From contig NZ_KB894709.1 of NCBI RefSeq assembly GCF_000374565.1, forward strand, positions 1 to 48,587: a stretch of DNA of 48,587 bases, read 5' to 3'. This document shows, one piece after another, positions 1 to 48,587 of the stretch. The position numbers were made by a program, and so were the translations under genes. Positions within the stretch are counted from its first letter, which is position 1. Every line of letters starts with the position of its first letter. The notes beneath the pieces are model-generated. The model was not told where the DNA came from. It made no database searches and was given only the letters and a program-made list of their open reading frames with translations. This stretch comes from Siminovitchia fordii DSM 16014 = CIP 108821. GTDB lineage: Bacteria > Bacillota > Bacilli > Bacillales > Bacillaceae_C.

Positions 1-76
1 TCGAGAACGAAAGACTAACTTCTTTCGACTCTCCTTTATCTCACTCGTTTCAGTCCACCACATACGTCGATGGACA

Positions 77-216
77 GGCGCTTACGCTTTTCTTATGTCC
101 AGCTACGGGCGGCAGGGGCTCGAGGTCGCTTCGGTCAATCCAATGAAGCCAAAGAACGACTTCACAGGATTGCCCTCCAGCGCTTGTCGCCCCTAAGCAG
201 CCACCCTACGCTTTTC
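77..216. repeat. Structured intergenic repeat at window start
   Basis: About 140 bases rich in short complementary blocks (for example GGGGC near 115 against GCCCC near 190), bounded by two similar pieces, TTACGCTTTTC near 82 and CTACGCTTTTC near 206. It lies directly after the stop codon of the APC permease. Its texture (GTCCAGCT..., GGTCGCTTCGGTCAATCC, CCAGCGCTTGTCG) resembles the long hairpin repeats scattered through Bacillaceae genomes; that resemblance is from memory. It may act as a transcription terminator for the permease. Bases 1-76 show nothing I can name. Confidence 0.55.
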
Positions 217-219
217 TAA

Positions 220-1611
220 TCACATTTCCAATTTAAAAGGATCTGCCCCGCCGGCTCGTTTTACGGAGTTCATTCTAAGCAATAGCACAATTATGCCGAT
301 AATCATCCAAGAAAATCCTACCGTAATTCCGATAGCATCCATTCCGAAAAGAATATTCAAGCAGACAAACACCCCTAATGCGGGGAATAACAAGTGTAGC
401 AAAATATACTTTCCTGAACGTTCCTTTCTTTTAATAAAGAATTCCAAAAATACGGAGATATTAACGGAAGTAAATCCAATTAATGCTCCAAAGACCATAA
501 TCGAAAAAATGAGTGACAATGAAAGTAATAGCGCTCCTAAATATCCGGTTATAGCCAAAATAATGATGCTGGCATATGGGCTTTTATGTTTCGGATGAAG
601 TTTAGCAAAGATTGATGGAAGCACCCTGTCGCGCCCCATGCCAAACAGAATTCTTGATCCAGAGGATTGCCCAGCTAATCCTGTAGCAATCCCAGTTAAA
701 GCGATGATAACAGTACAAATAGTAGCTAATCCACTGCCGCCGACTGCTGTGGCAATCTCAAAAAAGGCTGTATCGGGAGATTGGAAGGAATTGAAATCCG
801 GAGCAACCAAGGTCGCAAAATAAACTTGCATAATATAGAAAAGGGAAGCAAACAACAAAGCAATCACCGCTGCTCTACCCACTATATTCCCGGATTCCCT
901 AGAATCTTCCGCCATTGTCGTTACCGCATCAAATCCCAGGTACGATAAAACAGCAATGGAAGCCCCCGCTATTAAAGCGTCCATTGAAAATGTGCCGGCA
1001 TTAAAGATTCCGGTGATTGAAAAGAGACTTCCAAACCCATCAGAGCGCACAAGGCTTGACATCGCAAAGATAATAAAAATGACTAGACTAAACAGCATAG
1101 CAGCAGTCATGGCCATATTTACACGAGCTGTAATTTTAGTTCCGTAATAATTGAAAAGAGTGATCGGAACAAAAAAGACGAGCAGCATCATCCAATATGG
1201 AATGTTCGGAAAAAGCTCTAAAGAAAATAATGCACTCAGCTTTGTCAATAAAATAGGCATCATTAAGTAGTCCAGTAGAATGGTCCAGCCTGCAACAAAC
1301 CCAACAGCCGGGTGAATCGCACGTGCCGTATAACTATACGTTGAACCAGCGGCAGGGAAAGCACTCGCCATTTTCCCGTAACTAGCGGCCGTGAAAATCA
1401 TGGCAACAAGGGCAACGAGATAAGATAACACGGCATGGCCTTGTGAGATCAACGATAATTCTCCAAATAATGTCTGTGCTGATACCGGAGCCATGAAAAC
1501 AAGTCCAAAGACGACCAAATCTCTTGTTTTAAATACTTTCTTCAATTCGTCGGTTCCGGTATTCGTATCAGCAGGTTGTAAAACCGCTTCGGAGGTCCTG
1601 CTAGCTTCCAC
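220..1611 (-). CDS. APC-family amino acid/polyamine permease, PuuP-like
   Basis: A 463-residue integral membrane protein with about twelve hydrophobic segments. The N-terminal third resembles the E. coli putrescine importer PuuP in pattern (a DLVVFGLVFMAPVSAQTLFG block, then YGKMASAFPAAGSTYSYT and a GFVAGW segment). It should import an amine or amino acid using an ion gradient. The start is GTG at 1611, with AAAGGAG seven bases upstream. It is followed on the same strand by the structured repeat and preceded by an aminotransferase and an aldehyde dehydrogenase, so it probably supplies or recycles an omega-amino compound. A near-palindrome matching the cre/LacI pattern lies about 55 bases upstream of the start. 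The substrate cannot be read from the sequence; beta-alanine, putrescine or GABA are all possible. Confidence 0.85.
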   Translation of the reverse strand: MEASRTSEAVLQPADTNTGTDELKKVFKTRDLVVFGLVFMAPVSAQTLFGELSLISQGHAVLSYLVALVAMIFTAASYGKMASAFPAAGSTYSYTARAIHPAVGFVAGWTILLDYLMMPILLTKLSALFSLELFPNIPYWMMLLVFFVPITLFNYYGTKITARVNMAMTAAMLFSLVIFIIFAMSSLVRSDGFGSLFSITGIFNAGTFSMDALIAGASIAVLSYLGFDAVTTMAEDSRESGNIVGRAAVIALLFASLFYIMQVYFATLVAPDFNSFQSPDTAFFEIATAVGGSGLATICTVIIALTGIATGLAGQSSGSRILFGMGRDRVLPSIFAKLHPKHKSPYASIIILAITGYLGALLLSLSLIFSIMVFGALIGFTSVNISVFLEFFIKRKERSGKYILLHLLFPALGVFVCLNILFGMDAIGITVGFSWMIIGIIVLLLRMNSVKRAGGADPFKLEM

Positions 1612-1664
1612 ACTAACACTCCTTTCTTAATTCATTTCTCTATTTTTCTCTGTATTACACCTAG

Positions 1665-1682
1665 AATGAAACCGATTTCATT
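1665..1682. promoter_or_regulatory. cre/LacI-type operator before APC permease
   Basis: AATGAAACCGATTTCATT is an almost perfect palindrome. Its core TGAAACCGATTTCA fits the CcpA cre consensus TGWNANCGNTNWCA at every fixed position, and it differs by one base in the centre from the palindrome in front of the LacI gene at 21766. It may bind CcpA, the local LacI-type protein, or both. Confidence 0.55.
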
Positions 1683-1723
1683 AAATTGATTGAGGTAAAT
1701 ACCTTTCCAATCAATAGAAGAGA

Positions 1724-1771
1724 GACCACCCCAAAGGTCTACTTCCAACTTTTCAATTTTGGGGCAGTCCT
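1724..1771 (-). terminator. Possible terminator after aminotransferase
   Basis: Complementary arms GACTGCCCCAAA and TTTGGGGTGGTC (read on the minus strand) lie just after the aminotransferase stop codon. The loop is long and the U-rich tail is poor, so this is a weak call. Confidence 0.35.
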
Positions 1772-1783
1772 TTGATCAATGGC

Positions 1784-3166
1784 TTAAAGAACTTTTTGCT
1801 CGAACTCGTTAATGGAATCCGATAAAATTTCGATGATTGTTTCAATATCTTGCTTTTGTGAGATTAACGGAGGTGCAATGGCCACTGCATTCATTCCTCC
1901 GAAGATAAGCGGTCTCAAAATCAGGTTGCGTTGCTTACAAGCGGCGACAACTGTTGGCGCTGCAAACAATTCAGGTGCAAAGCCTTCCCCTCTATCGCGG
2001 TCTTTGAACAGTTCAATTCCTGCCATCAGACCCATTCCTCTGGCTTTTGCAGTAATTTTGTGATTTTCCTCCAAATACTTCAGGCCTTTTAACAGTTCCT
2101 CACCCATTTCACGGGCATTCTCAACAAGCCCTTCTTTTTCAACAATTTCAATATTTTTCAATGCCACTGCACAAGCTGTAGGATGTCCACTGTATGTGAA
2201 TCCATGGAACATGGGTCCTTCAGACATATCTGCCAATTCATCCCTCAGCCTGCTTGACATCATTACCGCTCCTAGCTGGATGTAGCCGCTCGTAATCCCT
2301 TTAGCAACGCTCATCAGGTCAGGAACAACATCCCAGTGTTCAACCCCGAACATTTTTCCGGTTCTTCCGAATCCCGTGATCACTTCATCTGTAATCATGA
2401 AAATATCATGCTCATCACAAAGCTCGCGGACCGCTTTCAAATATCCTTCTGGTGGAATATTCACACCACCGACTCCCTGTATTGGCTCAAGAATGACGGC
2501 CGCAATATTTTCCGGACCTTCCTTCTCGATGATCCCCCTGATGCTTCTTTCGTAGTTGGGATGTAACTTGTCCCCTTTTTCGCATTCAGTTTGATGTGGT
2601 AATGCATGTAAGAAACCAGGGGCGATTTCTGTGATCATGTTTTTAAATTCCGGAACACCAGTGGCACTCGTTGTTCCCATCGTTACTCCGTGGTATCCAT
2701 TTTCCAGGCCGATGATCAGTCTTTTTTCGGGCTGCCCTTTCAACTTCCAATAATGGCGAACGATTTTGATGGCTGTTTCGTTAGATTCCGATCCGCCGGA
2801 TGTAAAGAAACTTACATCCAGGTCGCCTGGTGCGATGCTTGCCAGCTTTGTTGCCAAACGGATGACTACTTCATGAGATTGGTTGAAGAAAGAAGATCCA
2901 TAAGAAAGCTTCATGATCTGTTCACTTGCCGTCTCAGCGAGCTCTTTTCTTCCATAACCGACATTGACATTCCATAAAGAAGATACCCCGTCAATATACT
3001 CATCGCCTTTTACATCGGTGATGCGAATACCTTTTCCAGATTCAAAAATGAGTTCAGGTCCTTCGACCTGCTGCTCTTTGATTGGAGTGGTCGGATGTAA
3101 AAAGTGTTTTTTATCCAGTTCTCTTAATTCTTTTACACTGTTTTCAGCTGCTGCAGATTTAGTCAT
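1784..3166 (-). CDS. Class III PLP aminotransferase, omega-amino acid:pyruvate type
   Basis: A 460-residue fold-type I, PLP-dependent enzyme. Landmarks are GGSESNETAIK (phosphate-binding region), ITDEVITGFGRTG (Asp that contacts the PLP ring) and SVAKGITSGY (Schiff-base lysine). The stretch LWNVNVGYGR and the order of motifs resemble SpuC-type putrescine-pyruvate and beta-alanine-pyruvate aminotransferases. It should move a terminal amino group from an omega-amino acid or diamine to pyruvate, leaving a semialdehyde for the neighbouring dehydrogenase. The start at 3166 was chosen because GGGAGG lies nine bases upstream; an in-frame ATG at 3187 has no ribosome-binding site. In this setting beta-alanine from the nucleoside cluster is an attractive substrate, but that is inference. 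Confidence 0.85.
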   Translation of the reverse strand: MTKSAAAENSVKELRELDKKHFLHPTTPIKEQQVEGPELIFESGKGIRITDVKGDEYIDGVSSLWNVNVGYGRKELAETASEQIMKLSYGSSFFNQSHEVVIRLATKLASIAPGDLDVSFFTSGGSESNETAIKIVRHYWKLKGQPEKRLIIGLENGYHGVTMGTTSATGVPEFKNMITEIAPGFLHALPHQTECEKGDKLHPNYERSIRGIIEKEGPENIAAVILEPIQGVGGVNIPPEGYLKAVRELCDEHDIFMITDEVITGFGRTGKMFGVEHWDVVPDLMSVAKGITSGYIQLGAVMMSSRLRDELADMSEGPMFHGFTYSGHPTACAVALKNIEIVEKEGLVENAREMGEELLKGLKYLEENHKITAKARGMGLMAGIELFKDRDRGEGFAPELFAAPTVVAACKQRNLILRPLIFGGMNAVAIAPPLISQKQDIETIIEILSDSINEFEQKVL

Positions 3167-3222
3167 TCGTAAATTCCTCCCTATCATTTCTTATATAAAA
3201 ATTATCTATGGACAGATACGGC

Positions 3223-4692
3223 TTATGCGCCGTACCAATCAATAGCATCAGGATTCAAGTCAACCCAGACATGCTTTGTTTCCGTATACATATCCATCGC
3301 TTGGGTACCCAATTCGCGTCCGAACCCGCTCTGTTTTGTTCCCCCGAATGGAGCGGCACTATCCAAGAGACTGTACGTATTGATCCATACAGTTCCGGAT
3401 TTGAGTCCTCTCGCCATCCGATGTCCGCGTTTGATGTTGTTCGTCCAGACGCCTGCAGCCAATCCGTAAATAGTATCATTCGCTTTCCTTAAGGCATCCT
3501 CCTCATCCTTGAATCGGATGACGGAAGCGACTGGGCCGAAAATCTCTTCCTGTGCAATTCTCATTTCATTGGATACGTTTTCCAAAATGGTCGGAGAATA
3601 GAAATATCCATTTTCTGAAGCAAGTCTCTCTCCTCCTGTCAGCAAGTTGGCTCCTTCATCCAATCCCGCTGCCACATAATTTTCTATTCTTTCAAGCTGT
3701 GTTTGTGAAATTTGTGGTCCCATCTGTGTGGCCATATCCAATTGGTTGCCGACCTTAATCGATTTTGCCTGTTTGACAAATGCATCCATAAAATCATCGT
3801 AAATGGAATCCTGGACAAATATACGGGAACCAGCCGCACAAACCTGTCCCTGGGCAAAGTAAATGCCGAACGCAGCCATTTTCACTGCATTTGCAAGATT
3901 GGCATCTTCAAAAATAATATTCGGTGACTTCCCTCCAAGCTCAAGTGATAACGGTTTCAAATTCTCGCTGGCGGCCTGCATGATGAATCTTCCAGTTGAA
4001 GTTGATCCCGTAAAGGCAATTTTGTCTATGCCGGGGTGTGACACCAATGCGCTTCCTGCTTCTTTCCCAAATCCAGGAATAACGTTTATGACTCCATCCG
4101 GAAGACCGACTTCCTGGAAGATTTTCATTAATTCAAGCAAGCTTGAAGGTGTCTGTTCCGCCGGCTTAAGAACAATTGTATTTCCGGCCGCCAGAGCAGG
4201 CGCGATTTTCCACATGGCAAGCATCAATGGGAAATTCCAAGGTACAACTGCTCCTATCACACCAAGCGGTTCACGGATCGTGTAGTTCAACCTATCAGGC
4301 GGCGAAGCCAGTGTTTCCCCTTGAACTTTGTTGGCAAGCCCTGCGTAAAATTCAAGCACATCAATGGTTGCCGGCATAGCGATGAATTGAGTCTCTTTTA
4401 TCGTCAAACCGCATTCTTTTGACTCTACCTCAGCAAGGAATTCAATTTTTTCCCTCATTTTAAGGGCAGCCAGGAACAAAAGCCTTCCTCTTTCACCCGG
4501 CGGCATGTTTTTCCATTTATCGGATTCAAATGCCTTTCTTGCCGCTTGGACTGCACGGTCCACATCTTCCTTCCCAGCTTCTGCAACGACAGCATTCACT
4601 TCTCCTGTCCCAGGATTAAATGTTTCAAATGTTCTTCCTGAAACAGCATCTGTCCACTTACCATCAATGAATAATTTGTATTCCTTAGTCAT
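3223..4692 (-). CDS. NAD(P)-dependent aldehyde dehydrogenase
   Basis: A 489-residue member of the aldehyde dehydrogenase superfamily with the usual length and motif order: VVPWNFPLML and KPAEQTP (cofactor site), FTGSTSTGR, the general-base glutamate in LELGGKSPN, and the nucleophilic cysteine in GQVCAAGSR. It would oxidise the semialdehyde made by the adjacent aminotransferase to the acid. It resembles the broad non-acylating family rather than the CoA-dependent methylmalonate-semialdehyde type, so a malonate semialdehyde product would be oxidised to malonate rather than acetyl-CoA if that is the substrate. The start ATG at 4692 follows AAGGGAGA by six bases. It is the first gene of a three-gene minus-strand run and is transcribed away from the regulator at 4912. 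Confidence 0.88.
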   Translation of the reverse strand: MTKEYKLFIDGKWTDAVSGRTFETFNPGTGEVNAVVAEAGKEDVDRAVQAARKAFESDKWKNMPPGERGRLLFLAALKMREKIEFLAEVESKECGLTIKETQFIAMPATIDVLEFYAGLANKVQGETLASPPDRLNYTIREPLGVIGAVVPWNFPLMLAMWKIAPALAAGNTIVLKPAEQTPSSLLELMKIFQEVGLPDGVINVIPGFGKEAGSALVSHPGIDKIAFTGSTSTGRFIMQAASENLKPLSLELGGKSPNIIFEDANLANAVKMAAFGIYFAQGQVCAAGSRIFVQDSIYDDFMDAFVKQAKSIKVGNQLDMATQMGPQISQTQLERIENYVAAGLDEGANLLTGGERLASENGYFYSPTILENVSNEMRIAQEEIFGPVASVIRFKDEEDALRKANDTIYGLAAGVWTNNIKRGHRMARGLKSGTVWINTYSLLDSAAPFGGTKQSGFGRELGTQAMDMYTETKHVWVDLNPDAIDWYGA

Positions 4693-4762
4693 CGTCAATC
4701 TCCCTTCAAAGTCATATTGAATATTATGAGGATTTAACTTAAACTAAATGATAGACCAAAAG

Positions 4763-4792
4763 ACTTACTGGAAACTTACAAACTTTCTTACT
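4763..4792. promoter_or_regulatory. Phased direct repeats, candidate BTAD-regulator operator
   Basis: Three heptamers, ACTTACT (4763), ACTTACA (4774) and TCTTACT (4786), start 11 and 12 bases apart, about one helical turn. They sit just upstream of a plausible minus-strand promoter for the dehydrogenase (TTGGTC, 17 bases, TAAATC). SARP/AfsR-type proteins are known to bind heptamer direct repeats at about 11-bp spacing next to a -35 element, and the divergent gene encodes a protein with that DNA-binding architecture. Confidence 0.5.
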
Positions 4793-4911
4793 TTTTAAAA
4801 GATAGATTATGATATACATTTTGGATTGGCGGAAACGGTGAACGTCCAAAAAAGACAGCGGTTACATATCTTCACTGCGGATGTACGTTTTATAATGAGG
4901 GGGAGATAATC

Positions 4912-7725
4912 ATGAATATTGAGGAAAATAAGCTGCAAATGCCTAATTACTCTCCATCTTTGAAAAGAAAGCGATTATTCAATGAGCTGGATCAATATGA
5001 AACTGTTTCATTGCTCCTTGTTACGGGTGACAGTGGCTATGGAAAAACAATGCTGATTTCCAGCTACATCCGTGAAAAAAACATTCCGGCAGTCTGGTAT
5101 CAGTTGGGAAGTTCGGACCGCTACGCCCATATATTTCTCAGCTATGTCAAAACAGGTATATACCGTCAACTTGGGATAGACCACTCACCTCAAATTATAG
5201 AAGCTGAAGATGCGGATGCAGAGCTGGCCAATGTCATTTCTTTATTGGCGGACAGAAACCAGCCGCTGCTGCTGGTCTTTGACGACTACCAGCTTGTAGA
5301 TCCAAGCCCCGAAATAGAGCCGATCATCAATGGATTGATCAACTCCTCTCCGGCAGTAACAGTCATCATTATCAGCAGGGGTCTCCCTCGCTTACCGATA
5401 ACCAAGCTAAAAGTGGAACGGAAATATAAAGAACTTACAACTGCCGATCTGGCCTTCACCCTTGATGAAACATGCCAATTTTTCAATGAAATGAATCAAA
5501 TGAATCTTGAAGATCAGGAAGTACAGTTCATTTTCGAAAGGACTGAAGGCTGGATTGCAAGCTATCAGCTCATTCTTGGTGTCATAGCCAAAATGAACGG
5601 CAAGGAGCGCTTATTGCTGTGGTCCACTTTTCCTTATGTTCAGGACATATATGACTATTTATCCGTGGAAGTTCTGCAGGCACAGCCTGAAGAAATCAAA
5701 GATTTTTTATATAAAACGAGCATCCTGTCTGAACTTGATCCAGTAGTAATCGATGAATTTCTTGGCATCGATCATTCTGAAAAAATATTAAACCGTCTCC
5801 TAACCCAGCATTTATTTGTATATCGGGACCAACAGGGAATAATCCGCTATCATCGATTGTTTAGACAATATTTGTATCAAAACTATAAAGGTAATATAAA
5901 AAATGATTATATGAAGGAACATTTGAGGCTTGCAGGCATTTACGAAAAACGCTATCAATTGATCAACGCCTTTGCTCATTACACTATTGGCAAGGATTAT
6001 TTAATGGCAGCGAGAATTATGGGGTTGATCAGGGATTTGTATAATCCGGTGGAATCCATGCTTTTCTTGGATGGCTGGCTTGAAGAGATATCCGCGGGTG
6101 ACTCATTTGCCATTAATACGTTGTTTCTGATTCGATGCGTACCGCTTGCCACATTAAAAGAGTTAACCACCCTATTTGAGGAAAACATTTCTCTTTTAAA
6201 GAAAAAGAAGAACGAACTTTGGCTTTGCAACCTGCAGCACCGTCTTGCCACCATTTATCTTATGCGTGGGGATATTGTACAAGCCAAGCAGCTTTTCAGC
6301 GATTCACTAAAGGGATCCGAACAATTTCATGATCACCCTATGAGTGCTTTGAATCTAATATTAATGGCTGAGATTTACAGATATCTAGGGAATTACGAAA
6401 AAGCGATTGAACTTGTAAGGAAGGCCGTTTTCATTTCCGACAAATACAGAATCAGACATACTCAAATCCATGCGCTGGATACTCTCGCAACCATCTATCT
6501 TGATAAAGAGAAAGTGGATAAAGCTGCCCCTTACATTGAATTGGCCCTGAATTTAGCTAAAGAGCACGACAAATCAACCTTGATTTTCGTTTATACAACG
6601 ATGGGAAGATTATACAGTGTGAAAAACGACAGCGCCAAGGCCATTGAATGGGGAGAAAAAGCTGTCAGCCTTGCCGAAAGTTATAATAATGACTTTGATA
6701 ACGGATGGTCCAAACATGAGCTTGGGAAAACCTATTTTAAAAGCCAAAAATATGAAAAAGCAAAGAGGTGTTTCGAACAAGCCTTTCATGCATTTTCCCT
6801 ATTTACGCATTATCAGTGCATGGTTGGCATATCGATGTACCAAATATATAGTGTTATCGGTGATGGAGCTCATGCTGAAAAAGTGTACAAGGAAATAAAA
6901 AGCACTTGTGAAAAATATGATTTTTATTGGCTTTTGGATAGTTTGAAGCCAAAGAAAGCATCTAAAGATGCCAAAGAGCAAATGAAACCTCTCTCTATTC
7001 AAACGCTTGGAAGTTTTAAAGTGACCTATAAAAATAAGCCTATTATCATAAAACGCCAATCAAGTCTGCGCCTGTTACAATATTTTATTACACATAGAAA
7101 TAAAAAAATAGAAAAGGACATGATCATTGACACTGTCTTTCCTGACGGCTCTCTCCACAATATCGAAAATCACTTCAACGTTTCTTTGTCCGTTCTGCGC
7201 AAGACATTGGAGCCCGATTTGAAGTCCGGTGTCCATTCCCGTTTCATTAAAAGGTTCGGCAACCAATATATTTTTGATACAACTGACATAGACTTGGATG
7301 TAGAAACGTTTCTGAACTTGACTAAAGAAGACTCTGATTGCGATATAAAAAAACTCGAAAAAGGCATTACGCTGTTTCAGGGGGATTTTTTTGAGGAATA
7401 TCCTTACGAAGCAATGCTGGAAAATGAACGTGAACGAATAAGACATTTATTCGTAAAAACTAGCCAAATGCTTGCTCAGCATTATTTCCAGCAAAACAAT
7501 TACCAAAAATGCTTTTTGCATTTTGAGAGGATTCTGGATAAGGATCCTTATCAGGAGGACATTTACTTTGACTATCTCGAAATGCTATTAAAGAAGAACC
7601 TTGTTACCAAAGCAAATAAAGTGGCAAATGACATGAAACAGTTTTTTGCGGATGAGATGGGCATATCCGTAAATGATCAAATTCAACATATATTTTCCAA
7701 ATTCAGCGTGCAAATTCACGGGTAA
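4912..7725 (+). CDS. Large MalT/AfsR-like regulator with NTPase, TPR, winged helix and BTAD
   Basis: A 937-residue protein that combines two regulator styles. Residues 1-330 look like a STAND-type NTPase, with Walker A GDSGYGKT at 39-46 and Walker B PLLLVFDDYQ near 118-127. Residues about 340-680 contain helical TPR-like repeats (for example AEIYRYLGNYEKAIELVRKA and LGKTYFKSQKYEKAKRCFEQ). From about 692 there is an OmpR/SARP-like winged helix (IQTLGSFKV ... VFPDGSLHNIENHFNVSLSVLRKTLEP), and from about 793 to the end a BTAD-like helical domain (EKGITLFQGDFFEEYPYEAMLENER). There is no LuxR-type helix-turn-helix at the C-terminus. It lies between the divergent dehydrogenase gene and the symporter genes, so it probably senses a metabolite and controls one or both. 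The start follows a GGGGGAGA ribosome-binding site. Confidence 0.85.
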   Translation: MNIEENKLQMPNYSPSLKRKRLFNELDQYETVSLLLVTGDSGYGKTMLISSYIREKNIPAVWYQLGSSDRYAHIFLSYVKTGIYRQLGIDHSPQIIEAEDADAELANVISLLADRNQPLLLVFDDYQLVDPSPEIEPIINGLINSSPAVTVIIISRGLPRLPITKLKVERKYKELTTADLAFTLDETCQFFNEMNQMNLEDQEVQFIFERTEGWIASYQLILGVIAKMNGKERLLLWSTFPYVQDIYDYLSVEVLQAQPEEIKDFLYKTSILSELDPVVIDEFLGIDHSEKILNRLLTQHLFVYRDQQGIIRYHRLFRQYLYQNYKGNIKNDYMKEHLRLAGIYEKRYQLINAFAHYTIGKDYLMAARIMGLIRDLYNPVESMLFLDGWLEEISAGDSFAINTLFLIRCVPLATLKELTTLFEENISLLKKKKNELWLCNLQHRLATIYLMRGDIVQAKQLFSDSLKGSEQFHDHPMSALNLILMAEIYRYLGNYEKAIELVRKAVFISDKYRIRHTQIHALDTLATIYLDKEKVDKAAPYIELALNLAKEHDKSTLIFVYTTMGRLYSVKNDSAKAIEWGEKAVSLAESYNNDFDNGWSKHELGKTYFKSQKYEKAKRCFEQAFHAFSLFTHYQCMVGISMYQIYSVIGDGAHAEKVYKEIKSTCEKYDFYWLLDSLKPKKASKDAKEQMKPLSIQTLGSFKVTYKNKPIIIKRQSSLRLLQYFITHRNKKIEKDMIIDTVFPDGSLHNIENHFNVSLSVLRKTLEPDLKSGVHSRFIKRFGNQYIFDTTDIDLDVETFLNLTKEDSDCDIKKLEKGITLFQGDFFEEYPYEAMLENERERIRHLFVKTSQMLAQHYFQQNNYQKCFLHFERILDKDPYQEDIYFDYLEMLLKKNLVTKANKVANDMKQFFADEMGISVNDQIQHIFSKFSVQIHG

Positions 7726-7736
7726 TCAATTATAAG

Positions 7737-7778
7737 CAGCGCCGGTTTCACCTATTGGGAGCCTGCGCTTTTTTTTGT
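7737..7778 (+). terminator. Probable terminator after BTAD regulator
   Basis: Short complementary arms (AGCGC ... GCGCT) around a long loop are followed by a run of eight T residues, a few bases after the regulator's stop codon. Confidence 0.5.
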
Positions 7779-7813
7779 TTCTTCACATTGTCTGAAATCG
7801 ACAGTCTACAATA

Positions 7814-7842
7814 TGTAAAATGTTCTATTTTTTCATTTTACA
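7814..7842. promoter_or_regulatory. Inverted repeat upstream of symporter genes
   Basis: TGTAAAATG at 7814-7822 and its exact reverse complement CATTTTACA at 7834-7842 are separated by 11 bases, so their centres are 20 bases apart, about two helical turns. They lie upstream of a weak candidate promoter (TTCTTG near 7869, TAGAAT near 7891) for the small membrane peptide and symporter. A regulator binding here is plausible; its identity is unknown. Confidence 0.4.
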
Positions 7843-7958
7843 CATCGTCTAAAGATTTAAAATATATTTCTTGAATTTTTTAATAAATATAGAATGAAGG
7901 ACGGTGCTTGTTTAAATTTCAATACAAACGCTTACCACTCTAGGAAAGGAGAGAGAAA

Positions 7959-8084
7959 ATGTTTAATTTACCGGCAGAAACCTTTTGGCTACTCGTTCCT
8001 TGGCCATTTATATGGCTGGCTCTTGCCTTTGGCATGTATTTAAAATTAAAAAGAGAAGATGACAAGGAAGAGATGAACGAATAG
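7959..8084 (+). CDS. 41-residue membrane peptide, likely symporter accessory subunit
   Basis: This short reading frame starts at ATG 7959 after AAAGGAGAG and encodes 41 residues. It has a tryptophan-rich hydrophobic segment (FWLLVPWPFIWLALAFGMYL) followed by a charged tail (KLKREDDKEEMNE). The pattern suggests one membrane helix with a cytoplasmic tail. It stops 26 bases before the sodium:solute symporter, with which it is almost certainly co-transcribed. Small single-helix proteins encoded next to SSS-family symporters are known in Gram-positive bacteria and are thought to be accessory subunits; I place this one there by position and shape, not by a detailed match. Confidence 0.75.
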   Translation: MFNLPAETFWLLVPWPFIWLALAFGMYLKLKREDDKEEMNE

Positions 8085-8110
8085 AAAAGTAATTCCAGGG
8101 GGCAAACCAG

Positions 8111-9673
8111 ATGAAATCAGATATGATTGTCTTTATCATTTACCTGTTGGGCTTACTGGGGGTTGGACTTTATTTTTCCAGAAGAGCAGCAAAGTCAGTT
8201 GATGAGTATCTTCTTGGGGGAAGAAAGTTGGGTCCTGCTGTTACCGCATTGACGATGCAGAGTACCGCAATGAGCGGTTATATGTTTATGGGAGGACCTG
8301 CACTTGCATTCCAACAAGGATGGTATGCTTTATGGTACGCCATTGGTGATGCCGGCGGATCGATCGTCAATTTATCTGTTCTGGGCAAACGGATGCGGAG
8401 AATGTCTGAAATGCTTGGGGCATTGTCGCCGATTGAATATCTTGAGAAAAGATACGAAAGCCCTGCTGTCCGTGTTGTCAGTTCCATCATTTCAATTATT
8501 TTTCTGTTCGCCTATGTATTTGCCCAATTCATCGCATCTGGAAAAGCCTTGGCAACATTAACTGGGCTTTCTTACCAGACCGCTCTTATTCTCGGTGTCG
8601 GAGTCATCATCATCTATACGGTGACCGGAGGTTACCTGGCTGTCGCTTGGACAGACTTTATTCAAGGTATCATCATGGTTGTTGGGGTTGCCGCAATATT
8701 TTTCATCGCCCTTATACATGTAGGCGGATTATCCGCGTTAAACGAAAAATTGGCAACAATCGATATAACCTATCTCAGTATTTGGGGGAAAGATCTGGCT
8801 TATTACGGCCAATGGGGCGTTGTCCTTGGAGCTATATTAATTTATTCCATCGGCTATATGGGGTTGCCGCACGTGGTCGTACGCCATATGTCAATGAAAA
8901 ATACAAAAACAGTAAAAGGTGCCATTTTGTGGTCTGCACTTTGGAACCAGATGTTTGTTTTCACACCGTATATTCTAGGCCTGATCGGCATCATTATGCT
9001 CCCGAATTTAACGGATCCTGAAATGGTCATCCCTACATTGGCGTATACATTTTTTCCTGGAATCTTTGCAGCCATTTTACTATCTGCTGTAATGGCTGCC
9101 ATCATGTCCACATCAGACTCAATCCTAATGCAGGCAGGCACTATCCTTTCGAGGGATGTCTATCAAAGGTTCATCAATAGGAACGCCAGTCAGCCAAAAA
9201 TGATCCTAATTTCAAGGCTTTGTATTTTATTCGCTGGAATCATTGGTGTCGTTGTTGCCATTTATGAACCTCCTTCTGTATTTACGCTTGTTGTATTTGC
9301 CTTCGGAGTTCTTGGCAACAGCTTTTTAGTACCTTACATTGCATCAGTATATTCAAGAAAGGCAAACCATGTCGGAGCGCTATGCGCCATGATCGGGGGC
9401 GGGGCCACAAATGTCATCTGGACATCCATGGAATTGGAAGGTTTGACGGCCATCCATCCGTTCCTGGCAGGTCTTTCCATTTCCATTTTGGGAATGGTGA
9501 TCGGAAGCAGATTTGGCCGAAGACCTTCGGATCCGATACTGAAAACGTTTGAAAAGGCCAAAGGCATTAGGCAAATCCCACAAAAAATCGAAAAAAGTAT
9601 CGCACGGGATCTAAGCCCTGAATCCAAAAACATTTCCAAATTCCTTTTAGAAAGAAATTTATTGAAGGAGTGA
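8111..9673 (+). CDS. Sodium:solute symporter (SSS family)
   Basis: A 520-residue membrane protein of the SSS/PutP superfamily with about thirteen hydrophobic helices. Family marks include DEYLLGGRKLGPAVTALTM near residue 31, the helix-5 segment YTVTGGYLAVAWTDFIQG, and the sodium-site region LLSAVMAAIMSTSDSILM. It should couple sodium entry to uptake of a small organic solute. The substrate is not readable; because of its neighbours a ureide, pyrimidine base, beta-alanine or other amino acid is possible. The start ATG at 8111 follows CAGGGGG. The C-terminal tail of about 50 residues (from FEKAKGIRQIP) is charged and cytoplasmic. It is preceded by the 41-residue peptide and followed after 3 bases by an unknown gene, which suggests a three-gene operon. 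Confidence 0.9.
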   Translation: MKSDMIVFIIYLLGLLGVGLYFSRRAAKSVDEYLLGGRKLGPAVTALTMQSTAMSGYMFMGGPALAFQQGWYALWYAIGDAGGSIVNLSVLGKRMRRMSEMLGALSPIEYLEKRYESPAVRVVSSIISIIFLFAYVFAQFIASGKALATLTGLSYQTALILGVGVIIIYTVTGGYLAVAWTDFIQGIIMVVGVAAIFFIALIHVGGLSALNEKLATIDITYLSIWGKDLAYYGQWGVVLGAILIYSIGYMGLPHVVVRHMSMKNTKTVKGAILWSALWNQMFVFTPYILGLIGIIMLPNLTDPEMVIPTLAYTFFPGIFAAILLSAVMAAIMSTSDSILMQAGTILSRDVYQRFINRNASQPKMILISRLCILFAGIIGVVVAIYEPPSVFTLVVFAFGVLGNSFLVPYIASVYSRKANHVGALCAMIGGGATNVIWTSMELEGLTAIHPFLAGLSISILGMVIGSRFGRRPSDPILKTFEKAKGIRQIPQKIEKSIARDLSPESKNISKFLLERNLLKE

Positions 9674-9676
9674 ATA

Positions 9677-10168
9677 ATGGTTACGGAAGTATTTACACTG
9701 GAAACCATTTTTTCTGAAGAGGAAACGGAGCAATCATTTCAAAGGATGCAACCGGATGTGGCTTTCACAGTCAGCCATTTAATTTACTATCCCTACCTTT
9801 TCCATGAGTATTCTTTTGAAAGAAAAAATCCATTCTCGCCTTTAAAAGGGAATGTCGCATGCACAGTAGACGCGATCTCCGGGATTGCCGCGCTTGTAGA
9901 CAAAGCACCGTCGTTTATTAAGGCATCTGTTGATTCAAAACAGATTATTTCCCCTAAAGTGGATGAGGAGAAGGCAAAAATAATTGCTGAGGATTTCTTG
10001 TTCCAGACAATCTCAATGAAGATTAAAATTTTACTGACACCCAAGATGAGGTTGACAAAATACCTATTATTTCACCGCCCATACTTGATCCTGAATGCTG
10101 AACAAAAAAACAAAAAAGGATTTACCTTAATGGTCGATTCAGTTTCCGGAAAATATCACCCCTTATAA
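9677..10168 (+). CDS. Protein of unknown function downstream of symporter
   Basis: A 163-residue protein that I do not recognise. It starts 3 bases after the symporter stop codon, behind AAGGAGTGA, so it is surely translated from the same mRNA. It has no signal peptide or obvious membrane helix. The sequence alternates short hydrophobic strands with charged segments (TVSHLIYYPYLFHEYSFERK, ISMKIKILLTP, KYLLFHRPYLILNAEQ), with no cysteine pairs or nucleotide-binding motif. Tight coupling to the symporter suggests a role in its regulation or in handling its substrate. That is inference from position only. Confidence 0.7.
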   Translation: MVTEVFTLETIFSEEETEQSFQRMQPDVAFTVSHLIYYPYLFHEYSFERKNPFSPLKGNVACTVDAISGIAALVDKAPSFIKASVDSKQIISPKVDEEKAKIIAEDFLFQTISMKIKILLTPKMRLTKYLLFHRPYLILNAEQKNKKGFTLMVDSVSGKYHPL

Positions 10169-10173
10169 AGATA

Positions 10174-10210
10174 AAAGGGCCGCCTCACGTGTCAGACCAG
10201 GCGGCCCTTT
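10174..10210 (+). terminator. Terminator after symporter operon
   Basis: AAAGGGCCGCCT and its exact complement AGGCGGCCCTTT form a 12-bp stem with a 13-base loop, a few bases after the stop codon of the 163-residue protein. The stem is A/T-rich at its base, so it may work in both directions. The rest of the gap to 10321 shows nothing I can name. Confidence 0.85.
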
Positions 10211-10321
10211 CAGTAAATGTTGTTAAATTGGAAGAAAAAGCTCGAAGCGGTGAAATTTCGAACAGCGCAGAAACGAGCCAACGGGAAGGGATCCGCCGCT
10301 TATGTGACTAACTCTAAACAG

Positions 10322-11719
10322 TCATTTTTTATCACCATAGCATAATCCAAAAGGCATGCCTGGAATAAACCTTCCTTGCCCTTGTTTTCCAACATATTTT
10401 CCATCTTTCAAAACCATGTTTCCTCTTAGCAAAACCTGGTCGATCTTCCCGATCTGTTGAAAACCTTCATATATATTGAAGTCCACCCCGTGCAAACTTG
10501 TTTCATTTGATATGGTGGATGTATGGTCAGGGTCGTATATGACTATATCAGCATCAAGACCTATTCCGATATGACCTTTTCGATGATCCAATCCGTTGAC
10601 CTTTGCTGGAGTCGTTGCAAAAAGGTCAACGAGTTTCTGTCTTGATATTCTTCCTTTTTCTACTCCGTATGTCCAAAGGATTGCCAAACGGTCTTGTACA
10701 CCTGGACACCCGTTTGGAATATTTGTAAAGTCGTTAATCCCCATATGCTTCTGTTCTTTCCAGTTAAAGCCGCAATGGTCAGAGCTTACAGCATTCAGCC
10801 AACCCTTATCGACTGCCTCCCATAGTACCTCCTGATCCTCTTTTGTTCTTAATGGCGGGGAACAAACATATTTCGCACCTTCAAAATTTGGTTTGGCCAA
10901 ATCCTCCTTGTCGAGGACGAGATATTGGGTGCAAGTTTCTGCATAGACGCCAATTCCGCCGTTATAAGCTTCTCTAATTGATTCCATAACCTTTCTCGCC
11001 GTTACATGAACAATATAAATTGGCGCTCCTGCCAAACTCGCCAAGTGAATGGCCCTTTGCGTGGCTTCCACTTCTGCTGTCACCGGCCTTGAAACCGCGT
11101 GGTAATACGGTTCTGTCTGGCCTTTTCCTAGGCACTCATTTTGCAGTACATCAATAACATCCGCATTTTCTGCATGAACCATGACAGTTACACCTGCATC
11201 CTTTGAAGCTTTCAACGCTTTAAAAATGGACTCGTCATTGCTATGAAAAGGAAGGCCTTTATATGCCATAAACAGCTTGACCGTGGAGATGCCTTTGTCC
11301 GGAAGGCTTTTAATCTCTTCAAACACTTTGTCTGAAGGATCGCAGATGACTCCATGGAACGAATAATCAGCCATCGCCTGTGGAGCTGCTTCAATCCGGT
11401 CATATTCCTCAATCGTTTCTGCAATCCCTTTCCCGGGTTCCTGATTGACGAATTCAATCACTGTCGTTGTTCCCCCGGCAATGGCAGCATTTGTCGTTTC
11501 AAATCCCCTTACTTTTTCTCCCTTATAATCAAATGAATAATGCACATGCTGGTCGACACCGCCAGGCAATACGAACTTGCCGGCTGCATCAATAACTTTT
11601 TCCGCCTTCATACTCAAATTTTCGCCAATGGCAGAAATCCTCTCTCCCTCTATATAAATGTCCGCCTTATATTCGTCCACTGCAGTTATAATCGTCCCAT
11701 TTTTAATTAGAACACTCAA
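10322..11719 (-). CDS. Dihydropyrimidinase / D-hydantoinase
   Basis: A 465-residue amidohydrolase that opens the ring of dihydropyrimidines or hydantoins to give N-carbamoyl amino acids. Visible active-site features are the HVH zinc ligands in GGVDQHVHY near residue 59, the carbamylated lysine in VKLFMAYKG near 150, the histidines in MVHAEN and IVHVTA, and the aspartate in SSDHCGFN near 316. Length and motif spacing fit the HyuA/PydB family rather than allantoinase. It starts with TTG behind GGAGGG. It is the last gene of a long minus-strand run that begins with a LacI-type regulator, directly after an N-carbamoyl amino acid hydrolase, the enzyme that would use its product. Confidence 0.9.
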   Translation of the reverse strand: MSVLIKNGTIITAVDEYKADIYIEGERISAIGENLSMKAEKVIDAAGKFVLPGGVDQHVHYSFDYKGEKVRGFETTNAAIAGGTTTVIEFVNQEPGKGIAETIEEYDRIEAAPQAMADYSFHGVICDPSDKVFEEIKSLPDKGISTVKLFMAYKGLPFHSNDESIFKALKASKDAGVTVMVHAENADVIDVLQNECLGKGQTEPYYHAVSRPVTAEVEATQRAIHLASLAGAPIYIVHVTARKVMESIREAYNGGIGVYAETCTQYLVLDKEDLAKPNFEGAKYVCSPPLRTKEDQEVLWEAVDKGWLNAVSSDHCGFNWKEQKHMGINDFTNIPNGCPGVQDRLAILWTYGVEKGRISRQKLVDLFATTPAKVNGLDHRKGHIGIGLDADIVIYDPDHTSTISNETSLHGVDFNIYEGFQQIGKIDQVLLRGNMVLKDGKYVGKQGQGRFIPGMPFGLCYGDKK

Positions 11720-11746
11720 TGTTAGCCCTCCACTTCATATCATTTT

Positions 11747-12972
11747 TTAAATGGTTCTATACAATAGTTCTGTTCCTAAAGAGATGTCTTCCTGTGCGGA
11801 GAATTCTTCAGGATTGTGGCTGATTCCGTCTTTGGATCGGACAAAAATCATTCCATAATCACAAATATAGGACATGATTAAGGAGTCATGAAACGGACCG
11901 CTCTTCAGTTCTGGAGGTTGCAGGCCCATTTTCCTGCTCTCATTCCTCATGATTTGCATGATATCTTTGGAGCAGAATCGCGGTTCACTGCGCGTATCTT
12001 CTATTAAGGTGTACGTCAACTGATGTTCTTCGGCTGTTTCTCCAATAATATCCCGCAGCTTTCTTTCTATTAAATCTCTCCGTTTTTCATCTATATCACG
12101 CAAATCGATTGTAAAACTGACTTTTTCAGGGATTATATTCCTGGAATCGGGAAACACCTGCAAACTCCCGACAGTCCCCACTGTAGGTGCATCTTTGTCC
12201 ATGCTTGCCAATTCATTGACAGCTGTTATGATTTTTGCTGCTCCAACGAGGGCGTCTTGGCGTATCTGCATGGGGACCGATCCCGCGTGGCCAGCAAATC
12301 CCGTTAATTCCACTGTCAGCCATAATGGCCCGGATATCCCTGTCACAATTCCGATTGGTTCGTCCATTACCTCCAAAACCGTACCTTGTTCTATATGTAG
12401 TTCCAAAAAGGCATAAATATGTTCCGGGTCATATTCCGATTCTTTAAATCTGGAGGGGTCGCACCCGAAGGCGACCAAGGCTTCTCTTCTTGTCACTCCA
12501 TTTTTGTCTGTTCTTTGCAGCTCACCTTCTTCCAATCTCCCAAAAAGCCCCCTGACACCAAACAAACCTTTATTGAAGCGGCTGCCTTCCTCATCCGCAA
12601 AGGCTATGACTTCAATAGTGCAATTTGGCTGCATGCCTTTATCCTTCAATGTTTGAATTGCTTCAAGAGCTCCTAAAACCCCAATGGTACCGTCATATCT
12701 GCCACCATACGGCTGGGAATCTATATGGGAACCGACCATGAGTATTTGAGCGTTTGGATCCTTGCCCTCAAGTCTGCCGATTAAATTTTCAAAATGATCG
12801 ATCCTTGCAGTCAAGCCGGCTTCCTCCATCCAGCTTTTTACTTTTAATACGGCCAACTTATCCTCTTCTGAATGTGCAAGACGGCTTACACCTGTTTCAC
12901 CAATTCTCCCAATTTTGGACAACTCGCGATTCTTTTTTCCAGCCTATTATGATTAATGTATAAAGGGTTCAC
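11747..12972 (-). CDS. N-carbamoyl-L-amino acid hydrolase / beta-ureidopropionase, frameshifted near N-terminus
   Basis: A member of the M20-like amidase family that removes the carbamoyl group of N-carbamoyl amino acids (for example N-carbamoyl-beta-alanine to beta-alanine, CO2 and ammonia). Metal-site motifs are visible: GSHIDSQPYGGRYDG, FADEEGSRF, LELHIEQG, the dimer region GFAGHAGSVPM, and HNPEEF near the end. The uninterrupted frame runs from TTG at 12922 (391 residues), but that codon has no ribosome-binding site. A much better start is GTG at 12972, preceded by GGAGGG and overlapping the stop region of the preceding hydrolase. It reads NPLYINHNRLEKRIAS in a frame shifted by one base relative to the rest. 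One extra A in a run of six A residues near 12934 would join the frames. The gene is therefore mutated, decoded by frameshifting, or carries a sequencing error. Confidence 0.8.
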
Positions 12973-12973
12973 T

Positions 12974-13933
12974 TTATCCCTCCATTTCGAATTCAGAAGA
13001 ATGCATCACTTTTGACATCCTGTCTAGGAAATGATCCAAGAAACGGGATGCTTCCACTTCAGTGCACACATGTATTTTGGTTTCTCCCTCTTTGTTCCCG
13101 ACAGTATTACCAACTTCTTCACCATCTGTTATTACACTTATGTTCATTAAACGAGTCCGAACGAAACTGGGATCGATCACTACACCAACTGCAAGCGGGT
13201 CATGTAAGGCACAGCCTCCTATTCCCGGATAAAAAGATTCATAGGCACCAATATAATGTTCAGTCATGTCCGCGAAAAAGTGGGCAGTTTTACTGTGAAC
13301 ATCCCTCCATTCATCCATCTTGGCCAATGGCAGCAAAGTCTCCATCGTAACGTCAAGGCCGACAAGAGTGACAGATAACCCCGAAGAGAAGACACAATCT
13401 GCAGCTTCAGGATCAGCAACAATATTTGCCTCTCCATAAGGTGTAACATTACCCGGAACATTAACAGCCCCGCCCATAATGACTACATTTTTGATAAGCG
13501 GTATAATTTCAGGAGCTTTATTTATAGCCCGTGCGACATTTGTCAGAGGTCCGACGGCTATGATCGTGATTTCATTAGGACGTTCTTTAACTTGCTTAAT
13601 CATGAAATCCTCTGCCGATCCGCTGGCAGCACGCTTTAATGGTTCCGCTTTCAAAACATTGCCCAGACCGTCTTTCCCATGAACCAGCCTCGCCCATTGA
13701 GGTTTCATACCGCGCTTGAAAGTCTGGCTTACTCCTTCGTATACAGGAACGTCTTTTTCAACCATTTCCAGGACGGCAAGGGTATTTCGGGTTGCTTCTT
13801 GAACAGGCACATTTCCGAAGCAGGTTGTAAACCCCAGCAGCTCCAATTCCGGAGAGCTTAAGGCATATGCTATAGCGAGAGCATCATCAATTCCCGTATC
13901 GACATCAAAAATGACCGCCTTCAAATTCTTCAC
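12974..13933 (-). CDS. Inosine-uridine-type nucleoside hydrolase
   Basis: A 319-residue N-ribosyl hydrolase. It has the N-terminal aspartate cluster DVDTGIDDALA, which binds calcium and the ribose hydroxyls, a GPLTNVARA segment, and the late ALHDPLAVG motif that completes the metal site. It cleaves a nucleoside to free base and ribose; the base preference is not readable. It follows the second nucleoside hydrolase by 12 bases, and its stop codon lies at the ribosome-binding site of the amidohydrolase. Two paralogues side by side suggest different base specificities or partial redundancy. Confidence 0.88.
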   Translation of the reverse strand: MKNLKAVIFDVDTGIDDALAIAYALSSPELELLGFTTCFGNVPVQEATRNTLAVLEMVEKDVPVYEGVSQTFKRGMKPQWARLVHGKDGLGNVLKAEPLKRAASGSAEDFMIKQVKERPNEITIIAVGPLTNVARAINKAPEIIPLIKNVVIMGGAVNVPGNVTPYGEANIVADPEAADCVFSSGLSVTLVGLDVTMETLLPLAKMDEWRDVHSKTAHFFADMTEHYIGAYESFYPGIGGCALHDPLAVGVVIDPSFVRTRLMNISVITDGEEVGNTVGNKEGETKIHVCTEVEASRFLDHFLDRMSKVMHSSEFEMEG

Positions 13934-13945
13934 TCCTATCAGTTA

Positions 13946-14887
13946 TCATTTGGATAAGTTCTTCAAGGCCTGGATGACCAGGTTCCAAAATTTTGTATGA
14001 TCCAATTCAACGGCAAAATTTACATTCGGCTCTCGGCAAGTGGTTCCAAGAAGGTCCACCGCTGTCATCCCATACGTAAACTCACCCTTCGTTTCAATAT
14101 CAACACGAACCTTTTTTGTTTTAACCACAGAAGGATCTATGCAATAGGCTACACTGCAGACATCATGTACAGGCGGATGTTCAAATCCAAATACATCATG
14201 ATAAGTTTGACGGAAAAACTCCAACAACTCACTTACAAACATTCCCGCGTGATTATCGATTTGTGCAATCCGCCTACAAACCTCTGCAGTAGCCAAAGCC
14301 TGGTGAGTCAGGTCCAAACCCATCATCGTAATAGGTACGCCGCTCTCAAAAACGACCTTTGCTGCTTCTGCATCTACGAAAATATTAAATTCTGCGGCAG
14401 GGGTCCAATTTCCAAATGTACCTCCGCCCATCAATACAATTTCTTGAATCTTTGATAAAATCGCCGGCTCTTTTCGCATAGCCATCGCGATATTCGTTAG
14501 CGGAGCAACTGGAACCAACGAAACGTCCCTGTCCGATTCCATCAATTTTTGTATGATGAAATCCACTGCATGCACGTCTGTAGACGTTCTTTCAGGTTCT
14601 GGAAGCACAGGACCGTCCATGCCGGAATCTCCGTGGATAGACGGAGCAGTTTCACGCCTCCTTATCAAGGGGTGAGCACAGCCTTTGTATACAGGGACAT
14701 CGGTGCCGGCGATTTCGCAAACCTTCAAAGCATTTTTTGTCGTTTTGTCCACTTCCGCATTGCCGGCGACTGTTGTAATCCCAACAAGCTCAATATTCGG
14801 GTTTCCGGCAGCGAGTAAAATGGCAATTGCATCATCGTGGCCTGGATCACAATCCAATATGATCTTTCTTTTTATATTATTCTGCAT
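13946..14887 (-). CDS. Inosine-uridine-type nucleoside hydrolase, second copy
   Basis: A 313-residue paralogue of the gene at 12974. It has DCDPGHDDAIA (calcium and ribose site), APLTNIAMA, the glutamate/asparagine pair in AAEFNIFVDAEAA, and PVHDVCSVA near residue 240. The HDDA form of the first motif is the one common in RihA/RihB/RihC. It splits ribonucleosides into base and ribose. A 176-base gap before it (14888-15063) separates it from the permease genes. That gap shows no strong hairpin, so transcription may run through from the transport genes, or a weak promoter may lie there. Confidence 0.88.
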   Translation of the reverse strand: MQNNIKRKIILDCDPGHDDAIAILLAAGNPNIELVGITTVAGNAEVDKTTKNALKVCEIAGTDVPVYKGCAHPLIRRRETAPSIHGDSGMDGPVLPEPERTSTDVHAVDFIIQKLMESDRDVSLVPVAPLTNIAMAMRKEPAILSKIQEIVLMGGGTFGNWTPAAEFNIFVDAEAAKVVFESGVPITMMGLDLTHQALATAEVCRRIAQIDNHAGMFVSELLEFFRQTYHDVFGFEHPPVHDVCSVAYCIDPSVVKTKKVRVDIETKGEFTYGMTAVDLLGTTCREPNVNFAVELDHTKFWNLVIQALKNLSK

Positions 14888-15063
14888 GATTACTACCTTC
14901 CTTTATACCTGTCCAATTTCGGTCCCTGACAATCAAAGCGAAAGCTTGTCGAGGCTGCAAGATTTGGCGCTTTGAGGCGGTTCCAGCTCCTTGCCCTTCG
15001 AAGTTAAGAGCATATTCCTATTCCCTTTTAGACTGCCTGCTCGGGACCGTTAGCTATACCATC

Positions 15064-16038
15064 CTATTTGGGGGCTACCGCAGATGCGGGACCCGTAGAA
15101 GCCTCACTTAACGAATCGATTTGCCTTCCTTGCTTTCGCACCGCATAAACGACCAAGGCCAATATGGTTACAACATAAGGCAGCATTTGAACAAATTGGC
15201 TGGGGATTGGGCTATTTGGTATTGTTTGAAGGAGTGTTTCCAGCGCTTTGGCAAATCCAAAAATCAGTGATCCTATCAATATACCGATCGGATTCCGGTT
15301 ACCAAGCAAAACGACCGCCAACGCCAGAAACCCGGTACCCGCTGTCATATCTTTTACAAACATTCCAGTCATCCCCATTGACATGAAAGAACCAGCAAGG
15401 CCAACGAACACACCACTCCATGCTAGCGCGGAATACTGAAGCCTTCTTACTGGTATCCCCAAGGATCCCGCTGCCTGGGGCGACTCTCCTATCGCACGTA
15501 AATGAACACCGTAAGGTGTCCTATATAGCATGATAAACACAAAACCTACACATAACAGGCCAATCCATACCATTAAACTGTGTCCGCTGAATATTTTTCC
15601 GAGGATCGGGATGTCTTTGATTAAAGGTATATTCACGACGGGAATTTTATCCAAACCGGATGGATTAAAGCTTCCCGTTGCATCGAAAAACTTGCTCATC
15701 AAAAAGATGGTCACACTTGATCCGAACATATTGACCGCAAATCCAGTTATGATTATATCCACCTTCATTTTCAGATGGAAAAAACCCATTGCGTAAGAAA
15801 GCAGGACACAAATAATGACACCGGAAACCACCCCGATGGACCAGTAGCCTGTAACAGAACCGATGGCGATTGAAGTGAAAGCAGAGACCAACATCAAGCC
15901 TTCCAGTCCAATATTTGTCACCCCAGTCACATCAGATATCAGTCCTCCCAGGGAAGCAAGCAGAATCGGTGTAGTGGAACGAAGAAGGATGACAACGATG
16001 CTCAAATCAATAATCTGGCTCCATAAACTAGACCACAT
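15064..16038 (-). CDS. Nucleoside ABC transporter permease (NupQ/YufQ type)
   Basis: A 324-residue membrane protein with about eight to nine hydrophobic helices, belonging to the branched-chain/simple-sugar permease family. TPILLASLGGLISDVTGVTN and the following NIGLEGLML are hallmarks of the BMP-linked purine/nucleoside permeases. It would form half of the membrane channel of the transporter, with the product of the upstream gene. Its start overlaps the end of that gene by 11 bases, which implies translational coupling. The C-terminus ends in a short polar tail. Confidence 0.88.
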   Translation of the reverse strand: MWSSLWSQIIDLSIVVILLRSTTPILLASLGGLISDVTGVTNIGLEGLMLVSAFTSIAIGSVTGYWSIGVVSGVIICVLLSYAMGFFHLKMKVDIIITGFAVNMFGSSVTIFLMSKFFDATGSFNPSGLDKIPVVNIPLIKDIPILGKIFSGHSLMVWIGLLCVGFVFIMLYRTPYGVHLRAIGESPQAAGSLGIPVRRLQYSALAWSGVFVGLAGSFMSMGMTGMFVKDMTAGTGFLALAVVLLGNRNPIGILIGSLIFGFAKALETLLQTIPNSPIPSQFVQMLPYVVTILALVVYAVRKQGRQIDSLSEASTGPASAVAPK

Positions 16039-17122
16039 TTGCTTTCACCGCCTTATCCCCGGAAATATTACCGCTTTTGTTTTTCATGATTGACCTTTGT
16101 TTTAAATAGTTAAAGACGGCTTGTGCGGATACAAAGAGTACTAGAAGCACTTGTATAATAACCGCCAGTTCCCTCGATACATCGCTTTCCGCCTGCATGA
16201 CCTGTCCTCCCACCTGTAAATAGGCATAGAATAAAGCTGCCAATAAAACGGCTATTGGATTATTACGGGCTAACAAGGCAATGATGATTCCATCGAAAGC
16301 AAGATTAATAGAAAAGCTATCTTTGTATGTTCCGTGAACCCCCATCAGTTCAATGATGCCCCCGAGGCCCGCAAGTGCACCGCTGATCATGACACTCAAG
16401 ATAATGATCCGTCTTGTTTTTATACCGCCGTAGCGGGCAAAGTCAATATTCTGGCCTACTAGACGCATTTCATAGCCAAGTCTTGTTTTATATAACATCA
16501 TATAAACGAAGACAACCGCTGCAGCAGCTATGAAAATTCCATAATGAACTGGAAAAGTTCCTGATATTTTCCCGAGCAGAATATCCTTGTCAAAAAATGG
16601 CATTCTTGCAAATCCCCCGCTCTCTGGGTCCTTAAAGACATTATTGATCAAATAAGATGTAGAGATGATTGCCACATAATTCAGCATCAAGGTCGTAACA
16701 ACTTCATTTGCATTCCAATTGGCTTTAAGGTACCCGGGGATAAAGCCAAAGATGGCTCCGCCCGCCAATGCAAAAATTAAAATGACAAGTATATGGATTG
16801 TTGCCGGCAATCCATGGATATAGGTGGCTGCCAATGCACCTACAAACCCTCCTACATACAACTGGCCTTCAGCACCCATACTGAATATATTCGTCTGGAA
16901 AACAACAGCCAAGGCCAATCCCGTAAATATGAGCGGCGTCGCTTTGTTGAGAATTGTACTGATATTGAAAGGGCTCGAAAAAGGACCAAGTACAAAAGAT
17001 GCAATAGCCGCATTCGGTTCTTCGCTGACAAAGAAAATGATGATGAAACCGCATAAGACTGCAAAGAATATTGCTCCAATAATACCTAATAAATCAAGGT
17101 ATAAAAAATGTCTTTTATTCAT
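16028..17122 (-). CDS. Nucleoside ABC transporter permease (NupP/YufP type)
   Basis: A 364-residue membrane protein of the same permease family, with about ten hydrophobic segments, including TPLIFTGLALAVVFQTNIFS and the following MGAEGQLYVGG block typical of YufP-like subunits. The start at 17122 was chosen because GAGGTGG precedes it and it overlaps the stop of the ATPase gene by 8 bases. A longer frame starting at 17173 would overlap the ATPase much further and has no ribosome-binding site. It pairs with the permease at 15064. Confidence 0.87.
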   Translation of the reverse strand: MNKRHFLYLDLLGIIGAIFFAVLCGFIIIFFVSEEPNAAIASFVLGPFSSPFNISTILNKATPLIFTGLALAVVFQTNIFSMGAEGQLYVGGFVGALAATYIHGLPATIHILVILIFALAGGAIFGFIPGYLKANWNANEVVTTLMLNYVAIISTSYLINNVFKDPESGGFARMPFFDKDILLGKISGTFPVHYGIFIAAAAVVFVYMMLYKTRLGYEMRLVGQNIDFARYGGIKTRRIIILSVMISGALAGLGGIIELMGVHGTYKDSFSINLAFDGIIIALLARNNPIAVLLAALFYAYLQVGGQVMQAESDVSRELAVIIQVLLVLFVSAQAVFNYLKQRSIMKNKSGNISGDKAVKANVV

Positions 17123-18665
17123 GCGCAGCCACCTCTTCGACAGCTCTCTTAATACCCAGCATGTAATATCCAATTTCCTGTTCCGTCAGTTCCTCGGCAT
17201 TATTCAATAATGCAACCAGCTCCCCATTATACAAGACTCCAATACGGTCACTTAAACTGATAATCTCGGACAACTCGGCCGAGACGAGCAATACCGCAGT
17301 TCCTTCATCCCGTTTTTTAATAATTTCTTGGTGAATAAATTCGATTGCTCCGATATCTACTCCCCTTGTCGGCTGAGCAGCAATGAGCAGCTTCGGATTT
17401 TTTGCCATTTCCCTGGCAATAACAACCTTTTGAAGATTACCGCCAGACAGCGAGCCGGCCAATGCCAATTCACTGTCTGTTCGAACGTCATACATCCTTA
17501 TATAATTCCTGGCAAATTCCTTCAATTTCTTTTTATTTAAAAATGGGCCTGTCCTGAATTGAGGGTCGTTATAAATGTCCAAGATCAAATTTTCCTCAAT
17601 CGTTGATGTTAGACAGGCTCCTGTTGTTTGCCGGTCTTCAGGAATATGCCCTATTCTCATGCTCCGGATATCTCCAATGCTTTTCCCAAGGATATTCTCA
17701 TTCAAGTAGAGTACCTGACCGCTGCTCGCTTTTGTAAGGCCTGTAATTACTTCAACCAATTCCCTCTGGCCGTTTCCCTCCACTCCAGCAATGCCCAGGA
17801 TTTCTCCACCTCTGATTTTAAAAGACACACTGTTAAGCAGTTTTAACCCCTTTTCATTTTTAACTGACACATCACGAAGCTCTAAAATCGTATCTTCCGG
17901 TTCTTTCTCCTGCTTTTCAACCCTGAATAACACGTCCCTTCCTACCATCAGTCGTGATATTTCTTCCTGATTAGTATTTTTCGTGAAGAGAGTTTCGATC
18001 GTCTTGCCAGCTTTAAGAACAGTGATCCGATTCGAAATTTCCATTACTTCCCTCAGTTTATGAGTGATAAAAATAATTGTGTAATTTTGGTCGACGAGCG
18101 ATTTGATCGAATCAAACAGTTCATCTGTTTCTTGCGGCGTCAATACAGCGGTCGGTTCATCCAAAATGATGAGTTTCGCCCCTCGGTATAGGACTTTCAG
18201 GATTTCGACCCTCTGTTTCTGTCCAACCGAAATGGATTCCACCAATTCTTCAGGATTTAACTTAAAACCGAATCGACAAATCAGCTCCTGAATTTCTTCC
18301 TTCTCTTTTTTTCTGTCTCGAAATAAATGAAGAAATCCTTTTCTCGGTTCATCACCCAATACGATATTTTCTGAAACGGTGAGCGATGGAGCAAGCATAA
18401 AGTGTTGATGAACCATGCCAAGACCTTGACTGATAGCATCGCGCGGCCCATGAAAATGTACTTTTTGACCTTTAAAAATGACCTCACCTTCGGTAGGAGT
18501 TTCTAGCCCGAAAAGAATCTTCATAAGTGTCGATTTCCCTGCACCATTTTCTCCTACTAGGGCGTGGATTTCCCCTTCATGAACTTCCAGATTCACCCCT
18601 CTATTCGCCACGGTTCCATTAGGGTACACTTTGTGAATGTTTTTCATTTCCAACAATGCAGCCAT
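17115..18665 (-). CDS. Nucleoside ABC transporter ATP-binding protein (NupO/YufO type)
   Basis: A 516-residue protein with two fused ABC domains, as in RbsA, MglA and YufO. The first half has a full Walker A (GENGAGKST), the signature SVGQKQRVEI and Walker B (LIILDEP). The second half has a degenerate Walker A (AGVEGNGQRE) but a good signature, LSGGNLQKVVIA. This asymmetry is normal for the family. It would power uptake of the ligand delivered by the BMP lipoprotein encoded 68 bases upstream. Confidence 0.92.
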   Translation of the reverse strand: MAALLEMKNIHKVYPNGTVANRGVNLEVHEGEIHALVGENGAGKSTLMKILFGLETPTEGEVIFKGQKVHFHGPRDAISQGLGMVHQHFMLAPSLTVSENIVLGDEPRKGFLHLFRDRKKEKEEIQELICRFGFKLNPEELVESISVGQKQRVEILKVLYRGAKLIILDEPTAVLTPQETDELFDSIKSLVDQNYTIIFITHKLREVMEISNRITVLKAGKTIETLFTKNTNQEEISRLMVGRDVLFRVEKQEKEPEDTILELRDVSVKNEKGLKLLNSVSFKIRGGEILGIAGVEGNGQRELVEVITGLTKASSGQVLYLNENILGKSIGDIRSMRIGHIPEDRQTTGACLTSTIEENLILDIYNDPQFRTGPFLNKKKLKEFARNYIRMYDVRTDSELALAGSLSGGNLQKVVIAREMAKNPKLLIAAQPTRGVDIGAIEFIHQEIIKKRDEGTAVLLVSAELSEIISLSDRIGVLYNGELVALLNNAEELTEQEIGYYMLGIKRAVEEVAAHE

Positions 18666-18732
18666 GTTTTGAACCCCCTATTTTGGAAATGCCGGGAATA
18701 TTTATCCTGTCCCTGCCAGTCCATGCCATCTA

Positions 18733-19806
18733 TTATTTCAAGGTTGATTTTACCTCTATTTCTCCGTCTGCGAGCTTTTTCGTAATATCTTCCATTTGAT
18801 CACGGATCGACTGAGGAACATGCTCGTTATAAAGATCATCCTGAGCAAGTCCTACCCCTTCTTCTTTTACTCCAAGTTCTTCATGGGTTCCAAAGGGCAG
18901 CTCTCCTCCTTGGAACAGCTCCAAAGCTCGGAACGTCGAACTGTCCAGGTTTTTCATCATGGACGTAAGAACACTTCCTGGATGGATATCATTTTGGTTA
19001 CTGTCCACACCGATAGAATAGACACCCTTTTCATTTGCCGCCTCCAATACTCCAAGGCCAGCGGCAGCCGCTACCTGATAGACAACATCGGCTTTTTGCG
19101 AATTGATTTGGGAAAGGGTAAGCTCCTTCGCTTTTGGAGCATCCGCAAAGTTCCCAATAATTGATGAAACAACTTTAATATCCTTATCTACATAATGCGC
19201 CCCTTGTTCATAACCTGACTTGAAGTCATTGATGATCGGAATGTCCATTCCACCTACAAATCCGATAACTTTTTCAGGGTTTGCTCCTTCAAGCTCTTCG
19301 TTAATGGTCACCAGCCCGGCGAAAGCACCTGCAAGGAAAGATCCTTCACTCTGGGAATAAGTCATAGAATAAACATTTGGCTGATCTACAACATCATCGA
19401 AAAAAATGAATTTTTGATCCGGATATTTTTGTGCCAGTTCGTCTACCATTTCCACAGTTTGGCTTGTCCCGACCAGAATGACATCATATTTTCCGCTTGA
19501 AACCATCGATTCAATACCGGCGTGCCAGTCACCTTGGTTTGTCCCGCCTTCAATTGTTTTAACCTCATAGCCTAATTCTTTTTCCGCTTTATCAACCCCG
19601 CGTTTGACAGAGTCAAAGAATGACTTATCACCAAGTGTAGCGTTTACATAATAGCCGACGGAAAGTTTGCCTCCTGATTTTCCATCCCCGTCTCCATTGC
19701 CGCCACCTTTATCACCGGATGATTTATTGCCTCCGCAGGCAGCAAGAATGAGCATGATACTGACAAAAATTGAAATTAATAATGTTGAATTAGACATTTT
19801 CCCCAT
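18733..19806 (-). CDS. BMP-family nucleoside-binding lipoprotein
   Basis: A 357-residue lipoprotein. The N-terminus has a hydrophobic signal ending in the lipobox LAAC, followed by a glycine/lysine/aspartate-rich linker (GGNKSSGDKGGGNGDGDGK) that tethers it outside the membrane. The mature part matches the Bmp/PnrA basic membrane protein family (VGYYVNATLGDKSFFDSVKRG; GGMDIPIINDFKSGYEQGA; DVVYQVAAAAGLGVLEAA), which binds purine and other nucleosides. ATG at 19806 follows AAGGGGTG at good distance; a GTG three codons earlier is the alternative. It belongs with the two permeases and the ATPase downstream. Confidence 0.92.
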   Translation of the reverse strand: MGKMSNSTLLISIFVSIMLILAACGGNKSSGDKGGGNGDGDGKSGGKLSVGYYVNATLGDKSFFDSVKRGVDKAEKELGYEVKTIEGGTNQGDWHAGIESMVSSGKYDVILVGTSQTVEMVDELAQKYPDQKFIFFDDVVDQPNVYSMTYSQSEGSFLAGAFAGLVTINEELEGANPEKVIGFVGGMDIPIINDFKSGYEQGAHYVDKDIKVVSSIIGNFADAPKAKELTLSQINSQKADVVYQVAAAAGLGVLEAANEKGVYSIGVDSNQNDIHPGSVLTSMMKNLDSSTFRALELFQGGELPFGTHEELGVKEEGVGLAQDDLYNEHVPQSIRDQMEDITKKLADGEIEVKSTLK

Positions 19807-19824
19807 ATCCGACACCCCTTGTTA

Positions 19825-20754
19825 TCATTTATTTTGTAGACTTTCTATAAACTGCAGAGTTTCATCCAAATCGGGCATGGAAGCTTGCGCCCCTTCTCGG
19901 GTTACTGTCAACGCCCCAACCGCATTTGCAAACTTGGTTGCTGAAAGAAGATTTTCCCCGCTGACCAAAGCAGCGGCCAATGCACCTGCAAAAGCATCCC
20001 CTGCTGCTGTTGTATCTTCTACCGGAACATCATGCCCCTTTAATGTGAAGGTCTCCCCTTTGTCAGTTACCGTCACACCTTTCCCGCCCAGTTTTGAAAA
20101 AACTGTTTTGACTCCTCTCGATATAAGGAGTTGGCCGGCTTTTTCGGCTGTTTCGGTATCTGTTACTTTAATATTGGTTAATTCGGTTATTTCGTTTTCG
20201 TTTGGAAGGATATAATGAACCAGTTCATATAAGTCTTTCGGCAGTTCTCTGGCAGGAGCAGGATCCAGCATTAATGGAACGCGATGTTCCTTAGCTATTT
20301 TTGCTGTTTCCATCACTGTTTCCATTGGTATTTCAAGTTGAATCATGATGACTTTTGCACGGCCAATCACCTGCTCATGCTTTCTTATATATTCAGGTGT
20401 TACAAAATTATTGGCACCAGGAGCGACAATAATGCTGTTCTCGCCTTCATGGTTGACATTGATCATTGCTACCCCTGTCGATTCGGCTTTCACCTTTTCA
20501 ACATAGGTCGTATCTGTCCCGGTCTTCTTTAAATTGTTTATCAATTGCTCTCCAAACAAATCATATCCGACACACCCCAACAAGGCCACGGATGCCCCCA
20601 GTTTACTTGCAGCATAGGCCTGGTTCCCCCCCTTCCCACCTGGACTGACAAAAAAATCACTACCAATAACCGTCTCCCCCCATTCGGGTCTCCGGCCAAC
20701 CTTTACGACCAGGTCCATGTTCAGACTTCCTACAACAACAACATCTGCCTTCAT
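19825..20754 (-). CDS. rbsK: Ribokinase
   Basis: A 309-residue PfkB-family kinase that phosphorylates D-ribose to ribose 5-phosphate. Diagnostic parts are the N-terminal GSLNMDLVV, the ribose-binding GGKGGNQAYAASKLG, and the catalytic DTTAAGDAFAGA near residue 245, with the base aspartate in the GD pair. It lies between the LacI-type regulator and the transport genes. In this setting it uses the ribose released by the two nucleoside hydrolases; no ribose ABC transporter is present, which fits an internal source of ribose. Confidence 0.93.
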   Translation of the reverse strand: MKADVVVVGSLNMDLVVKVGRRPEWGETVIGSDFFVSPGGKGGNQAYAASKLGASVALLGCVGYDLFGEQLINNLKKTGTDTTYVEKVKAESTGVAMINVNHEGENSIIVAPGANNFVTPEYIRKHEQVIGRAKVIMIQLEIPMETVMETAKIAKEHRVPLMLDPAPARELPKDLYELVHYILPNENEITELTNIKVTDTETAEKAGQLLISRGVKTVFSKLGGKGVTVTDKGETFTLKGHDVPVEDTTAAGDAFAGALAAALVSGENLLSATKFANAVGALTVTREGAQASMPDLDETLQFIESLQNK

Positions 20755-20771
20755 TCAATTAGTCCTCCCGC

Positions 20772-21749
20772 TCACGTTTCTCTTTTGATGAACCTGTGCT
20801 CCAGGATCAAATTTTTTGTTTTGGACCTCACCCCCTTTATGCGCTCCAGGATCAACTCTACCGCGCGTTGTCCAATCTCATAAGCCGGTACCATAATGCT
20901 GCTTAATTTCGGATTGCTCATCTGTGCAAATGAAATATCATCGCATCCAATGACTGAAACATCATCGGGTACTTTCAAGCCTTTTTCCTGTATTGCATTT
21001 ATTGCACCAAGCGCAATTAAATCGTTTGCTCCAAAAACAGCCGATACATCTGCTTCATTGAGTACAGAATTCATTAACTCATACCCTGATTGATAACTGA
21101 AATCCCCAATCCTGTACAAAGGATGAAGACCAAACTCCTGCATGGCGTCAATATATGCCTGTCGCCTCATATCAGCTGATTGCACAAAACTTGGGCCTGC
21201 TAAATGGCAAATCTTTTTATGCCCTTTCCGAATGAAATAAAGAACCGCTTCATAGGCTGCCTTGTAATGATCAATCGAAACGGTGTCAAAAGGAGTATTT
21301 TCTATCAGCCGGTCACAAAGAACAATCGGTATATTCAACTTATCAAGTTTTTCCGCCTTGGCTTCATCCAAAGTTGAAGTGACCAGAATAATTCCGCCAA
21401 CCTGTTGACTGTACATTTTTTTTATGTAGTCCTGTTCATTTTCCGGGTCATTATCAGTATTGCTTATAAATAATGAAAACCCCATTTGTCGGGCGGAGTC
21501 CTCAATGCCTCTGGCAAGAACAGGAAAATATGGGTTTACAATATCGGGAAGTATCAGCCCCAAAACATTTGATCTGCTATTGGCCAAACTTCTGGCTATG
21601 GCATTCGGCTGATAGCCGAGCTCTTTGATTGAATGAAGCACCCTCTCCTTTATTTGCTCGTTCACCTTTGGATTGTGATTGATCACTCTGGACACGGTCG
21701 CTTTAGAAACCCCGGCATGCCTGGCCACATCGAGGATTGTTATTTTCAT
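20772..21749 (-). CDS. LacI-family transcriptional regulator (RbsR-like)
   Basis: A 325-residue regulator. Residues 1-50 form the LacI helix-turn-helix and hinge (ILDVARHAGVSKATVSRVIN, then LGYQPNAIARSLA). The rest is a periplasmic-binding-protein-like ligand domain (SNVLGLILPDIVNPYFPVLARGIED). The start at 21749 was chosen because AAGGAG lies nine bases upstream; a longer frame from 21830 would cover the operator. The gene heads the nucleoside cluster and probably controls it and itself. Ribose or a nucleoside would be a natural effector, but that is inference. Confidence 0.88.
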   Translation of the reverse strand: MKITILDVARHAGVSKATVSRVINHNPKVNEQIKERVLHSIKELGYQPNAIARSLANSRSNVLGLILPDIVNPYFPVLARGIEDSARQMGFSLFISNTDNDPENEQDYIKKMYSQQVGGIILVTSTLDEAKAEKLDKLNIPIVLCDRLIENTPFDTVSIDHYKAAYEAVLYFIRKGHKKICHLAGPSFVQSADMRRQAYIDAMQEFGLHPLYRIGDFSYQSGYELMNSVLNEADVSAVFGANDLIALGAINAIQEKGLKVPDDVSVIGCDDISFAQMSNPKLSSIMVPAYEIGQRAVELILERIKGVRSKTKNLILEHRFIKRET

Positions 21750-21765
21750 TTTTTCATACTCCTTA

Positions 21766-21783
21766 TGTGAAACCGGTTTCACA
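21766..21783. promoter_or_regulatory. Perfect 18-bp palindrome, LacI/CcpA-type operator
   Basis: TGTGAAACCGGTTTCACA is a perfect palindrome located between a plausible promoter (TATATT near 21827-21832 on the minus strand) and the ribosome-binding site of the LacI-family gene. The CG centre is typical of LacI-family operators. The core also fits the cre consensus at all fixed positions, so CcpA is a second candidate. Confidence 0.8.
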
Positions 21784-21904
21784 AAAGATTGTAAATTTTT
21801 GAAATTATCCACCTGAAGCGAATATACCATATTTATATTTTTTTACACAACCTTAATCGAAAAAAAAATATCCCTGAGTCAAAGGGAGCGAATTCTTCAA
21901 ATAC

Positions 21905-21936
21905 AAAAAAGCCTGTTCCAAACTGGATACAGGCTT
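21905..21936 (-). terminator. Terminator after amino acid ABC operon
   Basis: AAGCCTGT and ACAGGCTT form an 8-bp stem; read on the minus strand it is followed by TTTTTTG. It lies just after the ATPase stop codon. Confidence 0.85.
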
Positions 21937-21942
21937 GCATTT

Positions 21943-22665
21943 TTATAAAACTTTTCCCAAAAAAGCTTTCGTACGTTCGTGCTGCGGGTTTGAAAATAGT
22001 TCCGCAGGTTCATTCTCTTCAACGATATAGCCGTTGTCCATAAAAATGACTCGATCGCCGACTTCACGGGCGAAGCCCATTTCATGGGTGACAACAATCA
22101 TTGTCATACCGTCCTTGGCAAGTTGCTTCATAACTTCGAGGACTTCTCCGACCATTTCAGGGTCCAGTGCTGATGTTGGTTCATCAAACAGCATGACTTT
22201 CGGCTCCATTGCCAGAGCTCTGGCAATAGCCACGCGCTGTTTCTGTCCTCCTGAAAGAGAGTCTGGATAAACAACCGCCTTATCGGCCAAACCGACTTTA
22301 TGGAGAAGATCCATCGCTTTATCATTAGCTTCCTGTTTGGATAAACCTTTAACATTGACCGGGGCCATTGTAATATTTTCCAAAACCGTTTTATGAGGAA
22401 ACAGGTTGAAATGCTGGAACACCATTCCGACATCTTTACGGATTTCGTTAATATCCGTCTTTTTATTTGTAAGATCTTTTCCTGTCAAATAAACATGGCC
22501 GCCGGTCACAGACTCAAGAAGATTCAAGCAGCGGATGAATGTAGACTTCCCTGACCCTGAGGGGCCGATAATTACCACGACTTCCTGAGGCTTCACTTCT
22601 AATGATATATCTTTGAGCACTTCATTGTCTCCGAAGGATTTTTTCAGTTTTTTTACAGAGATCAT
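21943..22665 (-). CDS. Polar amino acid ABC transporter ATP-binding protein
   Basis: A 240-residue ABC ATPase of the GlnQ/ArtM class, with Walker [10 protein letters not shown] at about residues 33-41, Q-loop region [14 protein letters not shown], signature [17 protein letters not shown], Walker B VMLFDEP and the switch histidine in VTHEM. It drives amino acid uptake with the permease encoded upstream, which it overlaps by 4 bases (ATGA). The likely substrate is arginine or glutamine (see the binding protein). Confidence 0.93.
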
Positions 22666-23318
22666 TCAGTCTTCATCCTCCTTTCAATGAAGTTCATCAG
22701 GTATGTCAAAGACAAAGTAAGGATCAGATAGATAATCGCCACTGTAATGTATGGCTCCCATACACGGATATACTGCCCTTGTGCTGCACGGCCCCAATAC
22801 ATGAGTTCAGGTGCTGCAATAATTGCTGCCAATGAAGTTTCCTTCAGCAACGAGATAAATTCATTTCCAAGGGGCGGGATCATTCGTTTAAAAGCTTGCG
22901 GTAAAATGACAAGCTTCATAGCTTGTCTATGGGTCATACCAAGGGACCGGGCTGCTTCCATCTGCCCTTTATCAATTGATTGAATACCTGCCCTGAAAAT
23001 TTCAGCCATATACGCCGCCGAGTTAAGAGCCAGGGCGATAATAGCAGAGACAATCGGGTTGGCAGGTGTCATAAACAAAGGTACGACACCAAAATGAATG
23101 AGGAGGATTTGAACTAAAAACGGGGTTCCTCTGAAAAAATTAATGTACCAAATGAATGGCATCCTGATCCATACCCTGTTGGCCATTTTCCCTAGCCCGA
23201 TAAAAAGACCAATCGTTAGCCCAAGTGCCACGCCTGCAACTGTCAGTCCAAGCGTCAACAAAGTCCCTTTAATAAATAACGGCAAATAATCTAATATAAT
23301 ATCATACCGAATGTTCAT
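22662..23318 (-). CDS. Polar amino acid ABC transporter permease
   Basis: A 218-residue membrane protein of the HisM/GlnP family, with five hydrophobic segments and the EAA motif that docks to the ATPase ([21 protein letters not shown]). [13 protein letters not shown] is typical of the family. It is encoded between the binding protein and the ATPase. A terminator-like hairpin in the 80-base gap before it probably lowers its expression relative to the binding protein. Confidence 0.92.
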
Positions 23319-23349
23319 TAGATGTCACCTTTCTTTGTTTGCCTATGCA

Positions 23350-23392
23350 AAAACGGCTATCCAATGTGAACACATTATTGGACAGCCGTTTT
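23350..23392 (-). terminator. Intra-operon hairpin between binding protein and permease genes
   Basis: AAAACGGCT and AGCCGTTTT, extended inwards by ATCCAAT/ATTGGA, form a strong stem followed on the minus strand by five T residues. Such hairpins often end or stabilise the 5' part of ABC operon mRNA, so that more binding protein than permease is made. Confidence 0.65.
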
Positions 23393-23398
23393 GATATA

Positions 23399-24238
23399 TT
23401 ATTTCTCAGCAGCTTTTTTTAAAGCCTCGACATCCGGCTCTTCATCAAACCACTTTTTATAGATCTCAGCATATTTTCCGTTGTCCAGGACAGTATTTAA
23501 TGCTGTATTAAATTCATCTACAAGTTCGCTTCCTTTTGGAAAAACAATTCCGTAATATTCAGGCTCGAATGCCTTATCATCAGAGACCGTTTGGATTCCT
23601 GCATCCGGATTTTTCTTTTGATATTCCAAAGCAACAGCAATGTCTGTTACTGCAGCTTCGACGTTGTCACCTTGCAATGCCTGGAACATGAGGGCAGCAG
23701 TTTCGTATTTGGAAATGTCAGGAGAATTTTTCCCTACCACTTTTTCAGCGGAAAATTGGCCCGTAGTACCGTTTTGAACTCCTAGTTTTTTCCCTTTTAA
23801 ATCTTCCGCCTTTTTAATATCCACTTTATCTTTGAAAGCGATCATTGTTTTTGATTCAAAATAAGGATGTGAAAAATCATATGATTCAACTCTCTCATCA
23901 GTAATTGTGACTCCTGCCATACCGAGATCAAGCTGCTTGCTTTGAAGGCCTGCGAACATGGCGTCCCAACCAGTATTATCGATTTTCACTTCATATCCGG
24001 CTTCTTCAGCCACCGCGTTCAACAAATCTACGTCAAACCCAGTCACTTCGCCTTTGTCCATAAATTCGAAAGGCGCAAATGTTGCTTCTGTACCAACATT
24101 CAATACTTTCTTTTCTTCAGTTTTTGCACCGTCTTTATTTGCTGAATCCTTTTCTTCTCCACTTCCCCCACAGGCTGATAAAACAAGAGCTGATCCAGCA
24201 ATAATAGACAGTAGTGTTTTCTTAATTGATGTTTTCAA
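23399..24238 (-). CDS. Polar/basic amino acid-binding lipoprotein of ABC transporter
   Basis: A 279-residue substrate-binding protein (SBP_bac_3 type). A signal peptide with lipobox LSAC, then a charged linker, precede the binding domain (FAPFEFMDKGEVTGFDVDLL; GMAGVTITDERVESYDFSHP; TAVTDIAVALEY). The C-terminus GKYAEIYKKWFDEEP is GlnH-like. By sequence alone glutamine or a basic amino acid is possible. A good ARG-box-like site sits just upstream of its promoter and argG-argH lie next door, which favours arginine. It is the first gene of the three-gene operon. Confidence 0.88.
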   Translation of the reverse strand: MKTSIKKTLLSIIAGSALVLSACGGSGEEKDSANKDGAKTEEKKVLNVGTEATFAPFEFMDKGEVTGFDVDLLNAVAEEAGYEVKIDNTGWDAMFAGLQSKQLDLGMAGVTITDERVESYDFSHPYFESKTMIAFKDKVDIKKAEDLKGKKLGVQNGTTGQFSAEKVVGKNSPDISKYETAALMFQALQGDNVEAAVTDIAVALEYQKKNPDAGIQTVSDDKAFEPEYYGIVFPKGSELVDEFNTALNTVLDNGKYAEIYKKWFDEEPDVEALKKAAEK

Positions 24239-24299
24239 CTTAATGCCCCTCTTTCACTTGTTGCAATTTGTATGATAACGATTTCTGTACAAGTATATC

Positions 24300-24361
24300 T
24301 TACTATTAAAGAATAGCTTGTATTGAACTTATAATCAATGATTTTTATGCATTTTTATACA
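24300..24361 (-). promoter_or_regulatory. Promoter with ARG-box-like site for amino acid ABC operon
   Basis: On the minus strand TTGATT, a 17-base gap and TATTCT make a plausible sigma-A promoter. A few bases further upstream, at 24348-24361, TGCATTTTTATACA fits the ArgR/AhrC box pattern TGNAT-W4-ATNCA; compared with the E. coli form TGAAT-W4-ATTCA, 8 of 10 conserved bases agree. A related site lies in front of argG. Confidence 0.55.
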
Positions 24362-24491
24362 AAATCTTTATTTTTATATAATTTTTTATTTTAAAATATA
24401 TCTTCTCCATTTTCCTCTAACTATATTTTAAACGGTTGAACAAAGATATACTCCTACAAAAATGTTAAAATATAGAAAAGGAGGCGGTTTT

Positions 24492-24938
24492 ATGGATTTG
24501 TCTTACAAAAACATATTAGTTGCTGTAGATGGTTCAAAACAAGCGGAATGGGCATTTAAAAAAGCCGTACAGGTTGCCAAAAGAAACAATGATGCAAAGT
24601 TGATACTCATCCATGTCGTCGACACAAGGTCATATGGTTCCGTTGAAGCATACGATGTCACCATGGCTGAACGTGCAAAAGCATATGCAGAGGAACTTCT
24701 GGACGCCTACAGGAAGGAGGCCGAATCAGAAGGACTTACAAATGTAGAGACACTGATTGAACACGGGTCTCCTAAAGTTGTCATCTCCAAGCAGGCAGCC
24801 AAAGAAGTAAGTGCCGATTTGATTGTTTGTGGAGCTACAGGACTTAATGCAGTTGAGCGTCTGCTGATCGGAAGTGTGTCCGAAAATATTACTCGCTCAG
24901 CTCAATGTGATGTCCTCGTTGTCAGGACGGAAGAGTAA
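24492..24938 (+). CDS. Universal stress protein UspA family
   Basis: A 148-residue single-domain UspA protein. It begins with YKNILVAVDGSKQAEWAFKKA and ends with the ATP-binding signature region CGATGLNAVERLLIGSVSENI and DVLVVR. The glycines of the G-2X-G-9X-G-S/T motif are recognisable, so it probably binds ATP. Start ATG 24492 follows GGAGG by seven bases; an ATG ten codons upstream lacks a ribosome-binding site. It stands alone on the plus strand, with its own promoter in the A/T-rich gap 24239-24491, and converges on argH. Confidence 0.9.
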   Translation: MDLSYKNILVAVDGSKQAEWAFKKAVQVAKRNNDAKLILIHVVDTRSYGSVEAYDVTMAERAKAYAEELLDAYRKEAESEGLTNVETLIEHGSPKVVISKQAAKEVSADLIVCGATGLNAVERLLIGSVSENITRSAQCDVLVVRTEE

Positions 24939-24954
24939 CATGCTTATTTTTATG

Positions 24955-24990
24955 AAAAGAGCGTTATCCCGAATCGGGAAACGCTCTTTT
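24955..24990. terminator. Bidirectional terminator between uspA-type gene and argH
   Basis: AAAAGAGCGTT and AACGCTCTTTT flank an inner CCCG/CGGG pair, giving a long stem with T-runs in both directions. It serves the convergent UspA gene and argH, and its edge touches the argH stop codon. Confidence 0.9.
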
Positions 24991-26360
24991 TATATCAGCT
25001 TTTTTGCGTGTTCCAATTGAATTTCAACTTGGTCAAATCCTGTTCCGCCGTATGAGTTTCTCCTTCTCACCGCTTCTGTCGGAGAAAGCACAGCATAAAC
25101 GTCGTCTGAAATTTCACCGCAGGCATCCTTGAACTCTTCCAAAGATAAGTCCAATAAATAACAGTTTTTGTTGATGCAATAAAGCACAAGCTTTCCAACG
25201 ATTTCATGTGCTTCACGGAATGGTATCCCTTTTGCCGCCAAATAATCTGCAAGCTCAGTCGCATTGGAGAAATCCTGATTAACTGCTTCTTCCATAACGT
25301 CTGTCTTGACCGTCATCGTTTCAATCATTCCCGCAAAAATTTTCAAAGAACCGATCATCGTATGAACTGTATCAAACATTCCTTCTTTATCTTCCTGCAT
25401 ATCTTTGTTATATGTCATAGGAAGTCCTTTTAAAATCGTGAGCATGGAAATAAGATTCCCAAAGACTCTGCCGCTTTTTCCACGGATCAGTTCTGCCATG
25501 TCGGGGTTTTTCTTCTGAGGCATGATGCTGCTTCCGGTTGCATACGTATCATCCAGCTCAATAAAGCTGAACTCTTTGCTTGACCAAAGAATGATTTCTT
25601 CAGCCAATCTTGTCAAATGAGTGATAGTCAAAGCCGAATTGCTCAAAAATTCCACGATGAAGTCACGGTCGCTCACGGCGTCCATGCTGTTTTCATATAC
25701 ACTGGAAAAGCCGAGCAATTCCGCTGAATAATGGCGGTCTATCGGGAAAGTCGTCCCTGCGAGAGCACTTGCGCCCAGCGGTGAAATATCGATTCTTTTA
25801 AGACTTTCCTCAAAGCGCTGTTTGTCGCGTTCAAGCATCCAAAAATAAGCTAGAAGGTGATGGCCGAATGAAACAGGCTGAGCTCTTTGCAAATGTGTGT
25901 AGCCAGGTAAAATGGTCTCCACGTTTTTTTCCGCCTGTCCAACAAGAGATATTTGCATTTCCTTGATATGATCGATAATCACTTGTACCTGTTTTTTCAA
26001 GTACAAATGCATGTCAGTGGCCACCTGGTCGTTACGGCTTCTTCCTGTGTGAAGCTTGCCGCCTACCGGTCCGATTTCATCAATCAACATCTTTTCCAGA
26101 TTCAAGTGGATGTCCTCTTCAGAAATGGAATACTCCAATTCTCCTGCCTGTGCTTTTTCCTTCAGCTTCAAAAGACCGGCTTGAATCTGCTCGCTTTCTT
26201 CCTGTGTTAAAATGCCTGTCTTGCCAAGCATTTTTACATGTGCAAGTGAACCTTCGATATCTTCCAAGACTAATTGCTGGTCAAAGGAGATGGAGGCCCC
26301 AAACTCCTCGATCCATTGCTCTGGTGTCTTGGAAAAGCGGCCTCCCCATAATTTTTTCAT
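24990..26360 (-). CDS. argH: Argininosuccinate lyase
   Basis: A 456-residue member of the fumarase/aspartase superfamily that splits argininosuccinate into arginine and fumarate, the last step of arginine synthesis. The superfamily signature [11 protein letters not shown] is present near residue 280, and the N-terminal KLWGGRFSK and [16 protein letters not shown] are typical of ArgH. Its ATG overlaps the argG stop by 4 bases, so the two are translationally coupled. Confidence 0.97.
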
Positions 26361-27562
26361 TGTTTCACTGTATCCTTTTTATTCACTGAGCTGTGAACTT
26401 CGGTCGGTAATCCCCAGAGCTTAATGAAACCGACAGAGGCAGATTGATCAAATTCGTCTTCTGATGTATATGTTGCAAGTTTTTCGTCATATAAAGAATT
26501 CGGTGATTTTCTTCCTTCTACAATGGCATGGCCTTTGAACAGTTTTACACGGACAGTACCGTTGACATACTGCTGTGTTTCTTGAAGAAATGCTTCAAGT
26601 GCTGGTGTAAGTGGTGAGAACCATAAGCCTTCATAGATCATTTCAGTCAACTTTTTGCTGATAACCGGCTTGAAGTGACCGATATCTTTTACAAGCGTCA
26701 GGTCTTCCAGTTCTTTATGTGCCGTCAACAAAGTGATCGCTCCTGGGCATTCATACACTTCACGCGATTTAATGCCGACAAGTCTGTTTTCGACATGATC
26801 AATTCTTCCAACGCCGTGCTTTCCAGCAACAGAATTCAAATGAAGGATTAAGTCACTCAAATTATATTTCTTACCGTCTATTGCAACAGGAACACCTTTT
26901 TCAAATTCAATTTCAACAACATCAGGCTGATCCGGTGTATTTTCAAGAGCTGCTGTAAGATCATAAGCATCTTCTGGAGGAGCAGCCCAGGGATCTTCCA
27001 AAATTCCACATTCGTTACTTCTTCCCCATAGATTTTGGTCAATGGAATACGGGCTGTCCAAATCGATCGGAATCGGTACACCCTTCTCTTTTGCATATTC
27101 AATTTCTTCTTCACGTGACCAGCTCCAGTCACGAACAGGTGCCAAAACTTCCAAATCAGGGTTCAATGCTTTTATGGAAACTTCAAAGCGCACTTGGTCG
27201 TTACCTTTTCCTGTACAACCGTGAGCGACTGCATCCGCGTTTTCCTTTTCAGCCACTTCAACCAATTTTTTTGCAATCAATGGTCTGGACAAAGCCGAAA
27301 CAAGAGGATATTTATTTTCATACATTGCATGTGCCTGCAATGCCGGAAGAACAAATTCATGAGCGAACTCTTCCTTCGCATCAATCATGTAGCTTTTAGT
27401 TGCCCCCATATCCAAAGCCTTCTCTTTAATAAATTGCAAGTCTTTTCCTTCTCCAACATCAAGACAACATGCAATGACTTCGTACCCTTTATCAATAAAC
27501 CATTTTACGGCAACAGATGTATCTAACCCGCCTGAATAAGCAAGAACAACTTTCTTTTTCAC
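26357..27562 (-). CDS. argG: Argininosuccinate synthase
   Basis: A 401-residue enzyme that joins citrulline and aspartate using ATP. The N-terminal PP-loop [11 protein letters not shown] binds ATP, and [14 protein letters not shown] and [12 protein letters not shown] are family blocks for citrulline/aspartate binding. Start ATG follows GGAGGG. It leads the argG-argH operon, which has a good promoter and an ARG-box-like site in the leader. Confidence 0.97.
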
Positions 27563-27582
27563 AAGAAACCCTCCGTTTTAGA

Positions 27583-27657
27583 TGTATTATTATACATAAA
27601 AGTTAATATTTAATCATTTAATATAAGGATAATAACACACATTTTTATGGAGTTCAA
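27583..27657 (-). promoter_or_regulatory. argG promoter and ARG-box-like operator
   Basis: On the minus strand TTGAAC (27652-27657), a 17-base gap and TATTAT (27629-27634) form a good sigma-A promoter. TGTATTATTATACA at 27583-27596, in the leader, fits TGNAT-W4-ATNCA. A weaker copy, TGTATAAAAATAAA, lies upstream of the -35 at 27674-27687. ArgR/AhrC repression in the presence of arginine is the expected control. Confidence 0.65.
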
Positions 27658-27687
27658 TACATATTCATGAAAATGTATAAAAATAAA

Positions 27688-27755
27688 AAAGATGGGGTCT
27701 GACCCCCATCACACTAAAGCGTTAACGAATTAACGCAGCGGGGGTCAGACCCCTT
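27688..27755. terminator. Nested-hairpin terminator after moaB
   Basis: Two copies of a near-palindromic block, GGGGTCTGACCCC (27694) and GGGGTCAGACCCC (27741), pair with each other and enclose a second stem, GCGTTAA/TTAACGC. T-runs follow on both strands. It ends moaB transcription and insulates argG. Confidence 0.8.
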
Positions 27756-27760
27756 TTATT

Positions 27761-28267
27761 CTATTTCTTCAGTTCCCTGATCACATGGCCCAATTCTTTT
27801 AGAATTAATTTTTCCATAGCTGTACGGACAGCACCGCTTGACCCCGGTGTAACAAAGACTGCTTTGTTTTTGTATGTTCCGGCTGTCGCTCTTGACATGA
27901 TGGCTGCCGATCCGATGTCTTCCAGATAGCTGATCATGCGGAATAGTTCGCCAAAACCAATAATCTCTTTTTCAAAGAAAGGGGAAATAGTTTCAATGGT
28001 AATATCCCTTTTCGCAATTCCTGTACCCCCATTTATTAAGACAGCCTGGATATCCGGGCTGTCTGCCGCTTCGCGGAATGAAGAAATGATAGCATCTTTA
28101 TCGTCTTTAACGATTGAATAAGATCCAATTTCATGTCCATTTTCCTGAAGCAAGCTTTTCATCAGTTTACCGCTCTTGTCCGTTTCTTCCGTCCTCGTAT
28201 CGCTCACTGTAATAACCGCACAATTGACCGATGCCGGGGCCTGCTTCTTATGTTGATGCACGCTCAT
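27761..28267 (-). CDS. moaB: Molybdenum cofactor biosynthesis protein MoaB
   Basis: A 168-residue MoaB/MogA-like protein acting on molybdopterin. Family blocks are CAVITVSDTR near residue 16, the NGGTGIAKRDITIE loop near 78 that binds the pterin phosphate, and VFVTPGSSGAVRTAMEKLI. Its start overlaps the stop codon of the preceding EcsC-family gene (TAATG), so they are co-translated. The position between argG and ackA is conserved in B. subtilis. Confidence 0.93.
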   Translation of the reverse strand: MSVHQHKKQAPASVNCAVITVSDTRTEETDKSGKLMKSLLQENGHEIGSYSIVKDDKDAIISSFREAADSPDIQAVLINGGTGIAKRDITIETISPFFEKEIIGFGELFRMISYLEDIGSAAIMSRATAGTYKNKAVFVTPGSSGAVRTAMEKLILKELGHVIRELKK

Positions 28268-29106
28268 TAAATATCACCGCTTTTAATCAGCAAAAATTTA
28301 TATTGATAGTATTTTAATGTAAAATCTGTTATTTTTCTCGTTGTTTTGTAGTTGACGCCGGCTCCGATGAACATGGATGCCAGGGGCAAGCCTGAAACCT
28401 TCTTTTTGGACAACATTAAAATAAGGCTGACTTTTAATAAATGTTTTAAAGGCTCATCAATCCATGATGAGTCCGTCATCCGTTCTTGTTCGTGATAATA
28501 AAATTGTTCGTCACCTTTTTGAAGATCATGGATCAAATCTTCCCATCCGAACATTTTCAATCGTTCAGGCAATGTCGCCGTATGGAAAACTTTTAAGGTT
28601 TCAAGCAACCCTGCTGGCGACTTGACGTTATACCCGAAAGACATCGCCATTAATTGTACGGCCCTTAAATTTATCACAGCCATTGCGACTAAATCGCTTC
28701 CAACCAAGACAGTTTTACCCGTACCGATCATTCCTCCCTGTGCAAAAGAATAGAGTCTGTGTCTCGCCGCTTGTTGTTCAGCCAGGAATGTAAGTTGATC
28801 AATCGATAATTTCCGCAAATCTTCCAAAGTATTGATGTCACTATCCATGGAACGTGCAGTGCGCAAGATCCGTTCCTCCGCATCTGTTTGCAATTGTGAC
28901 TCCCTAAGCATAGAATTCAAATGGAATAGCCATCCATCAAGTTTTTCAAAAAATTGGATTTGCAATGAATCGGGCAAAAGTGAAAAAGCTTGTTCCATCC
29001 ACTTATCATAGGCATTCTCGATATCTGTAGTTTCATACTCAAATAAAGTTTGGCGCCATTCCTGCAAATCTTCCCACATTTGTTCGTCTCTCTTAGTCCA
29101 ATCCAC
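28267..29106 (-). CDS. EcsC-family protein
   Basis: A 279-residue protein resembling the EcsC family: an N-terminal helical region (DEQMWEDLQEWRQTLFEYET), a glycine-rich amphipathic block (FAQGGMIGTGKTVLVGSDLVAMAVINLRAVQLMA) and a C-terminal basic segment. GTGKT in the middle looks like a P-loop fragment, but the flanking sequence does not support an ATPase. Function is unclear; family members lie near membrane transporters. The start at 29106 (GTG) is at good distance from AAAGG; the GTG at 29115 is directly against it. I do not recall it at this position in B. subtilis, so it appears inserted between moaB and ackA. Confidence 0.75.
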   Translation of the reverse strand: MDWTKRDEQMWEDLQEWRQTLFEYETTDIENAYDKWMEQAFSLLPDSLQIQFFEKLDGWLFHLNSMLRESQLQTDAEERILRTARSMDSDINTLEDLRKLSIDQLTFLAEQQAARHRLYSFAQGGMIGTGKTVLVGSDLVAMAVINLRAVQLMAMSFGYNVKSPAGLLETLKVFHTATLPERLKMFGWEDLIHDLQKGDEQFYYHEQERMTDSSWIDEPLKHLLKVSLILMLSKKKVSGLPLASMFIGAGVNYKTTRKITDFTLKYYQYKFLLIKSGDI

Positions 29107-29176
29107 TGCAAGCACCCTTTCGTCATTTTATTTACTTAGTATAGAGAAGCTGCCACTAAAACTCAAAGCAGGAATA

Positions 29177-30367
29177 TCAGGCGGATATAAACCGCATAAC
29201 ATCGCGTGCTATCATAATTTCTTCATTTGTAGGAATCACAAGCACTTTTACAGGTGAGTAGGAATAATTCAGGAAAGCCTCTTTCCCTGTAATTTTGTTC
29301 AGGTCAGGATCCCAATATACCCCCATAAATTGAAGCCCTTTCAATACTTTTGCCCGGATAAAACTGCTGTTCTCTCCGATCCCGGCTGTAAAAATGATGG
29401 CATCTACGCCAGACATTCGTGCTGCATATGATCCCAAATATTTATGGATCCGATCTGCAAATATGTCCAGAGCCAGTTCTGCCCGGTGGTTACCATTTGC
29501 CGCCTCAAGTTCGATATCGCGCAGATCACTGGAAAAGCCTGATACACCGAGCATCCCGGATTTCTTATTCAAAATGTCCAGCACTTCATCCGCTGTCTTA
29601 TCGGTTTTTTCCATTAAATAAGGGATGAGTGCCGGATCAATATTCCCTGATCTTGTTCCCATAGTAACGCCCGCAAGGGGTGTAAAACCCATGGATGTAT
29701 CGATTGATTTTCCTCCCTTGATTGCAGCTATACTTGCACCGTTTCCCAGGTGGCAGGAAATAAGCCTTAATTGCTCTAATGGCCGTCCAAGAATTTCAGC
29801 CGCCCTCTGCGAGACATATTTGTGCGATGTTCCATGAAAGCCGTATTTCCGAATGCCAAATTTTCTATAATACTCATAAGGTAAACTGTACAGAAATGAG
29901 CTTTCAGGCATTGTCTGGTGAAATGCCGTGTCAAAGACGGCCACCTGGGGGATATCCGGAAGAACCTTTTTAAATTCCTTGATCCCGACAATATTGGCCG
30001 GATTGTGAAGTGGCGCCAATTCAATGAGATCCTCAATCTCCTTCAAAGTTGTATCCGTGATCAACACCGAATCGCTGAACTTCTCCCCACCATGGACAAC
30101 CCTGTGCCCGACTCCCTCTAAATCCTCAAGGGATTGAATGGCGCCATTTGTTACAAGTCTGTCCAAAAGCAGTTTAATCGCCTCTTCATGATTGGGGATT
30201 TCAAGTTTTTCTTTGAACCTTTTTTCATGAACAGACATGGACAATAAAGAACCTGGCAAGCCGATCCGTTCAATCATTCCTTTTGCAATGACATTTTCAT
30301 CAGGCATTTGAAATAGCTGAAACTTAATGGAGGAACTCCCCGCATTGACCGCAATCACTTTTGCCAA
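29177..30367 (-). CDS. ackA: Acetate kinase
   Basis: A 396-residue enzyme that interconverts acetyl phosphate + ADP and acetate + ATP. Family marks are [12 protein letters not shown] at the N-terminus, [28 protein letters not shown] with the catalytic residues, and [13 protein letters not shown] at 30367 was chosen as start because AAAGGATGA lies seven bases upstream; the ATG at 30376 touches the ribosome-binding site. It lies 24 bases after ytxK on the same strand, as in B. subtilis. Confidence 0.95.
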
Positions 30368-30391
30368 ACTTATCATCCTTTGACTTCCAGT

Positions 30392-31381
30392 TTATTTGTT
30401 TTCATCAAACCATTTCTCCATTTTCATGAGGATCCGGTCCATAGCCTCTTTGTTGGAGAGCTTTGGAAAAGCAGCCAACAGAACCTCTTTCGGAGGTTTG
30501 ATCCCCGGCTTTTTCTTCTGCAGGACCAAAATGCTTTTGGCCGCCTGTCCGCTTGCAAACATGGTAAGCGGGAGCTGTAATACTGCCTGTATATATGCCG
30601 TATCTTTAAGGTATTCATGCAATTTTGGAGCTTCTTCCGACTCAAACAGATCATTGGGAATAAGGAAAAACAAATAACCGCCCGGTTTGGTATGATTTAT
30701 GCTTTGTTCAATGAACAGGTGATGGGCGTATGAATGTCCTTCCTCTTTTCTCAGGGAGTAACTTGCCGCGTTGGCATCGTCCGGATAATATCCGACCGGC
30801 AAGTCGCAGACAACAACATCAACCGGATCAATAAAGAGAGGTTTCAACGCATCCTGATTGAAAAATTCAACTGTCTGCATCTGCAGGTTCGCCCCGATAT
30901 AGCCGAGCTTTAAAAGCAAATCGTCTACATCCACACCGTAAGCCTCCAGCCGGACATCCTGCTCTTTCCTATTTAATATGGAAAAAAGGAGATTGCCTGT
31001 TCCGACAGCCGGGTCAAGTATCGAGATATCCGTTTTACCGTCTGTAAATTTTCCGATTAAATAACTGATGAAATAACCTATCGTGTCAGGCGTCATTTGG
31101 TGGTTAGCCTGGACGTTATCTTTCATCCCTTTTAAAATGGCAAATTGGTATGCCCTTCGAATGTCATCACTTTTATATGCAGGTAATTGGACATCTGAAT
31201 ATTTCTTTTCGAGCCTCTTTTTTGTAATTTCGCTTACCTCGGTCTGCATGATTTGCTGTTGAAAAATATTCTCTCCCGTTTCTGCGAGTGCTTCCAAATA
31301 TGTACACTGTAATTCTTCCTGCAATATTTCCGCTGTATCATTGAACAGTGAAAATAATTTTTCTATCGGTAATTTCTTCAA
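30392..31381 (-). CDS. ytxK: Class I SAM-dependent methyltransferase YtxK
   Basis: A 329-residue protein of the N6-adenine-methyltransferase-like family. The SAM-binding motif DPAVGTGNLLF lies near residue 115, and a degenerate catalytic motif, DLPVGYYPDD, stands where DNA methyltransferases have (N/D)PPY. The altered motif and the conserved setting next to ackA argue against a restriction-modification role. The start is taken as TTG 31381 behind GGGGTGG. The natural substrate of this family is unknown to me. Confidence 0.85.
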   Translation of the reverse strand: MKKLPIEKLFSLFNDTAEILQEELQCTYLEALAETGENIFQQQIMQTEVSEITKKRLEKKYSDVQLPAYKSDDIRRAYQFAILKGMKDNVQANHQMTPDTIGYFISYLIGKFTDGKTDISILDPAVGTGNLLFSILNRKEQDVRLEAYGVDVDDLLLKLGYIGANLQMQTVEFFNQDALKPLFIDPVDVVVCDLPVGYYPDDANAASYSLRKEEGHSYAHHLFIEQSINHTKPGGYLFFLIPNDLFESEEAPKLHEYLKDTAYIQAVLQLPLTMFASGQAAKSILVLQKKKPGIKPPKEVLLAAFPKLSNKEAMDRILMKMEKWFDENK

Positions 31382-31445
31382 TGATTTTCCACCCCGTAAC
31401 AAGACTTCTCCCTATATTTTATCGATGTCCTTCATCTTAAACAAG

Positions 31446-31468
31446 AAAAAAACCCCGGTATACCGGGG
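31446..31468 (-). terminator. Terminator after 80-residue ORF
   Basis: CCCCGGTATACCGGGG is a perfect palindrome followed on the minus strand by seven T residues, a strong intrinsic terminator separating the upstream genes from ytxK-ackA. Confidence 0.9.
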
Positions 31469-31527
31469 AAGAATTCTATATTGAGAAGAAATACTGTTAT
31501 TTTATCAAAATAACTATTCTTGATTCA

Positions 31528-31770
31528 TTATCCAGTGACCGGCAAATGTATCCCTTTTTCCTCAAAATATCCTCTGCTTGATCTTTCAAGATATTGATTC
31601 AGGGCACTACATTCAGTCAGCATCTCTCCTAGGTCGCCATTTTCCGGCTGAAACGTACAAAAAGTGCTATTGACAATGCCGGCGTATAGAATGTTCCAGT
31701 ACAGGCTCCAACTGTTGTGAACGGTAACCTCTTCTTCTTTATAAGCTCGTCCAGCTCGCAGCGATAACAT
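31528..31770 (-). CDS. Small protein of unknown function, possibly frameshifted
   Basis: An 80-residue frame that I do not recognise. It has an aromatic stretch (NSWSLYWNILYAGIVNSTFC) and an acidic middle. ATG at 31770 is eight bases from AAGGAG. A second ATG at 31775, in another frame, starts MKCYRCELDELIKKK, which looks like a zinc-binding N-terminus, but that frame soon loses protein-like character. Joining the two frames around the AAGAAGAAGAGG run near 31735 would give one smooth protein. The gene lies between tpx and a strong terminator. Confidence 0.5.
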   Translation of the reverse strand: MLSLRAGRAYKEEEVTVHNSWSLYWNILYAGIVNSTFCTFQPENGDLGEMLTECSALNQYLERSSRGYFEEKGIHLPVTG

Positions 31771-31817
31771 TTCATTTTCTCCTTGTGGACTCCAGTTTGT
31801 CCCCTCTAAACGGAGCT

Positions 31818-32309
31818 TTACATATTTTTTACGGCTTCAATGGCAGCCTCATAATTGGGATGGTTTGTCCCTTCACTTACATATTCCGCATAGATGACCT
31901 GGTCATTGCTATCAATGACAAAAACACTTCGTGCAAGGAGCCTGAATTCTTTCATGATGACACCGTAGGCTTCACCAAATGACAGATCCCTATGATCCGA
32001 AAAAATCTTTGCCTGGCTTAATCCATTTTCTTCTGCCCAGCGCTTTTGGGCGAATGGGAGATCTGCGGAAATTGTCAGGATTGTGGCGTTTTCAAGTGCT
32101 GCTTCCTCGTTAAACCGTTTGGTTTGGGCAGCACAGACTCCAGTATCGACAGATGGAACCACACTGATTACACGTACTCCGGTGAAATCGCTTAACTTCA
32201 CTTCCGAAAGATCTTGATCCAACACAGTAAAATCCGGAGCTTTATCACCCGGTTTTACAACATTCCCTTCCAACGTGATAGGATTTCCTGCAAAAGTTAC
32301 AGCTGGCAT
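31818..32309 (-). CDS. tpx: Thiol peroxidase, lacking the resolving cysteine
   Basis: A 163-residue peroxiredoxin of the Tpx class that reduces hydroperoxides. The peroxidatic cysteine is Cys59 in PSVDTGVCAAQTKRF, and DHRDLSFGEAYG and LLARSVFVID are typical. The resolving cysteine, which in Tpx proteins lies in a RWC/RFC motif, is replaced by alanine (RWAEENG, Ala92), and no other cysteine exists in the protein. It must work as a 1-Cys enzyme, recycled by an external thiol, or have reduced activity. Its position matches tpx in B. subtilis. Confidence 0.93.
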   Translation of the reverse strand: MPAVTFAGNPITLEGNVVKPGDKAPDFTVLDQDLSEVKLSDFTGVRVISVVPSVDTGVCAAQTKRFNEEAALENATILTISADLPFAQKRWAEENGLSQAKIFSDHRDLSFGEAYGVIMKEFRLLARSVFVIDSNDQVIYAEYVSEGTNHPNYEAAIEAVKNM

Positions 32310-32393
32310 ACATCATTCCTCCTTGTCTCTTTTCACTTTTTATCATCCAGTAATTCGCTGTGAATAGCAAGGAAAAAGATGTAAACAACTTGA

Positions 32394-32852
32394 TCAGATA
32401 TCATAATCAAGCTGCTGCTTCCCTTCCGATTTCTGCTTATTTGATTGCCCGGCTTGACTGTTTTTTATTATCGTTTGAATTTTGTCAAAAGCAACTGGAG
32501 CCATATCCACCATTTTTTCAAATAAATGAGTATTTTGCTCCAGTCGCAGCATGTTCACCCCCTGGGAGTTGACAACCAAAAAAGCAATGGGTGTGATGGA
32601 AACTCCCCCGCCGCTTCCTCCTCCGAAAGGCAAGCCTGCGTATTGATCATCCGGGGAATCCATCGAGGAAGAGTCGTCTCCAGATGAAAACTCACTGCCG
32701 CCCATCGCAAAACCGAAGCCAACCTTGGATACAGTCAGGATCACCCCGCCGTCCGGTGTTTCAACCGGATCTCCAACGATCGTATTCACATCGATCATTT
32801 CCTTCAAATTTTCCATCGCTGTCGTCATTAACCCCTTGATTGGATGTTCCAT
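32394..32852 (-). CDS. ytfJ: Sporulation protein YtfJ, GerW family
   Basis: A 152-residue GerW-family protein. VETPDGGVILTVSKVGFGFA and the glycine-rich LPFGGGSGGGVSITPIAFLVV are diagnostic. In B. subtilis the homologue is a spore protein needed for proper germination. The ATG at 32852 follows AGGAGG by ten bases and lies inside the end of ytfI. Confidence 0.9.
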   Translation of the reverse strand: MEHPIKGLMTTAMENLKEMIDVNTIVGDPVETPDGGVILTVSKVGFGFAMGGSEFSSGDDSSSMDSPDDQYAGLPFGGGSGGGVSITPIAFLVVNSQGVNMLRLEQNTHLFEKMVDMAPVAFDKIQTIIKNSQAGQSNKQKSEGKQQLDYDI

Positions 32853-33465
32853 TATTTTCGGTCCTCCTGTTATTCAACTTCTTCCACTTTTTAATAAATC
32901 TGAGTAGCGTCAATATAGCTTTTCCAGTCCGAATCGATACCATACAAGATATTTCAGTGTCAAATCCAACAGCTTGAAAGAAAGGCACAAAAGAAAGCTC
33001 AGGAGCTTTTTTCATCGGGACATACCGTTTCAGCCATGCCTCGAAGATTCCCTTTATAGACCAGACAGCGCCCGCCAGCCTCCCCGTCGCGGCCGCTTCC
33101 CCGACCCCTGCTCCGGATCTCCATACAAAACAGTGAATAGTTAAGTTTTTCAGAGCTTCTAACATAGGGGCCTTTAAATCTTTCAGCATCATATCATTTG
33201 TAGTATCTTCAAGCTTTTTCTGCCATTTACCGACGGTTTCCTGCGATTTTCCTTCATCATTCATCAGATTGTGTAACTTATCCTTAATGTCCAAGGTTCT
33301 TTTAATCCTTATCAAACCATAGGCCGTCACTAAATGTATGTCCAAAGTACATTCAGATAAATTTTTCATTCTAAAAGAAAATTTCAATATGATTTTAGAA
33401 ATGAGTATTGCAGCAATAGCCAATAAGAAGGTGGCCAAAACAATTATAATAATGTTCCAATCCAT
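32761..33465 (-). CDS. ytfI: DUF2953 protein YtfI
   Basis: A 234-residue protein with one N-terminal membrane helix (IIIIVLATFLLAIAAILISK) and a DUF2953-like body (CTLDIHLVTAYGLIRIKRTL; FVPFFQAVGFDTEISCMVSIRTGKAILTLLRFIKKWKK). Function is unknown; the gene is tied to ytfJ in sporeformers. The last 30 or so residues run through the ribosome-binding site and start of ytfJ in another frame, giving a 92-base overlap. Both other frames have a stop just before the ytfJ ribosome-binding site, so the natural end may have been lost by a small mutation. Confidence 0.8.
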   Translation of the reverse strand: MDWNIIIIVLATFLLAIAAILISKIILKFSFRMKNLSECTLDIHLVTAYGLIRIKRTLDIKDKLHNLMNDEGKSQETVGKWQKKLEDTTNDMMLKDLKAPMLEALKNLTIHCFVWRSGAGVGEAAATGRLAGAVWSIKGIFEAWLKRYVPMKKAPELSFVPFFQAVGFDTEISCMVSIRTGKAILTLLRFIKKWKKLNNRRTENNGTSNQGVNDDSDGKFEGNDRCEYDRWRSG

Positions 33466-33499
33466 TTCACGCCTCCGGTTATCAGTTTCACCGAAGCGA

Positions 33500-33534
33500 T
33501 AAAAAAATAAACCCGCTTAAGAATAAGCGGGTTC
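33500..33534 (-). terminator. Terminator overlapping yteJ stop codon
   Basis: AACCCGCTTA and TAAGCGGGTT form a perfect 10-bp stem followed on the minus strand by an A/T-rich tail with seven T residues. The upstream arm includes the last codons of yteJ, and the stop codon TAA lies in the stem. Confidence 0.85.
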
Positions 33535-34005
33535 GGCCGTCTCCCGGCGTTCATGAACAACAGCAGTGTCTGCAAACATATCGTGCAATGCCTGCTTCTT
33601 GGGAGTGAATGCGGCAATGATATATAAAATCCATATGGTCGCGGAAATGTATCGGCCAATCCACTCTCTGAAAAGGACTGTGCTCCAGCTCAGCTTATCA
33701 TCATTCAACGGAATGACTTTTAATCCGAAGACCATTTTACCAAGTGTCTGTCTAAAAAACTTTGTCATCAGAACAAAGTACAAGTAGAAAATCAGTGCAC
33801 TGGCAATGTTGATAGGTGTAAATATTCCGGAGGCAGAAAGTTGAAGATCCAGTGCCCGGAACAACGGTTTTACTAAAATTCCGCTCACTCCTCCTATGAC
33901 AGCAAGGTCAAGTAAATAAGCCCAGAATCTCATCCAAAAACCGCCGTAATGGAAAGGAGGCCGCGGATCTGTCCTGCGGGTTTCATTCGTTTGTATTTCA
34001 TCCAT
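33517..34005 (-). CDS. yteJ: RDD-family membrane protein YteJ
   Basis: A 162-residue membrane protein of the RDD family with three hydrophobic helices. The family-naming aspartate-containing first helix is RFWAYLLDLAVIGGV, and GKMVFGLKVIPLNDDKLSW follows. Its role is unclear; in B. subtilis yteJ and sppA form an operon linked to resistance to lantibiotics. It follows sppA by 15 bases on the same strand. Confidence 0.85.
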   Translation of the reverse strand: MDEIQTNETRRTDPRPPFHYGGFWMRFWAYLLDLAVIGGVSGILVKPLFRALDLQLSASGIFTPINIASALIFYLYFVLMTKFFRQTLGKMVFGLKVIPLNDDKLSWSTVLFREWIGRYISATIWILYIIAAFTPKKQALHDMFADTAVVHERRETAEPAYS

Positions 34006-34020
34006 TATTTGACACCTCCA

Positions 34021-35025
34021 TCATTGGGCATATAAATACATCATTCTGGGTGAATTCGGTTTTGATAACATATTCACCAGTTCACCCATCTCGGAGCCAC
34101 CGGATAATTTTTGGGCTGTCATGGAAAAGAGCGATCCCAGACCGGCGGAGGAGGAATATTTGAACACTTCGGCATCCTGTAACTTAAAGTCTTTTTTCAT
34201 TGCTTCGATGACATCTTCCGTATAACCGAAATCATCAATCAAGTTCAGATCTTTGGCCTGACGCCCATCATAGACCCGTCCATCAGCAATTTTACGGACC
34301 TGGTCTTCCTTCATATCGCGCCCCTCGGCAATGATCCTGACAAATTCATCATAGGAATTCGTCAGCATGCTTTCAAGAATCTCCACTTCTTCAGGCGTCA
34401 TTTTCCGATGTCCACTCATGATATCTTTATACTTTCCGCTTTTAATCGTCATAAAGTCTATTCCGATCTTATCAGTCAAATCGCTGTAGTTTACACCTTG
34501 CATGATTACACCCAATGACCCTGTCAATGTTTCGGGACTGGCAAAAATTTTATTAGCGGGTGCGGATATGTAATAACCGCCTGATGCTGCCATGGACCCC
34601 ATGGAAATATATACTGGCTTTTTCGTTTCTTTTTGGATTTCTACGAGCTTATGGCGAATTTCAGCTGATTCATTCGTGCCCCCTCCTGGAGAATTGACAC
34701 GTAAAACAATTCCCTTGATGCTGGTGTCCTCTTTCACCTGATTCAACTGCTTCATGAAATCCCTGTGGGAGTACCCGGGTGAAGTAAGATAAGACTTTGC
34801 ATCTCCCGTATCCTGTATTACCCCGTCCACCTCAAGAACTGCAATCCTTTTTAAAGCATTTCCTGAGTCAATCACTTCTTCGCCGAAAGTTTCTCCGGTT
34901 ATCATATTTTCCTTGAACATCTTTGAGAAATCACCAAACATGAGCGCGCTCGCCATGTTGATGATGATTGAAAAGAAAAATACACCTGCTGCTATACCTA
35001 GTGCTGCCCATCTCTTTCCATTCAC
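34021..35025 (-). CDS. sppA: Signal peptide peptidase SppA
   Basis: A 334-residue membrane-anchored serine peptidase that degrades leftover signal peptides. After an N-terminal membrane helix (AALGIAAGVFFFSIIINMA) come the strand-turn RVNSPGGGTNES, the nucleophile serine in GSMAASGGYYISAPA and the general-base lysine in SGKYKDI: the Ser-Lys dyad of Gram-positive SppA. The start is GTG at 35025, eight bases after AAAGGAGGAG. Longer frames start inside or above the ribosome-binding site. Confidence 0.92.
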   Translation of the reverse strand: MNGKRWAALGIAAGVFFFSIIINMASALMFGDFSKMFKENMITGETFGEEVIDSGNALKRIAVLEVDGVIQDTGDAKSYLTSPGYSHRDFMKQLNQVKEDTSIKGIVLRVNSPGGGTNESAEIRHKLVEIQKETKKPVYISMGSMAASGGYYISAPANKIFASPETLTGSLGVIMQGVNYSDLTDKIGIDFMTIKSGKYKDIMSGHRKMTPEEVEILESMLTNSYDEFVRIIAEGRDMKEDQVRKIADGRVYDGRQAKDLNLIDDFGYTEDVIEAMKKDFKLQDAEVFKYSSSAGLGSLFSMTAQKLSGGSEMGELVNMLSKPNSPRMMYLYAQ

Positions 35026-35172
35026 AATAAACTCCTCCTTTCCTTTTTTCATACGGATGACATTACAAAGAGTTTCATATTCATGTTAAACTTGAAAAAC
35101 ATAATCAACATTGTAACAAAAAGAGGAAAACTAAGAAAGTACACCGTTTCCATTTGCGGGAGGCATGAAAAA

Positions 35173-35991
35173 ATGAACAACTACAGCAAAAACATCTACT
35201 TTTTCTATAAACACATCTTTTTTCAAAATGATAAAAAATTATCAGAGAAAGTCGAAGCGTTGCATGAAGCCGCCAGAAATTATGGATTTTCTATTGTAAA
35301 GCATGCGGAAAATGCGGATATCATTGCGAGTATTGGAGGGGACGGTACTTTCCTTCAAGCAGTGAGAAGGACAGGTTTCCGCCAGGATGTTGTTTATTTG
35401 GGCATAGATGATGATCAATTCCGTGGTCTATATTGCGATTTCCAAATCGACAATTTGCCGGAAATGATCGAAGCCATGAAAATGGATCAAGTAGAAGTGA
35501 GAAAATACCCTGTCATTCAAGTCGATATTGACAACGAGACCTCCTTCTATTGTCTGAATGAATTCACTATCCGCTCCGCCATTATCAAAACACTGGTGCT
35601 TGATGTATTCATTGACAACCTCCATTTTGAGACATTTCGCGGAGACGGCTTAGTCATTGCCACACCAACAGGCAGTACAGCTTATAATAAGTCGGTTCGG
35701 GGAGCTGTCGTCGACCCACTCCTTCCATGTCTCCAGGTAAGTGAAATGGCCTCCTTGAACAGCAACCGCTTCCGGACATTGGGGGCTCCATTTTTATTAA
35801 GCAAAGAACGGACGCTTACACTGAAGGTTGCCCAAGAAGGCAACGTTTTCCCCACAATGGGAATGGATAACGAAGCCTTGAGCATCCAGCATGTCAAAGA
35901 AGTGAATATTCAACTGAGCGATAAAATAATCAAGACCGTCAAACTTAAAAATAATTCTTTTTGGGAAAAAGTGAAAAGAACATTTCTTTGA
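35173..35991 (+). CDS. ppnKB: NAD kinase 2
   Basis: A 272-residue NAD kinase (YtdI/PpnKB type) that makes NADP. IIASIGGDGTFLQAV carries the GGDGT catalytic motif, and FYCLNEFTI and ATPTGSTAYNKS bind the nucleotide. Start ATG 35173 follows GGGAGG by nine bases; an in-frame ATG at 35083 has no ribosome-binding site. It is transcribed away from sppA and is the only backbone gene here, apart from rpsD and the UspA gene, on the plus strand. Confidence 0.92.
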   Translation: MNNYSKNIYFFYKHIFFQNDKKLSEKVEALHEAARNYGFSIVKHAENADIIASIGGDGTFLQAVRRTGFRQDVVYLGIDDDQFRGLYCDFQIDNLPEMIEAMKMDQVEVRKYPVIQVDIDNETSFYCLNEFTIRSAIIKTLVLDVFIDNLHFETFRGDGLVIATPTGSTAYNKSVRGAVVDPLLPCLQVSEMASLNSNRFRTLGAPFLLSKERTLTLKVAQEGNVFPTMGMDNEALSIQHVKEVNIQLSDKIIKTVKLKNNSFWEKVKRTFL

Positions 35992-36039
35992 GAACTAATC
36001 GAGGGCCTTCAATGTACAGGCCATCCAAAAAACGAAACA

Positions 36040-36080
36040 CCTTGATGTCCTAAGGAGCCCAGCTCCTTGAGACATCAAGG
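36040..36080 (+). terminator. Long hairpin downstream of ppnKB
   Basis: CCTTGATGTC and GACATCAAGG form a 10-bp stem extended by AAGGAGC/GCTCCTT. No T-run follows, so it may protect the mRNA 3' end or terminate weakly. Confidence 0.5.
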
Positions 36081-36195
36081 GAACTGAGCTAATTAACCTT
36101 GAAGACTGGGCATGAAATTAAACAAAGTACTTTCAATGAGAGAGTGGAAGTTAGCTTAAGAGTCCAGCATTCCTGCTCAAAACTAGCCAAGCGTT

Positions 36196-36230
36196 AAAGA
36201 ATGTTAGGTGTGACTTCAATAACATTCTTT
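36196..36230. terminator. Perfect hairpin in gap between ppnKB and rarD
   Basis: AAAGAATGTTA and TAACATTCTTT form a perfect 11-bp stem with a 13-base loop. The tail on the plus strand is G/T-rich; on the minus strand the stem is followed by AACGCTTGG. It could end convergent transcripts. The rest of 36000-36341 holds the repeat at 36238 and no convincing gene. Confidence 0.45.
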
Positions 36231-36237
36231 GTTGGGA

Positions 36238-36286
36238 GTCGGCCGACGCATGCAGTTCTGTCGCCTCAGCTGCACTAGGACATCCT
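36238..36286 (-). repeat. Inverted single copy of the 42-kb repeat family
   Basis: TGCACTAGGACATCCT here is the exact reverse complement of part of the tandem units at 42051-42166, and the flanking TTCTGTCGCC also corresponds with few changes. It therefore belongs to the same family, in the opposite orientation. Confidence 0.65.
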
Positions 36287-36341
36287 ATCACTTAGGCATT
36301 CTATCTTCTTAACTATAAAAGGGCTCTTCCCAATACACCGT

Positions 36342-37256
36342 TTAAGCAATCTTATCCCGCTGTTTGGAATGTAAACTGGACCACTTGATTGTGGAAAGGG
36401 AAACAACCAACAGTGCTCCCCATATAAAGGTGAATGCAATGAGTCTGGTGGTCCCAAATGGCTCGTGGTATAAAAATATTCCGAGCAACAGCATGATTGT
36501 CGGTGCAATATATTGTAAAAACCCTATTAAATAAAGTGGCACCTTTTGGACTCCCTTGGCAAAGAACAGCAGAGGCAAGGCAGTTGCCACTCCCGAAGCA
36601 ATCACGAGAACATCTGTTTTCAAGTCTCCCGAAAAAGAAACATGGGTACCCTTTATCGTAATGATAATGATATAAATAAGAGCAATTGGTGTGACAACCA
36701 TTGTCTCCAAAGTTAATCCGATGGAAGAATCAAACGGGAGCACTTTTTTGATCAGGCCGTATAAACCGAACGACAAAGCAAGTGCAAATGAAATCCACGG
36801 AAATTGCCCATAGGAAACCGTAAGAAAAAGCACACCGGTCAAAGCGAGAAAAAATCCGATGATATGAGTGCGCATCAGCTTTTCTTTTAGAACAAACACT
36901 CCCAGCACGATACTGATCAGTGGATTGATATAATACCCAAGACTTGTCTCAATTATTTTTCCTGCGTGCACGGACCAAATAAAAATAAGCCAATTGATAC
37001 TAATCAGAATGGAGACTGCAATTAGGGCAAACCTTGCCCTTGGGTTTTCAGCCATTTGCCTTAAGCTGCTTTTGAAGGAGATTGTCTTTTTTCCGATGAT
37101 GATAAGGGCCAACATAAACCAGAATGACCAGAAAATCCGGTGTGCCAATACTTCACCAGGTGGTACATGATCAAGAGCTTTCCAATATATCGGTAAGAAG
37201 CCCCATAGCAAATAAGCGGAAGCGCCATTCATAACCCCTTCATATTTATTTTTCAT
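36342..37256 (-). CDS. rarD: RarD-type EamA transporter
   Basis: A 304-residue membrane protein with ten hydrophobic helices in two EamA halves. The start GVMNGASAYLLWGFLPIYWK, then HRIFWSFWFM and SLGYYINPL, is characteristic of RarD. The family exports or imports small metabolites; the name comes from a chloramphenicol phenotype, and the substrate is unknown. I do not recall it between ppnKB and ytcI in B. subtilis, so it is probably an insertion in the conserved order. Confidence 0.88.
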   Translation of the reverse strand: MKNKYEGVMNGASAYLLWGFLPIYWKALDHVPPGEVLAHRIFWSFWFMLALIIIGKKTISFKSSLRQMAENPRARFALIAVSILISINWLIFIWSVHAGKIIETSLGYYINPLISIVLGVFVLKEKLMRTHIIGFFLALTGVLFLTVSYGQFPWISFALALSFGLYGLIKKVLPFDSSIGLTLETMVVTPIALIYIIIITIKGTHVSFSGDLKTDVLVIASGVATALPLLFFAKGVQKVPLYLIGFLQYIAPTIMLLLGIFLYHEPFGTTRLIAFTFIWGALLVVSLSTIKWSSLHSKQRDKIA

Positions 37257-37424
37257 TGCAACTGCCTCCTACTATTTAGATTCCCGAAATAATTCCATTA
37301 TATAAAAAATAAACGGAAGTTACTACACAAAAAAAGAAGTGCTTTGTTTGTTTATAAACACAGTTCCACACCAACACCAAGGTAGACAGTTCATTAAAGC
37401 TTTAAAGCGGATAAAAGGTTACAA

Positions 37425-37460
37425 AAAATAAAACTCCCCGAAATTGAAATTCGGGGAGTT
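37425..37460 (-). terminator. Terminator after ytcI
   Basis: AACTCCCCGAA and TTCGGGGAGTT form a perfect 11-bp stem with a 7-base loop, followed on the minus strand by TTATTTTTTG. Confidence 0.9.
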
Positions 37461-37469
37461 ATTTAGCCA

Positions 37470-39059
37470 TTATTTATTTAAACCCATTTTTCTTTCCTGT
37501 TCCAGTTTCCTAAGTTCAACGCGACGGATTTTACCCGATGCTGTTTTCGGCAGATCAGATACAAATTCGATTTCACGGGGGTATTTATATGGCGCAGTCA
37601 TTTGTTTGACATGGCCCTGAAGTTCTCTCTTTAAGGATTCTTCATTATCGGTACTTTCCTTCAATACAACAAAGGCTTTAACAATATTCCCTCTAATTTC
37701 ATCGGGAGCGGCGATAACTGCACATTCCTGTACGGCCGGATGCTTAACCAGGGCATCTTCGACTTCGAATGGGCCGATGGTATATCCTGAACTGATGATA
37801 ATGTCATCACGCCGCCCTTCGAACCAGAAGTAACCGTCTTCGTCCTTTTTGGCTTTGTCGCCCGTTATATAGTAGTCGCCTCTAAATTGCATTGAAGTCC
37901 TTTCAAGGTCTTTGTAATATTTTTTAAACAGTGAAGGAGTATTTTTATGGACAGCGATATCGCCAACCTCTCCGACACCGCAAATACCCCCTTGCTCATT
38001 AACAATTTCAACCGTGTTTCCAGGCGTTGGTTTCCCCATGGAGCCGGGCCTCAATTCCATTTCCTTCGTAATACCGACGAGCAATGTATTTTCTGTCTGG
38101 CCGTATCCATCCCGTACGTTGATTCCAAAATGGTGTTTGAAAACATCGATGACCTCTCTGTTTAATGGCTCGCCGGCTGAAACGGCGCTGTGCAGATGAT
38201 CAAGTTTAAAATCATCAAGATTATTAACTTTTGCCATCAGTCTGTATTCTGTTGGCGTACAGCATAATACGTTCACCTTGTATTTATCCATTAAAGACAG
38301 GTACTTTTGTGCATCAAATTTTCCATTATATACAAACCCTGTTGCGCCCATGCCAAGAACTGAAAGAAACGGACTCCAGATCCATTTTTGCCACCCTGGA
38401 CCAGCAGTCGCCCAAACTATATCGTTCTCTTCGATGCATAACCATTTTGCAGCGGCAGTCCTTAGATGGGCGTAACCCCAGCCATGCGTATGAACGACGC
38501 CTTTCGGATTGCCAGTTGTTCCAGATGTATAGGATAAAAATGCCGTATCCGTACTTTTCGTTTCAGCCGTTATCAAAGTATCAGCGGCCTTTTCCATCAA
38601 CTTCTCCAAACAGGTCCAGCCCTCAGCCTCTCCTCCAACCGAAAACTTAATCAAATCTTTTGCATTGTCTGCCAGGTCGACCTGTTCCACATAAGGATAA
38701 TAGGTGATAACAGCCTTGGCATCGCCATGACTGATCCGGTATTCCAAATCCTTTGTTTTGAGCATTTCGGAACTTGGAATGACAATGATCCCTGTTTTCA
38801 ACGCAGCGATATAAACTGCATAGGCTTCAATCAGCCGCGGAATCATAATGAGTATAGTATCGCCTTTTTCCAAACCAAAATCGTGGAATATATTCCCAAT
38901 TTTATTCGCCTGCTTTATGAGCGCCTTATATGTAATCTTTTTCGTTTCCCCATTTTCACCTTCCCAAATGATTGCCGGCCGTTCGGAATGAACAGTATAT
39001 TTTTCAAACTCGTCGATGATGTTATAATCATCCGGTGCGATTAAATCTTCCCGTTTCAT
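37470..39059 (-). CDS. ytcI: AMP-forming acyl-CoA synthetase YtcI
   Basis: A 529-residue ANL-superfamily ligase. The ATP-binding P-loop LSYTSGTTGNPKG, the A5 motif DGYGQTEN, A8 GDYYITGDKA and the hinge FWFEGRRDDIIISSGY, with the C-terminal catalytic lysine in PKTASGKIRR, are all intact. It resembles acetyl/medium-chain acyl-CoA synthetases and would activate a short carboxylic acid via an adenylate. The position next to sspA matches ytcI of B. subtilis. The substrate is not readable. Confidence 0.9.
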   Translation of the reverse strand: MKREDLIAPDDYNIIDEFEKYTVHSERPAIIWEGENGETKKITYKALIKQANKIGNIFHDFGLEKGDTILIMIPRLIEAYAVYIAALKTGIIVIPSSEMLKTKDLEYRISHGDAKAVITYYPYVEQVDLADNAKDLIKFSVGGEAEGWTCLEKLMEKAADTLITAETKSTDTAFLSYTSGTTGNPKGVVHTHGWGYAHLRTAAAKWLCIEENDIVWATAGPGWQKWIWSPFLSVLGMGATGFVYNGKFDAQKYLSLMDKYKVNVLCCTPTEYRLMAKVNNLDDFKLDHLHSAVSAGEPLNREVIDVFKHHFGINVRDGYGQTENTLLVGITKEMELRPGSMGKPTPGNTVEIVNEQGGICGVGEVGDIAVHKNTPSLFKKYYKDLERTSMQFRGDYYITGDKAKKDEDGYFWFEGRRDDIIISSGYTIGPFEVEDALVKHPAVQECAVIAAPDEIRGNIVKAFVVLKESTDNEESLKRELQGHVKQMTAPYKYPREIEFVSDLPKTASGKIRRVELRKLEQERKMGLNK

Positions 39060-39164
39060 TTATTTTCATCCTCCCCTTGTATGACTATAGTACAAACCAT
39101 TATACAAAATTATAAGAAAACTTAATATCTATATAGATGGAAAAATTTTTTTACTTTCAAAAAT

Positions 39165-39191
39165 CAAAGAAGCGGGGAATCTGTCCCCGCT
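39165..39191 (-). terminator. Terminator after sspA
   Basis: AGCGGGGA and TCCCCGCT form an 8-bp stem, extended by flanking A/T pairs. It lies 25 bases after the sspA stop codon. Confidence 0.85.
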
Positions 39192-39215
39192 TTAAAGCCA
39201 TTCATATTAAATTTG

Positions 39216-39416
39216 TTATCTTACTTGTCCACCCATTTGTTGTTGAGCCATTGATACAAGGCGCTTGGTGATTTCACCACCTACAGATCCGTTAGCGCGT
39301 GAAGTAGTGTCTGCTCCAAGATTAACTCCAAACTCTTGTGCAATTTCAACTTTCATTTGGTCGATCGCTTGCTCTGCACCAGGAACAAGGATTTGATTGC
39401 TGTTGTTGTTTGCCAT
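39216..39416 (-). CDS. sspA: Small acid-soluble spore protein, alpha/beta type
   Basis: A 66-residue SASP that coats and protects spore DNA. Both conserved stretches are present: the GPR protease site region ([21 protein letters not shown]) and the C-terminal [17 protein letters not shown] 39416 follows AAGGAGGTG. The ATG lies in one arm of a perfect 14-bp inverted repeat, described separately. It should be made only in the forespore. Confidence 0.97.
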
Positions 39417-39463
39417 GTGTTTTCACCTCCTTGTAAGCCTATATTGTGCGAAAACACATGGCA
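39411..39463 (-). promoter_or_regulatory. Start-codon-masking inverted repeat at sspA
   Basis: TGCCATGTGTTTTC (39411-39424) and GAAAACACATGGCA (39450-39463) are exact reverse complements, 25 bases apart. In mRNA reading in from thiI, the sspA ATG would lie in the stem and the ribosome-binding site in the loop. A candidate sigma-G promoter (TGAATG at 39465-39470, CACAATA at 39442-39448, minus strand) would start RNA inside the loop, leaving the ATG free. Confidence 0.6.
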
Positions 39464-39518
39464 TCATTCAATAAAAAGTTGGTAATTCTTCCTAATTTAT
39501 GGAAGCTAGTAAATTTGT

Positions 39519-40730
39519 TTAAAAAAGATCAAGATTTTTATCATTTACTGGGTCATTTTCGCCAAGTTTTATGACGAGTGTCTCCGTTTCTTCCACAGCT
39601 TTTGCCAGAAGCGGTCCCCAATCAAACTTGCTTTCAAAAGAAACAATTTTATCCGTTTTTGGCCGGGTTTTTGGAGCCGGCGGTGTAAAAATAGTACAGC
39701 AGTCTTCATAGGGCCTGTTGGAAATATCCAAAGTATCTATTTCTGTAGCGATTTTAATAATCTCCACTTTGTCCATTGCAATTACAGGGCGAAGAATCGG
39801 AGTGTTTGTCACTTCATTGATTGCCAGCATGCTTTCCATCGTTTGGCTCGCCACCTGTCCAAGGCTTTCGCCGTTAAAAATGGCAAGCGCATCATTTTTC
39901 TTTCTTATTTCATCCGCAATCCGAAGCATCATTCTTCGGGTGGAAGTCATCGTATATCCTTCAGGAATTTTCTCGTGGATCTTTTCTTGGATCTCGGTAA
40001 AAGGGACAATGTGGACTTTGATCCGACCGGAAAATTCTGCGAGCTTCGCAGCAATATCGAGCACCTTTTGTTTCGCTCTTTCACTTGTATATGGAGGGCT
40101 GTGAAAATGTACTGCCTCAATGTCCACTCCCCGTTTCATTGCCAAGTACCCTGCAACAGGGCTGTCTATCCCACCGGACAGCATCAACACCCCTTTACCT
40201 GATGATCTTGCAGGAAAACCGCCCTGTCCTTGAACAACTTCCCCCGAAACAAACGTTCCCTCTCGTCTTACTTCGACAATAACATTGATATCAGGTTTTT
40301 TTACATCAACTGTAATATCTTCTACATTGATTAAAATATGTGAACCAATTTCATAATTCAGTTGCTGAGTATCATATTCAAATGATTTATCAGACCTTCG
40401 GGCTGATATTTTAAAAGTTCGTCCCGGAATGTGGGATTGTTCCACAACATGAAGGGCTGCAGCTTTGATTTGATCGAGGTCTTTTTCAGTCCTGATAGCA
40501 GGGCTGAAGGATTGAATACCAAACACTTTGGCTAGTTTTTCCTTAACCTGATCATACGGCTCACCATTCAACAGAATATACATCCTGTCATGTAATGTCT
40601 CAATTTTTGTCTTCGGGAACCTGCGAAGCATCATCTGGATGTTGTTTTTAAGCTTTCTGACAAAAAATTTACGGTTCCTTCCCTTTAATGTCAGCTCTCC
40701 ATATCTGATTAAAATTCTGTCATATTTCAT
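39519..40730 (-). CDS. thiI: tRNA 4-thiouridine sulfurtransferase ThiI
   Basis: A 403-residue enzyme for 4-thiouridine in tRNA and sulfur transfer to the thiazole of thiamine. The N-terminal ferredoxin-like/THUMP region (YDRILIRYGELTLKGRNRKFF) is followed by the PP-loop LMLSGGIDSPVAGY near residue 183. There is no C-terminal rhodanese domain, as in other Bacillus ThiI, which rely on the adjacent desulfurase. Its ATG overlaps the desulfurase stop by 4 bases. Confidence 0.95.
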   Translation of the reverse strand: MKYDRILIRYGELTLKGRNRKFFVRKLKNNIQMMLRRFPKTKIETLHDRMYILLNGEPYDQVKEKLAKVFGIQSFSPAIRTEKDLDQIKAAALHVVEQSHIPGRTFKISARRSDKSFEYDTQQLNYEIGSHILINVEDITVDVKKPDINVIVEVRREGTFVSGEVVQGQGGFPARSSGKGVLMLSGGIDSPVAGYLAMKRGVDIEAVHFHSPPYTSERAKQKVLDIAAKLAEFSGRIKVHIVPFTEIQEKIHEKIPEGYTMTSTRRMMLRIADEIRKKNDALAIFNGESLGQVASQTMESMLAINEVTNTPILRPVIAMDKVEIIKIATEIDTLDISNRPYEDCCTIFTPPAPKTRPKTDKIVSFESKFDWGPLLAKAVEETETLVIKLGENDPVNDKNLDLF

Positions 40731-41878
40731 TTGTTTCGCCTCATTACTTTATTTAATCGGTCTAAAACTTGTTTGAATGCATGGACCATCTTCTCGGCTT
40801 CTTCCAGCGTATTTTCGTAGGAAAGGCTGATTCTGATGGCACCAGTTGCTTCTTCCTCTGGGACTCCCATTGCTCTCAAGGTGCCGCTTGGGGTTTTGTC
40901 CTTTGATGAACATGCGCTTGTTGTTGAAATAAAAATCCCTTGTTCTGCAAGCGCGTGAACAATGACTTCACCTTTTAACCCCACAGCTGAAACATTTACA
41001 ATATGCGGTGCGGCATGATCCCTAGGTGTATTGATTACAAGACCGGGGACTTCTTCCAGCTGATGGATGATATATTTTTTTATTTCCAACAAACTTTCCA
41101 TGTTGGACTTCCTTTTATTCTCTGCTATCCGGAAAGCCTTGGCCATTGCTACAATACCGCCTGTATTTTCTGTACCGCTCCTTAGACTTTTCTCTTGGTT
41201 TCCTCCTGAAATCAGCGGAGCGATTTTTACACCTTTCTTTACAAAAAGAAAACCGCTGCCCTTCAAGCCGTGAAATTTATGTGCGGAAAAGGTGCATAAG
41301 TCAATATTAGATCTGTATATATCAAGGGGAACCTTACTCGCTCCCTGAACATTGTCAACATGAAAAAGCACTTTTGGAAAATCTTTTAACCGGCGCCCTA
41401 CCTCTTCGACGGGCTGAATCGTTCCAACTTCGTTATTCACATGGATCATGGACACAAGAATCGTTTTATCTGTTACTGCACGAATCATATCATCCGAAGA
41501 CACGCGTCCATCTTTATCTACATCAATATAAGTGATATCAAATCCGAGCATACGAAGCTGTTCGCATGCTTCCGTGACAGCCGGATGCTCTACACTTGTT
41601 GTAATAATATGATTGCCCCTGCTGCGATGCATGAGGGCAGTTCCCTTAATCGCAAGATTATTGCCTTCCGAACCGCCCGATGTAAAAATAATTTCATTTG
41701 AGTGGACACCGGCCAATTGGGCAATTTGCTCCCGGGCAGTTGTCAGCAACTGCTCCGACTTTCCACCAAGAGCATGGAGGGAAGATGGATTTCCAAAAAA
41801 TTCCTTATTCACTTGAACAAACGCCTGAAGGACTTCTTCATATGGTTTAGTTGTTGCACTGTTGTCAAAATATATCAT
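40727..41878 (-). CDS. nifZ: Cysteine desulfurase partner of ThiI (NifZ type)
   Basis: A 383-residue PLP enzyme that takes sulfur from cysteine. The PLP lysine is in FSAHKFHGLKG, and the persulfide-carrying cysteine in TTSACSSKDKTPSGTL. The start YFDNSATTKPYEE is typical. ATG 41878 was chosen as in related genes; a GTG five codons upstream is the alternative. In B. subtilis the NifZ-ThiI pair serves tRNA 4-thiouridine synthesis. Note that the name nifZ here is the B. subtilis usage, unrelated to nitrogen fixation. Confidence 0.93.
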   Translation of the reverse strand: MIYFDNSATTKPYEEVLQAFVQVNKEFFGNPSSLHALGGKSEQLLTTAREQIAQLAGVHSNEIIFTSGGSEGNNLAIKGTALMHRSRGNHIITTSVEHPAVTEACEQLRMLGFDITYIDVDKDGRVSSDDMIRAVTDKTILVSMIHVNNEVGTIQPVEEVGRRLKDFPKVLFHVDNVQGASKVPLDIYRSNIDLCTFSAHKFHGLKGSGFLFVKKGVKIAPLISGGNQEKSLRSGTENTGGIVAMAKAFRIAENKRKSNMESLLEIKKYIIHQLEEVPGLVINTPRDHAAPHIVNVSAVGLKGEVIVHALAEQGIFISTTSACSSKDKTPSGTLRAMGVPEEEATGAIRISLSYENTLEEAEKMVHAFKQVLDRLNKVMRRNK

Positions 41879-42050
41879 TATAAGGTCACCCACTAACCTG
41901 TTTCATTAATATAATCAATCATACATAATAACACATGAAGACTCTAATTTAAATAATTGGTGACCGTAAAATTTCTTGAAAAGGGACTTGGCTTGTTCCA
42001 ACCTCAACCCTTGTTGAGGAAATGATGGAATCCCTATTTTATGGGTGCTT

Positions 42051-42181
42051 CGACGGACAGGATGTCCTAGTGCAGGCGAAGCGACAGGACGTCGCCGATT
42101 GAGCCTGCCGACGGACAGGATGTCCTAGTGCAAGCGAAGCGGCAGGACGTCGCTGGTTGAGCCTGCCGACGGACAGGATGT
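42051..42181. repeat. 58-bp tandem repeat, two full units and a partial third
   Basis: Units at 42051-42108 and 42109-42166 differ at only a few positions; a third unit stops after CGACGGACAGGATGT at 42181. Each unit carries the near-palindrome AGGATGTCCT and the small inverted pair GCGAC/GTCGC, so single strands can fold. The remainder of the 41879-42333 gap shows nothing I can name apart from the ezrA terminator. Confidence 0.85.
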
Positions 42182-42289
42182 TTCCAGACCACCGATGCTA
42201 CATGCCAGTGCTATCTATGGGGCCAGCGACTTACTCCCGTAAAGATCAGACTCCGTCTACTATCAAGGCGTTGGTGATATGTTCCGCAA

Positions 42290-42323
42290 GAAAAAAGAGC
42301 CCTTCATTTCGAAGCGCTCTTTT
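42290..42323 (-). terminator. Terminator after ezrA
   Basis: AAAAGAGCGCTTC and GAAGGGCTCTTTT (minus strand) form a stem with one mismatch and a T-run, directly after the ezrA stop codon. Confidence 0.85.
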
Positions 42324-42333
42324 ATCAATATTT

Positions 42334-44043
42334 TTAAACATGAATTTCTTCATTAAACATCTCTTCGATCTTTTTCAAAGCTCCTGGTTCTACTTTTTCA
42401 ACCGCAGCAGCGGCTTGTTCAAGGGATGAACGGTATTCGTAATTGCGGAATGCTCTTTCGGCCTTCTCAAGGTCCGCTCTTAAATGAGGATCTTGGCCTC
42501 TGTACCTGTTTCCATATTGGATGACCCGTTCAGCAAGGCGGGCATTTTCAATATGTTCCTCCGTTCGGCTGTACAAATGGTCGACTGTATCAGTTGCTTC
42601 AAACAAATGACTTTGGACAGATTTCATATTAAGCGGCTTTTCCAGAAGGCTTTTAAAGACATCCTCAATTTGCTCGGAAGCTTGCTCATACAAAGATTCG
42701 ACATCGCTTGGAAGCCCAGGCATTCTGCTTTTTTGAACAATCCGGGCGATCTCGCTGACTTTCTTTTTTAAAAGTGCAATCTTCTCCCTTGCCTCCAACT
42801 CATCCTTTCGCAAGCTTTGCAGGCGTTCCGCAAACAATTGCTGTTTAGTTTCCAATTTCTCCAGCCCGCTTTCGATTTCATTTAATTCCTCACTTAAGGA
42901 AGTAAAAGCTGATTGGTCCTCTTGGATCTTCCCTTCAATCAATTCATACCGTCTCGTAAGCTGGCTTAAGCTTTTTTCGAGATCATGCGGTATGTTCAGG
43001 TCGTTATCAAACAGTTGATAGCTCTCCTGAACCAGTTCAGTCTCAGATTTAAGTTGTTCGTTCGCTTCTTTCAATCTGTTCAAATAGGCTTCGGTCTTTT
43101 CGTTCTTCTGAAGGACATCATGTCTTGCGTAGACTTCCTTTTCCAGAAGGTCATAAAGGAGTTCAATCTGTACCTTCAACTCTTCCAATCCCTCAGCAAC
43201 TTCATCGACTTCTGTCTGGATCAGGAAATCCCTGTACGTCTTCAGTTCCTTATCCATTTTTTCCATCAAGGTTTCCATTTGGATATGGTCCAAAACGTAT
43301 CCCTGTTCCAGCATTTCTTTATAACCTAGGAAAAGTTCGTCTTTTTGTGAAGGAATGATTGTTTGGCAGTCCGTGAGCAAATCAGGGATTTTTTCCATCC
43401 TGTAAACCAGGCTTTCCAGTTCCTCGGAAAGCGAGACAACTTCCCTGCGTGCCGCAATATAATCGCCATCTTCAGTTAACGTTTCATATTTCGAGATTTT
43501 TTCAGCTGCTGAGTTCAACTGTTCTTCCAGTTTCTTTGCCGCTTCACCAAAGGTATGAGACTCTGTAAGCAGGCGTTTTTTGGCCGAACCGTATTTTTCT
43601 TTCAAGCTTTCGATATCAGTCCTGCTTTTTTCTTCACTTTCCGTTAATTCTTTTAACTCATCGAGGATTTTTTGAATCTGTTCATTGATACGGGCCAGAT
43701 CATTTTCAATCTTCATACGGATCTCTTTTACTTTTTTAAAATTGAACTTATCCGTATACTCTTCAGCCTCGAAAAGAAGTTCATCGATATGTGGAAGTTG
43801 GACGGTGATAACATCGTCCCACACTTGTCGCCACTTTTCGAACATCTCCTCTGTTTTCCCTGTCATGTTCAACTGTTTTACTTTAGCCAGCGCCTCAACA
43901 ACAGGCTGGTTCATCGTTTCCATTTTCTTAGCTTCCAGCTGGTCTATTTCTTTATAATATTTTTTCCTCATCATATATCCAATAATGAATATTATTATGA
44001 TAAAAATGATTGCACTGATGACGAGTTCAACACCATATTTCAT
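42334..44043 (-). CDS. ezrA: Septation ring formation regulator EzrA
   Basis: A 569-residue protein with a single N-terminal membrane helix (ELVISAIIFIIIIFIIGYMM) and a long cytoplasmic region made of heptad-rich coiled-coil/spectrin-like repeats. It limits extra FtsZ rings and helps divisome assembly. The block LNMTGKTEEMFEKWRQVWDD is highly characteristic. ATG 44043 was chosen because the membrane helix then starts at residue 3, as in homologues. It is flanked by the desulfurase and refZ as in B. subtilis, but hisJ and braB are absent. Confidence 0.95.
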   Translation of the reverse strand: MKYGVELVISAIIFIIIIFIIGYMMRKKYYKEIDQLEAKKMETMNQPVVEALAKVKQLNMTGKTEEMFEKWRQVWDDVITVQLPHIDELLFEAEEYTDKFNFKKVKEIRMKIENDLARINEQIQKILDELKELTESEEKSRTDIESLKEKYGSAKKRLLTESHTFGEAAKKLEEQLNSAAEKISKYETLTEDGDYIAARREVVSLSEELESLVYRMEKIPDLLTDCQTIIPSQKDELFLGYKEMLEQGYVLDHIQMETLMEKMDKELKTYRDFLIQTEVDEVAEGLEELKVQIELLYDLLEKEVYARHDVLQKNEKTEAYLNRLKEANEQLKSETELVQESYQLFDNDLNIPHDLEKSLSQLTRRYELIEGKIQEDQSAFTSLSEELNEIESGLEKLETKQQLFAERLQSLRKDELEAREKIALLKKKVSEIARIVQKSRMPGLPSDVESLYEQASEQIEDVFKSLLEKPLNMKSVQSHLFEATDTVDHLYSRTEEHIENARLAERVIQYGNRYRGQDPHLRADLEKAERAFRNYEYRSSLEQAAAAVEKVEPGALKKIEEMFNEEIHV

Positions 44044-44222
44044 TATCTGTCCCCTGCTCCTTCCATCATTCAGCCGAAACATATGTATATCAAACGGTTT
44101 TATTAGTCTAGTTATGTCCCTCTATGATACCATGACAACGACAATTTTTGACGCATAAATGCAATTTTTCTATCGTTTTTTTCTTTTATTTCTCAGGAAA
44201 AAATAATTTAGGCTATAAATAG

Positions 44223-44252
44223 AAAAAGCCGCCCTAATTTATGGAGGACAGC
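44223..44252 (-). terminator. Terminator after refZ
   Basis: GCTGTCCT and AGGGCGGC (minus strand) form an 8-bp stem with two G-U pairs, followed by TTTTT. Confidence 0.7.
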
Positions 44253-44257
44253 ATTTA

Positions 44258-44920
44258 TTAAACAGTCTTAATAACCGGAGAAGAAAGATGCTCCATAAAC
44301 AAAGCGCTCTTTTGAACATTCACGGTAGCTTGAATCCAGTCTATGACCGATTCATAATATTTTTCTATAAAATAAGGGTCTTTCGGATGCATCCCCCAAA
44401 CCTCACTGACATAATGGCTGTTCAGAAAAGGTGTGGACAGCATTCCCTTCAATTGGATGATCATCATGCTGACAGGCAAAGCTGAATAGTTTTTCCCTAA
44501 CGCCGCGGATGTTAACGCCTTCAGGTAATATCTCTCTTTCATCAAATAAGAAGAAATGATCTCCCGCGACACTTGCGAGTCAATCGTGATTTCCCTCCAA
44601 ACGAGCCGGGTAAGCAAATGATTATCACTTTGGAATACAAGGATCTTCCTGATGGCTCTGTGCAGGCAAATTTCTGGATCTTCCCACTCGATCTTCCTTT
44701 TTTCTTCGTCCAGTAACGATAAATAGGCTTCGAAAAAACTTACCAGGCATGCCTCCAACAGACCTTGCTTCCCATGGAAATAATATGAAATGTTAGCCGG
44801 ATTCAATTTTGCCCTTGCTGCAATATCGCGTATTGTCGTTCCATTGAAACCTTTTGTTGTAAATAGTTCTATGGCCGCTTCGATAATGGACTCCTTCGTT
44901 TTTCCTCCTTGACCAGACAT
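44258..44920 (-). CDS. refZ: TetR-type regulator RefZ (YttP)
   Basis: A 220-residue TetR-fold protein. The helix-turn-helix is IRDIAARAKLNPANISYYFHGKQ; the NPANISYYF form is typical of RefZ. In B. subtilis RefZ binds sites near the origin and affects FtsZ placement and chromosome capture in sporulation. ATG 44920 follows GGGAGG by seven bases; an ATG eight codons upstream lacks a ribosome-binding site. I could not confirm a RefZ-binding motif nearby. Confidence 0.87.
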   Translation of the reverse strand: MSGQGGKTKESIIEAAIELFTTKGFNGTTIRDIAARAKLNPANISYYFHGKQGLLEACLVSFFEAYLSLLDEEKRKIEWEDPEICLHRAIRKILVFQSDNHLLTRLVWREITIDSQVSREIISSYLMKERYYLKALTSAALGKNYSALPVSMMIIQLKGMLSTPFLNSHYVSEVWGMHPKDPYFIEKYYESVIDWIQATVNVQKSALFMEHLSSPVIKTV

Positions 44921-45095
44921 TGTGGGCCCTCCCTTTTGAAACATAGATCAATCCCTTATGATTAATAGGCACACGACTCGTTCTTTATATAAATAAATTC
45001 AGCTTCAAATGGTTGATTTCCTGCGAAAATAACTCGACAGATTTTTGCCTATTTTGCTAAAATCAGTGTGCAATCATCGAGATTTCAAGACATTC

Positions 45096-45315
45096 TTGAC
45101 TTTTCTTTTGGCCGGCCCTATAATGTTCTTTGTGTGTAAAATAATTGCAGCCTTGATGAATATTCTGTTGACCGTATTTTGTTCCTCGAGCCATGAGGTG
45201 TATCGCGTAACCCGCTGCTGCTAGGGCGAAGGTACATGAAAACAAAATACCCAGCATTGTATTCTCGCAATGGTTTTTATTTTACAACAAAATAAAACCT
45301 AAGGAGGAGTCTTCT
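45096..45315 (+). promoter_or_regulatory. rpsD promoter and S4-binding leader
   Basis: TTGACT (45096-45101), a 17-base gap and TATAAT (45119-45124) form a near-consensus sigma-A promoter. The roughly 185-base untranslated leader that follows matches the known situation in B. subtilis, where S4 binds the rpsD leader and represses its own synthesis. The leader ends with AAGGAGGAG. I can see the leader, not the pseudoknot pairings in detail. Confidence 0.8.
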
Positions 45316-45918
45316 ATGGCTCGTTATACTGGTCCAAGCTGGAAAATTTCCCGCCGTCTCGGAATCTCACTAAGCGGAACTGGTAAAGAATTAGAGAAGC
45401 GCCCTTATGCGCCAGGACAACATGGTCCTAACCAACGTAAAAAGCATTCTGAATATGGTCTTCAGTTGCAAGAAAAACAAAAACTCCGTCATATGTACGG
45501 TGTGACTGAGCGCCAATTCAAGAACACATTCCTTAAAGCCGGCAAAATGCAAGGTAAACACGGTGTTAACTTCATGATTCTTCTTGAACAACGCCTTGAC
45601 AACATCGTTTACCGCCTCGGCTTAGCACGTACTCGCCGTCAAGCTCGTCAGCTTGTCAACCACGGTCATATCCTTGTTGATGGACGTCGTGTAGACATTC
45701 CATCTTACAAAGTAACTCCTGGTCAAACAGTGAGTGTACGTGAAAAATCAAGAAATCTTGCTATCATCAAAGAATCAGTAGAAGCAACAAACTTTGTTCC
45801 TGACTACGTTTCTTTCGATGCAGATAAGCTTGAAGGATCTTTGACTCGCCTTCCTGAGCGTTCAGAGCTTCCAGCAGAAATTAACGAAGCATTCATCGTT
45901 GAGTTCTACTCACGTTAG
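45316..45918 (+). CDS. rpsD: 30S ribosomal protein S4
   Basis: A 200-residue ribosomal protein that nucleates 30S assembly on 16S r[42 protein letters not shown] and the S4 RNA-binding domain block [19 protein letters not shown] are diagnostic. Codon use is strongly biased, as expected for a highly expressed gene. It stands alone behind its own leader. Confidence 0.98.
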
Positions 45919-45945
45919 GAAATTCGCTTTGCAAAGCATGGTATT

Positions 45946-45998
45946 AAAAGCCTTAGAAACCTTGTTACATCAAAGGTTTAGGGCTTTTTTGTTTTTCT
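45946..45998 (+). terminator. Terminator after rpsD
   Basis: AAAGCCTTAGAAACCTT pairs with AAGGTTTAGGGCTTT, with a small internal irregularity, followed by TTTTGTTTTT. Confidence 0.9.
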
Positions 45999-46032
45999 TG
46001 GCATTGCAAGATAATGCATGAAAATGAACGTA

Positions 46033-46080
46033 TTTGGGGCTAATTTTGGGGCTAATTTGGGGCTGATTAATATTAATCAG
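46033..46080. repeat. Direct repeats joined to a perfect palindrome after rpsD
   Basis: TTTGGGGCTAA occurs at 46033 and 46045, and TTTGGGGCT at 46056, spaced 12 and 11 bases. They run into CTGATTAATATTAATCAG (46063-46080), a perfect 18-bp palindrome. This lies at the border between the backbone and decayed accessory DNA. A further hairpin, TGGAAAAGGG/CCCTTTTCCA, is at 46143-46173. No gene is visible between 45919 and 46215. Confidence 0.6.
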
Positions 46081-46215
46081 TTTAGGCGTATGTAGGGGAA
46101 TGGATATATTTCAAAAAAACAATGGGTATTCGGATTTTGTGGTGGAAAAGGGCTTATAAGTCTCCCTTTTCCAATTTCTTAATAAGTGTGAAAAAATCGA
46201 CACCATAGTTTCCTG

Positions 46216-46623
46216 TTAAAAGTGGTCTGTTACTTCATCCCAATTGAAAGTATCGTATAACATAGCTTTGTTGAAAGCACTGAATGCCACGTGATCCTTA
46301 AAAAACGTTTCTAACGGGCTTTTCATCTACACCAACGCTTTCGGCTACTTCCACAAAGGTCTTAGACATGGATTGTTCTTCAATGGAGTCTACCAACCTT
46401 TTAGTCATATTACGCTTTTCGTCAATGGATATAAGGCGTTCCCAAAATGTGGAACCACACTCACGACACTTGTAACGTCTACGGTTTACTTGTAAGCCCA
46501 CTCGCTTTAAACGAATAGGCAAGTCCATGATTAGTTGTTTTCGTAAACTGTGTTTGTACAATTTGTCAAATCCGCATTCGGGACAACGTTCAGTGTTTTG
46601 ATTGCCTCCACTTTAAACATCAT
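46216..46623 (-). pseudogene. ISL3-family transposase remnant
   Basis: The N-terminal zinc-finger and helix-turn-helix part of an ISL3-family transposase can be followed through two frameshifts: MMFKVEAIKTL, then ERCPECGFDKLYKHSLRK and RRYKCRECGSTFWERLIS, then MSKTFVEVAESVGVDEKPVRNVF, then KDHVAFSAFNKAM after another shift. The catalytic part is missing, so fewer than 140 codons remain of a transposase of over 400. It is dead. Confidence 0.8.
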
Positions 46624-46639
46624 ATCGGTTTTATTTTCT

Positions 46640-46935
46640 TGTGGGGGTTCAACTGTTTTAAGGTCTAGTAGGAATAATAGGTCTGACAAATTGTTCATCT
46701 TTTACTACTGGCATTAAGGGATCAAGTATTGATTTCAACAATCACGCCCGATTCAACATAAAGTTCTTTATCTTTTCTTCAGAATCAAACTGACCTTTTA
46801 TAAGCATTAAGGGGTCATACTAATACCACCTGGGGTTCTATTTAACAATTCAATATGGCCAGACGTGTTGATTATAAATTTCACTTTTAATTCATCAAAT
46901 GGAATAAGGATACCTATAGAAATAAATTCAACATG
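46640..46935 (-). pseudogene. Decayed coding remnant of unknown identity
   Basis: Protein-like pieces occur in shifting frames with internal stops, for example FDELKVKFIINTSGHIELLN and, in another frame, KGQFDSEEKIKNFMLNRA and SILDPLMPVVKDEQFVRP. I cannot name the parent gene. Base composition and direction match the ORF beginning at 47423, of which it might be a continuation. Confidence 0.35.
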
Positions 46936-47423
46936 TTTTTATTCCACTTTAATATTTTATCCAAATAATTTGGTTGTTCTTCACTTGTTCCAGTAACGAG
47001 TCCGTTTTCCCACACAAATGATTCAAGTATTGATTTTACTGCTGTAATTTGCTCTTCAACTTGCTGTTCGTTTATTTCAAACTCATCTATAATCTCTTTA
47101 CTATATTTTTCTTTATTATTTTTAAGCTGCATGAGAAACTTCCCCGATTCCGTTGCAGTTCCTTCTCCATTTATGAATCGTTCAAAATAGTCCTCATCCA
47201 TATATTTTTTAGCGAGTGTATAAAAACTTACGTCATTGTCGTTTGAAAGAGGGCTACTATAGTTTTTAAACGGTTTTAAGTCACTGTTATCAATGACAAC
47301 GTATCCTTTTTCTCGTAGCACATCATTAACACTACAATGTTTAAATAAATTGCGTATCATAAAGTCGATAAAATGATTGAAACCATTGATAAGACGATTA
47401 AACATATGGCGGGAGAAATACAA
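46914..47423 (-). CDS. Unknown protein, N-terminus probably artefactual
   Basis: A 169-residue frame that I do not recognise. The C-terminal 140 or so residues look like real protein (YVVIDNSDLKPFKNYSS; YFERFINGEGTATESGKFLM; EQQVEEQITAVKSILESFVW). The first 20-odd residues (MYFSRHMFNRLINGFNHFID) are antisense to the linker of the MerR/TipAS remnant that starts near 47361 on the plus strand. The authentic start has therefore been lost, and the frame is a truncated fragment joined to foreign sequence. No ribosome-binding site is visible. Confidence 0.4.
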   Translation of the reverse strand: MYFSRHMFNRLINGFNHFIDFMIRNLFKHCSVNDVLREKGYVVIDNSDLKPFKNYSSPLSNDNDVSFYTLAKKYMDEDYFERFINGEGTATESGKFLMQLKNNKEKYSKEIIDEFEINEQQVEEQITAVKSILESFVWENGLVTGTSEEQPNYLDKILKWNKNMLNLFL

Positions 47424-47855
47424 ATGACGAATGAAGAGAGGTTTGAGGGAATTAATGTTGGATTCAACAAATTTGAAAAAGAGGCTCGTTGCCGTTGGGG
47501 AAATAAATCTATCGATGAGATATACACAAAACTAAAGGATTGTCCAAGATGAACAAAATGATTTACCTTATAGATGGGATATGATCTTCAATAAACTTGC
47601 ATGGCTTCGTGATCAATGCCCCAAATCCTAAAAGGTACAACCAACAATTAAAGAATGGTATGACTTTTTAAATAAAAACTTTAGTAACTACTCCCTTGAT
47701 ACCTTTTATGGATTAGGTCAACTCTATATTAATGATGAACGTTTCACAAAAAATATAGATCAGTATGGTGAGGGTTTAGCAAAACTCATGATTGAGGCGA
47801 TGAAGGTCTTTACGAATAATCAAATAAGAGGTGGTAGCAATGAAAATAATAATTG
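47361..47855 (+). pseudogene. MerR-family TipAS-domain regulator remnant
   Basis: The linker and ligand domain of a Mta/TipA-like multidrug-sensing regulator can be read across frames: KVDKMIETIDKTIKHMAGE and MTNEERFEGIN, then after a shift RWDMIFNKLAWLRDQ, a TAA stop, then KEWYDFLNKNFSNYSLDTFY and YGEGLAKLMIEAMKVF. The N-terminal MerR helix-turn-helix is missing, cut off at the junction near 47361. It cannot make a working regulator. Confidence 0.8.
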
Positions 47856-48343
47856 AGGATACCATTGAACAATACGAAAAATTGTTTTCAATGGAAGAAG
47901 ATAAAGAAAATTTTTATCGGTACTCAATGATGAAGCCCTTTGAAAAGATGTGGAATATGATTAATGTTCCATTAAAGGCTAAGCAACCTAATGGGTATGA
48001 TGTAATAATGGCTACAAATATGCTTGGTTATCTTAATGTATCAGATACTCAAATTGGAAGACAAGCATTAGAAAGTTTAAAAGAAATTCAGGCTCTTCAA
48101 ACAGCACATAGCACTTTAAATCATTGTATTAATTTTATTGAAAAAAATAATATAAATATTAATGCTGATGAATTGAGATTTGGTATGTATATAGCTGACC
48201 CGAAGAAGCTCGAATTACAAAAAGGTTATTGTGGTTTTGGAGGAATTCCAGGGTTTATTCAAGTATCTATTTACCCAAACTCCTATAATATTCCAATGTA
48301 TTTGGCAAGTAGAATATGTATGATTTGGCAGTTAAAATTGTAG
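47840..48343 (+). pseudogene. Truncated DUF2268 putative zinc protease, cut by IS21 end
   Basis: The start ATG 47840 follows AGAGGTGG and overlaps the end of the TipAS remnant. The reading (EDTIEQYEKLFSMEEDKENF; GYCGFGGIPGFIQVSIYPNSYNIP) resembles the N-terminal half of DUF2268 predicted Zn-dependent proteases. The frame then passes into TGTATTTGGCAAGTAG at 48297, the apparent IS21 terminus, before the expected HEFHH zinc-binding motif. The remaining 15 residues are encoded by the IS. The product would have no active site. Confidence 0.65.
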
Positions 48344-48587
48344 CTACTTGCCAACATCCCTTTTTTAATGATTGAGTAATGATTCTTTGTGTCGAAAACT
48401 TTCTCGATTGAACACCAGTAAATGTGAGTAATGAATTAAGCGATCAATAAACGCTTCCGTCAAGATCGGATCTCCGAATATATGATTCCACTGTCCGAAC
48501 TGAAGATTTGTCGTAACGATTACACTTCGCCGTTCGTAACACAAATTAAGCACTTGAAATAGGAGCTCAGCTCCTTGCTTATGAAGT
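48297..48587 (-). mobile_element. IS21-family element, one end (runs off window)
   Basis: The terminus appears to begin at TGTATTTGGCAAGTAG (48297), where DUF2268 similarity ends. Related TTGGCA blocks recur at 48302, 48325 and, inverted, at 48349, as in the multiple end repeats of IS21 elements. TTGGCAAGTAG (48302-48312) and CTACTTGCCAA (48344-48354) are an exact 11-bp inverted pair. istB follows. Confidence 0.7.
48365..48587 (-). CDS. istB: IS21 helper ATPase IstB, C-terminal part (truncated by window edge)
   Basis: The last 73 residues of IstB, the AAA+ ATPase that helps the IS21 transposase choose its target. LHKQGAELLFQVLNLCYERR and VIVTTNLQFGQWNHIFGDP are nearly invariant blocks of the family, and the end DRLIHYSHLLVFNRESFRHK is typical. 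The frame is open through the window edge, so the gene is probably intact beyond it. Confidence 0.93.
   Translation of the reverse strand, partial: LHKQGAELLFQVLNLCYERRSVIVTTNLQFGQWNHIFGDPILTEAFIDRLIHYSHLLVFNRESFRHKESLLNH

Follow-up and report, generated by a model that had tools for sequence, protein, structure and literature searches.

A hairpin embedded in the predicted sigma-G promoter of sspA probably silences thiI read-through mRNA in Bacillales

The window analysed here, meaning the whole stretch of 48,587 nucleotides from Siminovitchia fordii DSM 16014, contains on its minus strand a cysteine desulfurase gene in the nifZ position (40727..41893; NifS/IscS-type NCBIfam models were matched, only one of them above cut-off), followed with an overlap of 4 nt by thiI (39519..40730), which encodes tRNA uracil 4-sulfurtransferase (TIGR00342, 414.2 bits), and then by sspA (39216..39416), which encodes an alpha/beta-type SASP of 66 aa (Pfam PF00269, 81.1 bits relative to a gathering value of 22). 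SASPs, which are produced in the forespore, cover the DNA of the spore, and sspA is a textbook sigma-G gene. The thiI stop codon ends at 39519, and there are 49 nt from it to the -35 element of sspA. No terminator-like site was found between thiI and sspA in the window, and the first strong intrinsic terminator past thiI in a terminator scan was located after sspA (39170..39192, minus strand). With both genes on the same strand and no intrinsic terminator between them, upstream transcription would be able to enter sspA.

A putative sigma-G promoter precedes sspA, with a predicted -35 element GAATG (39465..39469) and, at a distance of 18 nt, a predicted -10 element CAATATA (39440..39446), both on the minus strand and together fitting the sigma-G consensus. 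The -10 element is part of CACAATATA (39440-39448), which is located between the two arms of an inverted repeat and would be in the loop of the corresponding hairpin. Judging from the distance to this -10, transcription is expected to start within 39431..39437 (minus strand), downstream of the 5′ arm. An alignment of 156 leaders, described below, contained GNATG-like -35 elements, and most rows had a -10 resembling CACANTCTAT.

A further element, the box AATTACCA (39480..39487, minus strand), was found 10 nt upstream of the -35. Such a box was present in 142 of the 156 leaders, with exactly AATTACCA in 94. Its end was separated from the -10 downstream by 31-33 nt in 126 leaders and by 21-22 nt, or about one helical turn less, in 7. 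The box is probably an activator site, and SpoVT is a candidate for the protein, for which no consensus is known according to PMC5061766. In B. subtilis-like genomes, the sspB promoter is likewise preceded by a TTTACCA box. In the genome of the window, the TTTACCAACTTTTTAT box of sspA recurs in a stretch that resembles a promoter (L296:1501-1549; G000:C1:669138-669186), ahead of a small ORF that itself is upstream of the sspB-type gene, and the whole promoter plus TTTACCAACTTTTTAT pattern gave five matches, two of them the sspA site, compared to two in a backward control.

The inverted repeat consists of two arms of 14 nt, 39411-39424 and 39450-39463, which are 100% complementary and 25 nt apart, and the sspA start codon (39414-39416) is inside the 3′ arm, exactly as the first-pass annotation had described. 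The 5′ arm (39450..39463, minus strand; TGCCATGTGTTTTC) is the spacer of the predicted promoter, and the 3′ arm (39411..39424, minus strand; GAAAACACATGGCA) comprises the end of the ribosome-binding-site spacer, the start codon and codon 2. As RNA the stem reaches 16 pairs, 39448-39463 with 39411-39426, including one G-U. The fold of the read-through RNA had a minimum free energy of -31 kcal/mol (z -2.76), which was equalled by 3 of 200 shuffled sequences, whereas an RNA starting past the 5′ arm folded more weakly, at -11.3 kcal/mol. In the predicted sigma-G transcript of this one species (39380-39438, minus strand), it is the Shine-Dalgarno (SD) region that pairs with codons about 9-11 at this energy. 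In the fold of the read-through RNA, the buried part is the start codon, as the first-pass annotation had proposed, together with codon 2, and the SD itself (GGAGG, 39426..39430, minus strand) is in this species mostly in the loop.

The window contains two perfect repeats with arms of at least 14 nt and loops of 3-40 nt, whereas 60 dinucleotide shuffles yielded none. The other one, at 27694-27753 (27694/27740), is of the GGGGTCTGACCCC type and intergenic, and the flanking genes look by eye like argG and moaB. It is perhaps a repeated element, because similar letters, GGGGTCAGACCCC, are visible in loci L008 and L009. As a test of uniqueness, raw duplex energy over the full 38 nt upstream was uninformative: it placed sspA only 5th among the window's 84 starts, since any SD finds a partner in a T-rich spacer. 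This measure was replaced by register-fixed pair counts and a scan for contiguous stems. Two other identities of the stem were rejected. An intrinsic terminator was discarded since the stem is followed by AACAACAACAGC instead of a U tract and no terminator-like site was called there, and a known riboswitch or RNA family was discarded since cmscan with the Rfam models (E of at most 1) gave no match in L001, the locus that contains the sspA leader.

To compare the leader among relatives, 233 loci (L043-L275) were assembled from 30 loci, 23 new ones, 100 fetched stretches (one of only 235 bases) and 80 named loci, the last being the best 80 of 306. Nearer relatives are over-represented in this set because two of the source lists put better thiI matches first. 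For 65 of the 233 loci, among which Lactobacillales, Domibacillus and Alkalibacillus were frequent, a SASP gene was not found close to thiI, and in the subset of 100 fetched stretches a SASP gene was found by thiI in 86. The thiI-sspA order is thus widely kept in Bacillales, although not everywhere. After 12 duplicate leaders were dropped, 156 distinct thiI-sspA leaders of Bacillales remained, in which the median distance from the thiI stop to the -35 was about 42 nt, the thiI stop being misplaced in a few rows.

A stem of at least 10 of 13 pairs was present in 122 of the 156 leaders, and in these the -35/-10 spacer was complementary to GAAAACAC-ATG-GC. The register was fixed relative to both the -10 and the ATG in 118 of the 122, and the other 4 required a shift of 1-2 nt. 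The 5′ strand of the stem is therefore part of the predicted promoter in the window and in the conserved register alike, with the start site assigned from the consensus. Even within the genus of the window two of six genomes (L044, L046) had one mismatch in the stem.

The independent-pairs test on a tree of sspA coding sequences gave 1 to 5 pairs, with too few supported branches, and it was replaced by the use of one leader per genus together with family labels. Across 40 genera, 487 of 520 cells were paired and 23 had changed on both sides; shuffling the 3′ letters 2000 times, or whole arms as often, gave at most 462 paired cells and 10 double changes. Across 64 genera unselected for pairing, the values were 629 paired cells and 43 double changes, whereas swapping whole arms 2000 times gave no more than 593 and 26, respectively. 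Sliding the partner strand by 1-3 nt lowered the paired cells from 93.7% to at most 55.2% for the 40 genera and from 75.6% to at most 50.6% for the 64 genera, whereas the double changes in the 64 genera were only mildly register-specific (43, as opposed to 37 at a slide of -2). Double changes at positions other than the end pair -8 were seen, at least once each, in 13 family labels (anonymous families plus one NCBI label). These results agree with the expectation that the two arms would show compensatory conservation, since changes on both sides that keep the pairing were frequent.

The compensatory changes can be followed at individual positions. In many leaders the codon 2 types GCN, CCN and TCN are matched by the spacer sequences GCCAT, GGCAT and GAYAT, respectively, with exceptions such as L060, L108 and L145. 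The pair at -4 is TA, AT, TG or CG, and that at -1 is GC, TA, CG or AT; two such pair changes occur within one stem in L194 (family f1), L180 (f17), L188 (f13) and L185 (f5). Among the mispairs, 98 cells were G-U (41 of them at the end pair -8) compared to 13 that were A-C, and therefore the excess of G-U favours pairing in coding-strand RNA over a DNA palindrome; in a count restricted to pairs +1, +2, +3 and +5, the genus-distinct numbers were 10 and 4, a difference that is not significant (p 0.18).

The leaders of five B. subtilis-like loci (L276-L280), in which SspA was identical or 99% identical to the B. subtilis protein, belonged to a group of 20 from close relatives of B. subtilis 168 (L276-L295) that was evaluated by eye. 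An uninterrupted run of at least 9 pairs was kept in 19 of the 20; in L290, an A-C mismatch is located beside the start codon. As a paralogue control, 29 SASP leaders taken as not being by thiI, one of which (L032) is actually thiI-linked, had a mean pairing energy of -12.4 compared to -16.5 for 8 thiI-linked leaders of the same set. By dinucleotide shuffling, p 0.05 was reached by 2 of these 29 control leaders in comparison to 110 of the 156 thiI-linked leaders, 21 of which had a p over 0.2.

The start-codon stem was absent from 34 of the 156 leaders, and in 11 of these (for example L182, L175, L226, L233, L258 and L262) the spacer paired instead with the SD at p of at most 0.05 by spacer shuffling, where about 2 would be expected by chance among 34. 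The 3′ strand of the stem thus covers the start codon in 122 leaders and the SD in 11 more. The stem-less leaders have different spacers, and their -35 and -10 elements are still recognisable. Because the SD-pairing spacers use other bases in the same place with the same target function, they argue that selection is for hiding the ribosome site. Neither mode of pairing was found in 23 leaders, several of which (for example L073, L083, L085, L136 and L171) are also without a terminator between thiI and sspA.

The scarcity of terminators between the two genes, which the first-pass annotation had claimed for the window, extends to its relatives. With a criterion of a dG of -9 or less within about 150 nt before the -35, a terminator was found in 2 of the 122 leaders with the stem, compared to 8 of the 34 without it (Fisher 8e-5, with rows treated as independent). 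A looser criterion (dG of -6 or less, whole gap) gave 5 of 122 and 6 of 34, and the addition by hand of L067 and L113, in which the terminators are outside the 150-nt stretch, gave 3 of 122 and 9 of 34. Both a stem and a terminator are present in L123 and L135. The stem therefore tends to be missing where a terminator separates thiI and sspA, as silencing of read-through RNA would predict, but this association rests on few lineages because family f22 alone accounts for six of the eight stem-less leaders with a terminator. After sspA, a terminator was found in 150 of the 156 leaders. Terminators are thus rare between thiI and sspA and common after sspA, which normally places sspA within the transcription unit of thiI.

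The predicted effect on translation was evaluated by scoring the AUG or SD as occluded if its unpaired probability was under 0.2. Among the 122 leaders with the stem, which were chosen for having it, occlusion was predicted for all 122 read-through RNAs and for 18 of the sigma-G RNAs. The values were 10 and 4 of 11 for the SD-pairing group, and 16 and 7 of 23 for the leaders with neither mode. The 16 of 23 indicates that predicted occlusion is in part unspecific, and thus it is weak evidence when taken alone.

To evaluate how common such an arrangement may be, 760 kb of the genome of the window plus the window itself, with 869 genes, were searched for contiguous stems, and sspA ranked first of the 869. 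A score of at least 24 was reached by nine genes, compared to none in a control that used the segment 150 nt further upstream. Among the nine are sigG and spoVIF (an NCBIfam equivalog; L374, G000:C1:573777-574031), the latter with a 14-bp anti-SD directly upstream of CATAATATA, which is presumably a sigma-K-like -10 element. In 30 loci of relatives, 22 spoVIF leaders were located, and 10 of them paired at p of at most 0.05; spoVIF is likely to be a further case of the device. Others of the nine look unrelated, such as an ORF opposite the sspB-type SASP gene and what by eye looks like a Fur box. A gene at G000:C1:82347-83909, which looks by eye like a FAD/Rieske oxidoreductase, has a 13-bp stem over its start codon with arms about 50 nt apart.

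Between the promoter and ribosome-binding site of the sspB-type SASP gene in this genome there is a tRNA-like element (L002:1405-1473; G000:C1:669833-669901) with a 7-bp acceptor-like stem, a 5-bp T-arm with a 7-nt loop and an NCCA end. Many Bacillales have it (L328, L321, L333 and others), among them the B. subtilis-like genome G351, where it again stands before the sspB-type gene. Across 24 leaders, the cells of this element were 99.3% paired and included 23 double changes, two values that none of 500 shuffles equalled; double changes were spread over 4 pairs, which is not unusual (94 of 500 shuffles). Of the 30 best genome matches to a model of the element, 25 precede what a sequence pattern identified as a SASP gene, and genuine tRNAs appear among the weaker matches, which are about 82 nt long (L335). 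ARAGORN called no tRNA in the leaders on which it was run, the only Rfam match was a sub-threshold tRNA match in L321 (25 bits, relative to 29), and one literature search listed nothing on a tRNA-like sspB leader. Near the third SASP gene of the genome there is a Mn2+ riboswitch (yybP-ykoY) at L003:2607-2712 (minus strand).

We consider it highly probable that the hairpin embedded in the promoter silences thiI read-through sspA mRNA and that the sigma-G transcript is translatable. According to this model, sspA would be inside the nifZ-thiI transcription unit and share its terminator, and any read-through RNA from thiI would contain the sspA promoter spacer, which would fold over the start codon of sspA, or in some lineages over the SD, and so block translation in growing cells. 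In the forespore, sigma-G polymerase would start just past the spacer and produce a transcript that is without the 5′ arm and is freely translated. The first-pass annotation called such a switch leak-proof; it could act in that way, and the benefit would presumably be the avoidance of SASP synthesis in growing cells.

A hairpin shortly after the thiI stop that would form in read-through RNA only might instead be a 3′-end structure of the nifZ-thiI mRNA, serving as an exonuclease stop that stabilises the thiI message, with occlusion of the sspA start as a by-product. Such a hairpin need not involve the start codon, yet the 11 stem-less leaders described above pair the spacer with the SD, and a good terminator follows sspA in nearly all leaders; we regard this explanation as unlikely. 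The hairpin could also be a regulated leader, acting as a thermosensor or binding a ligand, of sporulation transcripts that started further upstream, perhaps from another promoter to which the conserved box belongs. The lack of an Rfam match in L001, a loop made up of the -10 and SD, in which no ligand-like core is evident, and the association with terminators, which fits read-through, leave this with a very slight probability.

Two other explanations place the function of the arms in DNA or deny a joint function. A dimeric regulator might bind the repeat as DNA on both sides of the sigma-G promoter, with the symmetry of the arms being that of an operator; symmetric operators also yield matching changes in both arms, and the conserved box of the AATTACCA type, a separate element, hints at protein binding in this region. 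However, the pair types vary so widely (four at -1) that they could hardly be read by one protein, the mispairs are mostly G-U, and the SD-binding spacers differ in sequence from the start-codon type, so that we hold an operator to be decidedly improbable, if a shade less so than a regulated leader. It might finally be argued that the similarity of the arms is accidental, since both regions have other functions, the spacer being kept for the promoter and the ribosome-binding site for translation, and the sequence flanking the SD is constrained. This is the least credible of the alternatives: pairing was higher than in any of the 2000 trials in which arms were shuffled or swapped between genera, the compensatory changes contradict it, spacers differ where the stem is lost although the -35 and -10 are still recognisable, and the scan of 869 genes gave nine high scores compared to none in the control.

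Silencing of read-through mRNA by the promoter-embedded hairpin would explain how sspA can be silent directly after thiI, usually without a terminator between them, and it would be a clear case of promoter spacer DNA constrained by RNA pairing. Reporters carrying the "sspA promoter" may accordingly hold a translational lock. None of the papers listed in our searches dealt with read-through into sspA, although the repeat may have been noticed in older SASP papers, and sspA, thiI, ytbJ and nifZ were absent as words from the main text of PMC5540618 and PMC12350095, two papers on Rho.

The sspA hairpin can be placed with those of T4 gene e and B. subtilis sigG because the same logic has been described or proposed there. 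PMC3014915 describes leaders of T4 gene e, soc and I-TevI in which the SD and/or AUG is held in a helix; for gene e, the long early transcripts form the helix and reduce lysozyme synthesis 100-fold, and late promoters just upstream of the ribosome-binding site give transcripts without the 5′ strand. As in gene e, the 5′ strand at sspA is upstream of the gene's own predicted start; unlike the T4 cases, which are phage genes with a late phage promoter, sspA would use a cellular sigma-G promoter in a compartment-specific developmental switch. For B. subtilis sigG (spoIIIG), a hairpin in read-through transcripts with a silencing logic has been proposed in PMC5942855, and our scan found a corresponding stem at sigG of the window genome. 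The same paper describes a 5-bp hairpin at the sigG ribosome-binding site that dampens initiation of this sporulation gene; it forms in the gene's own transcript, which the predicted start, if correct, would preclude for the stem at sspA. Furthermore, sigG encodes a regulator under sigma-F/G, whereas sspA encodes a structural spore protein beside a housekeeping operon, and the evidence at sspA goes beyond sigG in its order-wide compensatory changes and its alternative SD-pairing form. These, together with the trade-off with terminators and a hint of recurrence, are what is new here. It is conceivable, at somewhat under even chances, that the spacers of late-sporulation promoters are selected as antisense to their own ribosome-binding sites, as a general insulation device that replaces terminators at sspA, sigG and spoVIF; if so, genes nested in other transcription units would be translated only from transcripts of their cell-type-specific promoter.
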